From positions 1-44,866 of the forward strand of contig JAJZRF010000020.1 of NCBI GenBank assembly GCA_021847425.1: DNA of 44,866 bases, in the 5' to 3' direction. This document shows, in pieces, positions 1-44,866 of this stretch (position 1 is its first letter; each line of letters opens with the position of its first letter). Position numbers and translations under genes: made by a program. Source of the stretch: Deltaproteobacteria bacterium (GTDB lineage Bacteria; Desulfobacterota; Desulfobulbia; Desulfobulbales; Desulfurivibrionaceae). The notes beneath the pieces were generated by a model. It was not told the DNA's origin, ran no database searches, and saw only the letters and a list, made by a program, of their open reading frames with translations.

Positions 1-1
1 G

Positions 2-193
2 GAGGATTGGATGAAACCGGTCATGATCCCCTTTAGTCTGACACAAGAGCAAATGGCATCCATGACTGGGTCCTGCCAGCAGACCATAAGCGAAATATTG
101 AAAAAATTTCAGGCAGACAGATTGATCACTATTTCTGAAAAGAAAATCACTATCTTGGATCCACTGAAATTATTGAGTAAAACTGAAACCTAA
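2..193 (+). CDS. Crp/FNR-family regulator, C-terminal fragment
   Basis: The reading frame is open from the first bases of the window, so this is the C-terminal end of a longer protein and the ATG at 11 is internal. The visible part (PFSLTQEQMASMTGSCQQTISEILKKFQADRLI, continued as ITISEKKITILD) is the winged helix-turn-helix of the Crp/FNR family: the helix that opens with SLTQEQMA, the recognition helix around TGSCQQTISEIL, and the beta wing ITISEKKITILD. The cyclic-nucleotide or cofactor-binding domain lies outside the window, so the effector cannot be inferred. Family assignment is fairly sure; target genes are unknown. Confidence 0.75.
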   Translation, partial: EDWMKPVMIPFSLTQEQMASMTGSCQQTISEILKKFQADRLITISEKKITILDPLKLLSKTET

Positions 194-322
194 ACCAGAT
201 CTGGCTCCTCTCGTTCTTGTTCGGGGTGCTTGATGTCGTTCAAACGAGGGGGTAACTCTACCCCCTCCCCCTCCCCTGTCAAGCCTGTGGAGGAAGGTTG
301 TGGAAAATTCCCGGCAAACTCC

Positions 323-1297
323 TCACGCCCCTGGCTGCCGACACGATTTGGCCAGCAGATCCTGAAGTTTCCAAGGCGAGGAGAGGCAGGCGCAACCTTG
401 ACTGCATTCGTTGAGCAGGGCGCAGAAATTGATAAACTCCTCCATCAGGTTGGTGGTGGCCTTTTTTTTGTATTGAATGATCTGCAGGGTTCGTTTCATA
501 TCGACCCCCTCCACGGGCAGACCTGCCAGCCATCCCTGTTCCACCTCACGGCAGACGGCCAGTTTTGAGAGGCAGGCGACCCCGGCGCCGGATTCCACCG
601 CTTTTTTGATGGCCTCGGTATGGCCAAGTTCCATGACCACCTTGAGTCCGGTTACGTGGCGGCCTAATCTTTTCTTGAAGATCTGGGCCGTGCCCGAGCC
701 CTTTTCCCGCATGACCCACTCGCATCTCTCCAGATCCTCCGGCACCCGGAAGGTTTTCTGTTTCGCTATCTCGCTGGTCGGGCTGGCGATCACCATCAGT
801 TCATCCTGGAGCCAGGGAATCGTGGCAATCTGGTCATTGCCGACCTCGCCCTCTACAAACCCCAGATCCATGCTGCCGTCTACGATGAGCTCCTCGGCAT
901 GGCGGGTGTTGCAGACCTGCATATCGATGGAGACCGATGGGTGCATATGCTTGAAGGCACCGATCAGGTAGGGCAGAACATAATTGCCGACGGTGGAGCT
1001 CGCCACGATCTTCAGGGCGCCGATGACCTTGTCTTTTTTCTCGGTCATCAGGGTCTCGATGTTGTTGATCTGGCAGAGGATCTCCTTGCCAAACGGCAGG
1101 AGGTACCGACCACGGTCATTGATCAGCAGGGTGCGTCCGCGCCGGTCAAAAAGAGGGCCGCCCAGTTGGTTCTGCAACTCATTCAGGGACATGCTCACAG
1201 CCGACTGGGTCAGAAACAGCTTTTCACTTGCCTTGGTCACCTGCTGGGTTTCGGCTACGGCGACAAAGATTTCCAGTTGTCTCAGGGTAATGCTCAT
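323..1297 (-). CDS. LysR-family transcriptional regulator
   Basis: A 324-residue protein of typical LysR length. Residues about 4-62 form the N-terminal helix-turn-helix (LRQLEIFVAVAETQQVTKAS, then LFLTQSAVSMSLNELQNQLG and LFDRRGR). Residues about 90-300 match the periplasmic-binding-like effector domain (LKIVASSTVGNYVLP, MDLGFVEGEV). It is divergent from the PilZ gene at 1521, with a 223-bp AT-rich gap (1298-1520) that should hold both promoters; LysR regulators often control a divergent neighbour, but no operator could be singled out. The ligand is not recognisable. The C-terminal tail after about residue 295 is unusually Cys-rich (CSQGCACLSS). Confidence 0.85.
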   Translation of the reverse strand: MSITLRQLEIFVAVAETQQVTKASEKLFLTQSAVSMSLNELQNQLGGPLFDRRGRTLLINDRGRYLLPFGKEILCQINNIETLMTEKKDKVIGALKIVASSTVGNYVLPYLIGAFKHMHPSVSIDMQVCNTRHAEELIVDGSMDLGFVEGEVGNDQIATIPWLQDELMVIASPTSEIAKQKTFRVPEDLERCEWVMREKGSGTAQIFKKRLGRHVTGLKVVMELGHTEAIKKAVESGAGVACLSKLAVCREVEQGWLAGLPVEGVDMKRTLQIIQYKKKATTNLMEEFINFCALLNECSQGCACLSSPWKLQDLLAKSCRQPGA

Positions 1298-1520
1298 CAG
1301 GCGTTCCTCGCGTGATCATGATTGGGATCCCTTTCTTTTATTATTTTACCATAAGTAAAACTTGCGATAAATATTTATATTATTCATTTTTATTTATCAT
1401 TGGAGTTCGCTACAGTGTCTTTACCGTCAAGGCACGGGGAAGCGCGGCAAGGAGCGTTATCACCCGCTACCAGCGTTTGGCGGAGCCATAAGGATACGTC
1501 AGCAAAAAGGAGGAATGGTC

Positions 1521-2126
1521 ATGGGAAAGTCAGAGAATGCCATTTGCAGGATTGCTCCTGTCCGCAACGGTGCCTCGGGCACAAGCGGAGAAGCGTCGGG
1601 GAACCGGCCGGGGAATTGGCCCGAGACCGGGTGCGGTAGGCAGGTCCATGCCAGCAATACGGCGGGAGAGCACCACGGGAAATTTCCCAGGTTCACGCCG
1701 CGGATGGAGATGTATGTGTTTCATCACGGGGTCGGCCGGGTGCTCGACATCAGCATGGGCGGGGTGTCGTTTTCATACATTGCCGATACCCCGCCGCCGG
1801 AGGATCTGCCGACGGAAGGAATACTCTTTACGCACAGTGGTCAGCACGTTTCGGGGATTCCCTTCGAGATCATGGCCGACGAGGTGTATTCCCGATTTTT
1901 TTCAAGCGAATATTTCGTCAGGGAAAGACGGGTCCGCTTTGGCGAACTATCCGAGGTTCAGATCAGGCAACTGGAAAACTTTATCCTGAACAATGCCCAC
2001 ATCCCGCAATTTTCCTACGACACGCGGTATGCAGAGTATAAAACCGTTTATGCCCCACCAGGGGTGCCAGCCTGTGACCGGAAGGTCCGGGCAGTGGAGG
2101 CAGCCGCCGATGTACGCCTGGCTTGA
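1521..2126 (+). CDS. PilZ-domain protein (probable c-di-GMP receptor)
   Basis: About 201 residues. The central segment with the pattern VGRVLDISMGGVSFSY matches the PilZ signature (D/N)xSxxG; the upstream arginine-rich RxxxR motif is only loosely represented (FTPRMEMYVFHHGVGR), so c-di-GMP binding is likely but not certain. The first 55 residues are low-complexity (GASGTSGEASGNRPGNWPE). Two ATGs lie 6 bp apart; the second (1521) sits 8 nt after AGGAGG (1507-1513) and is preferred. The 3' end overlaps the start of the DoxX-like gene by 17 bp, so the two are probably co-transcribed. Confidence 0.65.
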   Translation: MGKSENAICRIAPVRNGASGTSGEASGNRPGNWPETGCGRQVHASNTAGEHHGKFPRFTPRMEMYVFHHGVGRVLDISMGGVSFSYIADTPPPEDLPTEGILFTHSGQHVSGIPFEIMADEVYSRFFSSEYFVRERRVRFGELSEVQIRQLENFILNNAHIPQFSYDTRYAEYKTVYAPPGVPACDRKVRAVEAAADVRLA

Positions 2127-2541
2127 CAGGGCGGATGTCAGGATTTCCGCGGGGATGGACAGGTACTGTCAGCCCCTGATGCGCTACTCCATCGCCCTCA
2201 TCTTTATCTGGTTTGGCCTGTTGAAGCCTTTGGGCATGAGTCCGGAGACGGAACTCATCAAGCGGACGGTCTACTGGGTTTCGCCGCATATTTTCCTGCC
2301 GGTTCTCGGCTGGTGGGAGGTTGCCATCGGCCTGTGTCTGCTCTACCGGCCGTTGATCCGCATCGCCCTGCTGCTTCTGCTTCTCCAGTTGCCCGGAACG
2401 ATGCTGCCCTTGATTCTGCTGCCGGAAATCTGTTTCAGCCATCCGCCTTTCGGCTTGTCCCTGGAAGGGCAATATATCGTGAAGAATATCTTTTTAGTGA
2501 GCGCGGCTTTTATGATCGGCGGCAAGGTCCGCGCCCAGTGA
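2110..2541 (+). CDS. DoxX-like / DUF417-like inner-membrane protein
   Basis: A 143-residue membrane protein with four hydrophobic segments: YSIALIFIWFGLLKPLG, then a helix around VLGWWEVAIGLCLL, a leucine-rich helix (LIRIALLLLLLQLPGTMLPL) and a C-terminal one (IFLVSAAFMIGG). The order and the GLLKP and WWE patterns recall the DoxX/YkgB (DUF417) families; no enzymatic residues can be named. The start at 2110 was chosen because GGAGG lies about 9 nt upstream; an open frame further upstream would lie inside the PilZ gene. It overlaps the PilZ gene and probably shares its transcript. Confidence 0.6.
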   Translation: MYAWLDRADVRISAGMDRYCQPLMRYSIALIFIWFGLLKPLGMSPETELIKRTVYWVSPHIFLPVLGWWEVAIGLCLLYRPLIRIALLLLLLQLPGTMLPLILLPEICFSHPPFGLSLEGQYIVKNIFLVSAAFMIGGKVRAQ

Positions 2542-2602
2542 TCGCCCCTCAGCACCGGCGGCCCCTCCCCGGCCCATCCCCCCGCCGCCGGGGCGACTGC
2601 GA

Positions 2603-2632
2603 CCTTGCCCAGCCTTTCTCCCCTGGGCAAGG
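2603..2632. terminator. hairpin between convergent genes
   Basis: A 10-bp perfect stem (CCTTGCCCAG / CTGGGCAAGG) with a 10-nt loop lies between the convergent DoxX-like and DUF748 genes. It is followed on the plus strand by GCCGCAGAGTTTTCTT, so the U-tract is weak. The palindromes TTTTCTTAAGAAAA (2641-2654) and GTCAGCGCTGAC (2671-2682) follow directly. Confidence 0.4.
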
Positions 2633-2683
2633 CCGCAGAGTTTTCTTAAGAAAAGTAAGGGTATTTTCCGGTCAGCGCTGACT

Positions 2684-5600
2684 TCAGCGACTCCCCAGTT
2701 CCAGCTTGGCGGGAATGGCTTTGTCCTGTTCTTCCGTCTGCACGGCAGCACCGGCTGTTATCCGGCTGGGGTCCGCTTTGGCCCGGCCCGTGAGATCCTG
2801 AACGATTGCCGTCCCCCGCTGCTCGGCCAGGGCCTGCAACTCCGCCTGGGGCAAGGGCGCGGTCTCCACCAGATAGTCAAACAGAGCCCGGTAGAAATCG
2901 CTATCCTCGCTGGCTCGGCCGATGAGGGCCAGGGCGGGGTTGACCCGGTTGACTTTTTTGCCGGTGGTTTCTTCATAGCCGGTCTGAAAAGCGGCCAATT
3001 TGCCGCCGGCCATTTTTTCCAGGGTGCGCTGGGTTTTGGCATTGTCATAGGCCACCGGACCGGGCTCTTCGTCCGGGTCCAGTTTCACTCCAATTTTTTG
3101 CGCCAGGGTGCGGCGGACATGCTCCGATTTGAGCGCGGTCCCGTCCAGGTGGGGGTCAAACCCGCCATGCACGATGAGCTGGAGCTGTTTTCGCTTATCA
3201 AGGGCTTCCGCTACTTTTTCAAGCTTCTCCTGTTCAGGCGGCGCCAGATCCGACCGGCCCGGCGCAAAGAGGATCGCATCCAGATTCTCGGCGTGGCCGC
3301 CGAACAGAGAGGCCAAGGCGCGAAACGGGGCGGTCACGATCTTGGTGAGCAGGTTGAACAAAGCCTTTCTGATCACGGTTCCGTAAGAAAATTCCGGGTG
3401 GTCGATGTTGCCGCTGATGGGCACGGCGATATCTATTTTCCCCTCGCTGTCGGTGAGCAGGGCAATGGCCAGGTCCAAGGGCAGGTCCATGGCGCTGGGG
3501 CTTTCGACCCGGTCACCCAGGGTAAAGTCCTTGAGCATCACCTTGTTTTCGCCCAACAGCTCGCTGTTTTTGATGTTGTAATCAAGATCGAGGTTGAGCT
3601 TGCCCGAGGTGATGGTCCGCCCGGCGAAGGTGGCGCTGTAAGGGGACAGGGGGGGCATGGCGATATTGCGGAAGGCAACCTTGATGTCGGTGAACTGCTT
3701 GGGGTTGGCCGGGGCCAGGCTGCCTTCGGCCGTGGCCTGGCCGAACTCGCCGACCCTCCCTTCGAATTTGAGCGAGGTGTGGCTGGCGGGCTTAGTGGAG
3801 ATGGTGGTGGCCGAGCCCTTGCACTGCTCAATCCGGGTGGCAAAGGGCATGACCAGGCTGAGATCGGCAAAATCGACCACCCCGTTTTCCAGACGGATGC
3901 GCTGTATCACCACTGGAAAGGGCGGCTTCGCCGGTTCCTTCGCCGCAGCCTCGGGTTGCGGTTTGCGAATCTTGGCCAGATTGAGGCTTTTGTCCTTGAA
4001 AATGGTGATTTTTGCCCCCGGCTCCCGCAGCCGGATCTCCTTGATGGTCAGACGGTCCGGGTTGAGGCCGAAGGCAAGGCCGTTGGCAACAAGCTCTTTC
4101 CAGGCGAGAAAGCGCGCGCCGGTATCAGCCTCGTTGAGCAGGAGTTTTCCGATCTTCGCCTCGCCTTCCAGGGAGAATGACGGCGGGGTCTCCCTTGTGC
4201 CGTAGAGCAGATGCGTGTTTGCCGAAAGATCGCCGGAAACAAGGACCAGGGCCGCATGCTGGGAAACCAGGGAGGCAAGCGGCTTGAGATTCAGCTGCGA
4301 GATCGCAACCTGCGCCTCGATCCGATTACCTGGCTGTCCGTCTGCCTGCGACATGGTTCCGGTCAGGCTGGCCGAGCCGCCTTGCTCTATTCTTGTCTGG
4401 GCCTCGAAGGCAATGGGTTTTCCGCCCATATTGCCGAAATCCTTCACCTCGGCCTGCAGGTTGGTCAGGTCATAGGCCAGGGGCGGTCTGCTTTTCTGGT
4501 CAACAAAGCCGAGATGAAACCCGGACACGGAAAGCTGGTTGAGCGCCAACTTCCAGGGGTGTTTTTTCGAAGCGCTCGCTTCTTCCCGCCTGGCTTGCTG
4601 TCCGGCCTCGGGGGGATCCTTTTTTTTGCCCTCTGCCGGGGTGGCGGGGTTGCCTGGGGCTTGGGTAACGGTCAGCCCGCCGCCGGTAAGGGCAAGACGT
4701 TTGAGCGAGGCTTCCTGCCGGCCAAGGTCGAGGCGGCCCCCGGTGAGCCGCATGGCCAGATTCGCCTCCACGCTGATGGGGGCGGCGCGGCTTGCATCGC
4801 GGTAATGCAGGCCAAAGTCGGTGGCGGAGAAGGAGTCGACGGATATCCGCCATGGGGGCGGACCAGCGGGATCGGGTTTGGTTTCCACGGCCGGGCTTTT
4901 CAGGGCCTGGGATGGGGGTGGTGTCTTGGTGAGCCCCTGCCAGTTGGTGACGCCTGCCTTGTTGACCAGGGTTGTCATCTCAACGCCCCTAAGCATGATG
5001 GAAGGGAAGACCATCTGGCGGCTGGCGAAGTCGATTCGTCCGTCCGGGGCGCTGAAGCTTTCGAGTTTCAGGAGCGGCTGGGCAGCGCCTTTTTCCTTCA
5101 GGGACAGGCCGCGGACCGCGAGGCTGATGGGGTTCACCAGTAGCGCGGATTTCCCGTTGCCGGAGGAAAAAGCATAGCTTGCCGTAAGCTGGGCCGTGCC
5201 GGAGGGGTCTGCCAGATTCAGGCGGTCACGGAAGTATTTCCAGAGCGCGGCCGGTCTGAAATCCTTGATTTCGATGGTGCCGGTGGCCCAAATCGGCTGG
5301 AGTGACATTTCCCCCCGCCAGCCAAGCGCGCCTCCGTCAGGCAGGGAGGCGGAAAGAACGTAGGTGCCGCGGTGCTCGGGAAGGGTGGAAATGTTGTTGA
5401 ATTCAAAGGCGATGGGCGTAATCGTGGTCTCGGTTGGCTTGGCTTTGGAATGGTCGGTCACCTGCGCGGTGCCGCCGGACAGGGTCAGATGTTTCAGCAG
5501 CAGGCGCGGCGGGGATTTTTTTTCAGTATCCGGGGGCTCCGCCAACTGGGGCAGCCTCTCGATAAGCTTCGCCAGATTGAGGCGGCCATCCGCGCCGATG

Positions 5601-5980
5601 ATCAGATGAAGGGAAGGGCTCTCAATGGCAAGGTCACCAAAGGTCCAGGCCCGGCGAAAAAGGCTCTCCAGCTCGAAATCGACAAAGAGCCGCTGTACAG
5701 AGAGGAGCGGTTCGTTGTCTAGTTGCAGGCTGATATCCTCGGCCTCGCAGGTGAAGAGCAGGGGATTGATCCGCAGCTTGCCGAACCGGAGCTGGGCATG
5801 AAGCTGTTTCGCCGCATACTGCGGGACATACCGGGTGATGAGATAGGGGGCCAGGAAGAATCCGGCCAGGGTGTAGATAACAAGCAGCGAGGCGAGGGTG
5901 ATGCCCAGGATGGAGAGGCGGCGGCGCCAAAGTGGCGGCAGGGAAAAGGGGTGGCGTGCTGTTTCGATACTCTCTGGCAA
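2684..5980 (-). CDS. DUF748 (AsmA-like) envelope protein
   Basis: A 1098-residue protein with one N-terminal transmembrane helix (residues about 24-45, LSILGITLASLLVIYTLAGF) and a long periplasmic part typical of DUF748, related to AsmA/TamB-like bridge proteins. Features are the LNLAKL/LNLAKIRKP repeats, the conserved C-terminal block around FRNIAMPPLSPYSATFAGRT with GKLNLDLDYNI and DLPLDLAIALL, and an OmpA-like tail from about residue 900 (ILFAPGRSDLAPPEQEKLEKVA). A proline/lysine-rich stretch lies near residues 460-490. The start codon is TTG, preceded by CGGAGAAC. It is probably involved in envelope maintenance or lipid traffic, by family analogy only. Confidence 0.8.
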   Translation of the reverse strand: MPESIETARHPFSLPPLWRRRLSILGITLASLLVIYTLAGFFLAPYLITRYVPQYAAKQLHAQLRFGKLRINPLLFTCEAEDISLQLDNEPLLSVQRLFVDFELESLFRRAWTFGDLAIESPSLHLIIGADGRLNLAKLIERLPQLAEPPDTEKKSPPRLLLKHLTLSGGTAQVTDHSKAKPTETTITPIAFEFNNISTLPEHRGTYVLSASLPDGGALGWRGEMSLQPIWATGTIEIKDFRPAALWKYFRDRLNLADPSGTAQLTASYAFSSGNGKSALLVNPISLAVRGLSLKEKGAAQPLLKLESFSAPDGRIDFASRQMVFPSIMLRGVEMTTLVNKAGVTNWQGLTKTPPPSQALKSPAVETKPDPAGPPPWRISVDSFSATDFGLHYRDASRAAPISVEANLAMRLTGGRLDLGRQEASLKRLALTGGGLTVTQAPGNPATPAEGKKKDPPEAGQQARREEASASKKHPWKLALNQLSVSGFHLGFVDQKSRPPLAYDLTNLQAEVKDFGNMGGKPIAFEAQTRIEQGGSASLTGTMSQADGQPGNRIEAQVAISQLNLKPLASLVSQHAALVLVSGDLSANTHLLYGTRETPPSFSLEGEAKIGKLLLNEADTGARFLAWKELVANGLAFGLNPDRLTIKEIRLREPGAKITIFKDKSLNLAKIRKPQPEAAAKEPAKPPFPVVIQRIRLENGVVDFADLSLVMPFATRIEQCKGSATTISTKPASHTSLKFEGRVGEFGQATAEGSLAPANPKQFTDIKVAFRNIAMPPLSPYSATFAGRTITSGKLNLDLDYNIKNSELLGENKVMLKDFTLGDRVESPSAMDLPLDLAIALLTDSEGKIDIAVPISGNIDHPEFSYGTVIRKALFNLLTKIVTAPFRALASLFGGHAENLDAILFAPGRSDLAPPEQEKLEKVAEALDKRKQLQLIVHGGFDPHLDGTALKSEHVRRTLAQKIGVKLDPDEEPGPVAYDNAKTQRTLEKMAGGKLAAFQTGYEETTGKKVNRVNPALALIGRASEDSDFYRALFDYLVETAPLPQAELQALAEQRGTAIVQDLTGRAKADPSRITAGAAVQTEEQDKAIPAKLELGSR

Positions 5981-6075
5981 AGGCGTTCTCCGTGGGAAAG
6001 CGTTCGTGAAACGGAGGACAGCAAATTATCTTTCAGGCCGAAATCGTAAGGCCGAGGTTCAGGGAGATCTTCCCT

Positions 6076-6531
6076 CTACCCGATTATAGCATAACAGAAA
6101 ATTCGCAGAACGATGAGACTGTAAATTCCGGCCAGCACATCGTCCAGGACGATGCCAAGGCCGCCGTTGAGCCGCTGGTCGATGATCCGGATGGGGTAGG
6201 GCTTGAAGATGTCGAAAAAGCGGAAGATCCCAAAACCCAGCAGCCAGATCAGGGGGTTATTCGGCGCACCGATGAGGGTGATGAGCATGCCGATGACCTC
6301 GTCGATCACCACCACGCCGGGGTCTTTGCGGTCCAGGATTTTTTCCGCCTGTCCGGCCGTTATGACGGCAATGAAAAAGATGGCCGTCAGGACAAGGGCA
6401 TACTGGCCCGGCACCAGTTGCCGCAAAAAATAATGCAGGGGCAGGGCCAGCAGGGAACCCCAGGTGCCGGGGGCCTTGGGCAGATAGCCTGCGCCGAAAC
6501 CGGTGGCAATGGTCATGAAGAGTCGATCCAT
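6076..6531 (-). CDS. pgpA: phosphatidylglycerophosphatase A
   Basis: A 151-residue integral membrane protein. The family hallmarks are TGFGAGYLPKAPGTWGSLLALP near the N-terminus, DRKDPGVVVIDEVIGMLITL in the middle (acidic catalytic/metal residues), and GFGIFRFFDIFKPYPIRIID near residue 110. It removes the phosphate from phosphatidylglycerol phosphate in the inner membrane. Its ATG directly follows the TAA of larC, so translation is probably coupled. The pairing with larC looks like simple operon sharing. Confidence 0.92.
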   Translation of the reverse strand: MDRLFMTIATGFGAGYLPKAPGTWGSLLALPLHYFLRQLVPGQYALVLTAIFFIAVITAGQAEKILDRKDPGVVVIDEVIGMLITLIGAPNNPLIWLLGFGIFRFFDIFKPYPIRIIDQRLNGGLGIVLDDVLAGIYSLIVLRIFCYAIIG

Positions 6532-7725
6532 TTAGGTATCCTTTTTAAAATCCGTGCGTTCGGCGCGAGCCACTTCGGCATACACCTCTTTAAGCGGAAC
6601 GGTGTGTGCGCTTGCCACCCGTTTGCAGTCTTCATACTCCGGGGTCAAGACCTCCCCGGCAGGCGTTGCTATTTTCTTCACCCGCACTGCACCCCAGCGG
6701 GTGGGAACCGTGCCGGCCTCCCGGGGCAGGGTCCAGCGCTGCTCCGGGCGAAAACGCAACCCGATGGCCGTGGTCTCGCTCAGGATGCATTCCTTGGCAG
6801 CCAGGGCCGAAGCCCGGTCGCAGATCACCCGCAGCAGGAAGCCGGGCCGCCCCTTTTTCATCTGGATGGGGATCAGAGCCACGTCCAGGGCGCCCAAGGC
6901 AAAGAGCCGTTCGCTGAGATAGGGAAAGGTTTCCGGCGACCAGTCGTCCAGATGGGTTTCAATAACCTCCACCTCCTGGGGTTCGACCGCGAGCCGGGCG
7001 GTGCCGATAACCAGGCGGAGAAGATTGGGCTGACCATTGGCCAGCTCCTGGCTGCCGGCGCCGTAGCCCACACCGGTCATGGTCATGGACGGCATGGGGC
7101 CATAATCGGTGGCCAGACCCTTGATGATCGCCGCCCCGGTCGGGGTGACCAGCTCCTGGCTCAGTTCGACCCCGTAAACAGGGACACCGTGCAGCAGTTC
7201 GCAGGTTGCGGGCGCGGGCAGGGGCAGCATGCCGTGGGCGCATTGGACCCAGCCGCGCGGCATGGGCAGGGGGGAGCATTGCAGGCTGGTGATGTTCAGG
7301 GCATCAAGGCCGATGGCCGTGCCGACGATATCAATGATAGAATCGATCCCGCCCACCTCATGGAAATGCACCGAATCCACCGGCCTGCCATGCACCTTGG
7401 CCTCGGCCTCGGCCAGCAGGAAAAAGATGGACAGCGCTGTTTCCTTGACCGGTTCCGCGAGGTTGCTTGCGGTGATGAGTTGGCGGATCTCACCCCAGGA
7501 GCGGTGCGGATGGATCTCGGTAGTTTCGATTGCAAGAGAGGTGGCGGCGATGGCCCCGCAACCCTTTTTGCCCACGGCCAGGGTATAGCCGTCAAGATCG
7601 AGCAGTGCCAGTTGTCCGCGCAACTCCGCAAGCGGAAGACCGGCATCCAGCAGGGCGCCAAGGAACATGTCGCCGCTGATTCCGGAAAAACAGTCGATAT
7701 AGGCGATGGTGCGCTGATCAGTCAT
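6532..7725 (-). CDS. larC: nickel pincer cofactor biosynthesis protein LarC
   Basis: A 397-residue LarC protein, recognised from the N-terminus YIDCFSGISGDMFLGALLDAG and the blocks VHFHEVGGIDSIIDIVGTA, ALNITSLQCSPLPMPRGWVQ and THLDDWSPETFPYLSERL. LarC inserts Ni into the pyridinium-dithiocarboxylate cofactor of lactate racemase-like enzymes. Some LarC genes are split and rejoined by frameshifting; here it is one uninterrupted frame. No larA, larB or larE is visible in the window, so the client enzyme lies elsewhere. Its start overlaps the end of the VTT gene by 8 bp. Confidence 0.92.
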   Translation of the reverse strand: MTDQRTIAYIDCFSGISGDMFLGALLDAGLPLAELRGQLALLDLDGYTLAVGKKGCGAIAATSLAIETTEIHPHRSWGEIRQLITASNLAEPVKETALSIFFLLAEAEAKVHGRPVDSVHFHEVGGIDSIIDIVGTAIGLDALNITSLQCSPLPMPRGWVQCAHGMLPLPAPATCELLHGVPVYGVELSQELVTPTGAAIIKGLATDYGPMPSMTMTGVGYGAGSQELANGQPNLLRLVIGTARLAVEPQEVEVIETHLDDWSPETFPYLSERLFALGALDVALIPIQMKKGRPGFLLRVICDRASALAAKECILSETTAIGLRFRPEQRWTLPREAGTVPTRWGAVRVKKIATPAGEVLTPEYEDCKRVASAHTVPLKEVYAEVARAERTDFKKDT

Positions 7726-8479
7726 TTTTTTCCGCCGGATCAGGGTTGTTTTGCCCGTTGTCGGGAAAGGTCCGTCTGCTGTGGCGGGTGAGCCAGGCGA
7801 GAATTTGTTTGTGATAAAAGGCGTACGGGATGGCGATCAGGGCAGAAACCCCCAGCAGAACCGCAAATTTCAGATAGTTGCCCTGATAGATTTCCGCCCC
7901 TTGAAAGGAAAGGAGCAGGGTGCCCGGCATCCGGCCCACAAAGGTGATGAACAAGAACACCGGCAGCGGCATGTGGCTCATGCCCAGCAGATAGGCCAGG
8001 GAATCCTTGGGAAAGCCGGGCAGGAGAAAGAGGACAAAGGGGATGACGAAGTCTCCCTTGCTGACCAGCAGGTTGAAGCGTTGGTAGAAGGCGGTGTGTT
8101 CCAACCGGCGGCGGACCAGATCGCTGAGCAGACGGCCGACCATGAAGGCCAGCCAGGAACCGATGGTGAGACCGATGGAGGAATAGACAAAGGCCGGCAG
8201 GGCGCCGAAGATGTAACCGCCAAAGACCCCGCTCGCCTCGCCGGGGATGGGCGCAATAACCACCTGGAGGATCTGCAGGGTGATGAAGATGAGCGGCGCA
8301 AGAATGCCTTTGGCCAGGATGGCCTCCCTGAGCTGTTCCCCGTGCTGCCGTGAATTTTGCAGGTAGTGAAGAACCTTGCCGAAAATATTGTCCGGCTGGA
8401 AGGCATACAGGCCAACGGCGACAATCCCGGCAAGGAGGAGAAGCAGATAAAAGATGCGGCTTTTCAGAAATCTGGTCAT
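7718..8479 (-). CDS. TVP38/TMEM64-family (VTT domain) membrane protein
   Basis: A 253-residue inner-membrane protein. An N-terminal helix (YLLLLLAGIVAVGLYAF) is followed by the VTT domain (residues about 70-200), with the signature VIAPIPGEASGVFGGYIFG then FPKDSLAYLLGMSHM and FVGRMPGTLLLSFQGAEI. The DedA/VTT superfamily is linked to lipid scrambling and membrane homeostasis. The gene is the first of a coupled run (VTT, larC, pgpA). The terminal residues are charged. The exact substrate is unknown. Confidence 0.8.
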   Translation of the reverse strand: MTRFLKSRIFYLLLLLAGIVAVGLYAFQPDNIFGKVLHYLQNSRQHGEQLREAILAKGILAPLIFITLQILQVVIAPIPGEASGVFGGYIFGALPAFVYSSIGLTIGSWLAFMVGRLLSDLVRRRLEHTAFYQRFNLLVSKGDFVIPFVLFLLPGFPKDSLAYLLGMSHMPLPVFLFITFVGRMPGTLLLSFQGAEIYQGNYLKFAVLLGVSALIAIPYAFYHKQILAWLTRHSRRTFPDNGQNNPDPAEKND

Positions 8480-8525
8480 GGTAATCGTTCGCCAAGAGAA
8501 CGCAACTTTCGGCGATCCAGGTATT

Positions 8526-8660
8526 GTAAGCGTTCAGCAGCACTGCAGCTGCGCGAAAGAGGCCTGTTCGCTATACATATGGTATGCGGACCAGGCTGAT
8601 GACAGCTAAGCGAGCGATAGCGGAGACTGCGAAGCAGATGCGGTGCTGCTGAATGCTTAC
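8526..8660. other. 135-nt long-hairpin intergenic element
   Basis: The outer arms 8526-8543 and 8643-8660 pair over 18 positions with a single G-U, and the pairing continues inward for about nine more positions with one mismatch, giving a stem of about 27 bp. Inside, 8562-8596 folds separately: GCCTG/CAGGC, then TTCGC/GCGGA, then ATAC/GTAT around a small loop. It fills almost all of the gap between the stop of fmt and the start of the VTT gene. It may be a structured RNA, a REP/MITE-like repeat or a processing element; the sequence does not decide which. Confidence 0.55.
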
Positions 8661-8663
8661 GGG

Positions 8664-9614
8664 TCATGTGGGAAACCGGAGGCCGGGGCTAAGGAGCCTG
8701 CCCCGCAGAAAGGCATCCGCGCTCATGCGTTTGGCCCCTTCCAGCTGCACCTCGCCAAGGCGGAGATAATCTTTGCCGGTGGCCACCAACAGCCCTGCCT
8801 TGCCAGCCCTGCACAGGGTGCCGGGCGCCTCGCGGACAGGGCCGGGGTTCACCAGCCGCGGCGCAAAAAGACGCAGCCATTTGCCTTCCAGGGTGGTGTG
8901 GGCCATGGGCCATGGGTCCAGTCCCCTGATCTGGCAGCTGATCTCCTTGGCCGATCTGCGCCAGTCGATCTCGCTCAATTCCTTGGAGAGCGGCGGCGCC
9001 GGGGTGGCCATGCTTTCGTCCTGTTTGTGCGGGGGGAGGTTTCCCGCCTTGAGCCGTTCCAGAGCTTCGATGAGCAGCCTGCCCCCGAGATCGGCCATCT
9101 TCACGGACAGGGTGCCGGCGGTGTCATCGGCTTCGATGGCGAGACGGGCCGGCAGGAGGATGTCGCCGGTGTCCATGCCTTCGTCCATCTGCATGATGGT
9201 GATGCCGGTTTCCGTGTCGCCGTTCAATACCGCCCACTGGATAGGGGCCGCGCCCCGGTATCTGGGGAGCAGCGAGCCGTGCACGTTGATGGTGCCCAGG
9301 CGCGGCAGGTCGAGCACCGCCCCGGGCAGGATGCGGCCATAGGCCGTGACCACCATGAGATCCGGCTGGTAGCTGCGGAGCTCTTCAAGAAATTCCGGGG
9401 TTCTGACCTTGGTCGGCTGGAGAACCGGGATGGACGCGGCCAGGGCCAGTTCCTTGACCGGCGGCGGGCTCAGCTTGCGGCCCCGCCCCTTGGGCTTGTC
9501 CGGCTGGCAAACCACGGCCACCACCTGTTCCCCGTGGTCGAGAAGGGCCTGCAGCGATGGCACGGCAAACTCGGGCGTGCCCATGAAGATGATGCGGTAT
9601 CTGCTGGTTGCCAC
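8664..9614 (-). CDS. fmt: methionyl-tRNA formyltransferase
   Basis: A 316-residue protein of normal length. The N-terminal formyltransferase Rossmann domain begins IIFMGTPEFAVPSLQALL; the catalytic block INVHGSLLPRYRGAAPIQWA contains the conserved Asn and His, followed by TGITIMQMDEGMDTGDIL. The C-terminal OB-like domain starts near residue 205. It formylates initiator Met-tRNA in the cytoplasm. It lies 3 bp downstream of def on the same strand, the usual def-fmt operon in which the deformylase reverses the modification on nascent proteins. Confidence 0.96.
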   Translation of the reverse strand: MATSRYRIIFMGTPEFAVPSLQALLDHGEQVVAVVCQPDKPKGRGRKLSPPPVKELALAASIPVLQPTKVRTPEFLEELRSYQPDLMVVTAYGRILPGAVLDLPRLGTINVHGSLLPRYRGAAPIQWAVLNGDTETGITIMQMDEGMDTGDILLPARLAIEADDTAGTLSVKMADLGGRLLIEALERLKAGNLPPHKQDESMATPAPPLSKELSEIDWRRSAKEISCQIRGLDPWPMAHTTLEGKWLRLFAPRLVNPGPVREAPGTLCRAGKAGLLVATGKDYLRLGEVQLEGAKRMSADAFLRGRLLSPGLRFPT

Positions 9615-9617
9615 CGG

Positions 9618-10133
9618 CTATTTCCCCTCTTCGGCCTTGAGCATTTTCTTGAGCTTTTTTTTGTACAGCGTCCGCTTGAGGGAGCTGATCCGGTCGATGA
9701 ACAGGGTGCCGTTCAGGTGATCGAGTTCGTGCTGGATCACCCGGGCGTAATATCCTTCCGCCTCAAAGCTCAGCGGCTGGCCGGTTATGTCCTGGGCTTC
9801 CACCCATATTTTCGCGTAGCGGGGGACGTTGCTGGAGTACTCCCGCACGCTGAGGCACCCCTCTTCGTCGATCTCTTCACCCTCGCCCTTGATGATCTTG
9901 GGATTGGCCAGCACGATGAGATCTTTCGGCTCATCTTTTCTGGAGATGTCAATGACGCAGAGTTGCAGGGGGATGTTGATCTGCGGAGCCGCTAAGCCGA
10001 CGCCGGGGGCGGCGTACATGGTTTCCGCCATGTCGGCCACCAGCTTTTTGAGCTCCTCGCCGAAGTCGGTCACCGGCTTGGCCGTGGTCTTGAGAACGGG
10101 AAAGGGATAGGTGACAATCTCTCGTAATGCCAT
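9618..10133 (-). CDS. def: peptide deformylase
   Basis: A 171-residue protein with the three family motifs: GVGLAAPQ (residues about 45-52), EGCLS (Cys metal ligand) and QHELDH (two His metal ligands and the catalytic Glu). It removes the N-formyl group from nascent polypeptides. The C-terminal tail is lysine-rich (LYKKKLKKMLKAEEGK). It is the first gene of the def-fmt operon; the 10134-10314 leader region carries several palindromes, described separately. Confidence 0.96.
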   Translation of the reverse strand: MALREIVTYPFPVLKTTAKPVTDFGEELKKLVADMAETMYAAPGVGLAAPQINIPLQLCVIDISRKDEPKDLIVLANPKIIKGEGEEIDEEGCLSVREYSSNVPRYAKIWVEAQDITGQPLSFEAEGYYARVIQHELDHLNGTLFIDRISSLKRTLYKKKLKKMLKAEEGK

Positions 10134-10172
10134 GGGGAGTATCCTTAACTGTGTATTAGGGACGATGGTATG

Positions 10173-10235
10173 TGCAAACTTGCATAGTGAACCCTGTGGA
10201 TTTTTCTATGTCGGGCCGACATGCATTAAAATGCA
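10173..10235. promoter_or_regulatory. cluster of palindromes upstream of def
   Basis: Three palindromes stand in the def leader: TGCAAACTTGCA (10173-10184), ATGTCGGGCCGACAT (10208-10222) and TGCATTAAAATGCA (10222-10235). The first and third share TGCA half-sites. They look like operators or small hairpins; no known regulator site is recognised. Confidence 0.35.
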
Positions 10236-10314
10236 AATTTAATACATCATCCCACATGAGCATGCAAGGGCAAGGAGAAAGCGAGAGAGCCCCCGGTGTA
10301 AAGTGGGGCCAGGG

Positions 10315-10587
10315 TTACACCCTGCCGTGCACCTCTTCATAAACCCGGCTACGGTGTTTGATGGCAAACACTACCACCTCGTTGTTGCGAATGGCATACA
10401 CTACCCGCCAGTCTCCCATGCGAAGTTTCCAGTATCCTGCAAGTGTGCCCCGCAACGGTTTGCCGTAACGGGACGGGTCGGTGGTCAGCCGGGTCCCAAT
10501 CGCAATTTTTATTCGTTCCCGCATGGCCTTGGGAAGGGCAGCGGCATCATCCTTGACCTCTGGATGAAAAACAACGGGAAAGGGCAT
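10315..10587 (-). CDS. RelE/ParE-family toxin
   Basis: A 90-residue protein with the RelE fold pattern: an N-terminal FHPEVKDDAAALPKAMRERI helix pair, then KPLRGTLAGYWKLRMGDWRV with the basic residues of the RNase site, YAIRNNEVVVFAIKHRSRVY, and a C-terminal Tyr near the end. By family it is a ribosome-dependent mRNA interferase. It follows the antitoxin gene with a TGATG stop/start overlap, so translation is coupled. It lies outside the integrated element, in core sequence between def and priA. Confidence 0.85.
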   Translation of the reverse strand: MPFPVVFHPEVKDDAAALPKAMRERIKIAIGTRLTTDPSRYGKPLRGTLAGYWKLRMGDWRVVYAIRNNEVVVFAIKHRSRVYEEVHGRV

Positions 10588-10814
10588 CAGCCGAAAACCT
10601 GATCAGCAGTCAGCGCCTTGTCCCGGTCAAAGCTTGCCTCGCGGGAGTCAGCCACCCTGGTCAGGGCGATGTCTTCGCGCAGTTCCAGCGATTCCAGAAG
10701 CAGATCATGGGCCACCGAAGAAAGGGATGCGCCGTCCTGCGCGGCCAGTTTGGCGATGGTCGCGTACAAGTCCTTTTCGCAGACAATGTGGATGCGGGGG
10801 TTGGGTGTGGGCAT
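10587..10814 (-). CDS. ribbon-helix-helix antitoxin of the RelE pair
   Basis: About 75 residues. The N-terminal part (PRIHIVCEKDLYATIAKLAAQ and SLSSVAHDLLLESLELRED) has the beta strand plus two helices of a RHH/CopG DNA-binding domain; the acidic C-terminal tail (DSREASFDRDKALTADQVFG) would wrap the toxin. The start at 10814 is supported by GAGGAG 7 nt upstream; a longer frame to 10847 lacks a ribosome site. It is expected to autorepress the operon through the promoter at 10838-10866. Confidence 0.8.
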   Translation of the reverse strand: MPTPNPRIHIVCEKDLYATIAKLAAQDGASLSSVAHDLLLESLELREDIALTRVADSREASFDRDKALTADQVFG

Positions 10815-10837
10815 GGTATGCTCCTCTATTTTGCAAA

Positions 10838-10866
10838 ACTGTAACACTAGTGGTGCACTATGTCAA
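10838..10866 (-). promoter_or_regulatory. sigma70-like promoter of the relBE-type operon
   Basis: On the minus strand TTGACA (10861-10866) and TACAGT (10838-10843) are separated by exactly 17 nt. The palindrome CACTAGTG lies in the spacer, well placed for autorepression by the RHH antitoxin. The -35 box sits just beyond the priA stop codon. Confidence 0.6.
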
Positions 10867-10876
10867 TACCGCGCTT

Positions 10877-13327
10877 CTATAGCATACTCTCCGGATCAAC
10901 GTCCACCGACAAATTCACCGTTCCAGCCAACCGGGCGTGCTCCTGTTCCAGCTCCAGGCAGAGGGAGTGCAGCTCTTCCAGATCCGGACCCTTGAGCAGG
11001 AGCTGCCAGCGGAATCTGTTCCGCAATATGGCAAGGGGTGCAGGGGCCGGGCCGAGGATGGCGGTCTTCCGATACCGGCGCAGCGCTTTTCCCTTGGCGG
11101 CCAAGGCTTCTGCCCTTTTTTGCACCGCTTCTTCCTGCTCGCCGTCGAGAACCAGGTTGATGAGCCGGCTGAAGGGCGGATAGCCGAGGGATTTGCGCAG
11201 CCCGATCTCTTTTGCAAAAAAACGGGGGTAATCGTGGTCCCGGGCTGCGGCAATGCTGTAGTGGGTGGGCTGGTGGGTCTGGACAATGACCTTGCCCGGC
11301 TGCTCGCCCCGCCCCGCCCGGCCGGTCACTTGGGCCAGGAGCTGGAAGGTGCGTTCGCCTGCCTTGTAATCGGGCATGCCCAGCCCGGCGTCGGCCCAGA
11401 CAATGCCCACCAGGGTGACATGCGGGAAATGGTGGCCCTTGGTGATCATCTGGGTGCCCACCAGAATGTCCACCTCCCGGTCATGCACCGCCCGGAGGAT
11501 GCGGAGGAAATCCTGGCGGTTGCGGGTGGTGTCGTGGTCGAGCCGGGCGATGCGGGCCTTGGGGAACATCCCCGCAAGCTCTTCTTCAATGCGTTCCGTG
11601 CCGAAACCGATGGGCGTCAGGTTGATGGAGCGGCAGTTGGTGCAGACCGTGCGGCTGTTGGTGGCAAAACCGCAGTAATGGCAGACCAGTTCGCCCCTTC
11701 CCTTGTGCAGGGTCAGGGTGATCCGGCAATGGGGGCATTGCACCGCCTGGCCGCAGTCGGAGCAGAGCATGCAGCCGGCAAACCCCCGCCGGTTTAAAAA
11801 GACGAGGCTCTGCTCCTGCCGGGCCAGGGTTGCCCGCAGCGCCTGTTTGAGTTGCGGGCTAAAGAGCGGCGGCCGGCCGGAGACCGTGTTCACCGCCTGG
11901 AGATCGACCAGCTCCACCTGGGGCAGGGGCCGGTTTTCGATTCGGCTCGGCAGATTGAGCAAGGTGTACTTGCCGCTGAGCGCATGCTGATAGCTGGCCA
12001 GCGACGGGGTGGCCGAGCCGAGCAGCACCGTGGCCCCGGTCTGGCTGCCCCGGACCAAGGCCAGGTCGCGGCCCTGGTAGCGCAGGCTGTCTTCCTGCTT
12101 GTAGGCGGTATCGTGTTCCTCATCCACGATGATCAACCCTGGGTCAGCAAGGGGGGCGAAGATGGCGGAGCGGGCGCCGATCACGATGCGTGCCTCCCCG
12201 GAAACCACCCGCTGCCACTGGTCAAAACGTTCCCCTCGGGCCAGGCCGCTGTGGAGCAGGGCCACGGTCTCGCCGAAGCGGGAAAGAAAATGCGCCTCCA
12301 GCTGGGTTGCCAGGGCGATCTCCGGTACCAGCACCAGCACGCTGCGACCCAGGGCCAGGGTGGTTTCCGCGGCCTGCAGGTAGACCTCGGTCTTGCCGCT
12401 GCCGGTGACGCCGTGCAGCAGGAAGGCACGATATTTTTTTTCGGTAATGGCCGGGTTCAGTTGGGCAAGTCCGTTTTCCTGATCAGCGGTGAGCTGGGGT
12501 GGTCTGGGATAAAAAAGCGGGGTCTCGCCAAAGGGGTCGCGGTACACCGGGCGTTCTGTGAGGCGGATGATGGTTTTTTCGGCCAGAGAGGCGAGGGCTT
12601 TTGCCGCGCCGCTGTAAGCCTTGGTCAGCTCCCTCCGGGGAATTCCCTGGGGTGAAGGGGACAACATCTCTTCAAGGAGGGCGAGGGTCTTTTTTTCCGA
12701 AGGCTTGAGGCTGACCAGGGTTTCGTGGGTAGGCGGTTCCGGGACCAGGAGCACGCAGGTCTCCGTCTTCTGGCCGATGGTCGCCCCGGAAATAATCTGC
12801 TCCACCGAGATCAGCCCCTGCTCACCCCACTGCTCAATGATCCGTTTTTCCTTGCCCCGCCAGAGCTTGCGCACCGCGGCTGCACTCAGTTTTTTTTTGG
12901 CAGTCAAATCGGCCAGCCAGGGATATTGCTGGGCAAGCTGCGGCTGTTCGATAAGAAAATAGTGCAGCCCCGCCTCGGTGGTCTTGATTTGCCGGCCGCT
13001 TTGCGAGGTGAGTCCGCCGGGCAGCGCGCCCCGGATCACCTCGCCGATGGGATAATGATAGTAGCGGGCCACCCAGCGGAAAAAGGGGACCATGTTTTCC
13101 GCAAACACCGGGAAATCATCGAGAATGTCGGCAATGGGCTTGAGGCGGAATTCGGGCTTTTCCTCGCTTAGGGCCAGGACATAGCCGGTGAGCAATCGTC
13201 TGCCCAAGGGGACCAGCACCCGCTGTCCGGGCCTGGCCAGCCGCCCGTCGCGTAAGGCGGCGTAGGTCAGGGTCTGCGGCAGAGGCGCGGCCACGGCGAC
13301 TTCAAGATAGGTGGGAGATGCGGGCAT
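10877..13327 (-). CDS. priA: primosomal protein N' (replication restart helicase PriA)
   Basis: An 816-residue superfamily 2 helicase. The N-terminal 3'-DNA-binding domain begins YLEVAVAAPLPQTLTYA; Walker A is GVTGSGKTEVYLQ, Walker B DEEHD, and motif III GSATPS. The zinc-binding insert has paired CxxC motifs (CSDCGQAVQCPHC, then CHYCG and CTNC). C-terminal motifs V/VI include GTQMITKGHHFPHVTLVG and TGRAGRGEQPG. It reloads the replisome at stalled forks. The ATG at 13327 was chosen because PriA proteins usually begin close to the YLEVAV strand; upstream sequence looks non-coding. Confidence 0.96.
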   Translation of the reverse strand: MPASPTYLEVAVAAPLPQTLTYAALRDGRLARPGQRVLVPLGRRLLTGYVLALSEEKPEFRLKPIADILDDFPVFAENMVPFFRWVARYYHYPIGEVIRGALPGGLTSQSGRQIKTTEAGLHYFLIEQPQLAQQYPWLADLTAKKKLSAAAVRKLWRGKEKRIIEQWGEQGLISVEQIISGATIGQKTETCVLLVPEPPTHETLVSLKPSEKKTLALLEEMLSPSPQGIPRRELTKAYSGAAKALASLAEKTIIRLTERPVYRDPFGETPLFYPRPPQLTADQENGLAQLNPAITEKKYRAFLLHGVTGSGKTEVYLQAAETTLALGRSVLVLVPEIALATQLEAHFLSRFGETVALLHSGLARGERFDQWQRVVSGEARIVIGARSAIFAPLADPGLIIVDEEHDTAYKQEDSLRYQGRDLALVRGSQTGATVLLGSATPSLASYQHALSGKYTLLNLPSRIENRPLPQVELVDLQAVNTVSGRPPLFSPQLKQALRATLARQEQSLVFLNRRGFAGCMLCSDCGQAVQCPHCRITLTLHKGRGELVCHYCGFATNSRTVCTNCRSINLTPIGFGTERIEEELAGMFPKARIARLDHDTTRNRQDFLRILRAVHDREVDILVGTQMITKGHHFPHVTLVGIVWADAGLGMPDYKAGERTFQLLAQVTGRAGRGEQPGKVIVQTHQPTHYSIAAARDHDYPRFFAKEIGLRKSLGYPPFSRLINLVLDGEQEEAVQKRAEALAAKGKALRRYRKTAILGPAPAPLAILRNRFRWQLLLKGPDLEELHSLCLELEQEHARLAGTVNLSVDVDPESML

Positions 13328-13471
13328 GGCGTGTTGTCGGTGGGTTGTGCAACAAAAAGATTGAATGATCTGATAACAACTAAAATGCGTAACGCAACGC
13401 CGCAGAGGCGCGCCAGGCGGCCGCACGGTTCGCCTCCCCCTTTTGTAACGGGGAGGATTACCTTAAGAAAA

Positions 13472-14341
13472 TTAAAAATCAGCGCATACTTCCTTGATGT
13501 GTTTCTTGAACTCCTTGGATATCACGGGATGCCGCAGGGCATAGGCGACAATGGCCTTGAGGTAGCCGAGCTTGTCCCCGGCGTCGAAGCGGGTGCCTGT
13601 GAATTCATAGGCATACATGGGGCGCTGTTTGGCCAGGGCCAGCAGGGCGTCGGTGAGCTGGATTTCCCCGCCGTGGCCCGGCGTGGTTTTTTCGAGCATG
13701 GGAAAGATCTCCGGGGTCAGGAGATAGCGGCCGATGATCGCCAGGTCGGAGTCGGTGGTGCCGGGCGCGGGCTTTTCCACCATGCGGTCCACCTGATACA
13801 CCCCTTCCCGGATCTGGGTTCCCTCCACGATCCCGTACTGGTTGGTTTCCGCAGGCGGCACCTTCTGGATGGCCACGATGGGCGCGTCCATTTCTTCGTG
13901 CAGGGTGAGCATCTGCTGGCAGCAGGGAATTTTGCTCAAGACCAAGTCATCGCCCAGCAGCACCAGGAAGGGCTCGTTGCCGATGACATTTCTGGTGGTC
14001 CAGATGGCGTGGCCCAGTCCCAATGGTTTTTTCTGGCGGACCGTGGTAATGTCGATGAGATTCGAGATGTGGTTGATCTCTTCGCAGAGCGCATCCTTGC
14101 CCTTTTGTCTGAGGATGGTGTCGAGTTCGAAATCGTAGTCAAAATGATTCTCGATGGCGGATTTGCCCTGGCTGGTGACAAAGACGATCTCTTCGATCCC
14201 GGAGGCGACCACCTCTTCGACAATGTACTGGATGGTCGGCCGGTCAACGATGGTGAGCATTTCCTTGGGGATCGCCTTGCTGGCCGGGAGAAAGCGGGTG
14301 CCCTTGCCGGCCACCGGGATAACAGCTTTGCGTACTTTCAT
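13472..14341 (-). CDS. galU: UTP-glucose-1-phosphate uridylyltransferase
   Basis: A 289-residue nucleotidyltransferase. The N-terminal signature AVIPVAGKGTRFLPASKAIPKEML binds UTP, and VDRPTIQYIVEE, LLGDD and VDRMVEKP are the usual family blocks, as is the FEFTGTRFDAGDKLGYLKA-like segment (here YEFTGTRFDAGDKLGYLKA). It makes UDP-glucose for envelope polysaccharides. It is a single gene, divergent from tilS. Confidence 0.95.
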   Translation of the reverse strand: MKVRKAVIPVAGKGTRFLPASKAIPKEMLTIVDRPTIQYIVEEVVASGIEEIVFVTSQGKSAIENHFDYDFELDTILRQKGKDALCEEINHISNLIDITTVRQKKPLGLGHAIWTTRNVIGNEPFLVLLGDDLVLSKIPCCQQMLTLHEEMDAPIVAIQKVPPAETNQYGIVEGTQIREGVYQVDRMVEKPAPGTTDSDLAIIGRYLLTPEIFPMLEKTTPGHGGEIQLTDALLALAKQRPMYAYEFTGTRFDAGDKLGYLKAIVAYALRHPVISKEFKKHIKEVCADF

Positions 14342-14453
14342 ATGAGACCCGTTGCTGAGTGTTTTTCTAAAGAAGGAGACGCATCAGTATGGCATATCAG
14401 ATAGCCAAAGACAACTGCTTGTTCAAGGGAATAATGATCCCCGGCCGGGCCCC

Positions 14454-15929
14454 ATGCATTTTTTCGTAAAAAAAGTGGAGAAAATTATCCGGCGCGAGCA
14501 GCTGTTTGCTGCCGGAGAGCGCTGTGTGGCGGCGGTGTCCGGCGGGCCGGATTCCATGGCCCTGCTCCAGGTGCTGGCGCAACTGGCGCCAGTGCTTGAT
14601 TTTTTTCTGGTGGTTGCCCATGCGGATCATGATCTGCGGCCGGAGGAGGCGGAGGCTGAGGCACGGTTGGTGCAGGAAGCGGCCCGGTCCCTGGGGCTGG
14701 CCTGTGAGTGCAGCCGGCTGGCGGTTAGGGCCTGCGCCAGGGAGCAGGGGCTCTCCCTTGAGCATGCCGCCCGCAATCTGCGCTACGGGTTTTTGGAGGA
14801 GGTGGCGGCGCGGTACCGGGCCACGAAGATTGCCGTGGCCCATACGGCGGATGATCAGGCTGAGGAGATTCTGCTGCGGCTTATCCGGGGCACTGGCCGC
14901 GCGGGGTTGGCCGGCATGGCGAGGCTGCGCGACGGCCTTGTTGTCCGGCCTTTTTTGGGCATCGCCAAGGAAGAGATCCTCGGCTATCTTGCCGCGGAAA
15001 ACATTCCCTATTGCCTTGACAGCTCCAACCGGGAGCGGAGATACCTGCGCAACCGGATCAGGCTCGATCTGCTCCCCTATTTGGAGGAACATTTTAACCC
15101 TAATGTCGGCAACTCCCTGCGGGAAACAGCGGCGATTCTGCAAGGAGAAGAGGAGCTGCTGGGTGGAATGGCCAGCCAGGCCTATGTTCAGGTGGTTGCC
15201 GAAGATATGGCGGAATCCGCCGGGCTGACCATCCAGCTGGCGGATTTTTCTGCCCTGTCCCTGGCCATCAAGCGGCGCATTCTGGAGAAAGCCTGCTGGC
15301 GCATGGATTGCCGTCCATCGTTTAAGCAGATTGCTCAGCTTCTCTCCCTGGCAGAAACCGGGGCCGAGGGCGCGGCGCTGCATCTGGCCCGCGGTCTGCG
15401 GGTTGTCAAGGCTGAGGGGAGAGTGTGCTTTTGCTATCCCCAGGGGCACCGGACGGTGCGCGGCAATCTCACGGCTGCGGGCAGGGAAGAAGCCTCTTTT
15501 TGTGTGGAGCTTGCCGCGCCGGGCGAGTATCTGCTTGAGGCCATGGGGGCAAAGGTCACGCTCCGGCTTCTTGAGGCGCTTCCCGAGGGATGGGAAACCC
15601 AAGCCCCGGAGACTCTGTACTGCGATGCCGGAAAGGTCAGTTTTCCCCTGCTGGTCCGATCTTTCCGGGCGGGAGACCGGTTTTTTCCCCTGGGTGCGCC
15701 GGGCTCAAAAAAGGTCGGCGATTTTTTCACCGACCAGAAGATTCCTCTGGCCCAGCGGAACCGGATACCCATCCTGGCTGACCAAGAGGGGGTCATCGCC
15801 ATCCTCGGTCTGCGTCCTGACCAGCGGGCGGCCATCGGACCCCGGACCGGAAGGATTCTTGCCGTAAGCCTGCACCCTCTGGCCACCGGTGAAAATGGCT
15901 TTACTGAAAAAGCGATACATGGTAAGTAG
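14454..15929 (+). CDS. tilS: tRNA(Ile)-lysidine synthase
   Basis: A 491-residue protein. The PP-loop SGGPDSMALL (residues about 30-39) of the N-terminal adenylation domain is followed by VVAHADHDLRPEE and VAHTADDQAEEILLRLIRGTG, the strictly family-specific blocks. A middle helical domain and a C-terminal TilS_C domain (VRSFRAGDRFFPLGAPGSKKVGDFF) complete the protein. It lysidinylates C34 of tRNA-Ile(CAU). The ATG at 14454 gives the normal N-terminal length. It lies 26 bp upstream of tRNA-Arg. Confidence 0.95.
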   Translation: MHFFVKKVEKIIRREQLFAAGERCVAAVSGGPDSMALLQVLAQLAPVLDFFLVVAHADHDLRPEEAEAEARLVQEAARSLGLACECSRLAVRACAREQGLSLEHAARNLRYGFLEEVAARYRATKIAVAHTADDQAEEILLRLIRGTGRAGLAGMARLRDGLVVRPFLGIAKEEILGYLAAENIPYCLDSSNRERRYLRNRIRLDLLPYLEEHFNPNVGNSLRETAAILQGEEELLGGMASQAYVQVVAEDMAESAGLTIQLADFSALSLAIKRRILEKACWRMDCRPSFKQIAQLLSLAETGAEGAALHLARGLRVVKAEGRVCFCYPQGHRTVRGNLTAAGREEASFCVELAAPGEYLLEAMGAKVTLRLLEALPEGWETQAPETLYCDAGKVSFPLLVRSFRAGDRFFPLGAPGSKKVGDFFTDQKIPLAQRNRIPILADQEGVIAILGLRPDQRAAIGPRTGRILAVSLHPLATGENGFTEKAIHGK

Positions 15930-15955
15930 TTGCCACTGCGAACATGAAAACCCGA

Positions 15956-16032
15956 GGGCGGGTAGCTCAGTTGGATAGAGTGTTGGCCTCCGAAGCCAAA
16001 GGTCGTGGGTTCGATCCCCGCTCCGCCCACCA
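15956..16032 (+). tRNA. tRNA-Arg (anticodon CCG)
   Basis: A 77-nt cloverleaf with encoded CCA. The acceptor stem is GGGCGGG (15956-15962) with TCCGCCC, the discriminator is A, the T-stem/loop is GTGGG-TTCGATC-CCCGC, and the anticodon stem TTGGC/GCCAA holds the loop CTCCGAA, which gives anticodon CCG. Its 3' part is the attachment site of the adjacent element; integration kept the gene intact but moved its terminator to 31624. Confidence 0.95.
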
Positions 16033-16033
16033 A
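15983..16033 (+). repeat. attL (tRNA 3' half)
   Basis: The left copy of the 51-bp direct repeat, from the anticodon stem through CCA and one further base. It is identical to 31541-31591; the two sequences diverge immediately on both sides. Confidence 0.93.
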
Positions 16034-16115
16034 AAAAATAGCGTAAACACGATAGGTTAGAAGCCTGTCTGGTTTTTTTGTTTTAGGCCAAAAGCGTTCG
16101 TTTTTGGCATCTTGG

Positions 16116-16187
16116 TGTCCCAAGAGTGTCCCAAAATACTGAATAATGATATTGAGTGATATTGGCGCGACAATTATCACTGTCCCA
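16116..16187 (+). promoter_or_regulatory. TGTCCCA repeats, possible integrase arm sites
   Basis: TGTCCCA occurs at 16116-16122, 16127-16133 and 16181-16187, close to attL. The same heptamer occurs at 31466-31472 next to attR. This is the arrangement expected of arm-type binding sites of a tyrosine integrase; it is an inference. The gene-free interval 16033-16347 otherwise holds only the 21-bp repeat copy at 16265. Confidence 0.4.
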
Positions 16188-16264
16188 ACACCGCCCCACG
16201 TAGTTCCATTCTTTATTTCCGACGCCGAACCGTCCGAACGACCGGGGTCAGTTTTAGCACAGGG

Positions 16265-16285
16265 AAATTTAAGTCAAACTGCGCA
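16265..16285 (+). repeat. 21-bp direct repeat, copy 1
   Basis: An exact 21-bp repeat with core TTTAAGTCAAACTGCGCA. The second copy is at 17037-17057, 772 bp away. The two copies bracket the DUF891/XRE toxin-antitoxin cassette. Confidence 0.85.
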
Positions 16286-16347
16286 GATTGCCTGCTTGAT
16301 GTCGGAAACAACTTGCATATTCGTACCAAAAATGATACCTGTCTAAT

Positions 16348-16692
16348 ATGAGTACAGCTTTGGAAGTCCATTTTTTCAAAACAGAATCTGGTGCGGAACC
16401 GGTCAGGGAGTGGCTTCGAGATTTGTCAGCCATTGAGCGCAAGATTGCTGGTGAGGATATCAAGACTATTCAGTTTGGCTGGCCGCTCGGCATGCCGCTT
16501 GTTGGTCATCTGGACGGCGATATATGGGAAATACGAATCAAACTGGACAGGCGGATCGCCCGAATTCTGTTTGTTACCGAAAAAGGGTCGATGGTTCTTT
16601 TACATGGTTTCATCAAGAAAAATCAGAAGACCCCAAAGCCGGACCTTGATCTCGCAAAGGCCAGACTCAAGCAGTTAAGGAGGCAAAAATGA
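16348..16692 (+). CDS. Gp49-like (DUF891) toxin
   Basis: A 114-residue protein of the phage-derived Gp49-like/HigB group of RelE-fold toxins: PVREWLRDLSAIERKIAGED near the N-terminus, GMPLVGHLDGDIWEIRIKLD in the middle, and RILFVTEKGSMVLLHGFIKK then QKTPKPDLDLAKARLKQL at the end. By family it is a ribosome-associated mRNA endonuclease. Its stop overlaps the antitoxin start in ATGA, the usual toxin-first order. No clear ribosome site precedes the ATG. It is probably a stability module for the left end of the element. Confidence 0.88.
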   Translation: MSTALEVHFFKTESGAEPVREWLRDLSAIERKIAGEDIKTIQFGWPLGMPLVGHLDGDIWEIRIKLDRRIARILFVTEKGSMVLLHGFIKKNQKTPKPDLDLAKARLKQLRRQK

Positions 16693-16979
16693 AAAAAAAT
16701 CCCCACATCGGAAGCACTTTTGATGATTTTCTGGCCGAAGAGGCCATACTGGAAGAGACCACGGCAGTGGCCATGAAACGAGTCATTTCCTGGCAGATCG
16801 AACAGGAGATGACAGCCCAAAAGCTTACTAAAACTACCCTGGCCAAGAAGATGCACACCAGCCGGGCAGCCCTCAACCGCCTTCTTGACGAAACGGACAC
16901 CAGCCTAACATTGACCACGCTGGCGAGCGCTGCTGCGGCACTTGGCAAAAAATTTCGGGTTGAGATGGAGGCGACGTAG
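16689..16979 (+). CDS. XRE-family antitoxin partner of the DUF891 toxin
   Basis: 96 residues with a helix-turn-helix of the XRE type (residues about 42-90: KLTKTTLAKKMHTSRAALNR then LLDETDTSLTLTTLASAAAA). The pattern is that of antitoxins paired with DUF891 toxins. The start lies in the 4-bp ATGA overlap with the toxin and has AAGGAGG just upstream, so it would be strongly translated. It should neutralise the toxin and repress the operon. Confidence 0.88.
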   Translation: MKKNPHIGSTFDDFLAEEAILEETTAVAMKRVISWQIEQEMTAQKLTKTTLAKKMHTSRAALNRLLDETDTSLTLTTLASAAAALGKKFRVEMEAT

Positions 16980-17036
16980 GACTTAATCAGGAGTGCGCAT
17001 GCGGCGGAAGTCAACGCGCTATGCAAGAAAACAGAA

Positions 17037-17057
17037 AAATTTAAGTCAAACTGCGCA
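17037..17057 (+). repeat. 21-bp direct repeat, copy 2
   Basis: It is identical to 16265-16285. It lies 15 bp upstream of the 94-residue gene at 17073. Confidence 0.85.
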
Positions 17058-17072
17058 TGTGGAGGTGAGAAA

Positions 17073-17357
17073 ATGTTTGGATTTGGAACCAGCGCTGAAC
17101 AGAATGCCTACCAGCTGGGTCAGCTTTATGGCGGAGGAATCACCCCTAGTGGACCGTCGCGCGCTGGCTGGTACAGCCCGCAGCAAGTGGCAAAAATTGA
17201 GCTGTCGTACAAGAAAAATACTGCTGGAGTGGTGGCGCAGCGTGAAGCGCTTCTCGTTGCACTGGCGCAACTCGACCCACACCACCCGCTCCTCGATGCG
17301 GAACATCGCGGTGCGATCTACGACGAGGCCTACGACACCTACCAGGAGAAGAAGTAG
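17073..17357 (+). CDS. hypothetical protein, 94 residues
   Basis: Family not recognised. The protein starts MFGFGTSAEQNAYQLGQLYG, then a Gly/Pro/Ser segment, SPQQVAKIELSYKKN, and a helical C-terminal half (LLVALAQLDPHHPLLDAEHR). No transmembrane helix or catalytic motif is visible. The start at 17073 is supported by GGAGGTGAG 6 nt upstream; an overlapping arginine-rich frame lacks this. It follows the second 21-bp repeat, and its last codons form one arm of a 16-bp hairpin. Confidence 0.65.
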   Translation: MFGFGTSAEQNAYQLGQLYGGGITPSGPSRAGWYSPQQVAKIELSYKKNTAGVVAQREALLVALAQLDPHHPLLDAEHRGAIYDEAYDTYQEKK

Positions 17358-17390
17358 CCTGCTTTTGCACTGATTACTTCTTCTCCTGGT
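17341..17390. other. 16-bp perfect hairpin at gene end
   Basis: The arms ACCAGGAGAAGAAGTA (17341-17356) and its complement (17375-17390) flank an 18-nt loop; the left arm is the last codons of the 94-residue gene. Neither strand has a U-tract after it, so it is not a classical terminator. It may protect the 3' end of the transcript. Confidence 0.55.
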
Positions 17391-17401
17391 TCAAAAAACA
17401 C

Positions 17402-17485
17402 CTACCTATCCACTCCCTTCTCTAGCCCTCCCGATTTTGCCGCCAACTCCGCCATATCTTTGCCGTGCTGTCGAATTTCCTTCAT
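17402..17485 (-). CDS. possible 27-residue peptide
   Basis: A short frame (MKEIRQHGKDMAELAAKSGG plus LEKGVDR) whose ATG overlaps the stop of the frame at 17482-17640 in ATGA. The pattern HGKDxxxLxxxxxGLEK also occurs in the upstream frame, which suggests a real, possibly frameshifted, coding unit. It is too short for confidence. Confidence 0.25.
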   Translation of the reverse strand: MKEIRQHGKDMAELAAKSGGLEKGVDR

Positions 17486-17640
17486 GCCGCTTTCTCCAGC
17501 CCCCTGAGCCCCTCGCTTAAGCCCTGGACATCCTTGCCATGGCTACCCACCCAAGTAAGCACCTGGTTCGGCACAATTTGCACCAAGGAAAAGGCTGTCC
17601 ACCCGTCTCCTCCAGCGCCCCATTGATCATCCCATCTCAC
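17482..17640 (-). CDS. possible 52-residue small protein
   Basis: A GTG-start frame with AAGG just upstream. It reads WDDQWGAGGDGWTAFSLVQI then VPNQVLTWVGSHGKDVQGLS and EGLRGLEKAA. Composition is protein-like, with a hydrophobic centre. It overlaps the next frame by ATGA. The two frames share HGKDxxxLxxxxxGLEK, so they may be one ancestral gene with a frameshift. Function unknown. The rest of the gene-free stretch 17358-17839 holds only the hairpin at 17341-17390 and the repeats at 17662-17713. Confidence 0.3.
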   Translation of the reverse strand: MRWDDQWGAGGDGWTAFSLVQIVPNQVLTWVGSHGKDVQGLSEGLRGLEKAA

Positions 17641-17661
17641 AGACCTTATTTTTTTTTCTGC

Positions 17662-17713
17662 TTAGGTTTTAGGTTTTGCTTAGGTTTTTAAGCTAGCTCA
17701 AGATTTAGGTTTT
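17662..17713 (+). repeat. TTAGGTTTT iteron-like cluster
   Basis: The 9-mer TTAGGTTTT occurs at 17662, 17669, 17680 and 17705 within 52 bp. Two GCTAGCT palindromes lie among them (near 17691 and 17716). The cluster is about 125 bp upstream of three overlapping HTH genes, the last of which is Rep-like. It could be a small origin or an operator array. Confidence 0.5.
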
Positions 17714-17839
17714 GGGCTAGCTTAATTTATTCTACATAACATATTGAAATCAATAGACATATTCAAATTTATTTCTTGCGGATCGAAAAACTAGCTGGTA
17801 GCGTGATGTCAAATACCACATGTGAGCTAGGAGGTGTCT

Positions 17840-18088
17840 ATGTCGCCACAAGATAGGGATAAGTATCAAATACTCGCTTCGCTGCATAACCTCCCCGATG
17901 CAGCATTGATAACTAAAAGTGACCTGGCAACGCTGCTGAGCATGAGCTGCCGCGGGATTGAAAAATTGATGCGGGAATCGGCGGCACCCCAACGCTACAA
18001 CATGCCTAATCGCCTGCTGCGCTGGCGCATGAAAGATGTACGGGAGTGGATGCAAAATCGCCAAAATCATTCGGGGACGGCGGGATGA
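17840..18088 (+). CDS. small helix-turn-helix protein
   Basis: 82 residues. ITKSDLATLLSMSCRGIEKL then MRESAAPQRYNMPNRLLRWR and MKDVREWMQ resemble an AlpA/excisionase-type winged HTH in which the RLLRWR wing precedes the last helix. The ATG at 17840 follows AGGAGG by 5 nt. The stop overlaps the next start (ATGA). It is a plausible excisionase or transcriptional switch for the element. Confidence 0.6.
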   Translation: MSPQDRDKYQILASLHNLPDAALITKSDLATLLSMSCRGIEKLMRESAAPQRYNMPNRLLRWRMKDVREWMQNRQNHSGTAG

Positions 18089-18408
18089 CCACATACGATG
18101 TATTGTCACGCGACTATCCCCCCTTATTGAGCGTCGCGCAACTAGCTAGCATTACGGGCATCCATGACCGCACCTATCGAGACTGGCTGCGGCGCGGCAC
18201 TATGCCTGTCCCGACTCTGCGCCTAGGGGGAGTCCTGCGTTTCCGACTTATCGATGTGGCGCTATGGATCGATGCACAAGTCTCGCTGGAAGCTCAGCAG
18301 GGCATCGGCGAAACCCCTCCACTCCTCCCCCGCCGGAAGCGGGGACGGCCCAGAAAAGCAGAACAAATGCGACGCCACAAATGCGGTGATGCCGGAGGTA
18401 AGCCATGA
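18085..18408 (+). CDS. AlpA/MerR-like DNA-binding protein
   Basis: 107 residues. The domain (LLSVAQLASITGIHDRTYRD, WLRRGTMPVPTLRLGGVLRF, RLIDVALWID) matches the AlpA/excisionase HTH family closely. The tail ends in an AT-hook-like RRKRGRPRKAE basic motif. It overlaps both neighbours by ATGA, giving a tightly coupled three-gene run. It may act as an excisionase or regulator of the int side. Confidence 0.65.
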   Translation: MTTYDVLSRDYPPLLSVAQLASITGIHDRTYRDWLRRGTMPVPTLRLGGVLRFRLIDVALWIDAQVSLEAQQGIGETPPLLPRRKRGRPRKAEQMRRHKCGDAGGKP

Positions 18409-19061
18409 GTATGGATTTGATGGTCCGGGCTATGCAGACCAAGGTAGGCAATCCCCTTCGGAAACTGGTGCTCATCAAACTGGCCGACAATTCCAGTGAT
18501 ACTGGCGAATGCTACCCCAGCTACCAGCACATAGCAGAACAATGCGAAATCGCAAAAAGCACAGTCAGAGAACATATCAGCGCACTGGTGAATATCGGGC
18601 TGGTAAGTATCGAGCACCGAACCGGACCAAAAGGCCACCAATCGAACATGTACCGGCTGCACCTATGCCGACAGGCGGCACAGCCGACAGACAAGAGACC
18701 CTATGCCGGGAGACGGCACACCCTATGCCGCCTCCCGGCACCAGAACCAGTCATTGAACCAGCCATTGGACCACCACCACCTCCCTCCTCGGTCCCAGAA
18801 CAACAGGAGGTGGAGGAATATATTCGCCATGAGACAGACCGGGCAGCTGCATCCGGGGAAATCCGGACGACCCGACAAAAGTATGCAGCCGCCGTCCGCC
18901 GAAAAATAACTAGCGAGGGCGGAAAACTCACCCCAGAGCGCAGCGAGCAGCTTTCGCTATGGCGAACCCCGGCCGTCCTATCCTCCAGCACGCCCCCCAT
19001 CATAGACCCCGACGACACCTACCTCACGCGGCGATTCGCCGCCGCGTATCCATCAGCCTAA
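18405..19061 (+). CDS. HTH_36-type replication-initiation-like protein
   Basis: 218 residues. Residues about 1-85 form a winged HTH (MQTKVGNPLRKLVLIKLADN, CYPSYQHIAEQCEIAKSTVR, EHISALVNIGLVSIEHRTGP) of the kind found in plasmid and phage replication proteins. The middle is proline-rich (PPPPPSSVPEQQ-like), and the C-terminal part is charged (RTTRQKYAAAVRRKITSEGG). There is no primase or rolling-circle Tyr motif. It may initiate replication after excision or act only as a regulator. It overlaps the preceding gene by ATGA. Confidence 0.55.
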   Translation: MSMDLMVRAMQTKVGNPLRKLVLIKLADNSSDTGECYPSYQHIAEQCEIAKSTVREHISALVNIGLVSIEHRTGPKGHQSNMYRLHLCRQAAQPTDKRPYAGRRHTLCRLPAPEPVIEPAIGPPPPPSSVPEQQEVEEYIRHETDRAAASGEIRTTRQKYAAAVRRKITSEGGKLTPERSEQLSLWRTPAVLSSSTPPIIDPDDTYLTRRFAAAYPSA

Positions 19062-19085
19062 AAAATAAAAAAAGAAGGAGACCAG

Positions 19086-19765
19086 ATGAAAAAAAATACG
19101 TCGCAACCCTTATCCTGAGCTGCTTTTGGGTTACATCTTTGACCGGTTGTGCGACGGTCCGCTCCACCAGCGATACAGTTGCAGAAAAAACTGGCATGGA
19201 AAAATCCACGGCTGAGACCGCAACTGGCGCGGGCGTTGGGGCGGCTGCTGGTGCTCTGTTTGGTCAGCTCCTGGGGGGAAATACTAAATCAACTCTGATC
19301 GGAGCTGGGATCGGCGCTGCAATCGGTGGAATTTTTGCCCACCTTGACGCCAAAGATCGGGACCTCCAGGCCGCTGAAGAATTTTCGAAAAAGATCGAGG
19401 CTGCAGGCCTCGAAAAACCGGCCGTTACATCTACGGTCAAAGAACAAACGATCAAGCCAGGCGAGATTAAAAAAGTCGCCTATTTTGCAGGCCTTTCATA
19501 TCCGGTTCCCGAGTCTTCCCTGGCTGTAAAATCCTCCACTCTTTCCTCTACTTTGAAACAGACCGGAGAGTTTGCCACTGGGCGCGATGTGCCTGTCCAG
19601 GTAGTGGTGGAAGCTGCCAATGAAGAGCAAGGAAAATGGATGGCCGGTGAAGTGAAAAAGGGCTTCGGTAAAGCCAAAAATCAGCCGAAGGTCACCGTTA
19701 AAAAGACAGTCGGTGATCAGCCAGCAGTCGTCAGTGTCTTTGCCGAAAATTCTCTGAAGGCATAG
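19086..19765 (+). CDS. glycine-zipper lipoprotein (frame broken at the start)
   Basis: The main frame encodes a lipoprotein: hydrophobic YVATLILSCFWVTSL then lipobox LTGC, a glycine-zipper segment (GAGVGAAAGALFGQLLGG, GAGIGAAIGGIFA) near residues 50-90, and a soluble C-terminal domain. The only ATG with a good ribosome site (AAGGAG, 19086) is out of frame: after ATG there are eight A's, whereas nine would give MKKKYVATL and a normal signal peptide. Either the sequence lost one A, or expression needs slippage in the A-run. Outer-membrane location is inferred. It is the first gene of the envelope/transfer block. Confidence 0.7.
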
Positions 19766-19775
19766 GGGGGATTAA

Positions 19776-20645
19776 ATGGCGAATGACGATATGCCAAGTT
19801 TCGGGGAAGAAGCCCCGAGACAGGAAAAAGGCACCATAGAAAATGACATGCCCGGCTCATTCTTCGAGCTGCCCCCTGAGACTAGATTGTCCATCCAGGA
19901 CCAAAAAGACGCAGTAAAAAAAGTGGTCAAAATGTTTGTTATCTTGGCGGCGGCGCTGATCGGGAGTGTGTTGCTTTTTAACGTGGCTCTTTTCGGCTGG
20001 CACAAGATAACTGTTGGCCGCGCTGCATCCTCCTTGCAGGCTGTCCTCGATTCTAAACTGATCGATGCCGAGCGGACAAAATATTCCAAGCAGTATGATG
20101 ATTGGGTCACCCAGGTCCAGCCTGACTATGATCAATATTATCCGTATAAATCGGAGTATGAGTTTCAGAAAATCGTGGGCAGTCACAAACGATTGATGCA
20201 GTACGCCACCAAACGTCTTGACTATGTTGAGAGTGAAATAAAAGGCGTGCTTGCCCGGCCGGAAAAATCCGAACTACAGATCACTGAGGCAGTAAATTTG
20301 TGGGCTGATTGGAAGAACCCCCAGATCATTGAAATGGAGAGGGCAGCGAAAGAAGAAGAGCGCCAAATAAAACAGTATTTCTTAAAAATTAAACCGAAAG
20401 TCGAGCTGTCGGCAGTTCCTGCTCCGGCGCCACCAGTCACAGCTCCGGCCGCAGCCGTCGCGGTTCCCGCGTCAACGGTAAAGCCAAAAGAAGCACCTGT
20501 GCAGGCTGTGCCAGTGGCAAAGCTAATTGTAAAAGCAGCTCCGGCTGCGGCGGCTCCAGTAAAGCCGAAATCAAAAGAATTGGAGTCGGAGACAGACAAG
20601 CAGTATCTCGAAGATGTTCAAAAAATGCTCAATAACAACAAATAA
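19776..20645 (+). CDS. bitopic membrane protein with Ala/Pro-rich tail
   Basis: 289 residues. A cytoplasmic N-terminus of about 45 residues is followed by one membrane helix (MFVILAAALIGSVLLFNVAL, about 52-72). A helical region (about 75-205) follows, then a long Ala/Pro/Lys-rich stretch (about 210-270: PAPAPPVTAPAAAVAVPAS) typical of periplasm-spanning linkers, as in TonB or VirB10-like proteins. No homology to a named family is claimed. It lies 10 bp after the lipoprotein and is likely co-transcribed with the coupling protein. Confidence 0.65.
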   Translation: MANDDMPSFGEEAPRQEKGTIENDMPGSFFELPPETRLSIQDQKDAVKKVVKMFVILAAALIGSVLLFNVALFGWHKITVGRAASSLQAVLDSKLIDAERTKYSKQYDDWVTQVQPDYDQYYPYKSEYEFQKIVGSHKRLMQYATKRLDYVESEIKGVLARPEKSELQITEAVNLWADWKNPQIIEMERAAKEEERQIKQYFLKIKPKVELSAVPAPAPPVTAPAAAVAVPASTVKPKEAPVQAVPVAKLIVKAAPAAAAPVKPKSKELESETDKQYLEDVQKMLNNNK

Positions 20646-20663
20646 TCCCAGGAGATCCGGACC

Positions 20664-21068
20664 ATGAAAAAATATTTCGTTTTGTCTATGCTCTTGTTTG
20701 CTTCTTCTCCCGCCTTTGCTGGACCCACCGTGTCCATTTCCCAAAAAGAGGCTTCGCCGGCGGCTATCTCTGTCTCAACTAATTGTGCTGATCGTTTCAA
20801 GGTCCGCCCGGCCGATGCCCAGACGCAGCTGAAAAGTGCAAACGCGGCTGTCGGCAGCGGCCAGTTTGACCAGGCTCTCAAAATTTATGAGCGCCTGGCC
20901 TCGGCCGGATTCTCGGGCGCCATGAAAAATCTGTCGATCATGTACTCCGAAGGCCTCGGCGTCCGGAAAGATGTTGCACGGGCTGAATACTGGCAAAAAG
21001 AAGCAGAGCAGGCAGCTATGATCGATGCCCTTTGCATGAATGGAGTTCACTCCCAGGAGGGCAAATAA
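20664..21068 (+). CDS. secreted Sel1-like repeat protein
   Basis: 134 residues. A cleavable signal peptide (MKKYFVLSMLLFASSPAFA) is followed by about 45 residues with a Cys, then a TPR/Sel1-type region: QFDQALKIYERLASAGFSGA, MKNLSIMYSEGLGVRKDVAR, AEYWQKEAEQAA. Sel1 repeats mediate protein contacts. A ribosome site AGGAG lies 12 nt upstream. It is probably periplasmic and a partner of the flanking membrane proteins. Confidence 0.7.
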   Translation: MKKYFVLSMLLFASSPAFAGPTVSISQKEASPAAISVSTNCADRFKVRPADAQTQLKSANAAVGSGQFDQALKIYERLASAGFSGAMKNLSIMYSEGLGVRKDVARAEYWQKEAEQAAMIDALCMNGVHSQEGK

Positions 21069-21070
21069 TT

Positions 21071-21343
21071 ATGGCCAGCACTTCATTTTTTTCAAAAATC
21101 ATGGATCTCGTTTGCTCGGCGCTCATCGCGCCGGCCGCAAAAATCGGGATGCCCAAGGATTTCTATTATCGTATCGAGGACCGGAGCATGCCGAGCCCGG
21201 CTGAGGACACCTGGCAGCAGCAGCGTGACCGGCTGTTCCTCAACACAGTGCGCCGAAAGATAGTGGCTAAATTGGCTGTGATTGGCGTGGCCATCAATGT
21301 GCCGGTCCTGCTCCTTCTGTTGCTTGTATACATCATCTTGTAA
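21071..21343 (+). CDS. small membrane protein
   Basis: 90 residues with a strong C-terminal membrane helix (LAVIGVAINVPVLLLLLLVY) and a weaker N-terminal hydrophobic stretch (IMDLVCSALIAPAAKIGM). The start at 21071 is chosen over an earlier in-frame ATG because GGAGG stands upstream. It lies between the Sel1 protein and the coupling ATPase, 11 bp before the latter, so it may be a subunit of the same membrane assembly. Family not recognised. Confidence 0.6.
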   Translation: MASTSFFSKIMDLVCSALIAPAAKIGMPKDFYYRIEDRSMPSPAEDTWQQQRDRLFLNTVRRKIVAKLAVIGVAINVPVLLLLLLVYIIL

Positions 21344-21354
21344 GGAGGTCTGCG

Positions 21355-23487
21355 ATGATACTTCTTCCATTTTTGGATATAGACCAGATGAAAAAGGACG
21401 CTTGGCTGTATGCCAAGGATTGCTGTGAGCGCTGGGATGTTCCCGCCGACGCTCCTGCAGATCTCCGAGATCGACGCGGCCGAGGTCTGCTCACCAAGGA
21501 TGGCTACCGCGTTACGGCTATGGCTCTGAGCCGAGACTTCGGTTGGGGCTACCGTTCGCCCGCGGCGTCCTTTGTTGAGGCCTTGCTTCCTTGGGCCGTT
21601 ATCCTATGGTTCGTTGCACTCAAAATCCCCCATATCGGAGAGATACTGGCCGCCGGCGTCATGATTGCCGTGGCCGTGGCGGCGTTTTCGTCTCAGCTGT
21701 GGGACAAGCCGATGTATGCGCTTCAGCGGATGCGGTGGGCCCTTCTGGTGGTCGTGGTTTCCATCATTGCCGCCGCTCTGGGCAAGGAACTGTTTTCGCC
21801 GGTGGCGGTCGCCGAGATGTCCACCGGAACTACTGCCATGGGCGGATTTTCCAGGGCGCTCCCTGTCATCCTCGCCTTGTTTTTTGCGCTTAATCCTTGG
21901 CGAAAGGCTCGTGCCGAGGAGCGGGAGCGATTGCTTCTGCTTCAGGCCGCAGGCAAAGAAGACGAAGCGGCGGCGGCATACCCCTATATTGCCGAGGCGG
22001 CGACAGCTCGCCGTGCTCAGGCGGCACGGGCCAACGCAGATCAGACGCCGTTTTTTGAGCTGGGCCGAGCGACCGGGATTTGCTCTGAGTTGCTGGATCT
22101 GTACTCACCCGACAAGGGCCTCCCGGTGGGTCTCACCCAGCACGACTCCTCAACCCACTTCCTCACCGTGGGGAAGACAGGCACCGGCAAGACGGCCTGT
22201 ATCATCCGACCGTTTGTGCAACAATGGCTCAAACACCTTTGCGGTGGCCTTTTGCTCCTCGATGGCAAGGGCGACCTTCCGGCCGAATTCTCCGGCACTG
22301 ATGACTACTACGTCATTGAGCCGGGAAAGGTTAAGCTCAACCTGATCGAGGGGTTGTACACCGAGGGTCTTGTAGATGTCCTCACCAGTTACGCAAGCAC
22401 TACCAGCGATACCCATAGCGGCGATCACTTTTGGATCTCCAGCGGCGAGACCATGCTGCGATCCGCGTGCATTCTCTTGGAGCATCGCCCTGACTCGGTG
22501 AAGGCTGAGTATCCCTGGACTCTGGAAGCGGTACACCGAGTAGTCAACCAAGATCCTTACCGGACCAACCTGCTGGCATCATATCGCGAGACGATCGACG
22601 ATCATCCGCAGCGAGCCTACATCGCGTTAGCTATCAATTATTTCACCCTGGAATTTTTAAAGATGCCGCCTAACACCGCTGGCTCGGTGGTGGGAACGGT
22701 CAACTCTTGGCTCGCCCCTCTTATGGGCCACCGTGAGATTTTCGAATGGTGTCGTGCGCCCAAAAGTGACATTGATCCCGCTCAGTGCCTACAGGGTGGA
22801 AGATTCGGGGTCAACTGCCCTCAATATAAATATGGCAGCGCCGGCGCCATGGTCTCGGCACTCATCAAGGCCAGGGTATACCGTGCGATCCTGCAGCGCG
22901 GGTCTGCATGGAAAAGTCTTGTTGGTCAGACCCAAGTCCTGGTCGTGGCCGATGAAGCTCAAGAAGTCATTACTGAAACGGATAGTGCGATGTTCCCTGT
23001 TGGGCGTTCTCTTGGACTGGTTGGACTGATCGGCACTCAATCAGTGGATGAGTTGATCGCCCGCCTCGGGCATGACAAGACTTACGCGCTGCTCAACAAC
23101 TTCCGCAGTTTCGCCTCCTTCCAGTCTTCGAAGCTCACGATGGAGTGGGTGAGTGAGCAGCTCGGCGATGTATTTCGAGCTGACTTCAGTGAGGCAGAGG
23201 GCGTGGACCTCTTTCGTTCTGCTGGCTCACACAACCAACTCCGGCAATTCAAGATCCCGCGCCATCTGGTGGGCGCGGTAGAGGTCTTTGAGGATTTGAA
23301 CGCAAAAGAGAAGGAAAATGAAAAAAGGCGGGTCAAGCCTTTGACCTATAAAGTTGGCCACCTACCGCTGCTCTCGCCGGCGGAGATGAGTCACTTCTTG
23401 AATACGCCATTTCGCGCAATTTTGCAGCTCAATCGGGCTAATGTTGTGCGGCGCGATGTTGTGGACACCACGCCGATTTTTGGTTAA
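21355..23487 (+). CDS. VirD4/TraG-like coupling ATPase
   Basis: 710 residues. The N-terminus carries about four membrane helices (around residues 75-185). Walker A is GKTGTGKT (residues 273-280) and the Walker B region VLVVADEAQ has D533-E534. Late motifs GLIGTQSVDELIARLG and NNFRSFASFQSSK match the TraG/TraD/VirD4 group (TraM-recognition type). It would link the relaxase-DNA complex to a transfer channel. AAGGAGG lies 7 nt upstream of the ATG. No VirB4-like second ATPase is present in the window, so the channel is presumably provided in trans. Confidence 0.88.
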   Translation: MILLPFLDIDQMKKDAWLYAKDCCERWDVPADAPADLRDRRGRGLLTKDGYRVTAMALSRDFGWGYRSPAASFVEALLPWAVILWFVALKIPHIGEILAAGVMIAVAVAAFSSQLWDKPMYALQRMRWALLVVVVSIIAAALGKELFSPVAVAEMSTGTTAMGGFSRALPVILALFFALNPWRKARAEERERLLLLQAAGKEDEAAAAYPYIAEAATARRAQAARANADQTPFFELGRATGICSELLDLYSPDKGLPVGLTQHDSSTHFLTVGKTGTGKTACIIRPFVQQWLKHLCGGLLLLDGKGDLPAEFSGTDDYYVIEPGKVKLNLIEGLYTEGLVDVLTSYASTTSDTHSGDHFWISSGETMLRSACILLEHRPDSVKAEYPWTLEAVHRVVNQDPYRTNLLASYRETIDDHPQRAYIALAINYFTLEFLKMPPNTAGSVVGTVNSWLAPLMGHREIFEWCRAPKSDIDPAQCLQGGRFGVNCPQYKYGSAGAMVSALIKARVYRAILQRGSAWKSLVGQTQVLVVADEAQEVITETDSAMFPVGRSLGLVGLIGTQSVDELIARLGHDKTYALLNNFRSFASFQSSKLTMEWVSEQLGDVFRADFSEAEGVDLFRSAGSHNQLRQFKIPRHLVGAVEVFEDLNAKEKENEKRRVKPLTYKVGHLPLLSPAEMSHFLNTPFRAILQLNRANVVRRDVVDTTPIFG

Positions 23488-23522
23488 CGCATTTTGACGA
23501 ATAAAAACACATGGAGGGTAGT

Positions 23523-23879
23523 ATGGTCAGAAAACTCATTGTCATCATGGTGTGCTTATTGCTGACGGTCAGCATCGGCTGCTCGAAGAAGAGTCAGTAT
23601 CAGTTTGCTCTCGATGCGGTGGCGGCCAAGCCGGAGTTCGACAAGGACAAAGGCCATTGGGCGTGGCAATACTCTGATTTTCGGGGCAAGAGAATCCCAA
23701 GTCTTGAATATACTAGCCATTGGACATTTTTGCTTGGTGCGCTCAAGGGGAAGATCCCAACAGAGGGGGAGATAGTAGTCTGTTGGCAGGATAAGGGCAA
23801 AGGCGTCTTTCTTTCGACTTTTAACCAGACATCCCAAATGGAACAGTCCACCCAACAGCTGACGGTGGAATGTCAGTAG
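23523..23879 (+). CDS. small lipoprotein
   Basis: 118 residues with a lipoprotein signal (KLIVIMVCLLLTVSIGC; lipobox SIGC). The mature part is short, aromatic (HWAWQYSDFRGKRIP, HWTFLLGALKGKIP) and mostly beta-like; it ends CQ, with a second Cys near the C-terminus. Family unknown. GGAGGG lies 5 nt upstream. Placed right after the coupling protein, it might be an entry-exclusion or channel-associated lipoprotein; this is speculation. Confidence 0.65.
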   Translation: MVRKLIVIMVCLLLTVSIGCSKKSQYQFALDAVAAKPEFDKDKGHWAWQYSDFRGKRIPSLEYTSHWTFLLGALKGKIPTEGEIVVCWQDKGKGVFLSTFNQTSQMEQSTQQLTVECQ

Positions 23880-23909
23880 GTCGTTAGACCACAAGGAGAA
23901 GATAAGCAT

Positions 23910-23945
23910 AAAAGATGGGGGTTGCTTCGGCAGCCCCCATCTTTT
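23910..23945. terminator. bidirectional UUCG-loop terminator
   Basis: A 12-bp outer stem (AAAAGATGGGGG / CCCCCATCTTTT) continues through a U-G and TGC/GCA to a TTCG tetraloop, about 16 bp in all. A-rich and T-rich flanks on both sides serve the convergent lipoprotein and accessory-protein genes. Confidence 0.88.
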
Positions 23946-23976
23946 ATCGTGGCGTGAGGATATTCAGCTGTGCGAT

Positions 23977-24249
23977 TCAATTCGTTTTTCTCGGGATCGG
24001 TTCGAATCCAAATAGTTGGCGATCGCTCTTTTTAGTGAGCGTCTTTTCCAAGATTTGCTGTAGCGCTTCGCGCTGGTCAGCACTGGAAAAATATTTGAGG
24101 AGAGCTTTTCCTATAATCTCTTCTTTTTTTTGTTTTATTTCTTCTTGTCTACTTTTTTCCTCGGCCTCAAGCGCAGCCAACTTTTTTTCAAGCGTTGCTC
24201 TTTCAAGGATAAGGCTTTCCACTGTTTTTCCTGTTTTTTTCGCGGACAT
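23977..24249 (-). CDS. TraD/MobC-like relaxosome accessory protein (candidate)
   Basis: 90 residues, almost wholly charged coiled coil (SLILERATLEKKLAALEAEE, KSRQEEIKQKKEEIIGKALL) followed by a short helical tail (SADQREALQQILEKTL). The size, charge and position opposite the relaxase gene recall the small TraD-type proteins of Ti-plasmid transfer regions. Start at 24249 follows AGGAGGTGCC; a longer frame lacks support. Function is inferred from context. Confidence 0.5.
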   Translation of the reverse strand: MSAKKTGKTVESLILERATLEKKLAALEAEEKSRQEEIKQKKEEIIGKALLKYFSSADQREALQQILEKTLTKKSDRQLFGFEPIPRKTN

Positions 24250-24316
24250 TGGCACCTCCTCTTTCCGTAAAGTTACACTCAATTCCAAAACAACATATAG
24301 AAATTAATGACGAAAA

Positions 24317-24757
24317 TCAAGGGAGAAAAAGACGCTTATCAAGCGGGTGATCAAGGTAATTTTTGAGCAATATTGCCAACTCTGCGAAACGATTTTCATT
24401 ACGGTATTTTTCCAAAAAGTAACTGCCTAGATGGTACCTTTTTCGATTTTCAAAACGTGCAGGATCGTGCGAAAATTTCTGGTTCTCTCCAAACAATGTG
24501 AGCCCCCAGATCACCCGGTCACGATCCTCTGCAAGCCATCTGTCCATTATTTCTCTCATCTCTTTTTCCTGGCCTTTTTTTAGAAAGACTTCGTGGAAGT
24601 AGAGACCGACAAGAAATTTCCGGCGATCTTCCTGCCGTTTTCGCTGCTGGAAGTCGGCTCGCTCCATCATGGAGAGCCGCACTGTAATTGACCGAATTGC
24701 ACGCTTAAGTCTATTTTTTTCTTTCTGAAGCGCTGTTATGCTTTTTTTATGGCCCAT
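24317..24757 (-). CDS. MobC/TraC-like accessory protein (candidate)
   Basis: 146 residues, basic. The N-terminus is a Lys/Arg-rich coiled coil (ITALQKEKNRLKRAIRSITV); the middle is FLVGLYFHEVFLKKGQEKEM, and the C-terminal half holds two similar segments (NRKRYHLGSYFLEKYRNENR; YLDHPLDKRLF). It is divergent from the relaxase, with a 206-bp gap that should contain oriT. By analogy to MOBQ systems it may help the relaxase bind or open oriT. No clear ribosome site is seen before the ATG. Confidence 0.5.
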   Translation of the reverse strand: MGHKKSITALQKEKNRLKRAIRSITVRLSMMERADFQQRKRQEDRRKFLVGLYFHEVFLKKGQEKEMREIMDRWLAEDRDRVIWGLTLFGENQKFSHDPARFENRKRYHLGSYFLEKYRNENRFAELAILLKNYLDHPLDKRLFLP

Positions 24758-24963
24758 AAATCACGCACAAATCTTTTAGTTTCAAGGCATATATTAACCA
24801 TACATGTTTGCGAAAAAATTGACAAGCATGAAAGACTTTTGTACATTGTATTTGTTTCCGACTGTAAAATAAAAGAGAGCGCTACTTCCGACTTTCCTTT
24901 CAGGAAAGTCTTCATTATCGGCCATGCTGGCGGCTAACAACAAAGAGAATTTTCTAGCTTATA
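24758..24963. other. candidate oriT region
   Basis: An AT-rich gap between the divergent accessory gene and the relaxase. It contains a 9-bp perfect inverted repeat GACTTTCCT-ttc-AGGAAAGTC (24890-24910) and the 8-mer TTCCGACT twice (near 24856 and 24886). The position and the hairpin fit an origin of transfer; no known nic sequence could be identified. Confidence 0.5.
24819..24847 (+). promoter_or_regulatory. sigma70-like promoter of the relaxase gene
   Basis: TTGACA (24819-24824) and TACATT (24842-24847) stand 17 nt apart. The oriT-like inverted repeat lies downstream, inside the expected leader, so relaxosome binding could repress the promoter. Confidence 0.55.
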
Positions 24964-27900
24964 ATGGCTCGCGAGTCTGTTTTTCATCTGGCGCATAGAC
25001 ACTTCGAAGATGGGGATACTCTCGGGGGTAGTGGTTATGCAATGTATCTTCTCCGGGAAGGAAAAAAATGGGAGCACAAGCGTGACCATCTTGTCGTTTC
25101 CGAGGGATATTATCCCGCCTGGGCAAAGGGGGATGCTGGTAAATTTTGGCGAGCAGTGGATAAATTCGACAATGGGAGGCGGTGGGAAGAATTTAATTTT
25201 TCCGTGGATCATGCACTAAGTGTCGAAGACAGGATGTCGGTGCTTCGTGAATGGCGCGAAAAGATTATCCCGGAAGGGTGTCCATATACTCTTGCCATCC
25301 ATTCCAAGGGCGATTCCGGGCACGAGAACTGGCATTGCCATATCCAATACTACACAGCCAAAGATGATGGCTTGGAGAGGACACCGGAACAGTGGTTCAA
25401 GCGTGCGGCGGCGCCGTACAGGCATCGTGTTACAAAAGAGATGGTGTATCCCCCGCCAGAAGATGGCGGGGCTCGCAAGCTCAAGGAGTATTTTGGGGCT
25501 CGCGGATTTATTTCTAATGCCCGTGAAAGCTGGGCGAAACATGCCAGCAAGTATATGCAGGAACGAGGTTATGGTATTTTTATCGATCACCGCTCCTATA
25601 AGGAGCGTGGAATCGATATGCAGCCCAAAAAACACCTTGGCAAGGTTGCTACTCAAGCGCGACGTGAAGGGGTCGATACCAAGAATGAACTGGCTGGGTA
25701 TTTGCTCTCCGAAAACAAACGGATTACGTACGACAACGGCAACAGAATCATTGCTGATCCATCTGTTGCTTTCGACTATCTTACCTATCACTCCTCGACC
25801 TTCGAGGATAGAGACCTGTTCAAGCTTTTGCATGCCCAGACGGCGGATGAGGATCAGTACTTTCGAGCCCTTGCCGCAGTCAAAACCTCCCCAGAATTGG
25901 TCAAGATTGGTGATCGTTTTACCACGGTCTCGCTTCTTCAGACCGAGGCAAAGATGGTCTCCTGGAGCCAGGAGCTGGCAGAAAAAAATACTCACCATAT
26001 CGACTACAAAAGGGCTCAGCAGATCGCCGAGGCGCGAGGTTTGTCTGACGATCAGAAGCGTGCATTTGAGCATATCTTGCGGAGCGGTGATTCGGTTGCG
26101 GTGACCGGTTTTGCTGGCGCAGGGAAGAGTTATATGTTGTCTGCCGTCCGGCAAGTGTACGAAGAGCAAGGATATCAGCTCCGTGGAACGGCATTGGCCG
26201 GGCAAGCGGCCGCAGGCCTACAGCACTCTTCCGCAATTGAGTCGCGAACATTGCACTCACTCCTCGGTCAGATCGACAGCGGGAAGATCCGGCTTACTCC
26301 GAACGATGTTGTGGTCCTCGATGAGGCAGCGATGGTCGGCACCAGGCAGTATGCCCGGTTGGTCGGAGAGGCCCGCGAAGCTGGCGCGAAGCTTATTCAA
26401 ATAGGCGACAAGGAACAGCTCCAGAGTATCGAGGCCGGCGGAGGGTTTAAGGCAATCACGAGTCGTATAGGGGTTGTCGAACTCGCCGAGATCCGTCGTC
26501 AAAAAGAAGAGTGGGCGAGGGGGGCTACCCAGAACTTCGGCCAGGCCCGGACGCGCGAGGCCTTGACCGAGTATATTGACCGCGGCAAGGTGCATGCAGG
26601 CGAGAACCGTGAAATCGCGATGCGTTCGATGGTGGCTGCTTGGCATGAAGCGCCGGGCGAAAGTAAGATCATGCTGGCCGCCACCCGGGCAGACACAACT
26701 CGGTTGAACGAGTTGGCCCGGGATGTGATGACCGAACAGCTCGGTCCGGATGTCGAACTGGAGACCGAGACCGGCAAACGGTGCTTCGCGGCCGGTGACT
26801 CGGTGATGTTCACTCGAAACGAGTACGACAAGCTTCGTGTCAAAAACGGCACGCGTGGCACGCTGGAGAGCGTGAGCGAGGCCGGCGACATGACGGTGCG
26901 GCTGGCGGCCGAAGACCGCGAGGTGGTGTTCTCGGTGCAGGATTATGGGCACATTGATCATGCCTACGCGACCACTATCCATAAAGCCCAAGGCGCGACC
27001 GCTGATCATTCTTTTGTCTTTGCTGCGCGGTCCATGGACCGCCACAGCACGTACGTGGCCTTGTCGCGGCATCGCGAAGATGCCCACCTGTACTATGACA
27101 GGGAAGAGATCCAAGGCATTCACGACCTGCAAGGGATCTGTAGTAGGAGTCGAGAGAAGGATCTGGCGCTTGACTTCGCGGAAGCGCGGGGGATCGACAT
27201 TGACGACAATAAGCGACGGCAAGAGCAGATTCGCGAATCACTCGACCAGGCGCGAGCATTCGAGTCGCAGACTCGCACCGAAGAGCAGAGGGAGCTGCGA
27301 CCTATCAGCGAGGCGTTGACGCAGGATCTGACGGCGCAGCAGGAAGGCCGGCTCGCCGAGTGGCGTGAGGAGCGTGTAGAGCAACAGCGTCAGGATATGC
27401 TTGCCCAGCACGAAGATAAGTGGCAGTGGCTTCAGGACGACAAGGAAGTGTCGCGGCGAGCCGCTGAGGATCACTGGCAGCAGCAAGACGGATCGAATCA
27501 ATACATCGAGCAGCAGCGTATGGTGGAAGGGTTGAGGGAGCAGGGCCAGGCAAGCCAAGCCCATATCGACCAGATCGACGCGCGGCTGGCCATGACCTCC
27601 CCGCACAGTCCGGATTATGCATACCTCTTAAGCGAACGACTACCCGCAGAGGCGAGGGCGGAAGAGGCGAGGAATCAATACGGTCAGGGTGAGCGCCGAC
27701 TGGAAGAGATGCAGCGAGAGGCGGACCCCACCGGGTACTACAACGAACGAGTGACGGAGATGCGACACGAAGCTGGGCAGATCGAGGGGGAGGTGGAGAA
27801 GGCGCGAGGGGCGGAGTTTGCCGAGCAGTACAAGGCGACGGAACAGCACTATGCCGACCAAGAAAGGCAGCCGATCGCAAAAGAAGAGCGCGAGCAGCTT

Positions 27901-28296
27901 CCATGGCAACCAACCCAAGAGCAACAACAAGAGAAGCAGTTACGGCTATCCGATCAACTTCCCGAACGGGCAGATCGGACACAGCTTGGCCGTGAACAAT
28001 ACGAGGACCAAGGGCAGACCGCTTGGCAGCAAGAGGAGAAGTCACGTCGGATCTCGGATCAGCTTCCGGAGAGAACCAGTCAGGGCGACCAACGCCGACT
28101 GTCGGAGCAGTTGCCAGAGCGAGAAGACCAGACTTTGCAGCCCGGTCGCGAGCAGGAACAGGAGGGGCAAAGCCGGATCTCCGACCAGCTCCCCGAGCGG
28201 GTGGATCAGTTACCTCCGCAGCCGGGCAGTGAGCAACGGGAAGCTCAGGAAAAGCAGCAAGAGGCAACACGGCCGGGATCGAGCCCCACCCGTTAA
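24964..28296 (+). CDS. MOBQ relaxase fused to a RecD-like helicase (TraA-type)
   Basis: 1110 residues. The N-terminal MobA/MobL nuclease has the metal-binding triad H120-x3-H124-x-H126 (HENWHCH) and an N-terminal Tyr-containing segment (GSGYAMYL). A RecD/TraI-type helicase follows: Walker A GFAGAGKS (about 382-389), DEAAMVG, GDKEQLQSIEAGG, then the C-terminal YATTIHKAQGATAD and VALSRHREDAHLY. The last 300 residues are charged coiled coil ending in four degenerate copies of R-x-SDQLPER. The layout is that of Ti-plasmid TraA. It nicks oriT and unwinds the transferred strand. Confidence 0.9.
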   Translation: MARESVFHLAHRHFEDGDTLGGSGYAMYLLREGKKWEHKRDHLVVSEGYYPAWAKGDAGKFWRAVDKFDNGRRWEEFNFSVDHALSVEDRMSVLREWREKIIPEGCPYTLAIHSKGDSGHENWHCHIQYYTAKDDGLERTPEQWFKRAAAPYRHRVTKEMVYPPPEDGGARKLKEYFGARGFISNARESWAKHASKYMQERGYGIFIDHRSYKERGIDMQPKKHLGKVATQARREGVDTKNELAGYLLSENKRITYDNGNRIIADPSVAFDYLTYHSSTFEDRDLFKLLHAQTADEDQYFRALAAVKTSPELVKIGDRFTTVSLLQTEAKMVSWSQELAEKNTHHIDYKRAQQIAEARGLSDDQKRAFEHILRSGDSVAVTGFAGAGKSYMLSAVRQVYEEQGYQLRGTALAGQAAAGLQHSSAIESRTLHSLLGQIDSGKIRLTPNDVVVLDEAAMVGTRQYARLVGEAREAGAKLIQIGDKEQLQSIEAGGGFKAITSRIGVVELAEIRRQKEEWARGATQNFGQARTREALTEYIDRGKVHAGENREIAMRSMVAAWHEAPGESKIMLAATRADTTRLNELARDVMTEQLGPDVELETETGKRCFAAGDSVMFTRNEYDKLRVKNGTRGTLESVSEAGDMTVRLAAEDREVVFSVQDYGHIDHAYATTIHKAQGATADHSFVFAARSMDRHSTYVALSRHREDAHLYYDREEIQGIHDLQGICSRSREKDLALDFAEARGIDIDDNKRRQEQIRESLDQARAFESQTRTEEQRELRPISEALTQDLTAQQEGRLAEWREERVEQQRQDMLAQHEDKWQWLQDDKEVSRRAAEDHWQQQDGSNQYIEQQRMVEGLREQGQASQAHIDQIDARLAMTSPHSPDYAYLLSERLPAEARAEEARNQYGQGERRLEEMQREADPTGYYNERVTEMRHEAGQIEGEVEKARGAEFAEQYKATEQHYADQERQPIAKEEREQLPWQPTQEQQQEKQLRLSDQLPERADRTQLGREQYEDQGQTAWQQEEKSRRISDQLPERTSQGDQRRLSEQLPEREDQTLQPGREQEQEGQSRISDQLPERVDQLPPQPGSEQREAQEKQQEATRPGSSPTR

Positions 28297-28301
28297 CTGC
28301 G

Positions 28302-28325
28302 ACGCATCTTTGATGCGTAGTTTTG
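28302..28325 (+). terminator. possible terminator after the relaxase
   Basis: ACGCATC-ttt-GATGCGT forms a 7-bp stem a few bases past the relaxase stop, followed by AGTTTTGATT. The right arm is also the start of the first iteron-like repeat, so it may have a double role. Confidence 0.5.
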
Positions 28326-28676
28326 ATTAAAAATTACCGATTCCCTCTACAGCCACAATGGTTTAGCTGAGAAGCGTAGTTTTGGCTAAAAAGGGCACTT
28401 TTTGCAACCACAAGGCATTTGCTGCATGCGCACTTCTGGTTAAATCGGCTCTGGAAGACCTGGCCAGGGTGATTCTTGTGTTGGAGAGGAGTCACTGTAG
28501 AGAGAGGGGTTTGGGTGCACACTTTTGATTAAGAAATGTGCTTTAACCTTACAACCACAGAGATTTCGCGACATGCGAAAAATTAACGGCCCTCATGGCA
28601 ACTCGCCCTTTATTCTCATTGGCCTAGGGTAACCTCTTGAGTGAACAGGATGAGGTTATGCGTAGTTTTGGTTAAA
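28312..28676 (+). repeat. iteron-like repeat field (GCGTAGTTTTGRTTAAA)
   Basis: Degenerate copies of GCGTAGTTTTG(A/G)TTAAA in one orientation: 28312-28331 (exact), 28371-28390, 28425-28444 (weaker), near 28513-28532 (weaker), 28657-28676; a further exact 20-bp copy is at 29652-29671. Several copies have a small dyad beside them, for example TAACCTC/GAGGTTA before the copy at 28657, and AGCCA/TGGCT and AACCA/TGGTT bracketing the second and third. No gene lies here. It is a candidate origin of replication or protein-binding array. Confidence 0.6.
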
Positions 28677-28708
28677 TTTGAGGCCGTTGCATTATGTCTC
28701 CTCCCTGC

Positions 28709-29377
28709 TGTCCGTGAATAATAAAGTTGGAAAATCACGATCCTTCAATTGAGGCCCAGTTCCGCCATAATCGTCATTCTGGGAAAATGCCCAGAAAAGT
28801 TAAAGATGGAAAATTCTTCCTCCTCCGGAGAGGCCGGTTGGAAAAATAAAGTTGGGAAGTGGCCGAGAAAATGTCCGAATGCCTCTGGTACCCATAACAG
28901 CCATCTTAGCGGTCCAAAAGTGGCTCCAAAAAGGCTTGTCGATTTCCGAGGGGACGGCCGGTATAAAAATGGGTCACCGCAAGCTGCCACCCTTGGGCAG
29001 CACAGATACGCTCCGCCAATTTATGGGGATCATAGTTTGGGAAAGAATAACCAAAAGCAGTCTTGGCGTGATAGAATATATTTTGCCCGTCAAAAAATAA
29101 CCCCGCCAGAGGCCTTACGGCTGGTCCAGCGGGGAGCAAATACACAAAATCATATTTAATATCATAAGACAATTTGCGTTCATTGTCAACAAATTCAAAA
29201 ACACAAATCCAAAAACACAAATTCAAAAAAAGTGTAGAGAGCAATTAAACTGTCCGGAGTTGTAGCACATGATCTCATTGTTCGTCCGCCATTTCCCAAC
29301 TTTATTTACTATTTTCCAACTATATCTTTCATTTCCCGACTTTATTATCCGTTTTCCAACTTTATTATTCACGGACA
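28709..29377. mobile_element. 669-bp Tn7-like mini-element
   Basis: It has perfect 26-bp terminal inverted repeats starting TGTCCGTGAATAATAAAG (28709-28734; 29352-29377) and a 5-bp target duplication CCTGC (28704-28708; 29378-29382). The right end has four tandem 20-bp sites (29291-29370, each around TTTCCCAACTTTATT). The left end has three dispersed copies (28716, 28794, 28841). Three dispersed left sites plus four packed right sites, AATAAAG-containing boxes, TGT/ACA tips and a 5-bp duplication are the Tn7 family pattern. It has no transposase. Inside is a damaged NYN gene. Confidence 0.88.
28861..29145 (-). pseudogene. truncated, frameshifted NYN-domain nuclease
   Basis: The frame from about 29145 reads LFFDGQNIFYHAKTAFGYSF then PNYDPHKLAERICAAQGWQL and AVTHFYTGRP, the LabA/NYN (PIN-like RNase) start with the DGQN acidic site. 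After FYTGRP one extra base in a GGGG run (28950-28953) shifts the frame; corrected, it continues SEIDKPFWSHFWTAKMAVMG then TRGIRTFSRPL. Homology stops at the left transposon site (28860), so the C-terminal half is absent. No ATG with a ribosome site is seen; a hairpin with a T-run overlaps the start region. Confidence 0.7.
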
Positions 29378-29581
29378 CCTGCTTAACGCTTTTAAGGTGT
29401 TATTTAGGCGCAGCCGGGTTTTCCTGGTATCTTCGACTGCCTCTTTCACTCGCACCGAAACAAGCGCCAACAGATCGAATTCATCTATGCGCTGCTCGTC
29501 GATCAGCCCAATTTTGTGCAAGCCACGAGCGGTCTCGTGCATTTCCTCAAGAATTCTACTTTTCCGTTTCGCCGTTGCCAT
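29369..29581 (-). CDS. small protein whose end is altered by the mini-element
   Basis: 70 residues (MATAKRKSRILEEMHETARG, LHKIGLIDEQRIDEFDLLAL...), a charged helical protein whose N-terminus resembles that of HigA-like antitoxins but lacks an HTH. Start follows GGAGGTGTGTG. The mini-element is inserted at the last codons: now it ends SRCP-stop; removing the element and one target copy gives SREET-stop in the same frame. The protein is therefore probably still functional. No toxin gene stands next to it. Confidence 0.55.
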   Translation of the reverse strand: MATAKRKSRILEEMHETARGLHKIGLIDEQRIDEFDLLALVSVRVKEAVEDTRKTRLRLNNTLKALSRCP

Positions 29582-29651
29582 CACACACCTCCATAATTTC
29601 CCCTGTAGTCAGGGCAGCCGACAATTGAGGCTCACTAATAAGAGAAACAGA

Positions 29652-29671
29652 GATGCGTAGTTTTGATTAAA
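29652..29671 (+). repeat. exact outlying copy of the iteron-like repeat
   Basis: GATGCGTAGTTTTGATTAAA is identical over 20 bp to 28312-28331. Before the mini-element inserted it lay about 670 bp nearer to the main repeat field. Confidence 0.7.
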
Positions 29672-29703
29672 TCTGAGGAAATATGAAATCCCACTTCAAA
29701 AGC

Positions 29704-29728
29704 AAAAAGGCCGGCAGGGCGAACCGGC
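29704..29728 (-). terminator. terminator after higA-like gene
   Basis: On the minus strand GCCGG and CCGGC pair across a 9-nt loop and are followed by CTTTTTGCTTTT. It lies about 20 nt past the antitoxin stop codon. Confidence 0.65.
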
Positions 29729-29746
29729 ACAGGCCGAGCCAGAACG

Positions 29747-30079
29747 CTATTTGTGGAGAGTTGGGGCATGCTCCGTCGGTGCAATATATTGGCGAACCGT
29801 GATCTCTCCTTCTCGCTTGCGGGTTTGGGCGATGTCAAAACTGTTCTGCATGCGCATTAGCGTATCCATTGGCACTCCGAAAGCCTTCTCAATACGCAAA
29901 GCCATCTCGGGCGAAAGCCGGGCACGCTCGTTAAGCAGCGCTGACAAAGCCGCCCGCGTTACGCCCAAAACATGAGCTGCGCCTGTTACCGTTAGGCCAA
30001 GAGGGTCAACAATCTCGTTTTTCACAAACCCACCGGGGTGAGCGGGAGTCTTCATTCTGATGCCTTGCGTGGTGCCCAT
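29747..30079 (-). CDS. higA: HigA-family antitoxin (XRE)
   Basis: 110 residues. PAHPGGFVKNEIVDPLGLTV, GAAHVLGVTRAALSALLNER and ARLSPEMALRIEKAFGVPMD are the classic HigA/VapI pattern, with the HTH at residues about 30-75; MRMQNSFDIAQTRKREGEI completes the domain. The ATG at 30079 is chosen because TAAGGAG lies 6 nt upstream. The tail after VRQYIAPTEH is extra. It follows the toxin by 10 bp. Confidence 0.9.
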   Translation of the reverse strand: MGTTQGIRMKTPAHPGGFVKNEIVDPLGLTVTGAAHVLGVTRAALSALLNERARLSPEMALRIEKAFGVPMDTLMRMQNSFDIAQTRKREGEITVRQYIAPTEHAPTLHK

Positions 30080-30089
30080 GGCCATCTCC

Positions 30090-30380
30090 TTAGTGGTAGT
30101 CTTCATAGTCCAGGTCGATGATTTCGATCATTGCCTGGTCGATCCGAAACGTGAGTCGCCAGTTTTTTGTGACGGACAGGCTCCAGGTGCTTTTTCGGTC
30201 ACCCGCTAACTGGTGCGCTCGCCAACTTGGGATTGTCCGAAGTTCGTTCTCTTGCTCCATGTCTTGAAGAAAAGAGATAATGCGCCGGAGTTTCGGCGCT
30301 ATGGCGGGCTGAATGCCACTCGGGTCATCATCCTCGATGAAGCGGAGCAAACCCTTGTGCAGAACGTTTCTAATTTTCAT
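30090..30380 (-). CDS. higB: HigB-family toxin (RelE fold)
   Basis: 96 residues: MKIRNVLHKGLLRFIEDDDP at the start, LRRIISFLQDMEQENELRTI, and the strongly conserved WSLSVTKNWRLTFRIDQAMI then LDYEDYH. By family it cleaves mRNA on the ribosome. Its ATG lies only 5 nt after the -10 box, so the mRNA is probably leaderless. With higA it forms the right-end stability module of the element. Confidence 0.9.
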   Translation of the reverse strand: MKIRNVLHKGLLRFIEDDDPSGIQPAIAPKLRRIISFLQDMEQENELRTIPSWRAHQLAGDRKSTWSLSVTKNWRLTFRIDQAMIEIIDLDYEDYH

Positions 30381-30385
30381 GAGCT

Positions 30386-30426
30386 ATAATAACACGCACC
30401 TTCGTACTGTGTCAAGTGACACAGTA
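30386..30426 (-). promoter_or_regulatory. higBA promoter with overlapping operator
   Basis: On the minus strand TTGACA (30410-30415) and TATTAT (30386-30391) are 18 nt apart. The perfect palindrome TACTGTGTC-aagt-GACACAGTA (30405-30426) covers the -35 box, as expected for autorepression. The start of transcription would fall at or next to the higB ATG. Confidence 0.65.
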
Positions 30427-30440
30427 CAGACAATCTTTCT

Positions 30441-31436
30441 TCACCCCAGCTTTGCCGCCAGGTCTTCCGCCCGCAGGTGGGTGTACCGCTTCAACATTTT
30501 GAGATCCTTGTGACCGGTGATGCTGGCCACTTCCATTATCCCCAGGGTGCCGAGTTCAAAAAGCCGACTGGTTGCTTCATGGCGCAGATCGTGGAAATTG
30601 AGGCCTTCAATTCCGGCTCGCTGGCAGATACGATCAAAGGCCTGGGAGATTCCATCGGCTCGCCGTAAGGCCCACACTCCTCCGTCGATTCGCCGGGGCA
30701 ATCCGTCTAAGAGTTTTAACGCTCGCGGTGAAAGAGGAACAGTGCGAGGTGTGTTGGTTTTGGTTTTTGGGATGTGCCAAGTACGCCGGGCGAGGTTGAT
30801 GTGCTCCCACTGCATAGCTGCAATTTCGCCACGACGGGCAGCCGTTTCCAGGGCGATTATGATGATGTTTCCAATATCATTGCTTTTGGATATCTTGGCT
30901 GTATCGAGTAACCGCATTTCCTCATCATCAATAAGACGGCGATCTCGTCCGGGGGGAAGAGGTGGTTTCTGTACCTGACTGGTAACGATGCCATGAGCGA
31001 GGGGTATGCCCCAGTCAATAACACAATGCTTGAGAACACGACCGAGCAGTCCGAGGTCATGCTTAACGGATTGCGGCGCTGCCCCGGTTTGCAACTGGCG
31101 GTCCCGGTATGCGGCAACGTGAGAGGAGTCCAGGGCAGTCAGGGACAACCCACCAAGGACCTCACTCAGCCGTCGTGCTCGTGAAATTTCACACCGGCCA
31201 CCTTGGGCCAGGCGGGGAAAGACTTCTTTCTGATATCGCTCCAGGGCTGCGCGAACTGTGGTCCGTTGCGCCGTGGTAGAAGGGATAAAGGCCCCCCGGT
31301 CCATGTCAGCCTCAACCTGTCTGGCCCAGACCTTGGCGTCTGCCATGTTGTTGAACGTTTTGGTGATCGTCTTGTGACCGAGTTTGCGAACCTTTGCACG
31401 GATTTGATAAGGTCCTCTTTTCTCAAAAGTTGCCAT
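30441..31436 (-). CDS. tyrosine-type site-specific integrase
   Basis: 331 residues. An N-terminal arm-binding part (YQIRAKVRKLGHKTITKTFN, KVWARQVEADMDRG) is followed by a SAM-like core-binding domain and the catalytic domain with R201, K224, H282-x-x-R285, H309 and Y318 (ETAARRGE, HIPKTKT, FHDLRHEA, ITGHKDL, KRYTHL). All catalytic residues are present. It is transcribed away from attR, which lies about 100 bp upstream. It should integrate and excise the element at tRNA-Arg(CCG). Confidence 0.94.
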   Translation of the reverse strand: MATFEKRGPYQIRAKVRKLGHKTITKTFNNMADAKVWARQVEADMDRGAFIPSTTAQRTTVRAALERYQKEVFPRLAQGGRCEISRARRLSEVLGGLSLTALDSSHVAAYRDRQLQTGAAPQSVKHDLGLLGRVLKHCVIDWGIPLAHGIVTSQVQKPPLPPGRDRRLIDDEEMRLLDTAKISKSNDIGNIIIIALETAARRGEIAAMQWEHINLARRTWHIPKTKTNTPRTVPLSPRALKLLDGLPRRIDGGVWALRRADGISQAFDRICQRAGIEGLNFHDLRHEATSRLFELGTLGIMEVASITGHKDLKMLKRYTHLRAEDLAAKLG

Positions 31437-31456
31437 GACGGGTGAGTCTCCTTTTT

Positions 31457-31472
31457 TGGGACTAATGTCCCA
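31457..31472. promoter_or_regulatory. palindrome next to attR
   Basis: TGGGAC-taat-GTCCCA, a perfect 6-bp dyad before the integrase gene. It contains the heptamer TGTCCCA found three times near attL, so it may be an arm site or the int operator. Confidence 0.45.
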
Positions 31473-31540
31473 TGAGCGTCACCAATAATTAACCGTTATT
31501 TTTTTTAAGTCAATAAAACAAGTAGTTGAAAAATATTTAA

Positions 31541-31591
31541 TTGGCCTCCGAAGCCAAAGGTCGTGGGTTCGATCCCCGCTCCGCCCACCAA
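31541..31591 (+). repeat. attR (duplicated tRNA 3' half)
   Basis: The right copy of the 51-bp repeat. It begins inside the anticodon stem, so no second functional tRNA exists here. Confidence 0.93.
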
Positions 31592-31623
31592 TAGATAGTC
31601 CGGTAAGGTCAAGTCTTATCCGT

Positions 31624-31657
31624 AAAGCCCGCTCTCTGCAAGGGAAGCGGGCTTTTT
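31624..31657 (+). terminator. displaced tRNA-Arg terminator
   Basis: AAAGCCCGCT / AGCGGGCTTT with a 12-nt loop and a run of T's, located 33 bp after attR. In the empty chromosome it would lie just after tRNA-Arg. The rest of 31658-31847 shows no feature. Confidence 0.75.
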
Positions 31658-31847
31658 GCGTCTAAGGTTGTCCGAGAAAAATCATTGCAATGCGGGTAAG
31701 AAAAGGGGGATTTGCGGCAGATCAGTTTTGCAGGGAAATAGGGACGAAACTGATTGTTGCGTCCGATGGGGATCGCACCGTTCCGGGGCAGGGCCTTCTG
31801 TCTTGGGAACGCCTGCCTTGGAATACCCGGCTGTCCGTTGCAGGCCC

Positions 31848-32867
31848 TTACGGATGGGCCATCGTGGCGGACATCGGGTAATAGCTCCTGAGAATTTCCG
31901 GCGGCACCGTCGATTGCCAATGGCCGGTAAGATGAGCCACCGCCCACGCGATGAGAAAAAAGGACAGAACCCCCAGCGGCACAAGCCAGGTCGGCAGTTT
32001 TCGGCGGTGGTAGGTTGAAACCCGCAGGCAGTTGTCGACCGGGCAGGCAGCCACGCATTCCAGGCAGCCCAGGCATTCAGGACTGGTCACCACGGTCTGC
32101 TCGGCCACCCGGATCGAGCCGGGGCAGACCTTCTCGCATTTCCGGCAGTTGATGCAGCTTTGCTCGTCCCGGTTGATCCGCAATGGGCCATGCCAGGCGA
32201 GAATCCCCATGAGCGCCCCGTAAGGGCAGAGATAGCGGCACCAGAAGTTGCGCAGAAAAAAGGAGGCGAGCACCAGGGTGCTCAGCACCCAGATGGTTGT
32301 GACGGTCGGGGCGATGAAGAAAAGCAGCATCCGGGCGTCCACCACCAGGTTGTAGGGGTCGCGGGAGAAAGACTCGAGGGCGGCCAGGTCCATCCTGACC
32401 AGGATAAGCCAGGAGAAGAAGGCCAGCAGGAGGTACTTGCAGCTGAGCAAGGCATAGTCGAGCCAGGCCGGCGGCCGGCGGAGGATTTTCAGGTGTCGGG
32501 CAGCCCTTTCGACCAGATTGGAGATAAAGCCCACCGGACAGATCCAGCCGCAGAAGCCCTTGCGGAAAAAAACGGCGATCATCAGGGCGGCGATGAAGAT
32601 AGTCAGGGCGGCCGGGTGGATGCGGTCGTACACTCCGGTCAGCAGGAAGCGCTTAAGGCTGACCAGGCCGCTGATGGGCAGGAAGCCCTCGATTGCCGGA
32701 GGGCGCTCCACGAAGGTCGCGGAGCTGCCGATGGCCCATTGGTAGAACTGGTAAAAGCGGTAGCCGCTGTAGAGGCAGGCCAGCAGAAAGGCGGACTGCA
32801 CCAGCAGCCGCAGTGTGTGAAAGTCAAACCGGGACCGGGCGGCCGGTTTTTTTTGTGCAGGGTTCAT
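31848..32867 (-). CDS. NapH/CcoG-like membrane polyferredoxin
   Basis: 339 residues. Five or so membrane helices, two Cys-Pro motifs facing the cytoplasm (CGWICPVGF and CRYLCPYGA) and two 4Fe-4S clusters (CINCRKCEKVCP, CLGCLECVAACP) near residues 225-275. This is the NapH/CcoG architecture, which moves electrons between quinone or cytoplasmic donors and periplasmic systems. The start is set by GAGGAG 6 nt before ATG. It lies about 300 bp downstream of nrfA, behind its own FNR-type palindrome, so it may be an extra electron entry for the nitrite system. Confidence 0.82.
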   Translation of the reverse strand: MNPAQKKPAARSRFDFHTLRLLVQSAFLLACLYSGYRFYQFYQWAIGSSATFVERPPAIEGFLPISGLVSLKRFLLTGVYDRIHPAALTIFIAALMIAVFFRKGFCGWICPVGFISNLVERAARHLKILRRPPAWLDYALLSCKYLLLAFFSWLILVRMDLAALESFSRDPYNLVVDARMLLFFIAPTVTTIWVLSTLVLASFFLRNFWCRYLCPYGALMGILAWHGPLRINRDEQSCINCRKCEKVCPGSIRVAEQTVVTSPECLGCLECVAACPVDNCLRVSTYHRRKLPTWLVPLGVLSFFLIAWAVAHLTGHWQSTVPPEILRSYYPMSATMAHP

Positions 32868-32926
32868 CGCCATCTCCTCGAATGATTGTTCTGACCCCAG
32901 CCTAGTCAGGAACAGGGCAAAAAGCA

Positions 32927-32940
32927 TTGACCTAAGTCAG
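32927..32940. promoter_or_regulatory. FNR-type palindrome before the NapH-like gene
   Basis: TTGACCTAAGTCAG, 12 of 14 bases identical to the perfect palindrome at 38577-38590. It stands 60 bp upstream of the gene. Crp/FNR-family operators have TTGA(T/C)nnnn(A/G)TCAA forms; which member binds is unknown. Confidence 0.5.
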
Positions 32941-33107
32941 TTGCCGGAATATTCGGAAAGCCTTCAGGCGCCCAAGACGGGAAACCGTGCCCGGCAACAC
33001 GGCCCGGGAATCAGGACACCAGAAAAGGCAAGTCTCCGTTTGGCACAGGTTCTCGGGCGCTGTGGTGGCAGCTGATATACTTCAGGCGGATAGAGCGGCG
33101 ATAAGGC

Positions 33108-33142
33108 AAGCGGGGCGACTGCTTAGTGCGGTCACCCCGCTT
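33108..33142. terminator. hairpin after nrfA
   Basis: AAGCGGGG and CCCCGCTT form an 8-bp stem 22 bp past the nrfA stop. The T-run (TTTT) is on the plus strand only, so termination of the minus-strand operon would be weak. The rest of the 296-bp gap holds only the palindrome at 32927. Confidence 0.4.
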
Positions 33143-33163
33143 TTCGTTCGACGGGGACTTCTG

Positions 33164-34612
33164 TTACGATTGGGGCCCGAACGGATCCTTCAGTTCCTGT
33201 TCCGGTTTGAACATCAGCTTTTTGGCGCCGCGGTTGTTCAGATACTTGGGCAGTTCCAGGTCGATCTTGACCGGCACCTCTACCCCTGCCTTGGTCAGAG
33301 CCTGGCGCAGCAGGGCCTCGGCCTCGCCGGCATGCATGGTGGCGTCGCCCAAAATCCGCATGGCCTCGGTGGGGTTATGGAAGCCGACGGAATTTTCGGC
33401 GCCGAAGAACAGGTTGCGGTAGAAACCTTCTTCGTAGTGATCCTTGGCCATATCGTACAGTTCCTTGTCAATCTGCTTGCCCGCGGCCTGTTCCTTGTGG
33501 GTCAGCTCAAAGAGCTTGGCCACCCTGGCCAGGGCATAACCGGAGCGGATAAACTGGGAAGCGGCGCGATCCTGGATGGCGATCACCTGATTGCGCAGCC
33601 ATTCCGGAGTCTCGGCATGGCATTGCTGGCAGGCCTTGAAACCGTTCTTCATCGGGCTCATGACCCGGTGATCGGAAACCTTCTTGCTGCCTACCTTGAT
33701 GTAGGGCATATGGCAATCGGCACAGGAGGCGCCGGCCATCCAGTGGACGCTGTTGTTGGAGAACATTTCAAACTCCGGGTGGCGGATAAAGGCCAGCTTG
33801 AAGCCGGTTACGCTCTGGGTCCACTCGCCATTAGACTTGTCGCTGCGGAGCTTCTTGATGATGTTTTCGATGGAAATATTGCCCCACTTGCTTCCGTCCC
33901 AGGGGAAAAAGACATCCTTGGATTTCATCTCGTCGTTCTTTTGGACGACGTAGCTGACATGGCATTGGGCGCAAACCAGGGTCCGCTTGTCCTGATTGGT
34001 CAGTTTGCTCTGATCGATCCCCAGTTTCAGGAGTCCTTTGCCAAGGGTGAATCCGCGCGATATTTTGAGCGTCATATCCTTGTTGTTGTGGCAGTCGATA
34101 CAGGAGACACCAAGCTCCTGATGTTCTTTGGGGACCAAGTTAAGCACATCCTTGTACGGCTTTGAAAAATAATCAAAGCCGTATTTTTCAGCAAGTTGCG
34201 GGGCGTAGGGGGTCTTGCAGGTCAGACAGGCGCCGCCGGCTTTGACCCGGGATGGATCAACGGCAAGTTGGTCTGTCAGCATGTGGTAGTGGCCGCGGGG
34301 CTCGTTGTATTCGACGCCAAAGCCCCAGCCGTTGAAGAGCAGGGCATTAAAAGGATATTCGGACAGTTTGTCGAAGGTTTGTCCGCCGTCGTTGCCTCTC
34401 TTGTACTTGCTTTTACCCGCCGGGGTTGCCTCGTTGGTCTTTTTCCAGCCTTCATATTCTTCCGGATAGGCCTTGCCCCAGACCGCCGGGTCAACGGTGC
34501 CGTCCGGGATCTGGATGCCTTTGACCTGTTCGGGTTTGGCCGGCGCGCAGGCGGTTGCCATGAGGCCGCACAGTGCGGCGGCCATAAAGGGGGCGAATAC
34601 TTTCATTTTCAT
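33164..34612 (-). CDS. nrfA: pentaheme cytochrome c nitrite reductase (ammonia-forming)
   Basis: 482 residues with an export signal (MKMKVFAPFMAAALCGLMAT followed by AC, possibly a lipobox). The active-site heme is held by the unusual CxxCK (CLTCK) and four CxxCH motifs follow (CIDCH, CAQCH, CADCH, CQQCH), exactly the NrfA set. The segment GWGFGVEYNEPRGHYHMLTD is family-typical. It reduces nitrite to ammonia with six electrons in the periplasm. Start at 34612 follows AGGAGG. It lies 30 bp after nrfH, which feeds it electrons. Confidence 0.96.
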   Translation of the reverse strand: MKMKVFAPFMAAALCGLMATACAPAKPEQVKGIQIPDGTVDPAVWGKAYPEEYEGWKKTNEATPAGKSKYKRGNDGGQTFDKLSEYPFNALLFNGWGFGVEYNEPRGHYHMLTDQLAVDPSRVKAGGACLTCKTPYAPQLAEKYGFDYFSKPYKDVLNLVPKEHQELGVSCIDCHNNKDMTLKISRGFTLGKGLLKLGIDQSKLTNQDKRTLVCAQCHVSYVVQKNDEMKSKDVFFPWDGSKWGNISIENIIKKLRSDKSNGEWTQSVTGFKLAFIRHPEFEMFSNNSVHWMAGASCADCHMPYIKVGSKKVSDHRVMSPMKNGFKACQQCHAETPEWLRNQVIAIQDRAASQFIRSGYALARVAKLFELTHKEQAAGKQIDKELYDMAKDHYEEGFYRNLFFGAENSVGFHNPTEAMRILGDATMHAGEAEALLRQALTKAGVEVPVKIDLELPKYLNNRGAKKLMFKPEQELKDPFGPQS

Positions 34613-34642
34613 ATCAACTCCTCCTGGGTAAAGTGGCACGGG

Positions 34643-35107
34643 TTAGAGCGTTTCGATACTGCCGGTACCGAGGTGGGTAATGCGGCGGTGACAGTGCCAG
34701 CAGTTTTGTGAGGTATCCATCTGTGACACCAATTGACTGTGGCAGCGGATACAGTTTGCCTTTACCACCTTGGCGCCATGGGCAGACAGGGTGATTCGCT
34801 CGGGTACATGGCCGGAATAGAAAAACAGCACGTCCTTCATGCCGTCGATGGATTTCCAGACGTAGTGCAGGGCAAGGTTGTCATCGGGCAGGTGGCAATC
34901 AACGCATTTTTTACGGCGGTGCGCACCGGAGTGCATGAAGTTGGCGTACTCACTTTCCATGACATGACAGCCGGCGCAGAAGTCGGGGGTTTCGGACTTG
35001 GCCAGCAGGCGTGGCGGTCCCAGCAGCAGATAGAGCGTCAACAAGGTCGCGACAATGACTCCGGCGCCGAGGATCTTCATGCGGTGTTTGCTGGACATTG
35101 ATCCCAT
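34643..35107 (-). CDS. nrfH: tetraheme quinol dehydrogenase NrfH
   Basis: 154 residues: one N-terminal membrane helix (ILGAGVIVATLLTLYLLLGP) and four CxxCH hemes (CAGCH, CVDCH, CIRCH, CWHCH), the NapC/NirT/NrfH pattern. It oxidises menaquinol and passes electrons to NrfA. Start at 35107 follows AAAGGAGG; an upstream in-frame stretch has no ribosome site. It lies between the octaheme gene (66 bp upstream) and nrfA, so it could serve both enzymes. Confidence 0.94.
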   Translation of the reverse strand: MGSMSSKHRMKILGAGVIVATLLTLYLLLGPPRLLAKSETPDFCAGCHVMESEYANFMHSGAHRRKKCVDCHLPDDNLALHYVWKSIDGMKDVLFFYSGHVPERITLSAHGAKVVKANCIRCHSQLVSQMDTSQNCWHCHRRITHLGTGSIETL

Positions 35108-35173
35108 CCTTTCGCCTCCTTTCAGTAAAAACCGCCGGCAGCCCGCGAGGGCCACCGGCGGCGATGGGGTTGC

Positions 35174-36430
35174 TTACTTGCCGGCCTTTTTCTTCATGTC
35201 AGCCGCCATTTCGCGAATCTCAACCAGATCCTTCTGCATCTTGGCGAAACCGTACCAGGTTGCATAGTCGGGGTTCATGTGGAAGCCGGCCTGGAAGGCC
35301 TTCATGCGGTGATCCATGAACATCTCGTACAGGGTCTGTTCAATCTTGGTGTCCACATCATAGAAGGTCAGCAGGTCGGGATACGCATACGGCTGGCCCG
35401 GCTTCTGCTTGATGATCCCCTGCGCATACAGGTCGGCGACGATGTTGATCGCCTCGGCAAAGATCTTGTCGCTTTCCTTCAGCATCTGGTCAGCGTTCTT
35501 GAAGTTTTCCTTCACAAAGTTGGAGGAGTGGCATTGCTGGCAGACCGCCACGAACTTGGCCCGCTCCTTGTCGAACTCTTCCGTGGTCAGGCGGGCCACC
35601 TTGCCATTCTTGACCACCTCCAGACGCCCGGTGGGATTACCCTTCGGGTCCAGCACGCCCAGGCCCTTCAGGATGGTGACGCGATAGCCCATCCACTCGG
35701 CGTCCGCCTCGGGCAGACGCACGCCCAGAAAGCCCCAGGGAGTCATTACCCGGTGGTTGCCCTTGGGCATGTGGCAGGTCTGGCACTTGGGCGCCCGGCT
35801 GGCTGCCTTGGGATTGATGATGCGGTCCATTAGATAGGTCACGCCATGCTTGGAGCCGGACCACATCTCCCACTGGGGATGGTCAAAGCCCATATGGCAG
35901 GTCTGGCAGGCTTCCGGCTCATTGGCTTCGGCCTTGGAGAAGGCGTGACGGGTGTGGCAGTTCTGGCAATCCATGCCGTACTTATAATATTTGCGCCCAT
36001 CGCTCAGGCGCGCTTTGGCATCTACCAGACCCAGGGTGTGGCAGCCGCCGCAGCCTTTCTGGCCGGCGATAAACGCTTGGGGCTGCTGGTGGGTGCGGGG
36101 CATGGCGTCAAGGGCGATCTGGCCCAGGGCATGTTTGCCCTCCAGATACTGGTCTGCCTGGTCGGGGTGACACTGCTTGCAGGTATCGATTGTGGGCAGC
36201 TGGGCCTTGTCCACATCCTTGTCACTGGTGTGCGCCGTGCCGTGACAGTCTTCGCAGGTCAGGGTTTTTGACATCTTGCCCCGGTTGAAGTCCTTGACCA
36301 TGGCCGGTGAGATTTTGGCATGGCAGGTCTCGCACTTGGACGGCTTGGCCAAGGCCAGTGCCGGCATCAGGGCCAGACTGACAACCAGACTGAACAGAAT
36401 GAAGCATCTCCTCCTCTTGTGTGTGGGCAT
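35174..36430 (-). CDS. octaheme cytochrome c, hydroxylamine oxidoreductase-like
   Basis: 418 residues with a cleavable signal peptide (FILFSLVVSLALMPALALA). Eight CxxCH motifs are present (CETCH, CEDCH, CKQCH, CGGCH, CQNCH, CQTCH twice, CQQCH). The C-terminal helices (YDVDTKIEQTLYEMFMDHRM, KAFQAGFHMNPDYATWYGFA) are typical of the HAO family. In non-nitrifiers such proteins are thought to act reductively on nitrite or hydroxylamine. Whether the HAO cross-linking Tyr is present cannot be judged without an alignment. Start at 36430 follows GGGAGG. It heads the hao-nrfH-nrfA operon. Confidence 0.85.
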   Translation of the reverse strand: MPTHKRRRCFILFSLVVSLALMPALALAKPSKCETCHAKISPAMVKDFNRGKMSKTLTCEDCHGTAHTSDKDVDKAQLPTIDTCKQCHPDQADQYLEGKHALGQIALDAMPRTHQQPQAFIAGQKGCGGCHTLGLVDAKARLSDGRKYYKYGMDCQNCHTRHAFSKAEANEPEACQTCHMGFDHPQWEMWSGSKHGVTYLMDRIINPKAASRAPKCQTCHMPKGNHRVMTPWGFLGVRLPEADAEWMGYRVTILKGLGVLDPKGNPTGRLEVVKNGKVARLTTEEFDKERAKFVAVCQQCHSSNFVKENFKNADQMLKESDKIFAEAINIVADLYAQGIIKQKPGQPYAYPDLLTFYDVDTKIEQTLYEMFMDHRMKAFQAGFHMNPDYATWYGFAKMQKDLVEIREMAADMKKKAGK

Positions 36431-36616
36431 CGGCGTTTCCTCCCTTCTCCAGGTGAATGATGACACCGGTCGCGATTGATCCGGTGGTTGAATATCGCAA
36501 GAAGACACGGCGCGATTGGGGAAAAAATACAGCGGGATAAGGATATTAGGTGAGATCCAACCCCTCGCTTTTGCATGGTTAATCACTGGAGCAATAACTT
36601 GAGGATGTAAAGAGTG

Positions 36617-36636
36617 TCCGCCATATTACTGGCGGA
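36617..36636. terminator. hairpin after the chemoreceptor gene
   Basis: TCCGCCA-tattac-TGGCGGA, a perfect 7-bp stem about 18 bp past the stop codon. On the minus strand it is followed by CACTCTTTAC, a weak U-tract. Confidence 0.45.
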
Positions 36637-36653
36637 TGTCAAGGGGGAATTCA

Positions 36654-38456
36654 CTATCGCCCTCCTCCCCGCACCAGCGCGATCAACCCTCTCACCGTTT
36701 CCCGCATCTGCTCGGCCTGGGCACTCAACTCTTCGGAGGCGCTGGCCGCCTCTTCGGCGGTTGCCGCGTTCTGCTGGGTCACCGTGTCAAGTTCGGTAAC
36801 GGCCAGATTGACCTGGCCAACTCCGGATGCCTGTTCCCGCGAGGCCGTGGCGATTTCGCTCATAAGCATGGCCACCTTGGCGGTGCTTTCCGCAACCTCC
36901 CGGAAGGACTGGTTGGTGGAGGTTACCAGTTTTTCGCCGGTCTGCACCTTCTGCACCGTCCCTTCTATGAGACCCGCCGTATTCCGGGCTGCTTCGGAGG
37001 CCCGCAAGGCCAGGTTGCGCACCTCGTCGGCCACTACCGCGAAGCCGGCCCCGGCTTCCCCGGCCCGCGCCGCTTCCACGGCCGCATTCAGAGCCAGCAG
37101 ATTGGTCTGGAAGGCGATCTCGTCAATGGTCTTGATAATTTTTGAGGTCTCCTCGCTGGCCTTTGAGATTTCGCCCATGGATTGGGTGAGCTGGTCCATG
37201 GAGACATTGGCCGTGTCGATCACCTTGCGCGCCTCGCTGGTCAAGGCCTCGGCCTGGCCGACATTGTCGGCGTTCTGTTTGGTGACTGCGGCAATTTCTT
37301 CCAGGGAGGCGGAGGTCTCCTCGATGGCTGCGGCCTGATTGCTGGCCCCGTCCGCCAAGGATTGGCTGACCGAGGACACCTGCCCAGCCGCCGAGGTCAC
37401 CTCCTCCGCGCCGCTGTCCAGATCATGGCTGATTTTCTCCAGTGCGCCGCCGATCATTGAGGAGAGATAGGCGGCCAGCAGTGCGCTGACGGCAATGACG
37501 AGCAGCGCCACCGTTGAGGTGAGGATCAGCCAATTCCGGGCCGAGCTTATGGTGTTTTCTGCCATCTCCACGAGATCCGCAGCGAGCCTGGTCTCAATCT
37601 CTTTCATCAAGTCGATTTTGCTGGTGATGGTGTCGAACCAATGTCCCGCTTCAATGCCGAACCCGCCTTCCGTTTTGGTCAGGGCGGTGTTTTCCATGGA
37701 GGCAACCTCAAAGACCACGGGAGCTTTCATCTTTTCCCCGAAGAATGCCTTGGCGGAAGGATCGGCAAAGGCCTGGAAATTATCCAGGAACAGCTTTTGG
37801 GAGGCGAGGATTTCCAGATATTCTTTGTACATCCCCGGCGCGAAGCCGTCATTGGCGAAGGTGTTGCTCAACACCGCTCTTTCAATACCCATGCGTTCCT
37901 TGGCCTCGACAAAATTGTAGTAGGCGGTAAGCGCCCGCATGGTTCCGGCATCGGGAGTGGTCCGGGCAATGAGGGGGATAGCGCCCAGAAATTCGTGGAT
38001 TACTCCGGTGTAAAAGGCTATTGCCTCTGGGCCGAGGATTGCCAGTCCGTCAGCCTGTTGGCGGATTGTGGCGATGGTATCTGCTTTGGAAAGGGCGCCC
38101 TGCAATTTCTCGGCAAGCGCGGCATCGGCCTTGGCTACAGCAGAATGGCCGAGAAACTCCCTGAGCGCCGTAATCCGAGAGTCGGTCTCGGTTCGCTGGG
38201 CTGGCAGGCGGTCGCCGAATTTCTTCCCCTGGCTTCCCAGGAATCCAGCGGTCATCCCCCGCTCCTTCTGGGCTTCATGGGCGATTTCCGTGATCAGGCC
38301 GGCCATGACGGCAAGTTCCTTGGTCGTGCTTGCCTGCGTCATGGTCCGGTAGCGTTCCAGGCCGTTGGCGACCAGAATGAGTGCCAGGAAAAAAACCGGA
38401 ATGGAAACGAGCAGCCGCATCTGGTTCTTGATGGTGAGCTTGTGGAGAAAAGACAT
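36654..38456 (-). CDS. NIT-domain methyl-accepting chemotaxis protein
   Basis: 600 residues. TM1 is about 14-33 and TM2 about 305-330 ([20 protein letters not shown]). The periplasmic part has the NIT signature: [18 protein letters not shown] at 57-74, then LPAQRTETD, and a second matching half with [23 protein letters not shown] domains are proposed sensors of nitrate and nitrite. The signalling domain has the invariant tip [20 protein letters not shown] and [13 protein letters not shown]. Start at 38456 follows GGGAGGGG. It lies directly upstream of the nitrite reductase operon, the same sense, so ligand and metabolism fit. Confidence 0.88.
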
Positions 38457-38576
38457 GAGGCGCCCCTCCCGGGAATTAAAATGGAGTCTGATGAGGATGA
38501 AACATGTATTTCCTCGACACTGCATGAACATGTATTTATCGGTGGTTACGGTATCATACTCAGTTGCCAACTTGAA

Positions 38577-38590
38577 TTGACTTAAGTCAA
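38577..38590. promoter_or_regulatory. perfect FNR-type palindrome before the chemoreceptor
   Basis: TTGACTTAAGTCAA, a perfect 14-bp palindrome in the 314-bp gap (38457-38770) between the divergent chemoreceptor and cheY-like genes. A close variant stands before the NapH-like gene. No other feature was seen in the gap. Confidence 0.55.
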
Positions 38591-38770
38591 AGTCGGAAAA
38601 TTACTCCCCGCCTTCCTCCTCGTCCGTTCGGAAGAAGCGCTTTGTGCCATGAATTGCTTTGATTCCTCTTTGTCCTCCGTTATAATCGGAAAATCAGCCG
38701 GGGCGTTACAGGCGCCTCGCCAGCGGAATAACCTGAAGAAAAACCGCCAGATGGCAGGTGTTGCGAAGTG

Positions 38771-39169
38771 ATGGAACTCGATCATACTATGAAGGTGCTG
38801 GTGGTTGATGATTCGCTGGTCATGCGGCGGATCATCATCAATCACCTGCGGGCGTTGGGGTATTCCGATATCCTTGAGGCGGACAACGGCGAAAAGGCGC
38901 TGCTGATTTTAGAAAAAGAACGGGTGGGCCTTATTCTTTCCGATTGGTGCATGCGGGTAATGCACGGCATTGAGGTGTTGCGGAGTGTCAGGAAAAATGA
39001 GACTACCAGGAACATTCCCTTTATCATGGTAACGGCCGAGGCGCAGCCGCATCTGATTCTCGAAGCGATTCGGGCTCAGGTCAGCGACTACGTGGTCAAA
39101 CCCTTTACCCGGGAGACTCTGCGGGAGAGCATCGAGAAGGTTTTCACCCTGGGTCAGGCGGCTGGCTGA
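38771..39169 (+). CDS. CheY-like single-domain response regulator
   Basis: 132 residues, a lone receiver domain: acidic pair VLVVDDSLVMRRII, phospho-acceptor Asp in LILSDWCM, the switch Thr in IMVTAE, and the Lys in YVVKPFTRETL. It has no output domain and so acts like CheY or as a phosphotransfer partner. Divergent from the chemoreceptor, it may be its output. An alternative start is at 38789 (MKVLVVDD); neither has a strong ribosome site. Confidence 0.88.
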   Translation: MELDHTMKVLVVDDSLVMRRIIINHLRALGYSDILEADNGEKALLILEKERVGLILSDWCMRVMHGIEVLRSVRKNETTRNIPFIMVTAEAQPHLILEAIRAQVSDYVVKPFTRETLRESIEKVFTLGQAAG

Positions 39170-39294
39170 AGGGCGTAACAAGGGAAAAGCGAGGATTCCC
39201 CTCCCCCGTTTTTTTGCAAGGCGCCTGCTTCCGCACCGCTGGGCACAGTTCCCCAGACAGGGCGGGTTCTCGGGAAAACCTGCCTGAAACAGCC

Positions 39295-39600
39295 TTATTC
39301 GTCAAGCTCTGACAACGGCTCTCCCCAGTTGTCATCCTCGAGATTTTCTCTCTGGCAACCGTCCTGGTCCTCATCGTCCTGATCAAGCGAATCATCGAAC
39401 AGCCCCACTTCATCTGGTGGGGCAATGGCGGTGAGATCCGCCTCATGCCAGGCGTCGAGGGTGATTTCTTCTGGCGTCCCATCGTCGTGCTGGAGTTCAA
39501 CAATCCCTTCATCTTCGTCAACGGTAACAACGAAAAAGCGGGCGCCATCCTCCATGGCTTCGTACCAGTTGCCTTCAATGGGTTCAGTGTCGATCGGCAT
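39295..39600 (-). CDS. DUF6763-like small acidic protein
   Basis: 101 residues. The conserved core EPIEGNWYEAMEDGARFFVV, TVDEDEGIVELQHDDGTPEE and ITLDAWHEADL matches a family of small proteins often labelled DUF6763; the C-terminal half is very acidic (LDQDDEDQDGCQRENLEDDN). No known function. A Tudor-like beta barrel is plausible from the pattern of strands. It shares strand and direction with the SAP and Usp genes. Confidence 0.6.
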   Translation of the reverse strand: MPIDTEPIEGNWYEAMEDGARFFVVTVDEDEGIVELQHDDGTPEEITLDAWHEADLTAIAPPDEVGLFDDSLDQDDEDQDGCQRENLEDDNWGEPLSELDE

Positions 39601-39630
39601 GGGCTTTCCGTTCGGGAGAGCGGAGTGTTG

Positions 39631-39813
39631 TTACATGAACAGGCAATCCTCCCGCCAGCAGCAGTCTTCCTGACTGCAATGCTCCATGGCCGAACCAAAA
39701 CAGGGGAAGTTGCCTTCTGTTTCCTGGATGGCGCGGATGAGATCCTCTTTTTTCATCTTGCCGGGCTTGAGACCAAGATCTTTCGCTTTTGCCTTGATGT
39801 CGATCATCTTCAT
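39631..39813 (-). CDS. small SAP-domain protein with Cys-rich tail
   Basis: 60 residues. IKAKAKDLGLKPGKMKKEDL then IRAIQ is a SAP-type helix-extended loop-helix (usually nucleic-acid binding). The tail has five Cys (FPCFGSAMEHCSQEDCCWRE then DC), perhaps metal-binding. Start at 39813 follows CGGAGG. It lies 34 bp after the Usp gene on the same strand. Confidence 0.7.
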   Translation of the reverse strand: MKMIDIKAKAKDLGLKPGKMKKEDLIRAIQETEGNFPCFGSAMEHCSQEDCCWREDCLFM

Positions 39814-39847
39814 GGGAGACCTCCGTGGATGTTGGGAATACAAATCC

Positions 39848-40291
39848 TCAAATGCAAGGATTCATGCTGAGTACAGGGCAGTTGGCGGTTTTGATCACCC
39901 GGTCGGTAACGCTGCCGAACAGGGTTTTTTCCACCCCTTTGCAAGTCTGGGTGCCGATCATGATCAGGTCGCAGCCTTGGGTCTCGGCGTGGCGGACGAT
40001 TTCTTTCGGGATATTGCCGTTGAGCACTGCGCTCGCATGGGGAACGTCTTTTGCCATGTTCTCGTCAATGAATTCCGTCATCTTGCGCTTGGCCCGATCG
40101 ATCAGGTCTTTTTCCAGTTTTTCCAGGGGCAGGTGAGGCACCGCAAAACCATAGGCATCAAGGCTTTCCACCACAAAAACCACCTCGATGGCCGCCCCGA
40201 ATTTACCGGCGACCATGATGGCGGCTTGCAGAACCTTGTTTGAATGGTCGGAAAAATCCGTGGGCACGAGAATTTTTTTGATGTCGATCAT
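39848..40291 (-). CDS. universal stress protein (UspA family)
   Basis: 147 residues, single Usp domain: KKILVPTDFSDHSNKVLQAA at the start and IVRHAETQGCDLIMIGTQTC followed by LFGSVTDRVIKTANCPVL at the end. In the usual GxxG-9x-G(S/T) nucleotide motif the second Gly appears replaced (GTQTCKG), so ATP binding is doubtful. It presumably acts in stress survival. It forms a short operon with the SAP gene. Confidence 0.9.
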   Translation of the reverse strand: MIDIKKILVPTDFSDHSNKVLQAAIMVAGKFGAAIEVVFVVESLDAYGFAVPHLPLEKLEKDLIDRAKRKMTEFIDENMAKDVPHASAVLNGNIPKEIVRHAETQGCDLIMIGTQTCKGVEKTLFGSVTDRVIKTANCPVLSMNPCI

Positions 40292-40389
40292 GGCCGAGCC
40301 TCCCTTGAAAATGAATGTTGGAACAGTCTGGCGGACGCCTCGTTTTTAGAGAAAAAAGCCTGGTGTTTGCCAATGGCGGAGGGGGAGCG

Positions 40390-40728
40390 TTATGGCCTGG
40401 TGCTCGCCACCACAAAAGGGGTGCTGCGTATGGCAATGCTTTTCTTTTTGACCCAGATCCTGGCCATGGGAATTACCTCGCCATCCATGGTGACGATGTT
40501 GGCCAGCTCCTCAACGTAGGAGATGTCCGGGGTGTTGAATTCGTAATAAAAGGTGCTGTCGCTGTAAGGATCGACCACCAGAATGATTTTTTGCGGATTG
40601 GTCGGATGTTTCTGGGGTGCGCCGGAAAAGGCGATGTGGGTGTCGCGCAGCCGTTTTTCATCGCTTGGGCGCTGATACGCCTGGATTTCAAAACGAATTA
40701 CTGCCTGGGGGAAATTGGAGAGGGGCAT
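40390..40728 (-). CDS. hypothetical protein, 112 residues
   Basis: Family not recognised. The protein is soluble with alternating strands: FPQAVIRFEIQAYQRPSDEK, HIAFSGAPQKHPTNPQKIIL, VVDPYSDSTFYYEFNTPDIS, YVEELANIVTMDGEVIPMAR, IWVKKKSIAIRSTPFVV. Conservation-like features are the VVDPYS and TMDGE motifs. Start at 40728 follows AAAGGT. No membrane segments. Nearby Usp and thioesterase genes do not suggest a role. Confidence 0.55.
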   Translation of the reverse strand: MPLSNFPQAVIRFEIQAYQRPSDEKRLRDTHIAFSGAPQKHPTNPQKIILVVDPYSDSTFYYEFNTPDISYVEELANIVTMDGEVIPMARIWVKKKSIAIRSTPFVVASTRP

Positions 40729-40882
40729 GGCTGACCTTTGCACCGGGTGATGATTGCCTTGCCTGCAACAACCGTATTGAAGCTCTTATTTCATAGTATA
40801 CAGATTCTCCGGGGTGAATCAAAAAAATAAAGTGGTCGTGGCGTAATTTTTCGTAAGCCTTCCCGGCTGGGGCCGGCGGGAT

Positions 40883-41269
40883 TTATTTCTTCACCGCAAT
40901 CGGGCGCATGGCGTCGTCAACCGCAACAAAGGTGAAAATCCCCTCGATGGCTTTTTCCCGGGTCATGTCATACATCTGTTCAAGATAGACGGTCACCCGC
41001 ACCTGGATGCTGGTCCTGCCGACCTTGACCACCTGGCCGACCAACTCGACAAAGGTTCCGGCCGGGATCGGCGTTTTGAACTCGATGCGGTCCGAACAGA
41101 CGGTGACGGTTTTTTGCCGGGAGAAGCGGGTGGCGGTGATAAAGGCTGCTTCGTCCATCCACTGCAGGGCCGTGCCGCCGAACAGGGTGGCGTAGTGGTT
41201 GGTGGTGTTGGGGAAAACCGCCTTGGTGATCCGGGTTTCAGCGGCTTCCATTTGCTGGGTAATGTCCAT
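40883..41269 (-). CDS. YciA-type acyl-CoA thioesterase
   Basis: 128 residues with a hotdog fold: TRITKAVFPNTTNHYATLFG then GTALQWMDEAAFITATRFSR, where the Asp-Glu and the Asn-His region form the active site, and VCSDRIEFKTPIPAGTFVEL. It hydrolyses acyl-CoA esters in the cytoplasm. Start at 41269 follows GAGGTGGCC. The last residues (AVDDAMRPIAVKK) agree with the family's end. Confidence 0.88.
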   Translation of the reverse strand: MDITQQMEAAETRITKAVFPNTTNHYATLFGGTALQWMDEAAFITATRFSRQKTVTVCSDRIEFKTPIPAGTFVELVGQVVKVGRTSIQVRVTVYLEQMYDMTREKAIEGIFTFVAVDDAMRPIAVKK

Positions 41270-41334
41270 GGCCACCTCATGAAGGGTGAAAAGTGAAGAG
41301 TTTAGAATGAAGAATGTTTTTCGGGAGCCGTTGT

Positions 41335-41381
41335 GAAAAAAGGGTGCGAGCAGGACGGGCAATGCGCCAGATCCTGCTCGC
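41335..41381 (-). terminator. terminator of the His-rich small gene
   Basis: GCGAGCAGGA and TCCTGCTCGC pair over 10 bp and are followed on the minus strand by CCCTTTTTT. It lies 15 bp past the stop of the small gene. Confidence 0.8.
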
Positions 41382-41396
41382 AGACGGGTTCTCTGC

Positions 41397-41519
41397 TTAC
41401 ATTGAGATCAGGTACAACGCCGCGATAACGCAGAGAAAAATAATCCCCACCTTGATGCAGGTATCCGGTTCATCGTGGCCGTAGCCGTGGGGGTCGTCGT
41501 GGTGATCATGCTCGCTCAT
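41397..41519 (-). CDS. 40-residue His-rich membrane peptide
   Basis: MSEHDHHDDPHGYGHDEPDT followed by CIKVGIIFLCVIAALYLISM: a metal-ligand-rich N-terminus and one C-terminal membrane helix. A perfect AGGAGG lies 8 nt before the ATG and a terminator follows, so it is a complete gene unit too short for usual gene finding. The role is unknown; metal binding at the membrane is a guess. Confidence 0.75.
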   Translation of the reverse strand: MSEHDHHDDPHGYGHDEPDTCIKVGIIFLCVIAALYLISM

Positions 41520-41589
41520 CTGTAAAGTCCTCCTGGATGTGGGTGTAATGGTGATGGTTCTCTAATAACAAAGGGTTGTACAACGTTTT

Positions 41590-42108
41590 TCATTCTACAC
41601 GCTTCACTTGCAGCTTTTCACTCTCTTCCCGGACCCACGCCTCGACCTCAGCCGGGGATGGCATCCGGCCGGCGCATTTCACCGTGTTGTTGATGATCAG
41701 GGCCGGTGTTTTTGTTACCCCGAACCGCCAGATCTCGTCAAGATCATGCACCGATTCCATGTCCGCGGCCAGAGCGAATTTTTGCAGGGCCTCAAAGAGC
41801 AGACCACTGAGTTTGTTGCAGGTCACGCAGCCCGAGCCCAGCACCCGGATGGTGAGGATTCCCGGCGCGGGGCTCTGTATTCCTTGGCGCCGCCGGTATT
41901 CGACGCGCAAGGCCTCGCGGTAGATCGGCTCCGCAGTCATGGGAACGTAATTTTCCCCGGCGATGGCAGCAAAAAGAAAATCCACCGCGGCATCTTCCGG
42001 CATCTGTTCGCGCAAAGCCTTGTTCAGGGCCTGGTCAAGGCCGATCAACCCGACATTGGCCGAGCCGATTCGGATGGTCCGGGGTGCGGGTCTGTCCTGG
42101 CTTTCCAT
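41590..42108 (-). CDS. protein with thioredoxin-like C-terminal domain
   Basis: 172 residues. The C-terminal half (residues about 87-165) is a thioredoxin_3-type fold: LTIRVLGSGCVTCNKLSGLL with a CxxC, then VTKTPALIINNTVKCAGRMP with cis-Pro and a third Cys. The N-terminal half (RIGSANVGLIGLDQALNKAL) is distinct and unassigned, with a conserved-looking YREALRVEYRRRQG. It may be a redox regulator. Start at 42108 follows AGGAACCCC. Confidence 0.65.
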   Translation of the reverse strand: MESQDRPAPRTIRIGSANVGLIGLDQALNKALREQMPEDAAVDFLFAAIAGENYVPMTAEPIYREALRVEYRRRQGIQSPAPGILTIRVLGSGCVTCNKLSGLLFEALQKFALAADMESVHDLDEIWRFGVTKTPALIINNTVKCAGRMPSPAEVEAWVREESEKLQVKRVE

Positions 42109-42200
42109 GGGGTTCCTGTTTTTTGCCGAGGCATTTGTCAAGGTTGCGTGAAATACATTCCCCGCCATTCCAGAGCGAGACTCCGGTCAAGCAAGTTTTG

Positions 42201-44866
42201 CTAAAAAAGGTGCAGCTGCCGGCTGCTGTCATTCCTCCGTTTGGGCAGGGATTGCCCAGCCTCGGTCAGCAGGGAGGCCGGAATCTCCTCAATAAACCGG
42301 GAGGTGCGATGATCGGCGGTCCGGTTGAAAATGGTGCGGCTTGCCGCAGCGCTTAAGACCAGATTTTCCCGTGCTCTGGTCATGGCAACATAGAGGAGAC
42401 GGCGTTCTTCTTCCACGTCGGAGTGCAGGTTGGCAATGGTGCAGGGGAGGACATCCTCCTCAAGTCCGGCCAGAAAGACCACCGGAAACTCCAGCCCCTT
42501 GGCTGCATGCATGGTCATGAGAGCCACTGCTTCGGCCCGCTCGTCGTATATGGTGGCCTGGGCGTTTTGTCTGAGGTGTTCGCAAAACGCCTGGAGATTA
42601 TTGCCAAAGGCGTTGGCCAGTTGGAGCAGCCGCGCGGCCTCAGGCTCCTGGGGATCAATGCCCAGACCGGGCATGGCCTCGGCCAGGGGCAGGGCAAGGC
42701 CATGTTCCGCAGCCTTACGGAAATTCTTGAGGGTTTCGCCCGCCTTGCGGATGATTTTTGCCGCGCTGGCGGGAAGTGGCAGGGTGAGCGCCTCTCCATG
42801 GAAATCATGGCTGCGGAGGGGCAGTTCTTTTTCCAGCAAGGAGAGGGTTGCCTCTCCAATCCCGGGAAGGTCTGCAATCAGCAGGAGATGCTCGCTCAAG
42901 CTCGCGTCCGCTGCGCTGGCCAGCAGAAAATGGCAGGCGCCCTTCAGGGCTGGCTTCAGGTAAAAGGGGGTGGCGCCAACAAGCTGAAAGGGGATGCCTT
43001 TGCGGTGCAAGGCTTCGGCAATGGGTCCGGCCATCTGGCTGAGCCGGTAGAGCACGGCGAAGTCGGCAAAGCCCCGGGCTTGGTCGCAGGACCGGTCCGT
43101 ATGCCGGGAAAGGCTGTTGATCCCGCCCAATCCCTCTTCGATGCGTCGCACGATAAACTCCGCCTCGGCCTGGGCGCTTGCTGCCTGATGCCACTCGATA
43201 AGGGTTGCGCTGGCGCTTTCGGCCAGAAGCTGGGTGTCGCCGCTCTGCCGGTTGCGGCGGATGAGGGCCGCCGCGCCGTCGATAATAGCCGGAGCCGAAC
43301 GGTAGTTGCGGATCAGGGCCAGGGTGGTGACGCCCTCCCTTTCCAGGAACCGCTGGAACAGGGTGAGATCGCTGCCGCGAAATCCGTAGATCGCCTGGTT
43401 GGGGTCGCCGATGGCAAATATCCGCGCTTGCGCGCCGAGCAGCAGGACCAGCTGGTACTGGGGATGGTTGAGGTCCTGAAATTCATCAACAAAGAGATGG
43501 GCCACATGACCGGCAAGGGCGGGGTCGCACTGGAGGCGTTCCACGCACCAGGGGATGACCAGGTCAAGGTCAATGGCCTGGTGCGGCGTAAGCGAGGCAA
43601 GATAGCGCTGGAGGAGCTCCGGAAAACCGGCGTCGGTGGGGAGCGTCCCCCGGTTGAGCTGGTCAACATAGCCTGCCAGTTGCTTTTTAAGGATATGGTG
43701 TTCGGCCCGGGGCCAGTCCGGGAAGGTCTTGCGCAGATAAAGGTCGCGCTGGTCCTCGCCGATAACCATGAGATCGGGGTTTCCCTTGCGCAACAGGGCA
43801 AGACAATAGGCATGGAAGGTGCCCACGAAGATGGCCTGGGCTGTCTCGCCGAGATCGCGGCTCAGGCGCTCTTGCATCTCGCGGGCCGCCCGGTTGGTGA
43901 AGGTGATGGCCACCATCTCTTTGGGACGGGCATGCTCCGTGGCCAGCAGATGTTCGATCCTGGCCACCAGGGTAAAGGTCTTGCCGGTGCCCGGTCCGGC
44001 AGCCACCAGGATGGTTTGCGCCCTGCTAATGATGGCGGCGAGCTGTTCCGGATTGGGGTTCCTCGGCGGCTGGGGCCGGTCTGCGGGCGGAGCGGGTTTT
44101 TCCGCAAGGGCTAGCGGGCTGCGTTCCTGTTTTTTTGCGGGCGGGGCGGGCTTTTTCCCGGCAAACAGGCTGATCTGGCCAGCCAGCTCCTCCCGCTCGC
44201 CTTCGGCAAAGACCCGGATCACCCCGAATTCGCCGTCGTAGCCAGGGGTGCGGATGACCCTGCCCGTGCGGATGCGGGCCACTGCCTCGCCCAGCACCAG
44301 GGACATATGGTTGATTTCCTCCACCGGCGTATCGAGCAGCAGGGCAAACTCCGAACCGAAGCGGTCGATGACCCTCCCGTACAGGGCCATCACTCCCTTG
44401 GTGGCCGGGCCTGTGCCGAGAATCTCGCTCAGCACCTCGGGCAGCGGGATAAGGCTGTGCACCGCAGGGGAACCGGGCGGGTAATACGGCTCTGTCCGTT
44501 GGGCCAGTTCCATGACCCGGTGCAGCACCCCCACGGTCAGGGGCTTGCCGCAGACCGGGCAGATGGCCCCGAGTTTACGGGTTTCGGCGGGCTCAAGACA
44601 GACCCGGCAGTTCCGGTGGCCGTCGGCATGGTATTTTCCCTCTTCCGGGTAGAATTCCACCGTTGCGGCAAAACCGCCGGTCAGGGGATTTTTCAGGGCC
44701 TGGCGCAGATCGAAGAAGTTGAAGCCGGTGTTGAAGATGTTGGCCTCCCTCCCCAACTTGGCAGGAGAATGGCAATCGGAATTGGAGATCAGGGCGAAGC
44801 GGTCCAGGGCAGGGATCAGCCGGTTCATGTCCGGGTCCGAGGAGAGGCCGGTTTCCAGGGCAAAGA
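42201..44866 (-). CDS. EndoQ-like PHP nuclease fused to UvrD-type helicase (5' truncated)
   Basis: The frame runs off the window (ALETGLSSDPDMNRLIPALD is open upstream of the first Met). The N-terminal part is PHP/EndoQ-like: SNSDCHSPAKLGREANIF, FYPEEGKYHADGHRNCRVCL, and the zinc ribbon CRVCL with CPVCGKPL. The rest, from about residue 260, is a superfamily 1 helicase: Walker A AAGPGTGKT, FVDEFQDLNHPQYQLV, YGFRGSD, and a C-terminal MTMHAAKGLEFPVVFLAGLE and VAMTRARENLVLSA. EndoQ cleaves beside deaminated bases, so the fusion suggests coupled damage incision and unwinding. Confidence 0.85.
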   Translation of the reverse strand, partial: FALETGLSSDPDMNRLIPALDRFALISNSDCHSPAKLGREANIFNTGFNFFDLRQALKNPLTGGFAATVEFYPEEGKYHADGHRNCRVCLEPAETRKLGAICPVCGKPLTVGVLHRVMELAQRTEPYYPPGSPAVHSLIPLPEVLSEILGTGPATKGVMALYGRVIDRFGSEFALLLDTPVEEINHMSLVLGEAVARIRTGRVIRTPGYDGEFGVIRVFAEGEREELAGQISLFAGKKPAPPAKKQERSPLALAEKPAPPADRPQPPRNPNPEQLAAIISRAQTILVAAGPGTGKTFTLVARIEHLLATEHARPKEMVAITFTNRAAREMQERLSRDLGETAQAIFVGTFHAYCLALLRKGNPDLMVIGEDQRDLYLRKTFPDWPRAEHHILKKQLAGYVDQLNRGTLPTDAGFPELLQRYLASLTPHQAIDLDLVIPWCVERLQCDPALAGHVAHLFVDEFQDLNHPQYQLVLLLGAQARIFAIGDPNQAIYGFRGSDLTLFQRFLEREGVTTLALIRNYRSAPAIIDGAAALIRRNRQSGDTQLLAESASATLIEWHQAASAQAEAEFIVRRIEEGLGGINSLSRHTDRSCDQARGFADFAVLYRLSQMAGPIAEALHRKGIPFQLVGATPFYLKPALKGACHFLLASAADASLSEHLLLIADLPGIGEATLSLLEKELPLRSHDFHGEALTLPLPASAAKIIRKAGETLKNFRKAAEHGLALPLAEAMPGLGIDPQEPEAARLLQLANAFGNNLQAFCEHLRQNAQATIYDERAEAVALMTMHAAKGLEFPVVFLAGLEEDVLPCTIANLHSDVEEERRLLYVAMTRARENLVLSAAASRTIFNRTADHRTSRFIEEIPASLLTEAGQSLPKRRNDSSRQLHLF

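Follow-up and report, generated by a model that had tools for sequence, protein, structure and literature searches.

The question raised by this locus is whether a short stretch lying between perfect inverted repeats, in a contig of 44,866 nucleotides from a deltaproteobacterium (these 44,866 nucleotides are called the window), represents a Tn7-like transposon that lost its genes and was moved by the machinery of another element, and in which form it reached its present site. The coordinates of its parts and surroundings are collected in Table 1, together with those of comparable tns-less elements (mini-elements) from other genomes.

Table 1. Features of the mini-element and its surroundings in the window, and mini-elements with exact 5-bp duplications in other genomes
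Feature	Position	Strand	Length	Remarks
Coupling protein, TraD/TraG-type	21355..23487	+
Relaxase-helicase, TraA/MobA-type	24964..28296	+		Belongs to mobile element carrying the mini-element
Target duplication, left copy	28704..28708		5 bp	CCTGC
Mini-element, window	28709-29377		669 bp	Begins TGT, ends ACA; CCTGC; near relaxase of mobilizable element
Left TIR	28709..28734	+	26 bp	TGT start; 100% complementary to 29352-29377
Left end	28709..28866	+		Three spaced TnsB-type boxes; aligns with left ends of G015, G010, G006
Interior filler	28867..29231			Without recognisable gene
Imperfect hairpin repeat	29092..29144			CCCCGC...GCGGGG; also in G023 and G045
Insertion-sequence end remnant	29232..29275		44 bp	Precedes ISNCY-like transposase ORF in G048
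Right end	29278..29377	-		Four head-to-tail 20-bp TnsB-type boxes
Right TIR	29352..29377	-	26 bp	ACA end
ORF	29372..29581	-	70 aa	Last codons struck by insertion; no Pfam match
Target duplication, right copy	29378..29382		5 bp	CCTGC
Tyrosine recombinase (integrase) of host mobile element	30441..31436	-
Mini-element, G009	L015 6399-7285		887 bp	GCAAC; 24 bp past glmS
Mini-element, Desulfobulbus	L026		352 bp	Exact 5-bp flanks; 24 bp past glmS
Mini-element, Marinobacter pelagius	L083		659 bp	Beside TrbL, VirB8, CagX, TrbI genes
Mini-element, Alcanivorax hongdengensis	L105		182 bp	Near TraX and a resolvase
Mini-element, Nitrosomonas eutropha	L068		2725 bp	Near KfrB, UmuC-like, S24 genes

All the terminal features that the initial annotation had reported, namely the 669-bp span, the perfect tips, the TGT and ACA termini and the CCTGC duplication, were confirmed, as were the four 20-bp sites at one end and the three dispersed sites at the other. 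The right-end units keep a 20-bp register between 29290 and 29369, and the left-end boxes lie at about 28720, 28799 and 28845 (14-nt units at 28722, 28801 and 28847). Termini of TGT...ACA with a 5-bp duplication are of the Tn7 type, and the predicted TnsB sites of ~20 bp, closely set at one end and dispersed at the other, form a Tn7-type array; 5-bp duplications, left and right TnsB arrays and target immunity are described as Tn7 features (PMC11406308). A perfect 26-bp inverted pair no more than 1 kb apart is expected by chance 1.5e-8 times, given the window length and base composition. The box AATAAAGTTGG alone is not rare, because its 13 occurrences in the window at ≤2 mismatches (8.15 expected) were reached in 7 of 100 shuffles; six of these 13 near-matches and all four exact copies (4/4) lie inside the 669 bp.

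The likeness of the internal boxes to those of Tn7, also proposed from the letters alone, was borne out by a plasmid right end reading TGT, 8 nt and AATAAAGT, which places the box at the same 11-nt offset; this end presumably belongs to Tn7, judging by its tip. Like Tn7 of E. coli (TnsABCDE), the mini-element has TGT tips, a 5-bp duplication, four close right and three spaced left boxes, and its relatives use glmS and encode TnsABCD and a TnsE-like protein. It differs from Tn7 in being 669 bp long without recognisable genes, in a box that continues TTGG rather than CTTA, and in units placed 20 bp apart.

No recognisable gene was detected within the 669 bp, which agrees with the claim that no transposase is present. 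The five ORFs of ≥80 aa that overlap the element gave no Pfam match at E ≤ 0.001, and two of the five, compared with NCBIfam, gave none either. An RNA in the interior was rejected after an Rfam scan of positions 28200-29800, which returned no family at E ≤ 1. The tnsB, tnsC and tniQ/tnsD genes of an autonomous Tn7-like element are not encoded, and the element was filed as a non-autonomous derivative because there was no Pfam match in it and no TnsB match in its own genome. Derivation of the interior from the fetched full-length elements described below was rejected, since positions 28870-29284 matched none of them at E ≤ 0.01, the comparison covering parts of G006. Beside the right end, the match of the 44-bp insertion-sequence remnant stops 2 bp short of the stretch homologous to the right end of G015; the ISNCY-like call in G048 comes from a 71-aa fragment (E 8.7e-10, 38 of 250 bits). 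Loss of the interior by a deletion running through an insertion sequence in the cargo would leave such a remnant, which, read in this way, shows that interior DNA was lost at some time.

The DNA search covered 97 genomes (the own genome, 16 others of the same genus and the rest) and revealed matches to the mini-element in 14, including the own genome, four that match at the ends (G006, G009, G010 and G015, all of the same genus) and nine that match in the interior only. The right end is 90-91% identical to those of G015, G006 and the inner one of G010, 83% to that of G009 and 78% to the outer one of G010, and the left end is 71-73% identical to those of G015, G006 and G010. In three of these genomes the homologous ends bound elements at glmS, with the right tip 23 bp beyond the glmS stop: the element of G015 (C13) measures 34,798 bp between tips and has GCTGC on both sides, that of G010 (C17) measures 25,183 bp with a GTAGA duplication, and that of G006 has its ends on two contigs, with GCTGC read on both.

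The elements of G010 and G015 encode tnsA, tnsB, tnsC and tnsD, followed by a 526-aa TnsE-like gene. Their tnsD genes match PF15978 at E 7.1e-105 and 1.4e-101, and the TnsE-like genes match PF18623 (TnsE C-terminal) at E 1.1e-3 and 1.6e-5, both below the curated cut-off; the TnsE-like protein was matched in three of 257 genomes of the class (G006, G010 and G015), and by sequence against PDB at E ≤ 1 it had no match. In G006, tnsC, tnsD and the TnsE-like gene are present, tnsB is cut by a contig edge, and no tnsA was seen in the element, the sole PF08722 match of that genome (27 bits) belonging to a 912-aa frame of a different contig. The tnsD of G006 C12 is split into two overlapping pieces that differ in frame (L163 3112-4994), which probably reflects a frameshift or an assembly error. 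The TnsB of G010 aligns with that of E. coli Tn7 (7pik) at E 2.4e-103 over 635 residues. A search with a single TnsB protein gave matches in five of the 97 genomes, three at 94-100% identity (the query's genome included) and two at 26-27%, and a 10-row TnsB profile, from whose alignment L025 was excluded for its three stop codons, matched five of 12 chosen genomes. The genome of G009 (88% complete) gave no TnsB match.

Homologous ends thus bound elements with TnsABC and TnsD (tnsA in G010 and G015), and because of these tns genes, the TnsB match and the box offset, the ends were assigned to the canonical Tn7 group rather than the IS21 type. The Tn7-like interpretation of the initial annotation is supported by these same-genus elements at glmS. 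Its further expectation of full-length elements with tnsABC and identical tips held for the tns elements, with tnsA in G010 and G015 only, but not for the tips, which are homologous and differ at 2 to 6 of 22 nt.

The own genome (2.7 Mb, 81% complete, and absence statements apply to that portion) carries a single copy of the mini-element, so a multicopy MITE in it was rejected. The claim that no tns gene lies nearby extends to the whole assembly as far as TnsB is concerned, since no TnsB match was found anywhere in it; one TnsA-type match, from a 917-aa frame of contig C6, scores 25.7 bits and stays below its cut-off of 26.5. Directly after the own glmS comes a frame that we take from its sequence to be tatC-like, with no tip nearby, and the attachment site was therefore judged empty; the mini-element itself lies near a relaxase gene, away from glmS. 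No copies were found in plasmids at the DNA level (E ≤ 0.01), and no exact match to the 22-nt tip was found in viral contigs. The absence of other copies, named beforehand as a refutation, applies to the own genome and not elsewhere, where homologous ends and other mini-elements were found. The label of a non-autonomous Tn7-like MITE is upheld in its Tn7-like part, and the element is short, non-coding and bounded by inverted tips and a target duplication, as MITEs are; it does not extend to a multicopy family moved in trans, as there is one own copy and the mini-elements elsewhere are similar, not identical.

The location inside a mobilizable element was likewise correct, with a TraA-type relaxase, a coupling protein and an integrase in the surroundings. 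The ORF struck by the insertion was matched in 31 of 257 class genomes, 13 (own included) in its N-terminal part and 18 in residues 28-68, and because the two parts match separate genome sets it was regarded as a fusion gene, with an N-terminus that we assume from its sequence to be HTH-antitoxin-like and a C-terminus presumably ribbon-helix-helix-like. When the flanks are joined with one CCTGC, the frame ends in ...LKALSREET*, and homologues end in nearly the same place (...LKQLGVEGA* and ...LNELGRRSV*); a continuous frame at the site was observed in all 10 fetched homologous stretches, from 10 of the 18 genomes. The empty site seen in these proteins, a few residues long, is consistent with a 5-bp duplication. 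At the nucleotide level, no empty site of the exact insertion was found, and no right-flank match spans the site. The nearest right-flank matches are copies of an antitoxin-like gene (G000 C102 and G009 C201) whose similarity breaks off 97 bp from the edge of the element, and stretches of the flank further to the right are matched in G015, G012 and G014. Also in these surroundings, a HigB-type toxin gene and an HTH antitoxin gene adjoin the integrase on the minus strand (29747-30380). A 19-bp repeat of the ATGCGTAGTTTTGATTAAA type (≤4 mismatches) occurs on the plus strand at 28313, 28372, 28426, 28658 and 29653, flanking the end of the relaxase gene and extending beyond the mini-element, with one minus-strand copy at 17058; these repeats are perhaps iteron-like.

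Searching the genome collection for two boxes in the 20-bp register yielded 89 stretches; in 69 of them a TGT tip stands at the expected offset, and 36 contain a glmS-like gene (33 of 86 when the three from the same genus are set aside), while a TnsB, C, D or E homologue is encoded at 24 of 90 loci (the 89 and one viral contig, in stretches of ≤8 kb). The viral locus L110 (3480-3860 of a 99.9-kb contig) has AATAAAGTCGGTAAATAGAT arrays without a TGT tip. With L001-L007 omitted as repeats of other loci, the sequence covered contains 16 inward-facing tip pairs that lie 120-7900 bp apart; six have identical 5-bp flanks, two agree in four of five bases and eight in fewer (ten of the 16 without an exact duplication), and the six exact pairs compare with ~0.016 expected (16/1024, pairs taken as independent). 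The six mini-elements with exact duplications belong to the window, to G009 of the same genus and to four other bacteria (Table 1), and the rarity that had been claimed is therefore not upheld. A TnsB-profile match was found in one of the six host genomes, that of L083 (92.6 bits). As a raw count, two of the six lie at glmS and four near plasmid or conjugation genes, these surroundings being clearest at the window and L083 and weaker at L105 and L068. TnsD recognises glmS and TnsE conjugating DNA (PMC11406308), and the two destinations match these known targets as if the mini-elements had been moved by a helper Tn7.

The mini-elements of the window and of G009 have no interior in common and may accordingly have arisen by separate deletions instead of belonging to a single MITE family. 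In G009, the interior carries a toxin-antitoxin-like pair, the toxin by a YafQ match below cut-off and its partner by eye, and an additional inner left tip was observed at 6613. In the Desulfobulbus MAG, two tns-less mini-elements of 352 and 332 bp stand in tandem behind glmS with one CTACC between them (L026 2428-3116); their interiors are alike by eye, and the second copy has four of five flank bases. Of nine candidates inspected, this second copy, L040, L027 and L024 were not counted for want of an exact duplication, and L024 has no proper second tip.

Among the other explanations, decay in place deserves the most weight. A full Tn7-like element would have inserted here and lost its interior, and the mini form would never have moved, an account that we consider quite possible although we lean away from it. 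The insertion-sequence remnant abutting the right end, the single copy in the own genome and the lack of an interior shared with the G009 mini-element agree with it. Against it speaks the recurrence of similar mini-elements: six of the 16 tip pairs have exact 5-bp flanks, and glmS is the site of two of these six. The alike interiors of the L026 tandem also fit movement of the small form better. A MITE of another family with several end repeats (IS21, IS481 or Tn552/Tn5053 type) is very improbable. TG/CA ends with several repeats are a feature of IS21-type elements too, but in three same-genus genomes the homologous ends enclose tnsBCD elements at glmS, for which reason an IS21-type MITE was rejected. 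The relatives' proteins reach 17.3 bits against a cut-off of 160 for IS21 and 17.4 against 224 for IS481, far short of either, and no istA/istB or IS481 transposase was found between matching ends.

Captured Tn7 ends might also have been retained for the target immunity of their carrier, given that a Tn7 copy already in place hinders further Tn7 insertion close by (PMC11406308) and that both end arrays are intact with no gene remaining; against this stands the presence of one copy only, and we think it unlikely. A chance arrangement of AT-rich repeats, for which the lack of enrichment of the box at two mismatches might be cited, is refuted by the perfect tips, the duplication and the homologous ends in four same-genus genomes, and its probability is practically nil.

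The mini-element is, in our judgement, very probably a non-autonomous member of the TnsABCD(E) Tn7-like family of the host's genus, mobilised in trans. Its own genes would have been lost by internal deletion, leaving the insertion-sequence end. TnsB of a helper would bind both box arrays, TnsA and TnsB would excise the element, and TnsC with a selector would insert it with a 5-bp stagger. The selector would more likely have been TnsE than TnsD, because the element sits not at glmS but in the 3' end of a small gene, close to a mobilizable element's relaxase; the site lies in mobile DNA with a relaxase as TnsE-type targeting would have it, although the TnsE match of the relatives is weak. The helper may since have gone from the genome, may lie in the missing 19%, or may never have been resident. 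We favour, with some reserve, the view that shrinkage preceded the move to the present site, which would make this a true mini-transposon. Points against the favoured reading as a whole are the single copy in the own genome, the absence of an empty site at the nucleotide level, the left-end identity of 71-73%, the 78% of the outer right end of G010, the weak TnsE match (sub-cut-off in Pfam, none in PDB), the separate interiors of this mini-element and that of G009, and the ten of 16 tip pairs that show no exact duplication.

Laboratory mini-Tn7 vectors also consist of both ends without tns genes and are moved by a helper in trans, and they are man-made, whereas the mini-element described here is natural. 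Natural tns-less mini-Tn7s are not named in the titles and abstract openings among the matches listed from the open-licence literature, an earlier mention being possible. Prokaryotic MITEs as described in a review (PMC10969869) are likewise short and non-coding with inverted tips and no transposase, and the mini-element differs from them in being single copy in its own genome; in the accessible portions of that review, Tn7 is named twice, for attTn7 targeting and in one reference. A survey of Tn7-like elements (PMC8649781) starts, according to its available text, from tnsB, and would therefore be blind to tns-less elements.

It is tentatively suggested that transposase-less mini-Tn7s form a regular, overlooked class that lives on resident Tn7-like machinery and uses both of its routes, with glmS as safe harbour and conjugative DNA as vehicle, that carries at most a small module as cargo, such as the toxin-antitoxin-like genes of G009, and that may protect a carrier plasmid by target immunity. 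Should such elements be common, the DNA moved by Tn7-like machinery, both at glmS and on plasmids, would exceed what has been counted, and each mini-element offers a compact natural end set for its TnsB group.

The elements of G015, G010 and G006 share homologous ends, box spacing and genus with the mini-element; they differ from it in their tns genes, their cargo and their location at glmS, and also in length, which is 25.2 kb in G010 and 34.8 kb in G015, where one contig holds both ends. The cargo at the right end differs among them (L012 and L016), with AAA and PAPS-reductase-like genes in G015 and ORC-CDC6-like and PRTase-CE genes in G006. At glmS in G010 C17, two right ends of equal orientation lie 150 bp apart (L013 1222 and 1372); the GTAGA duplication pairs the left end with the outer of the two, and this arrangement resembles the nested or adjacent elements that give several ends in the part of the survey available (PMC8649781).
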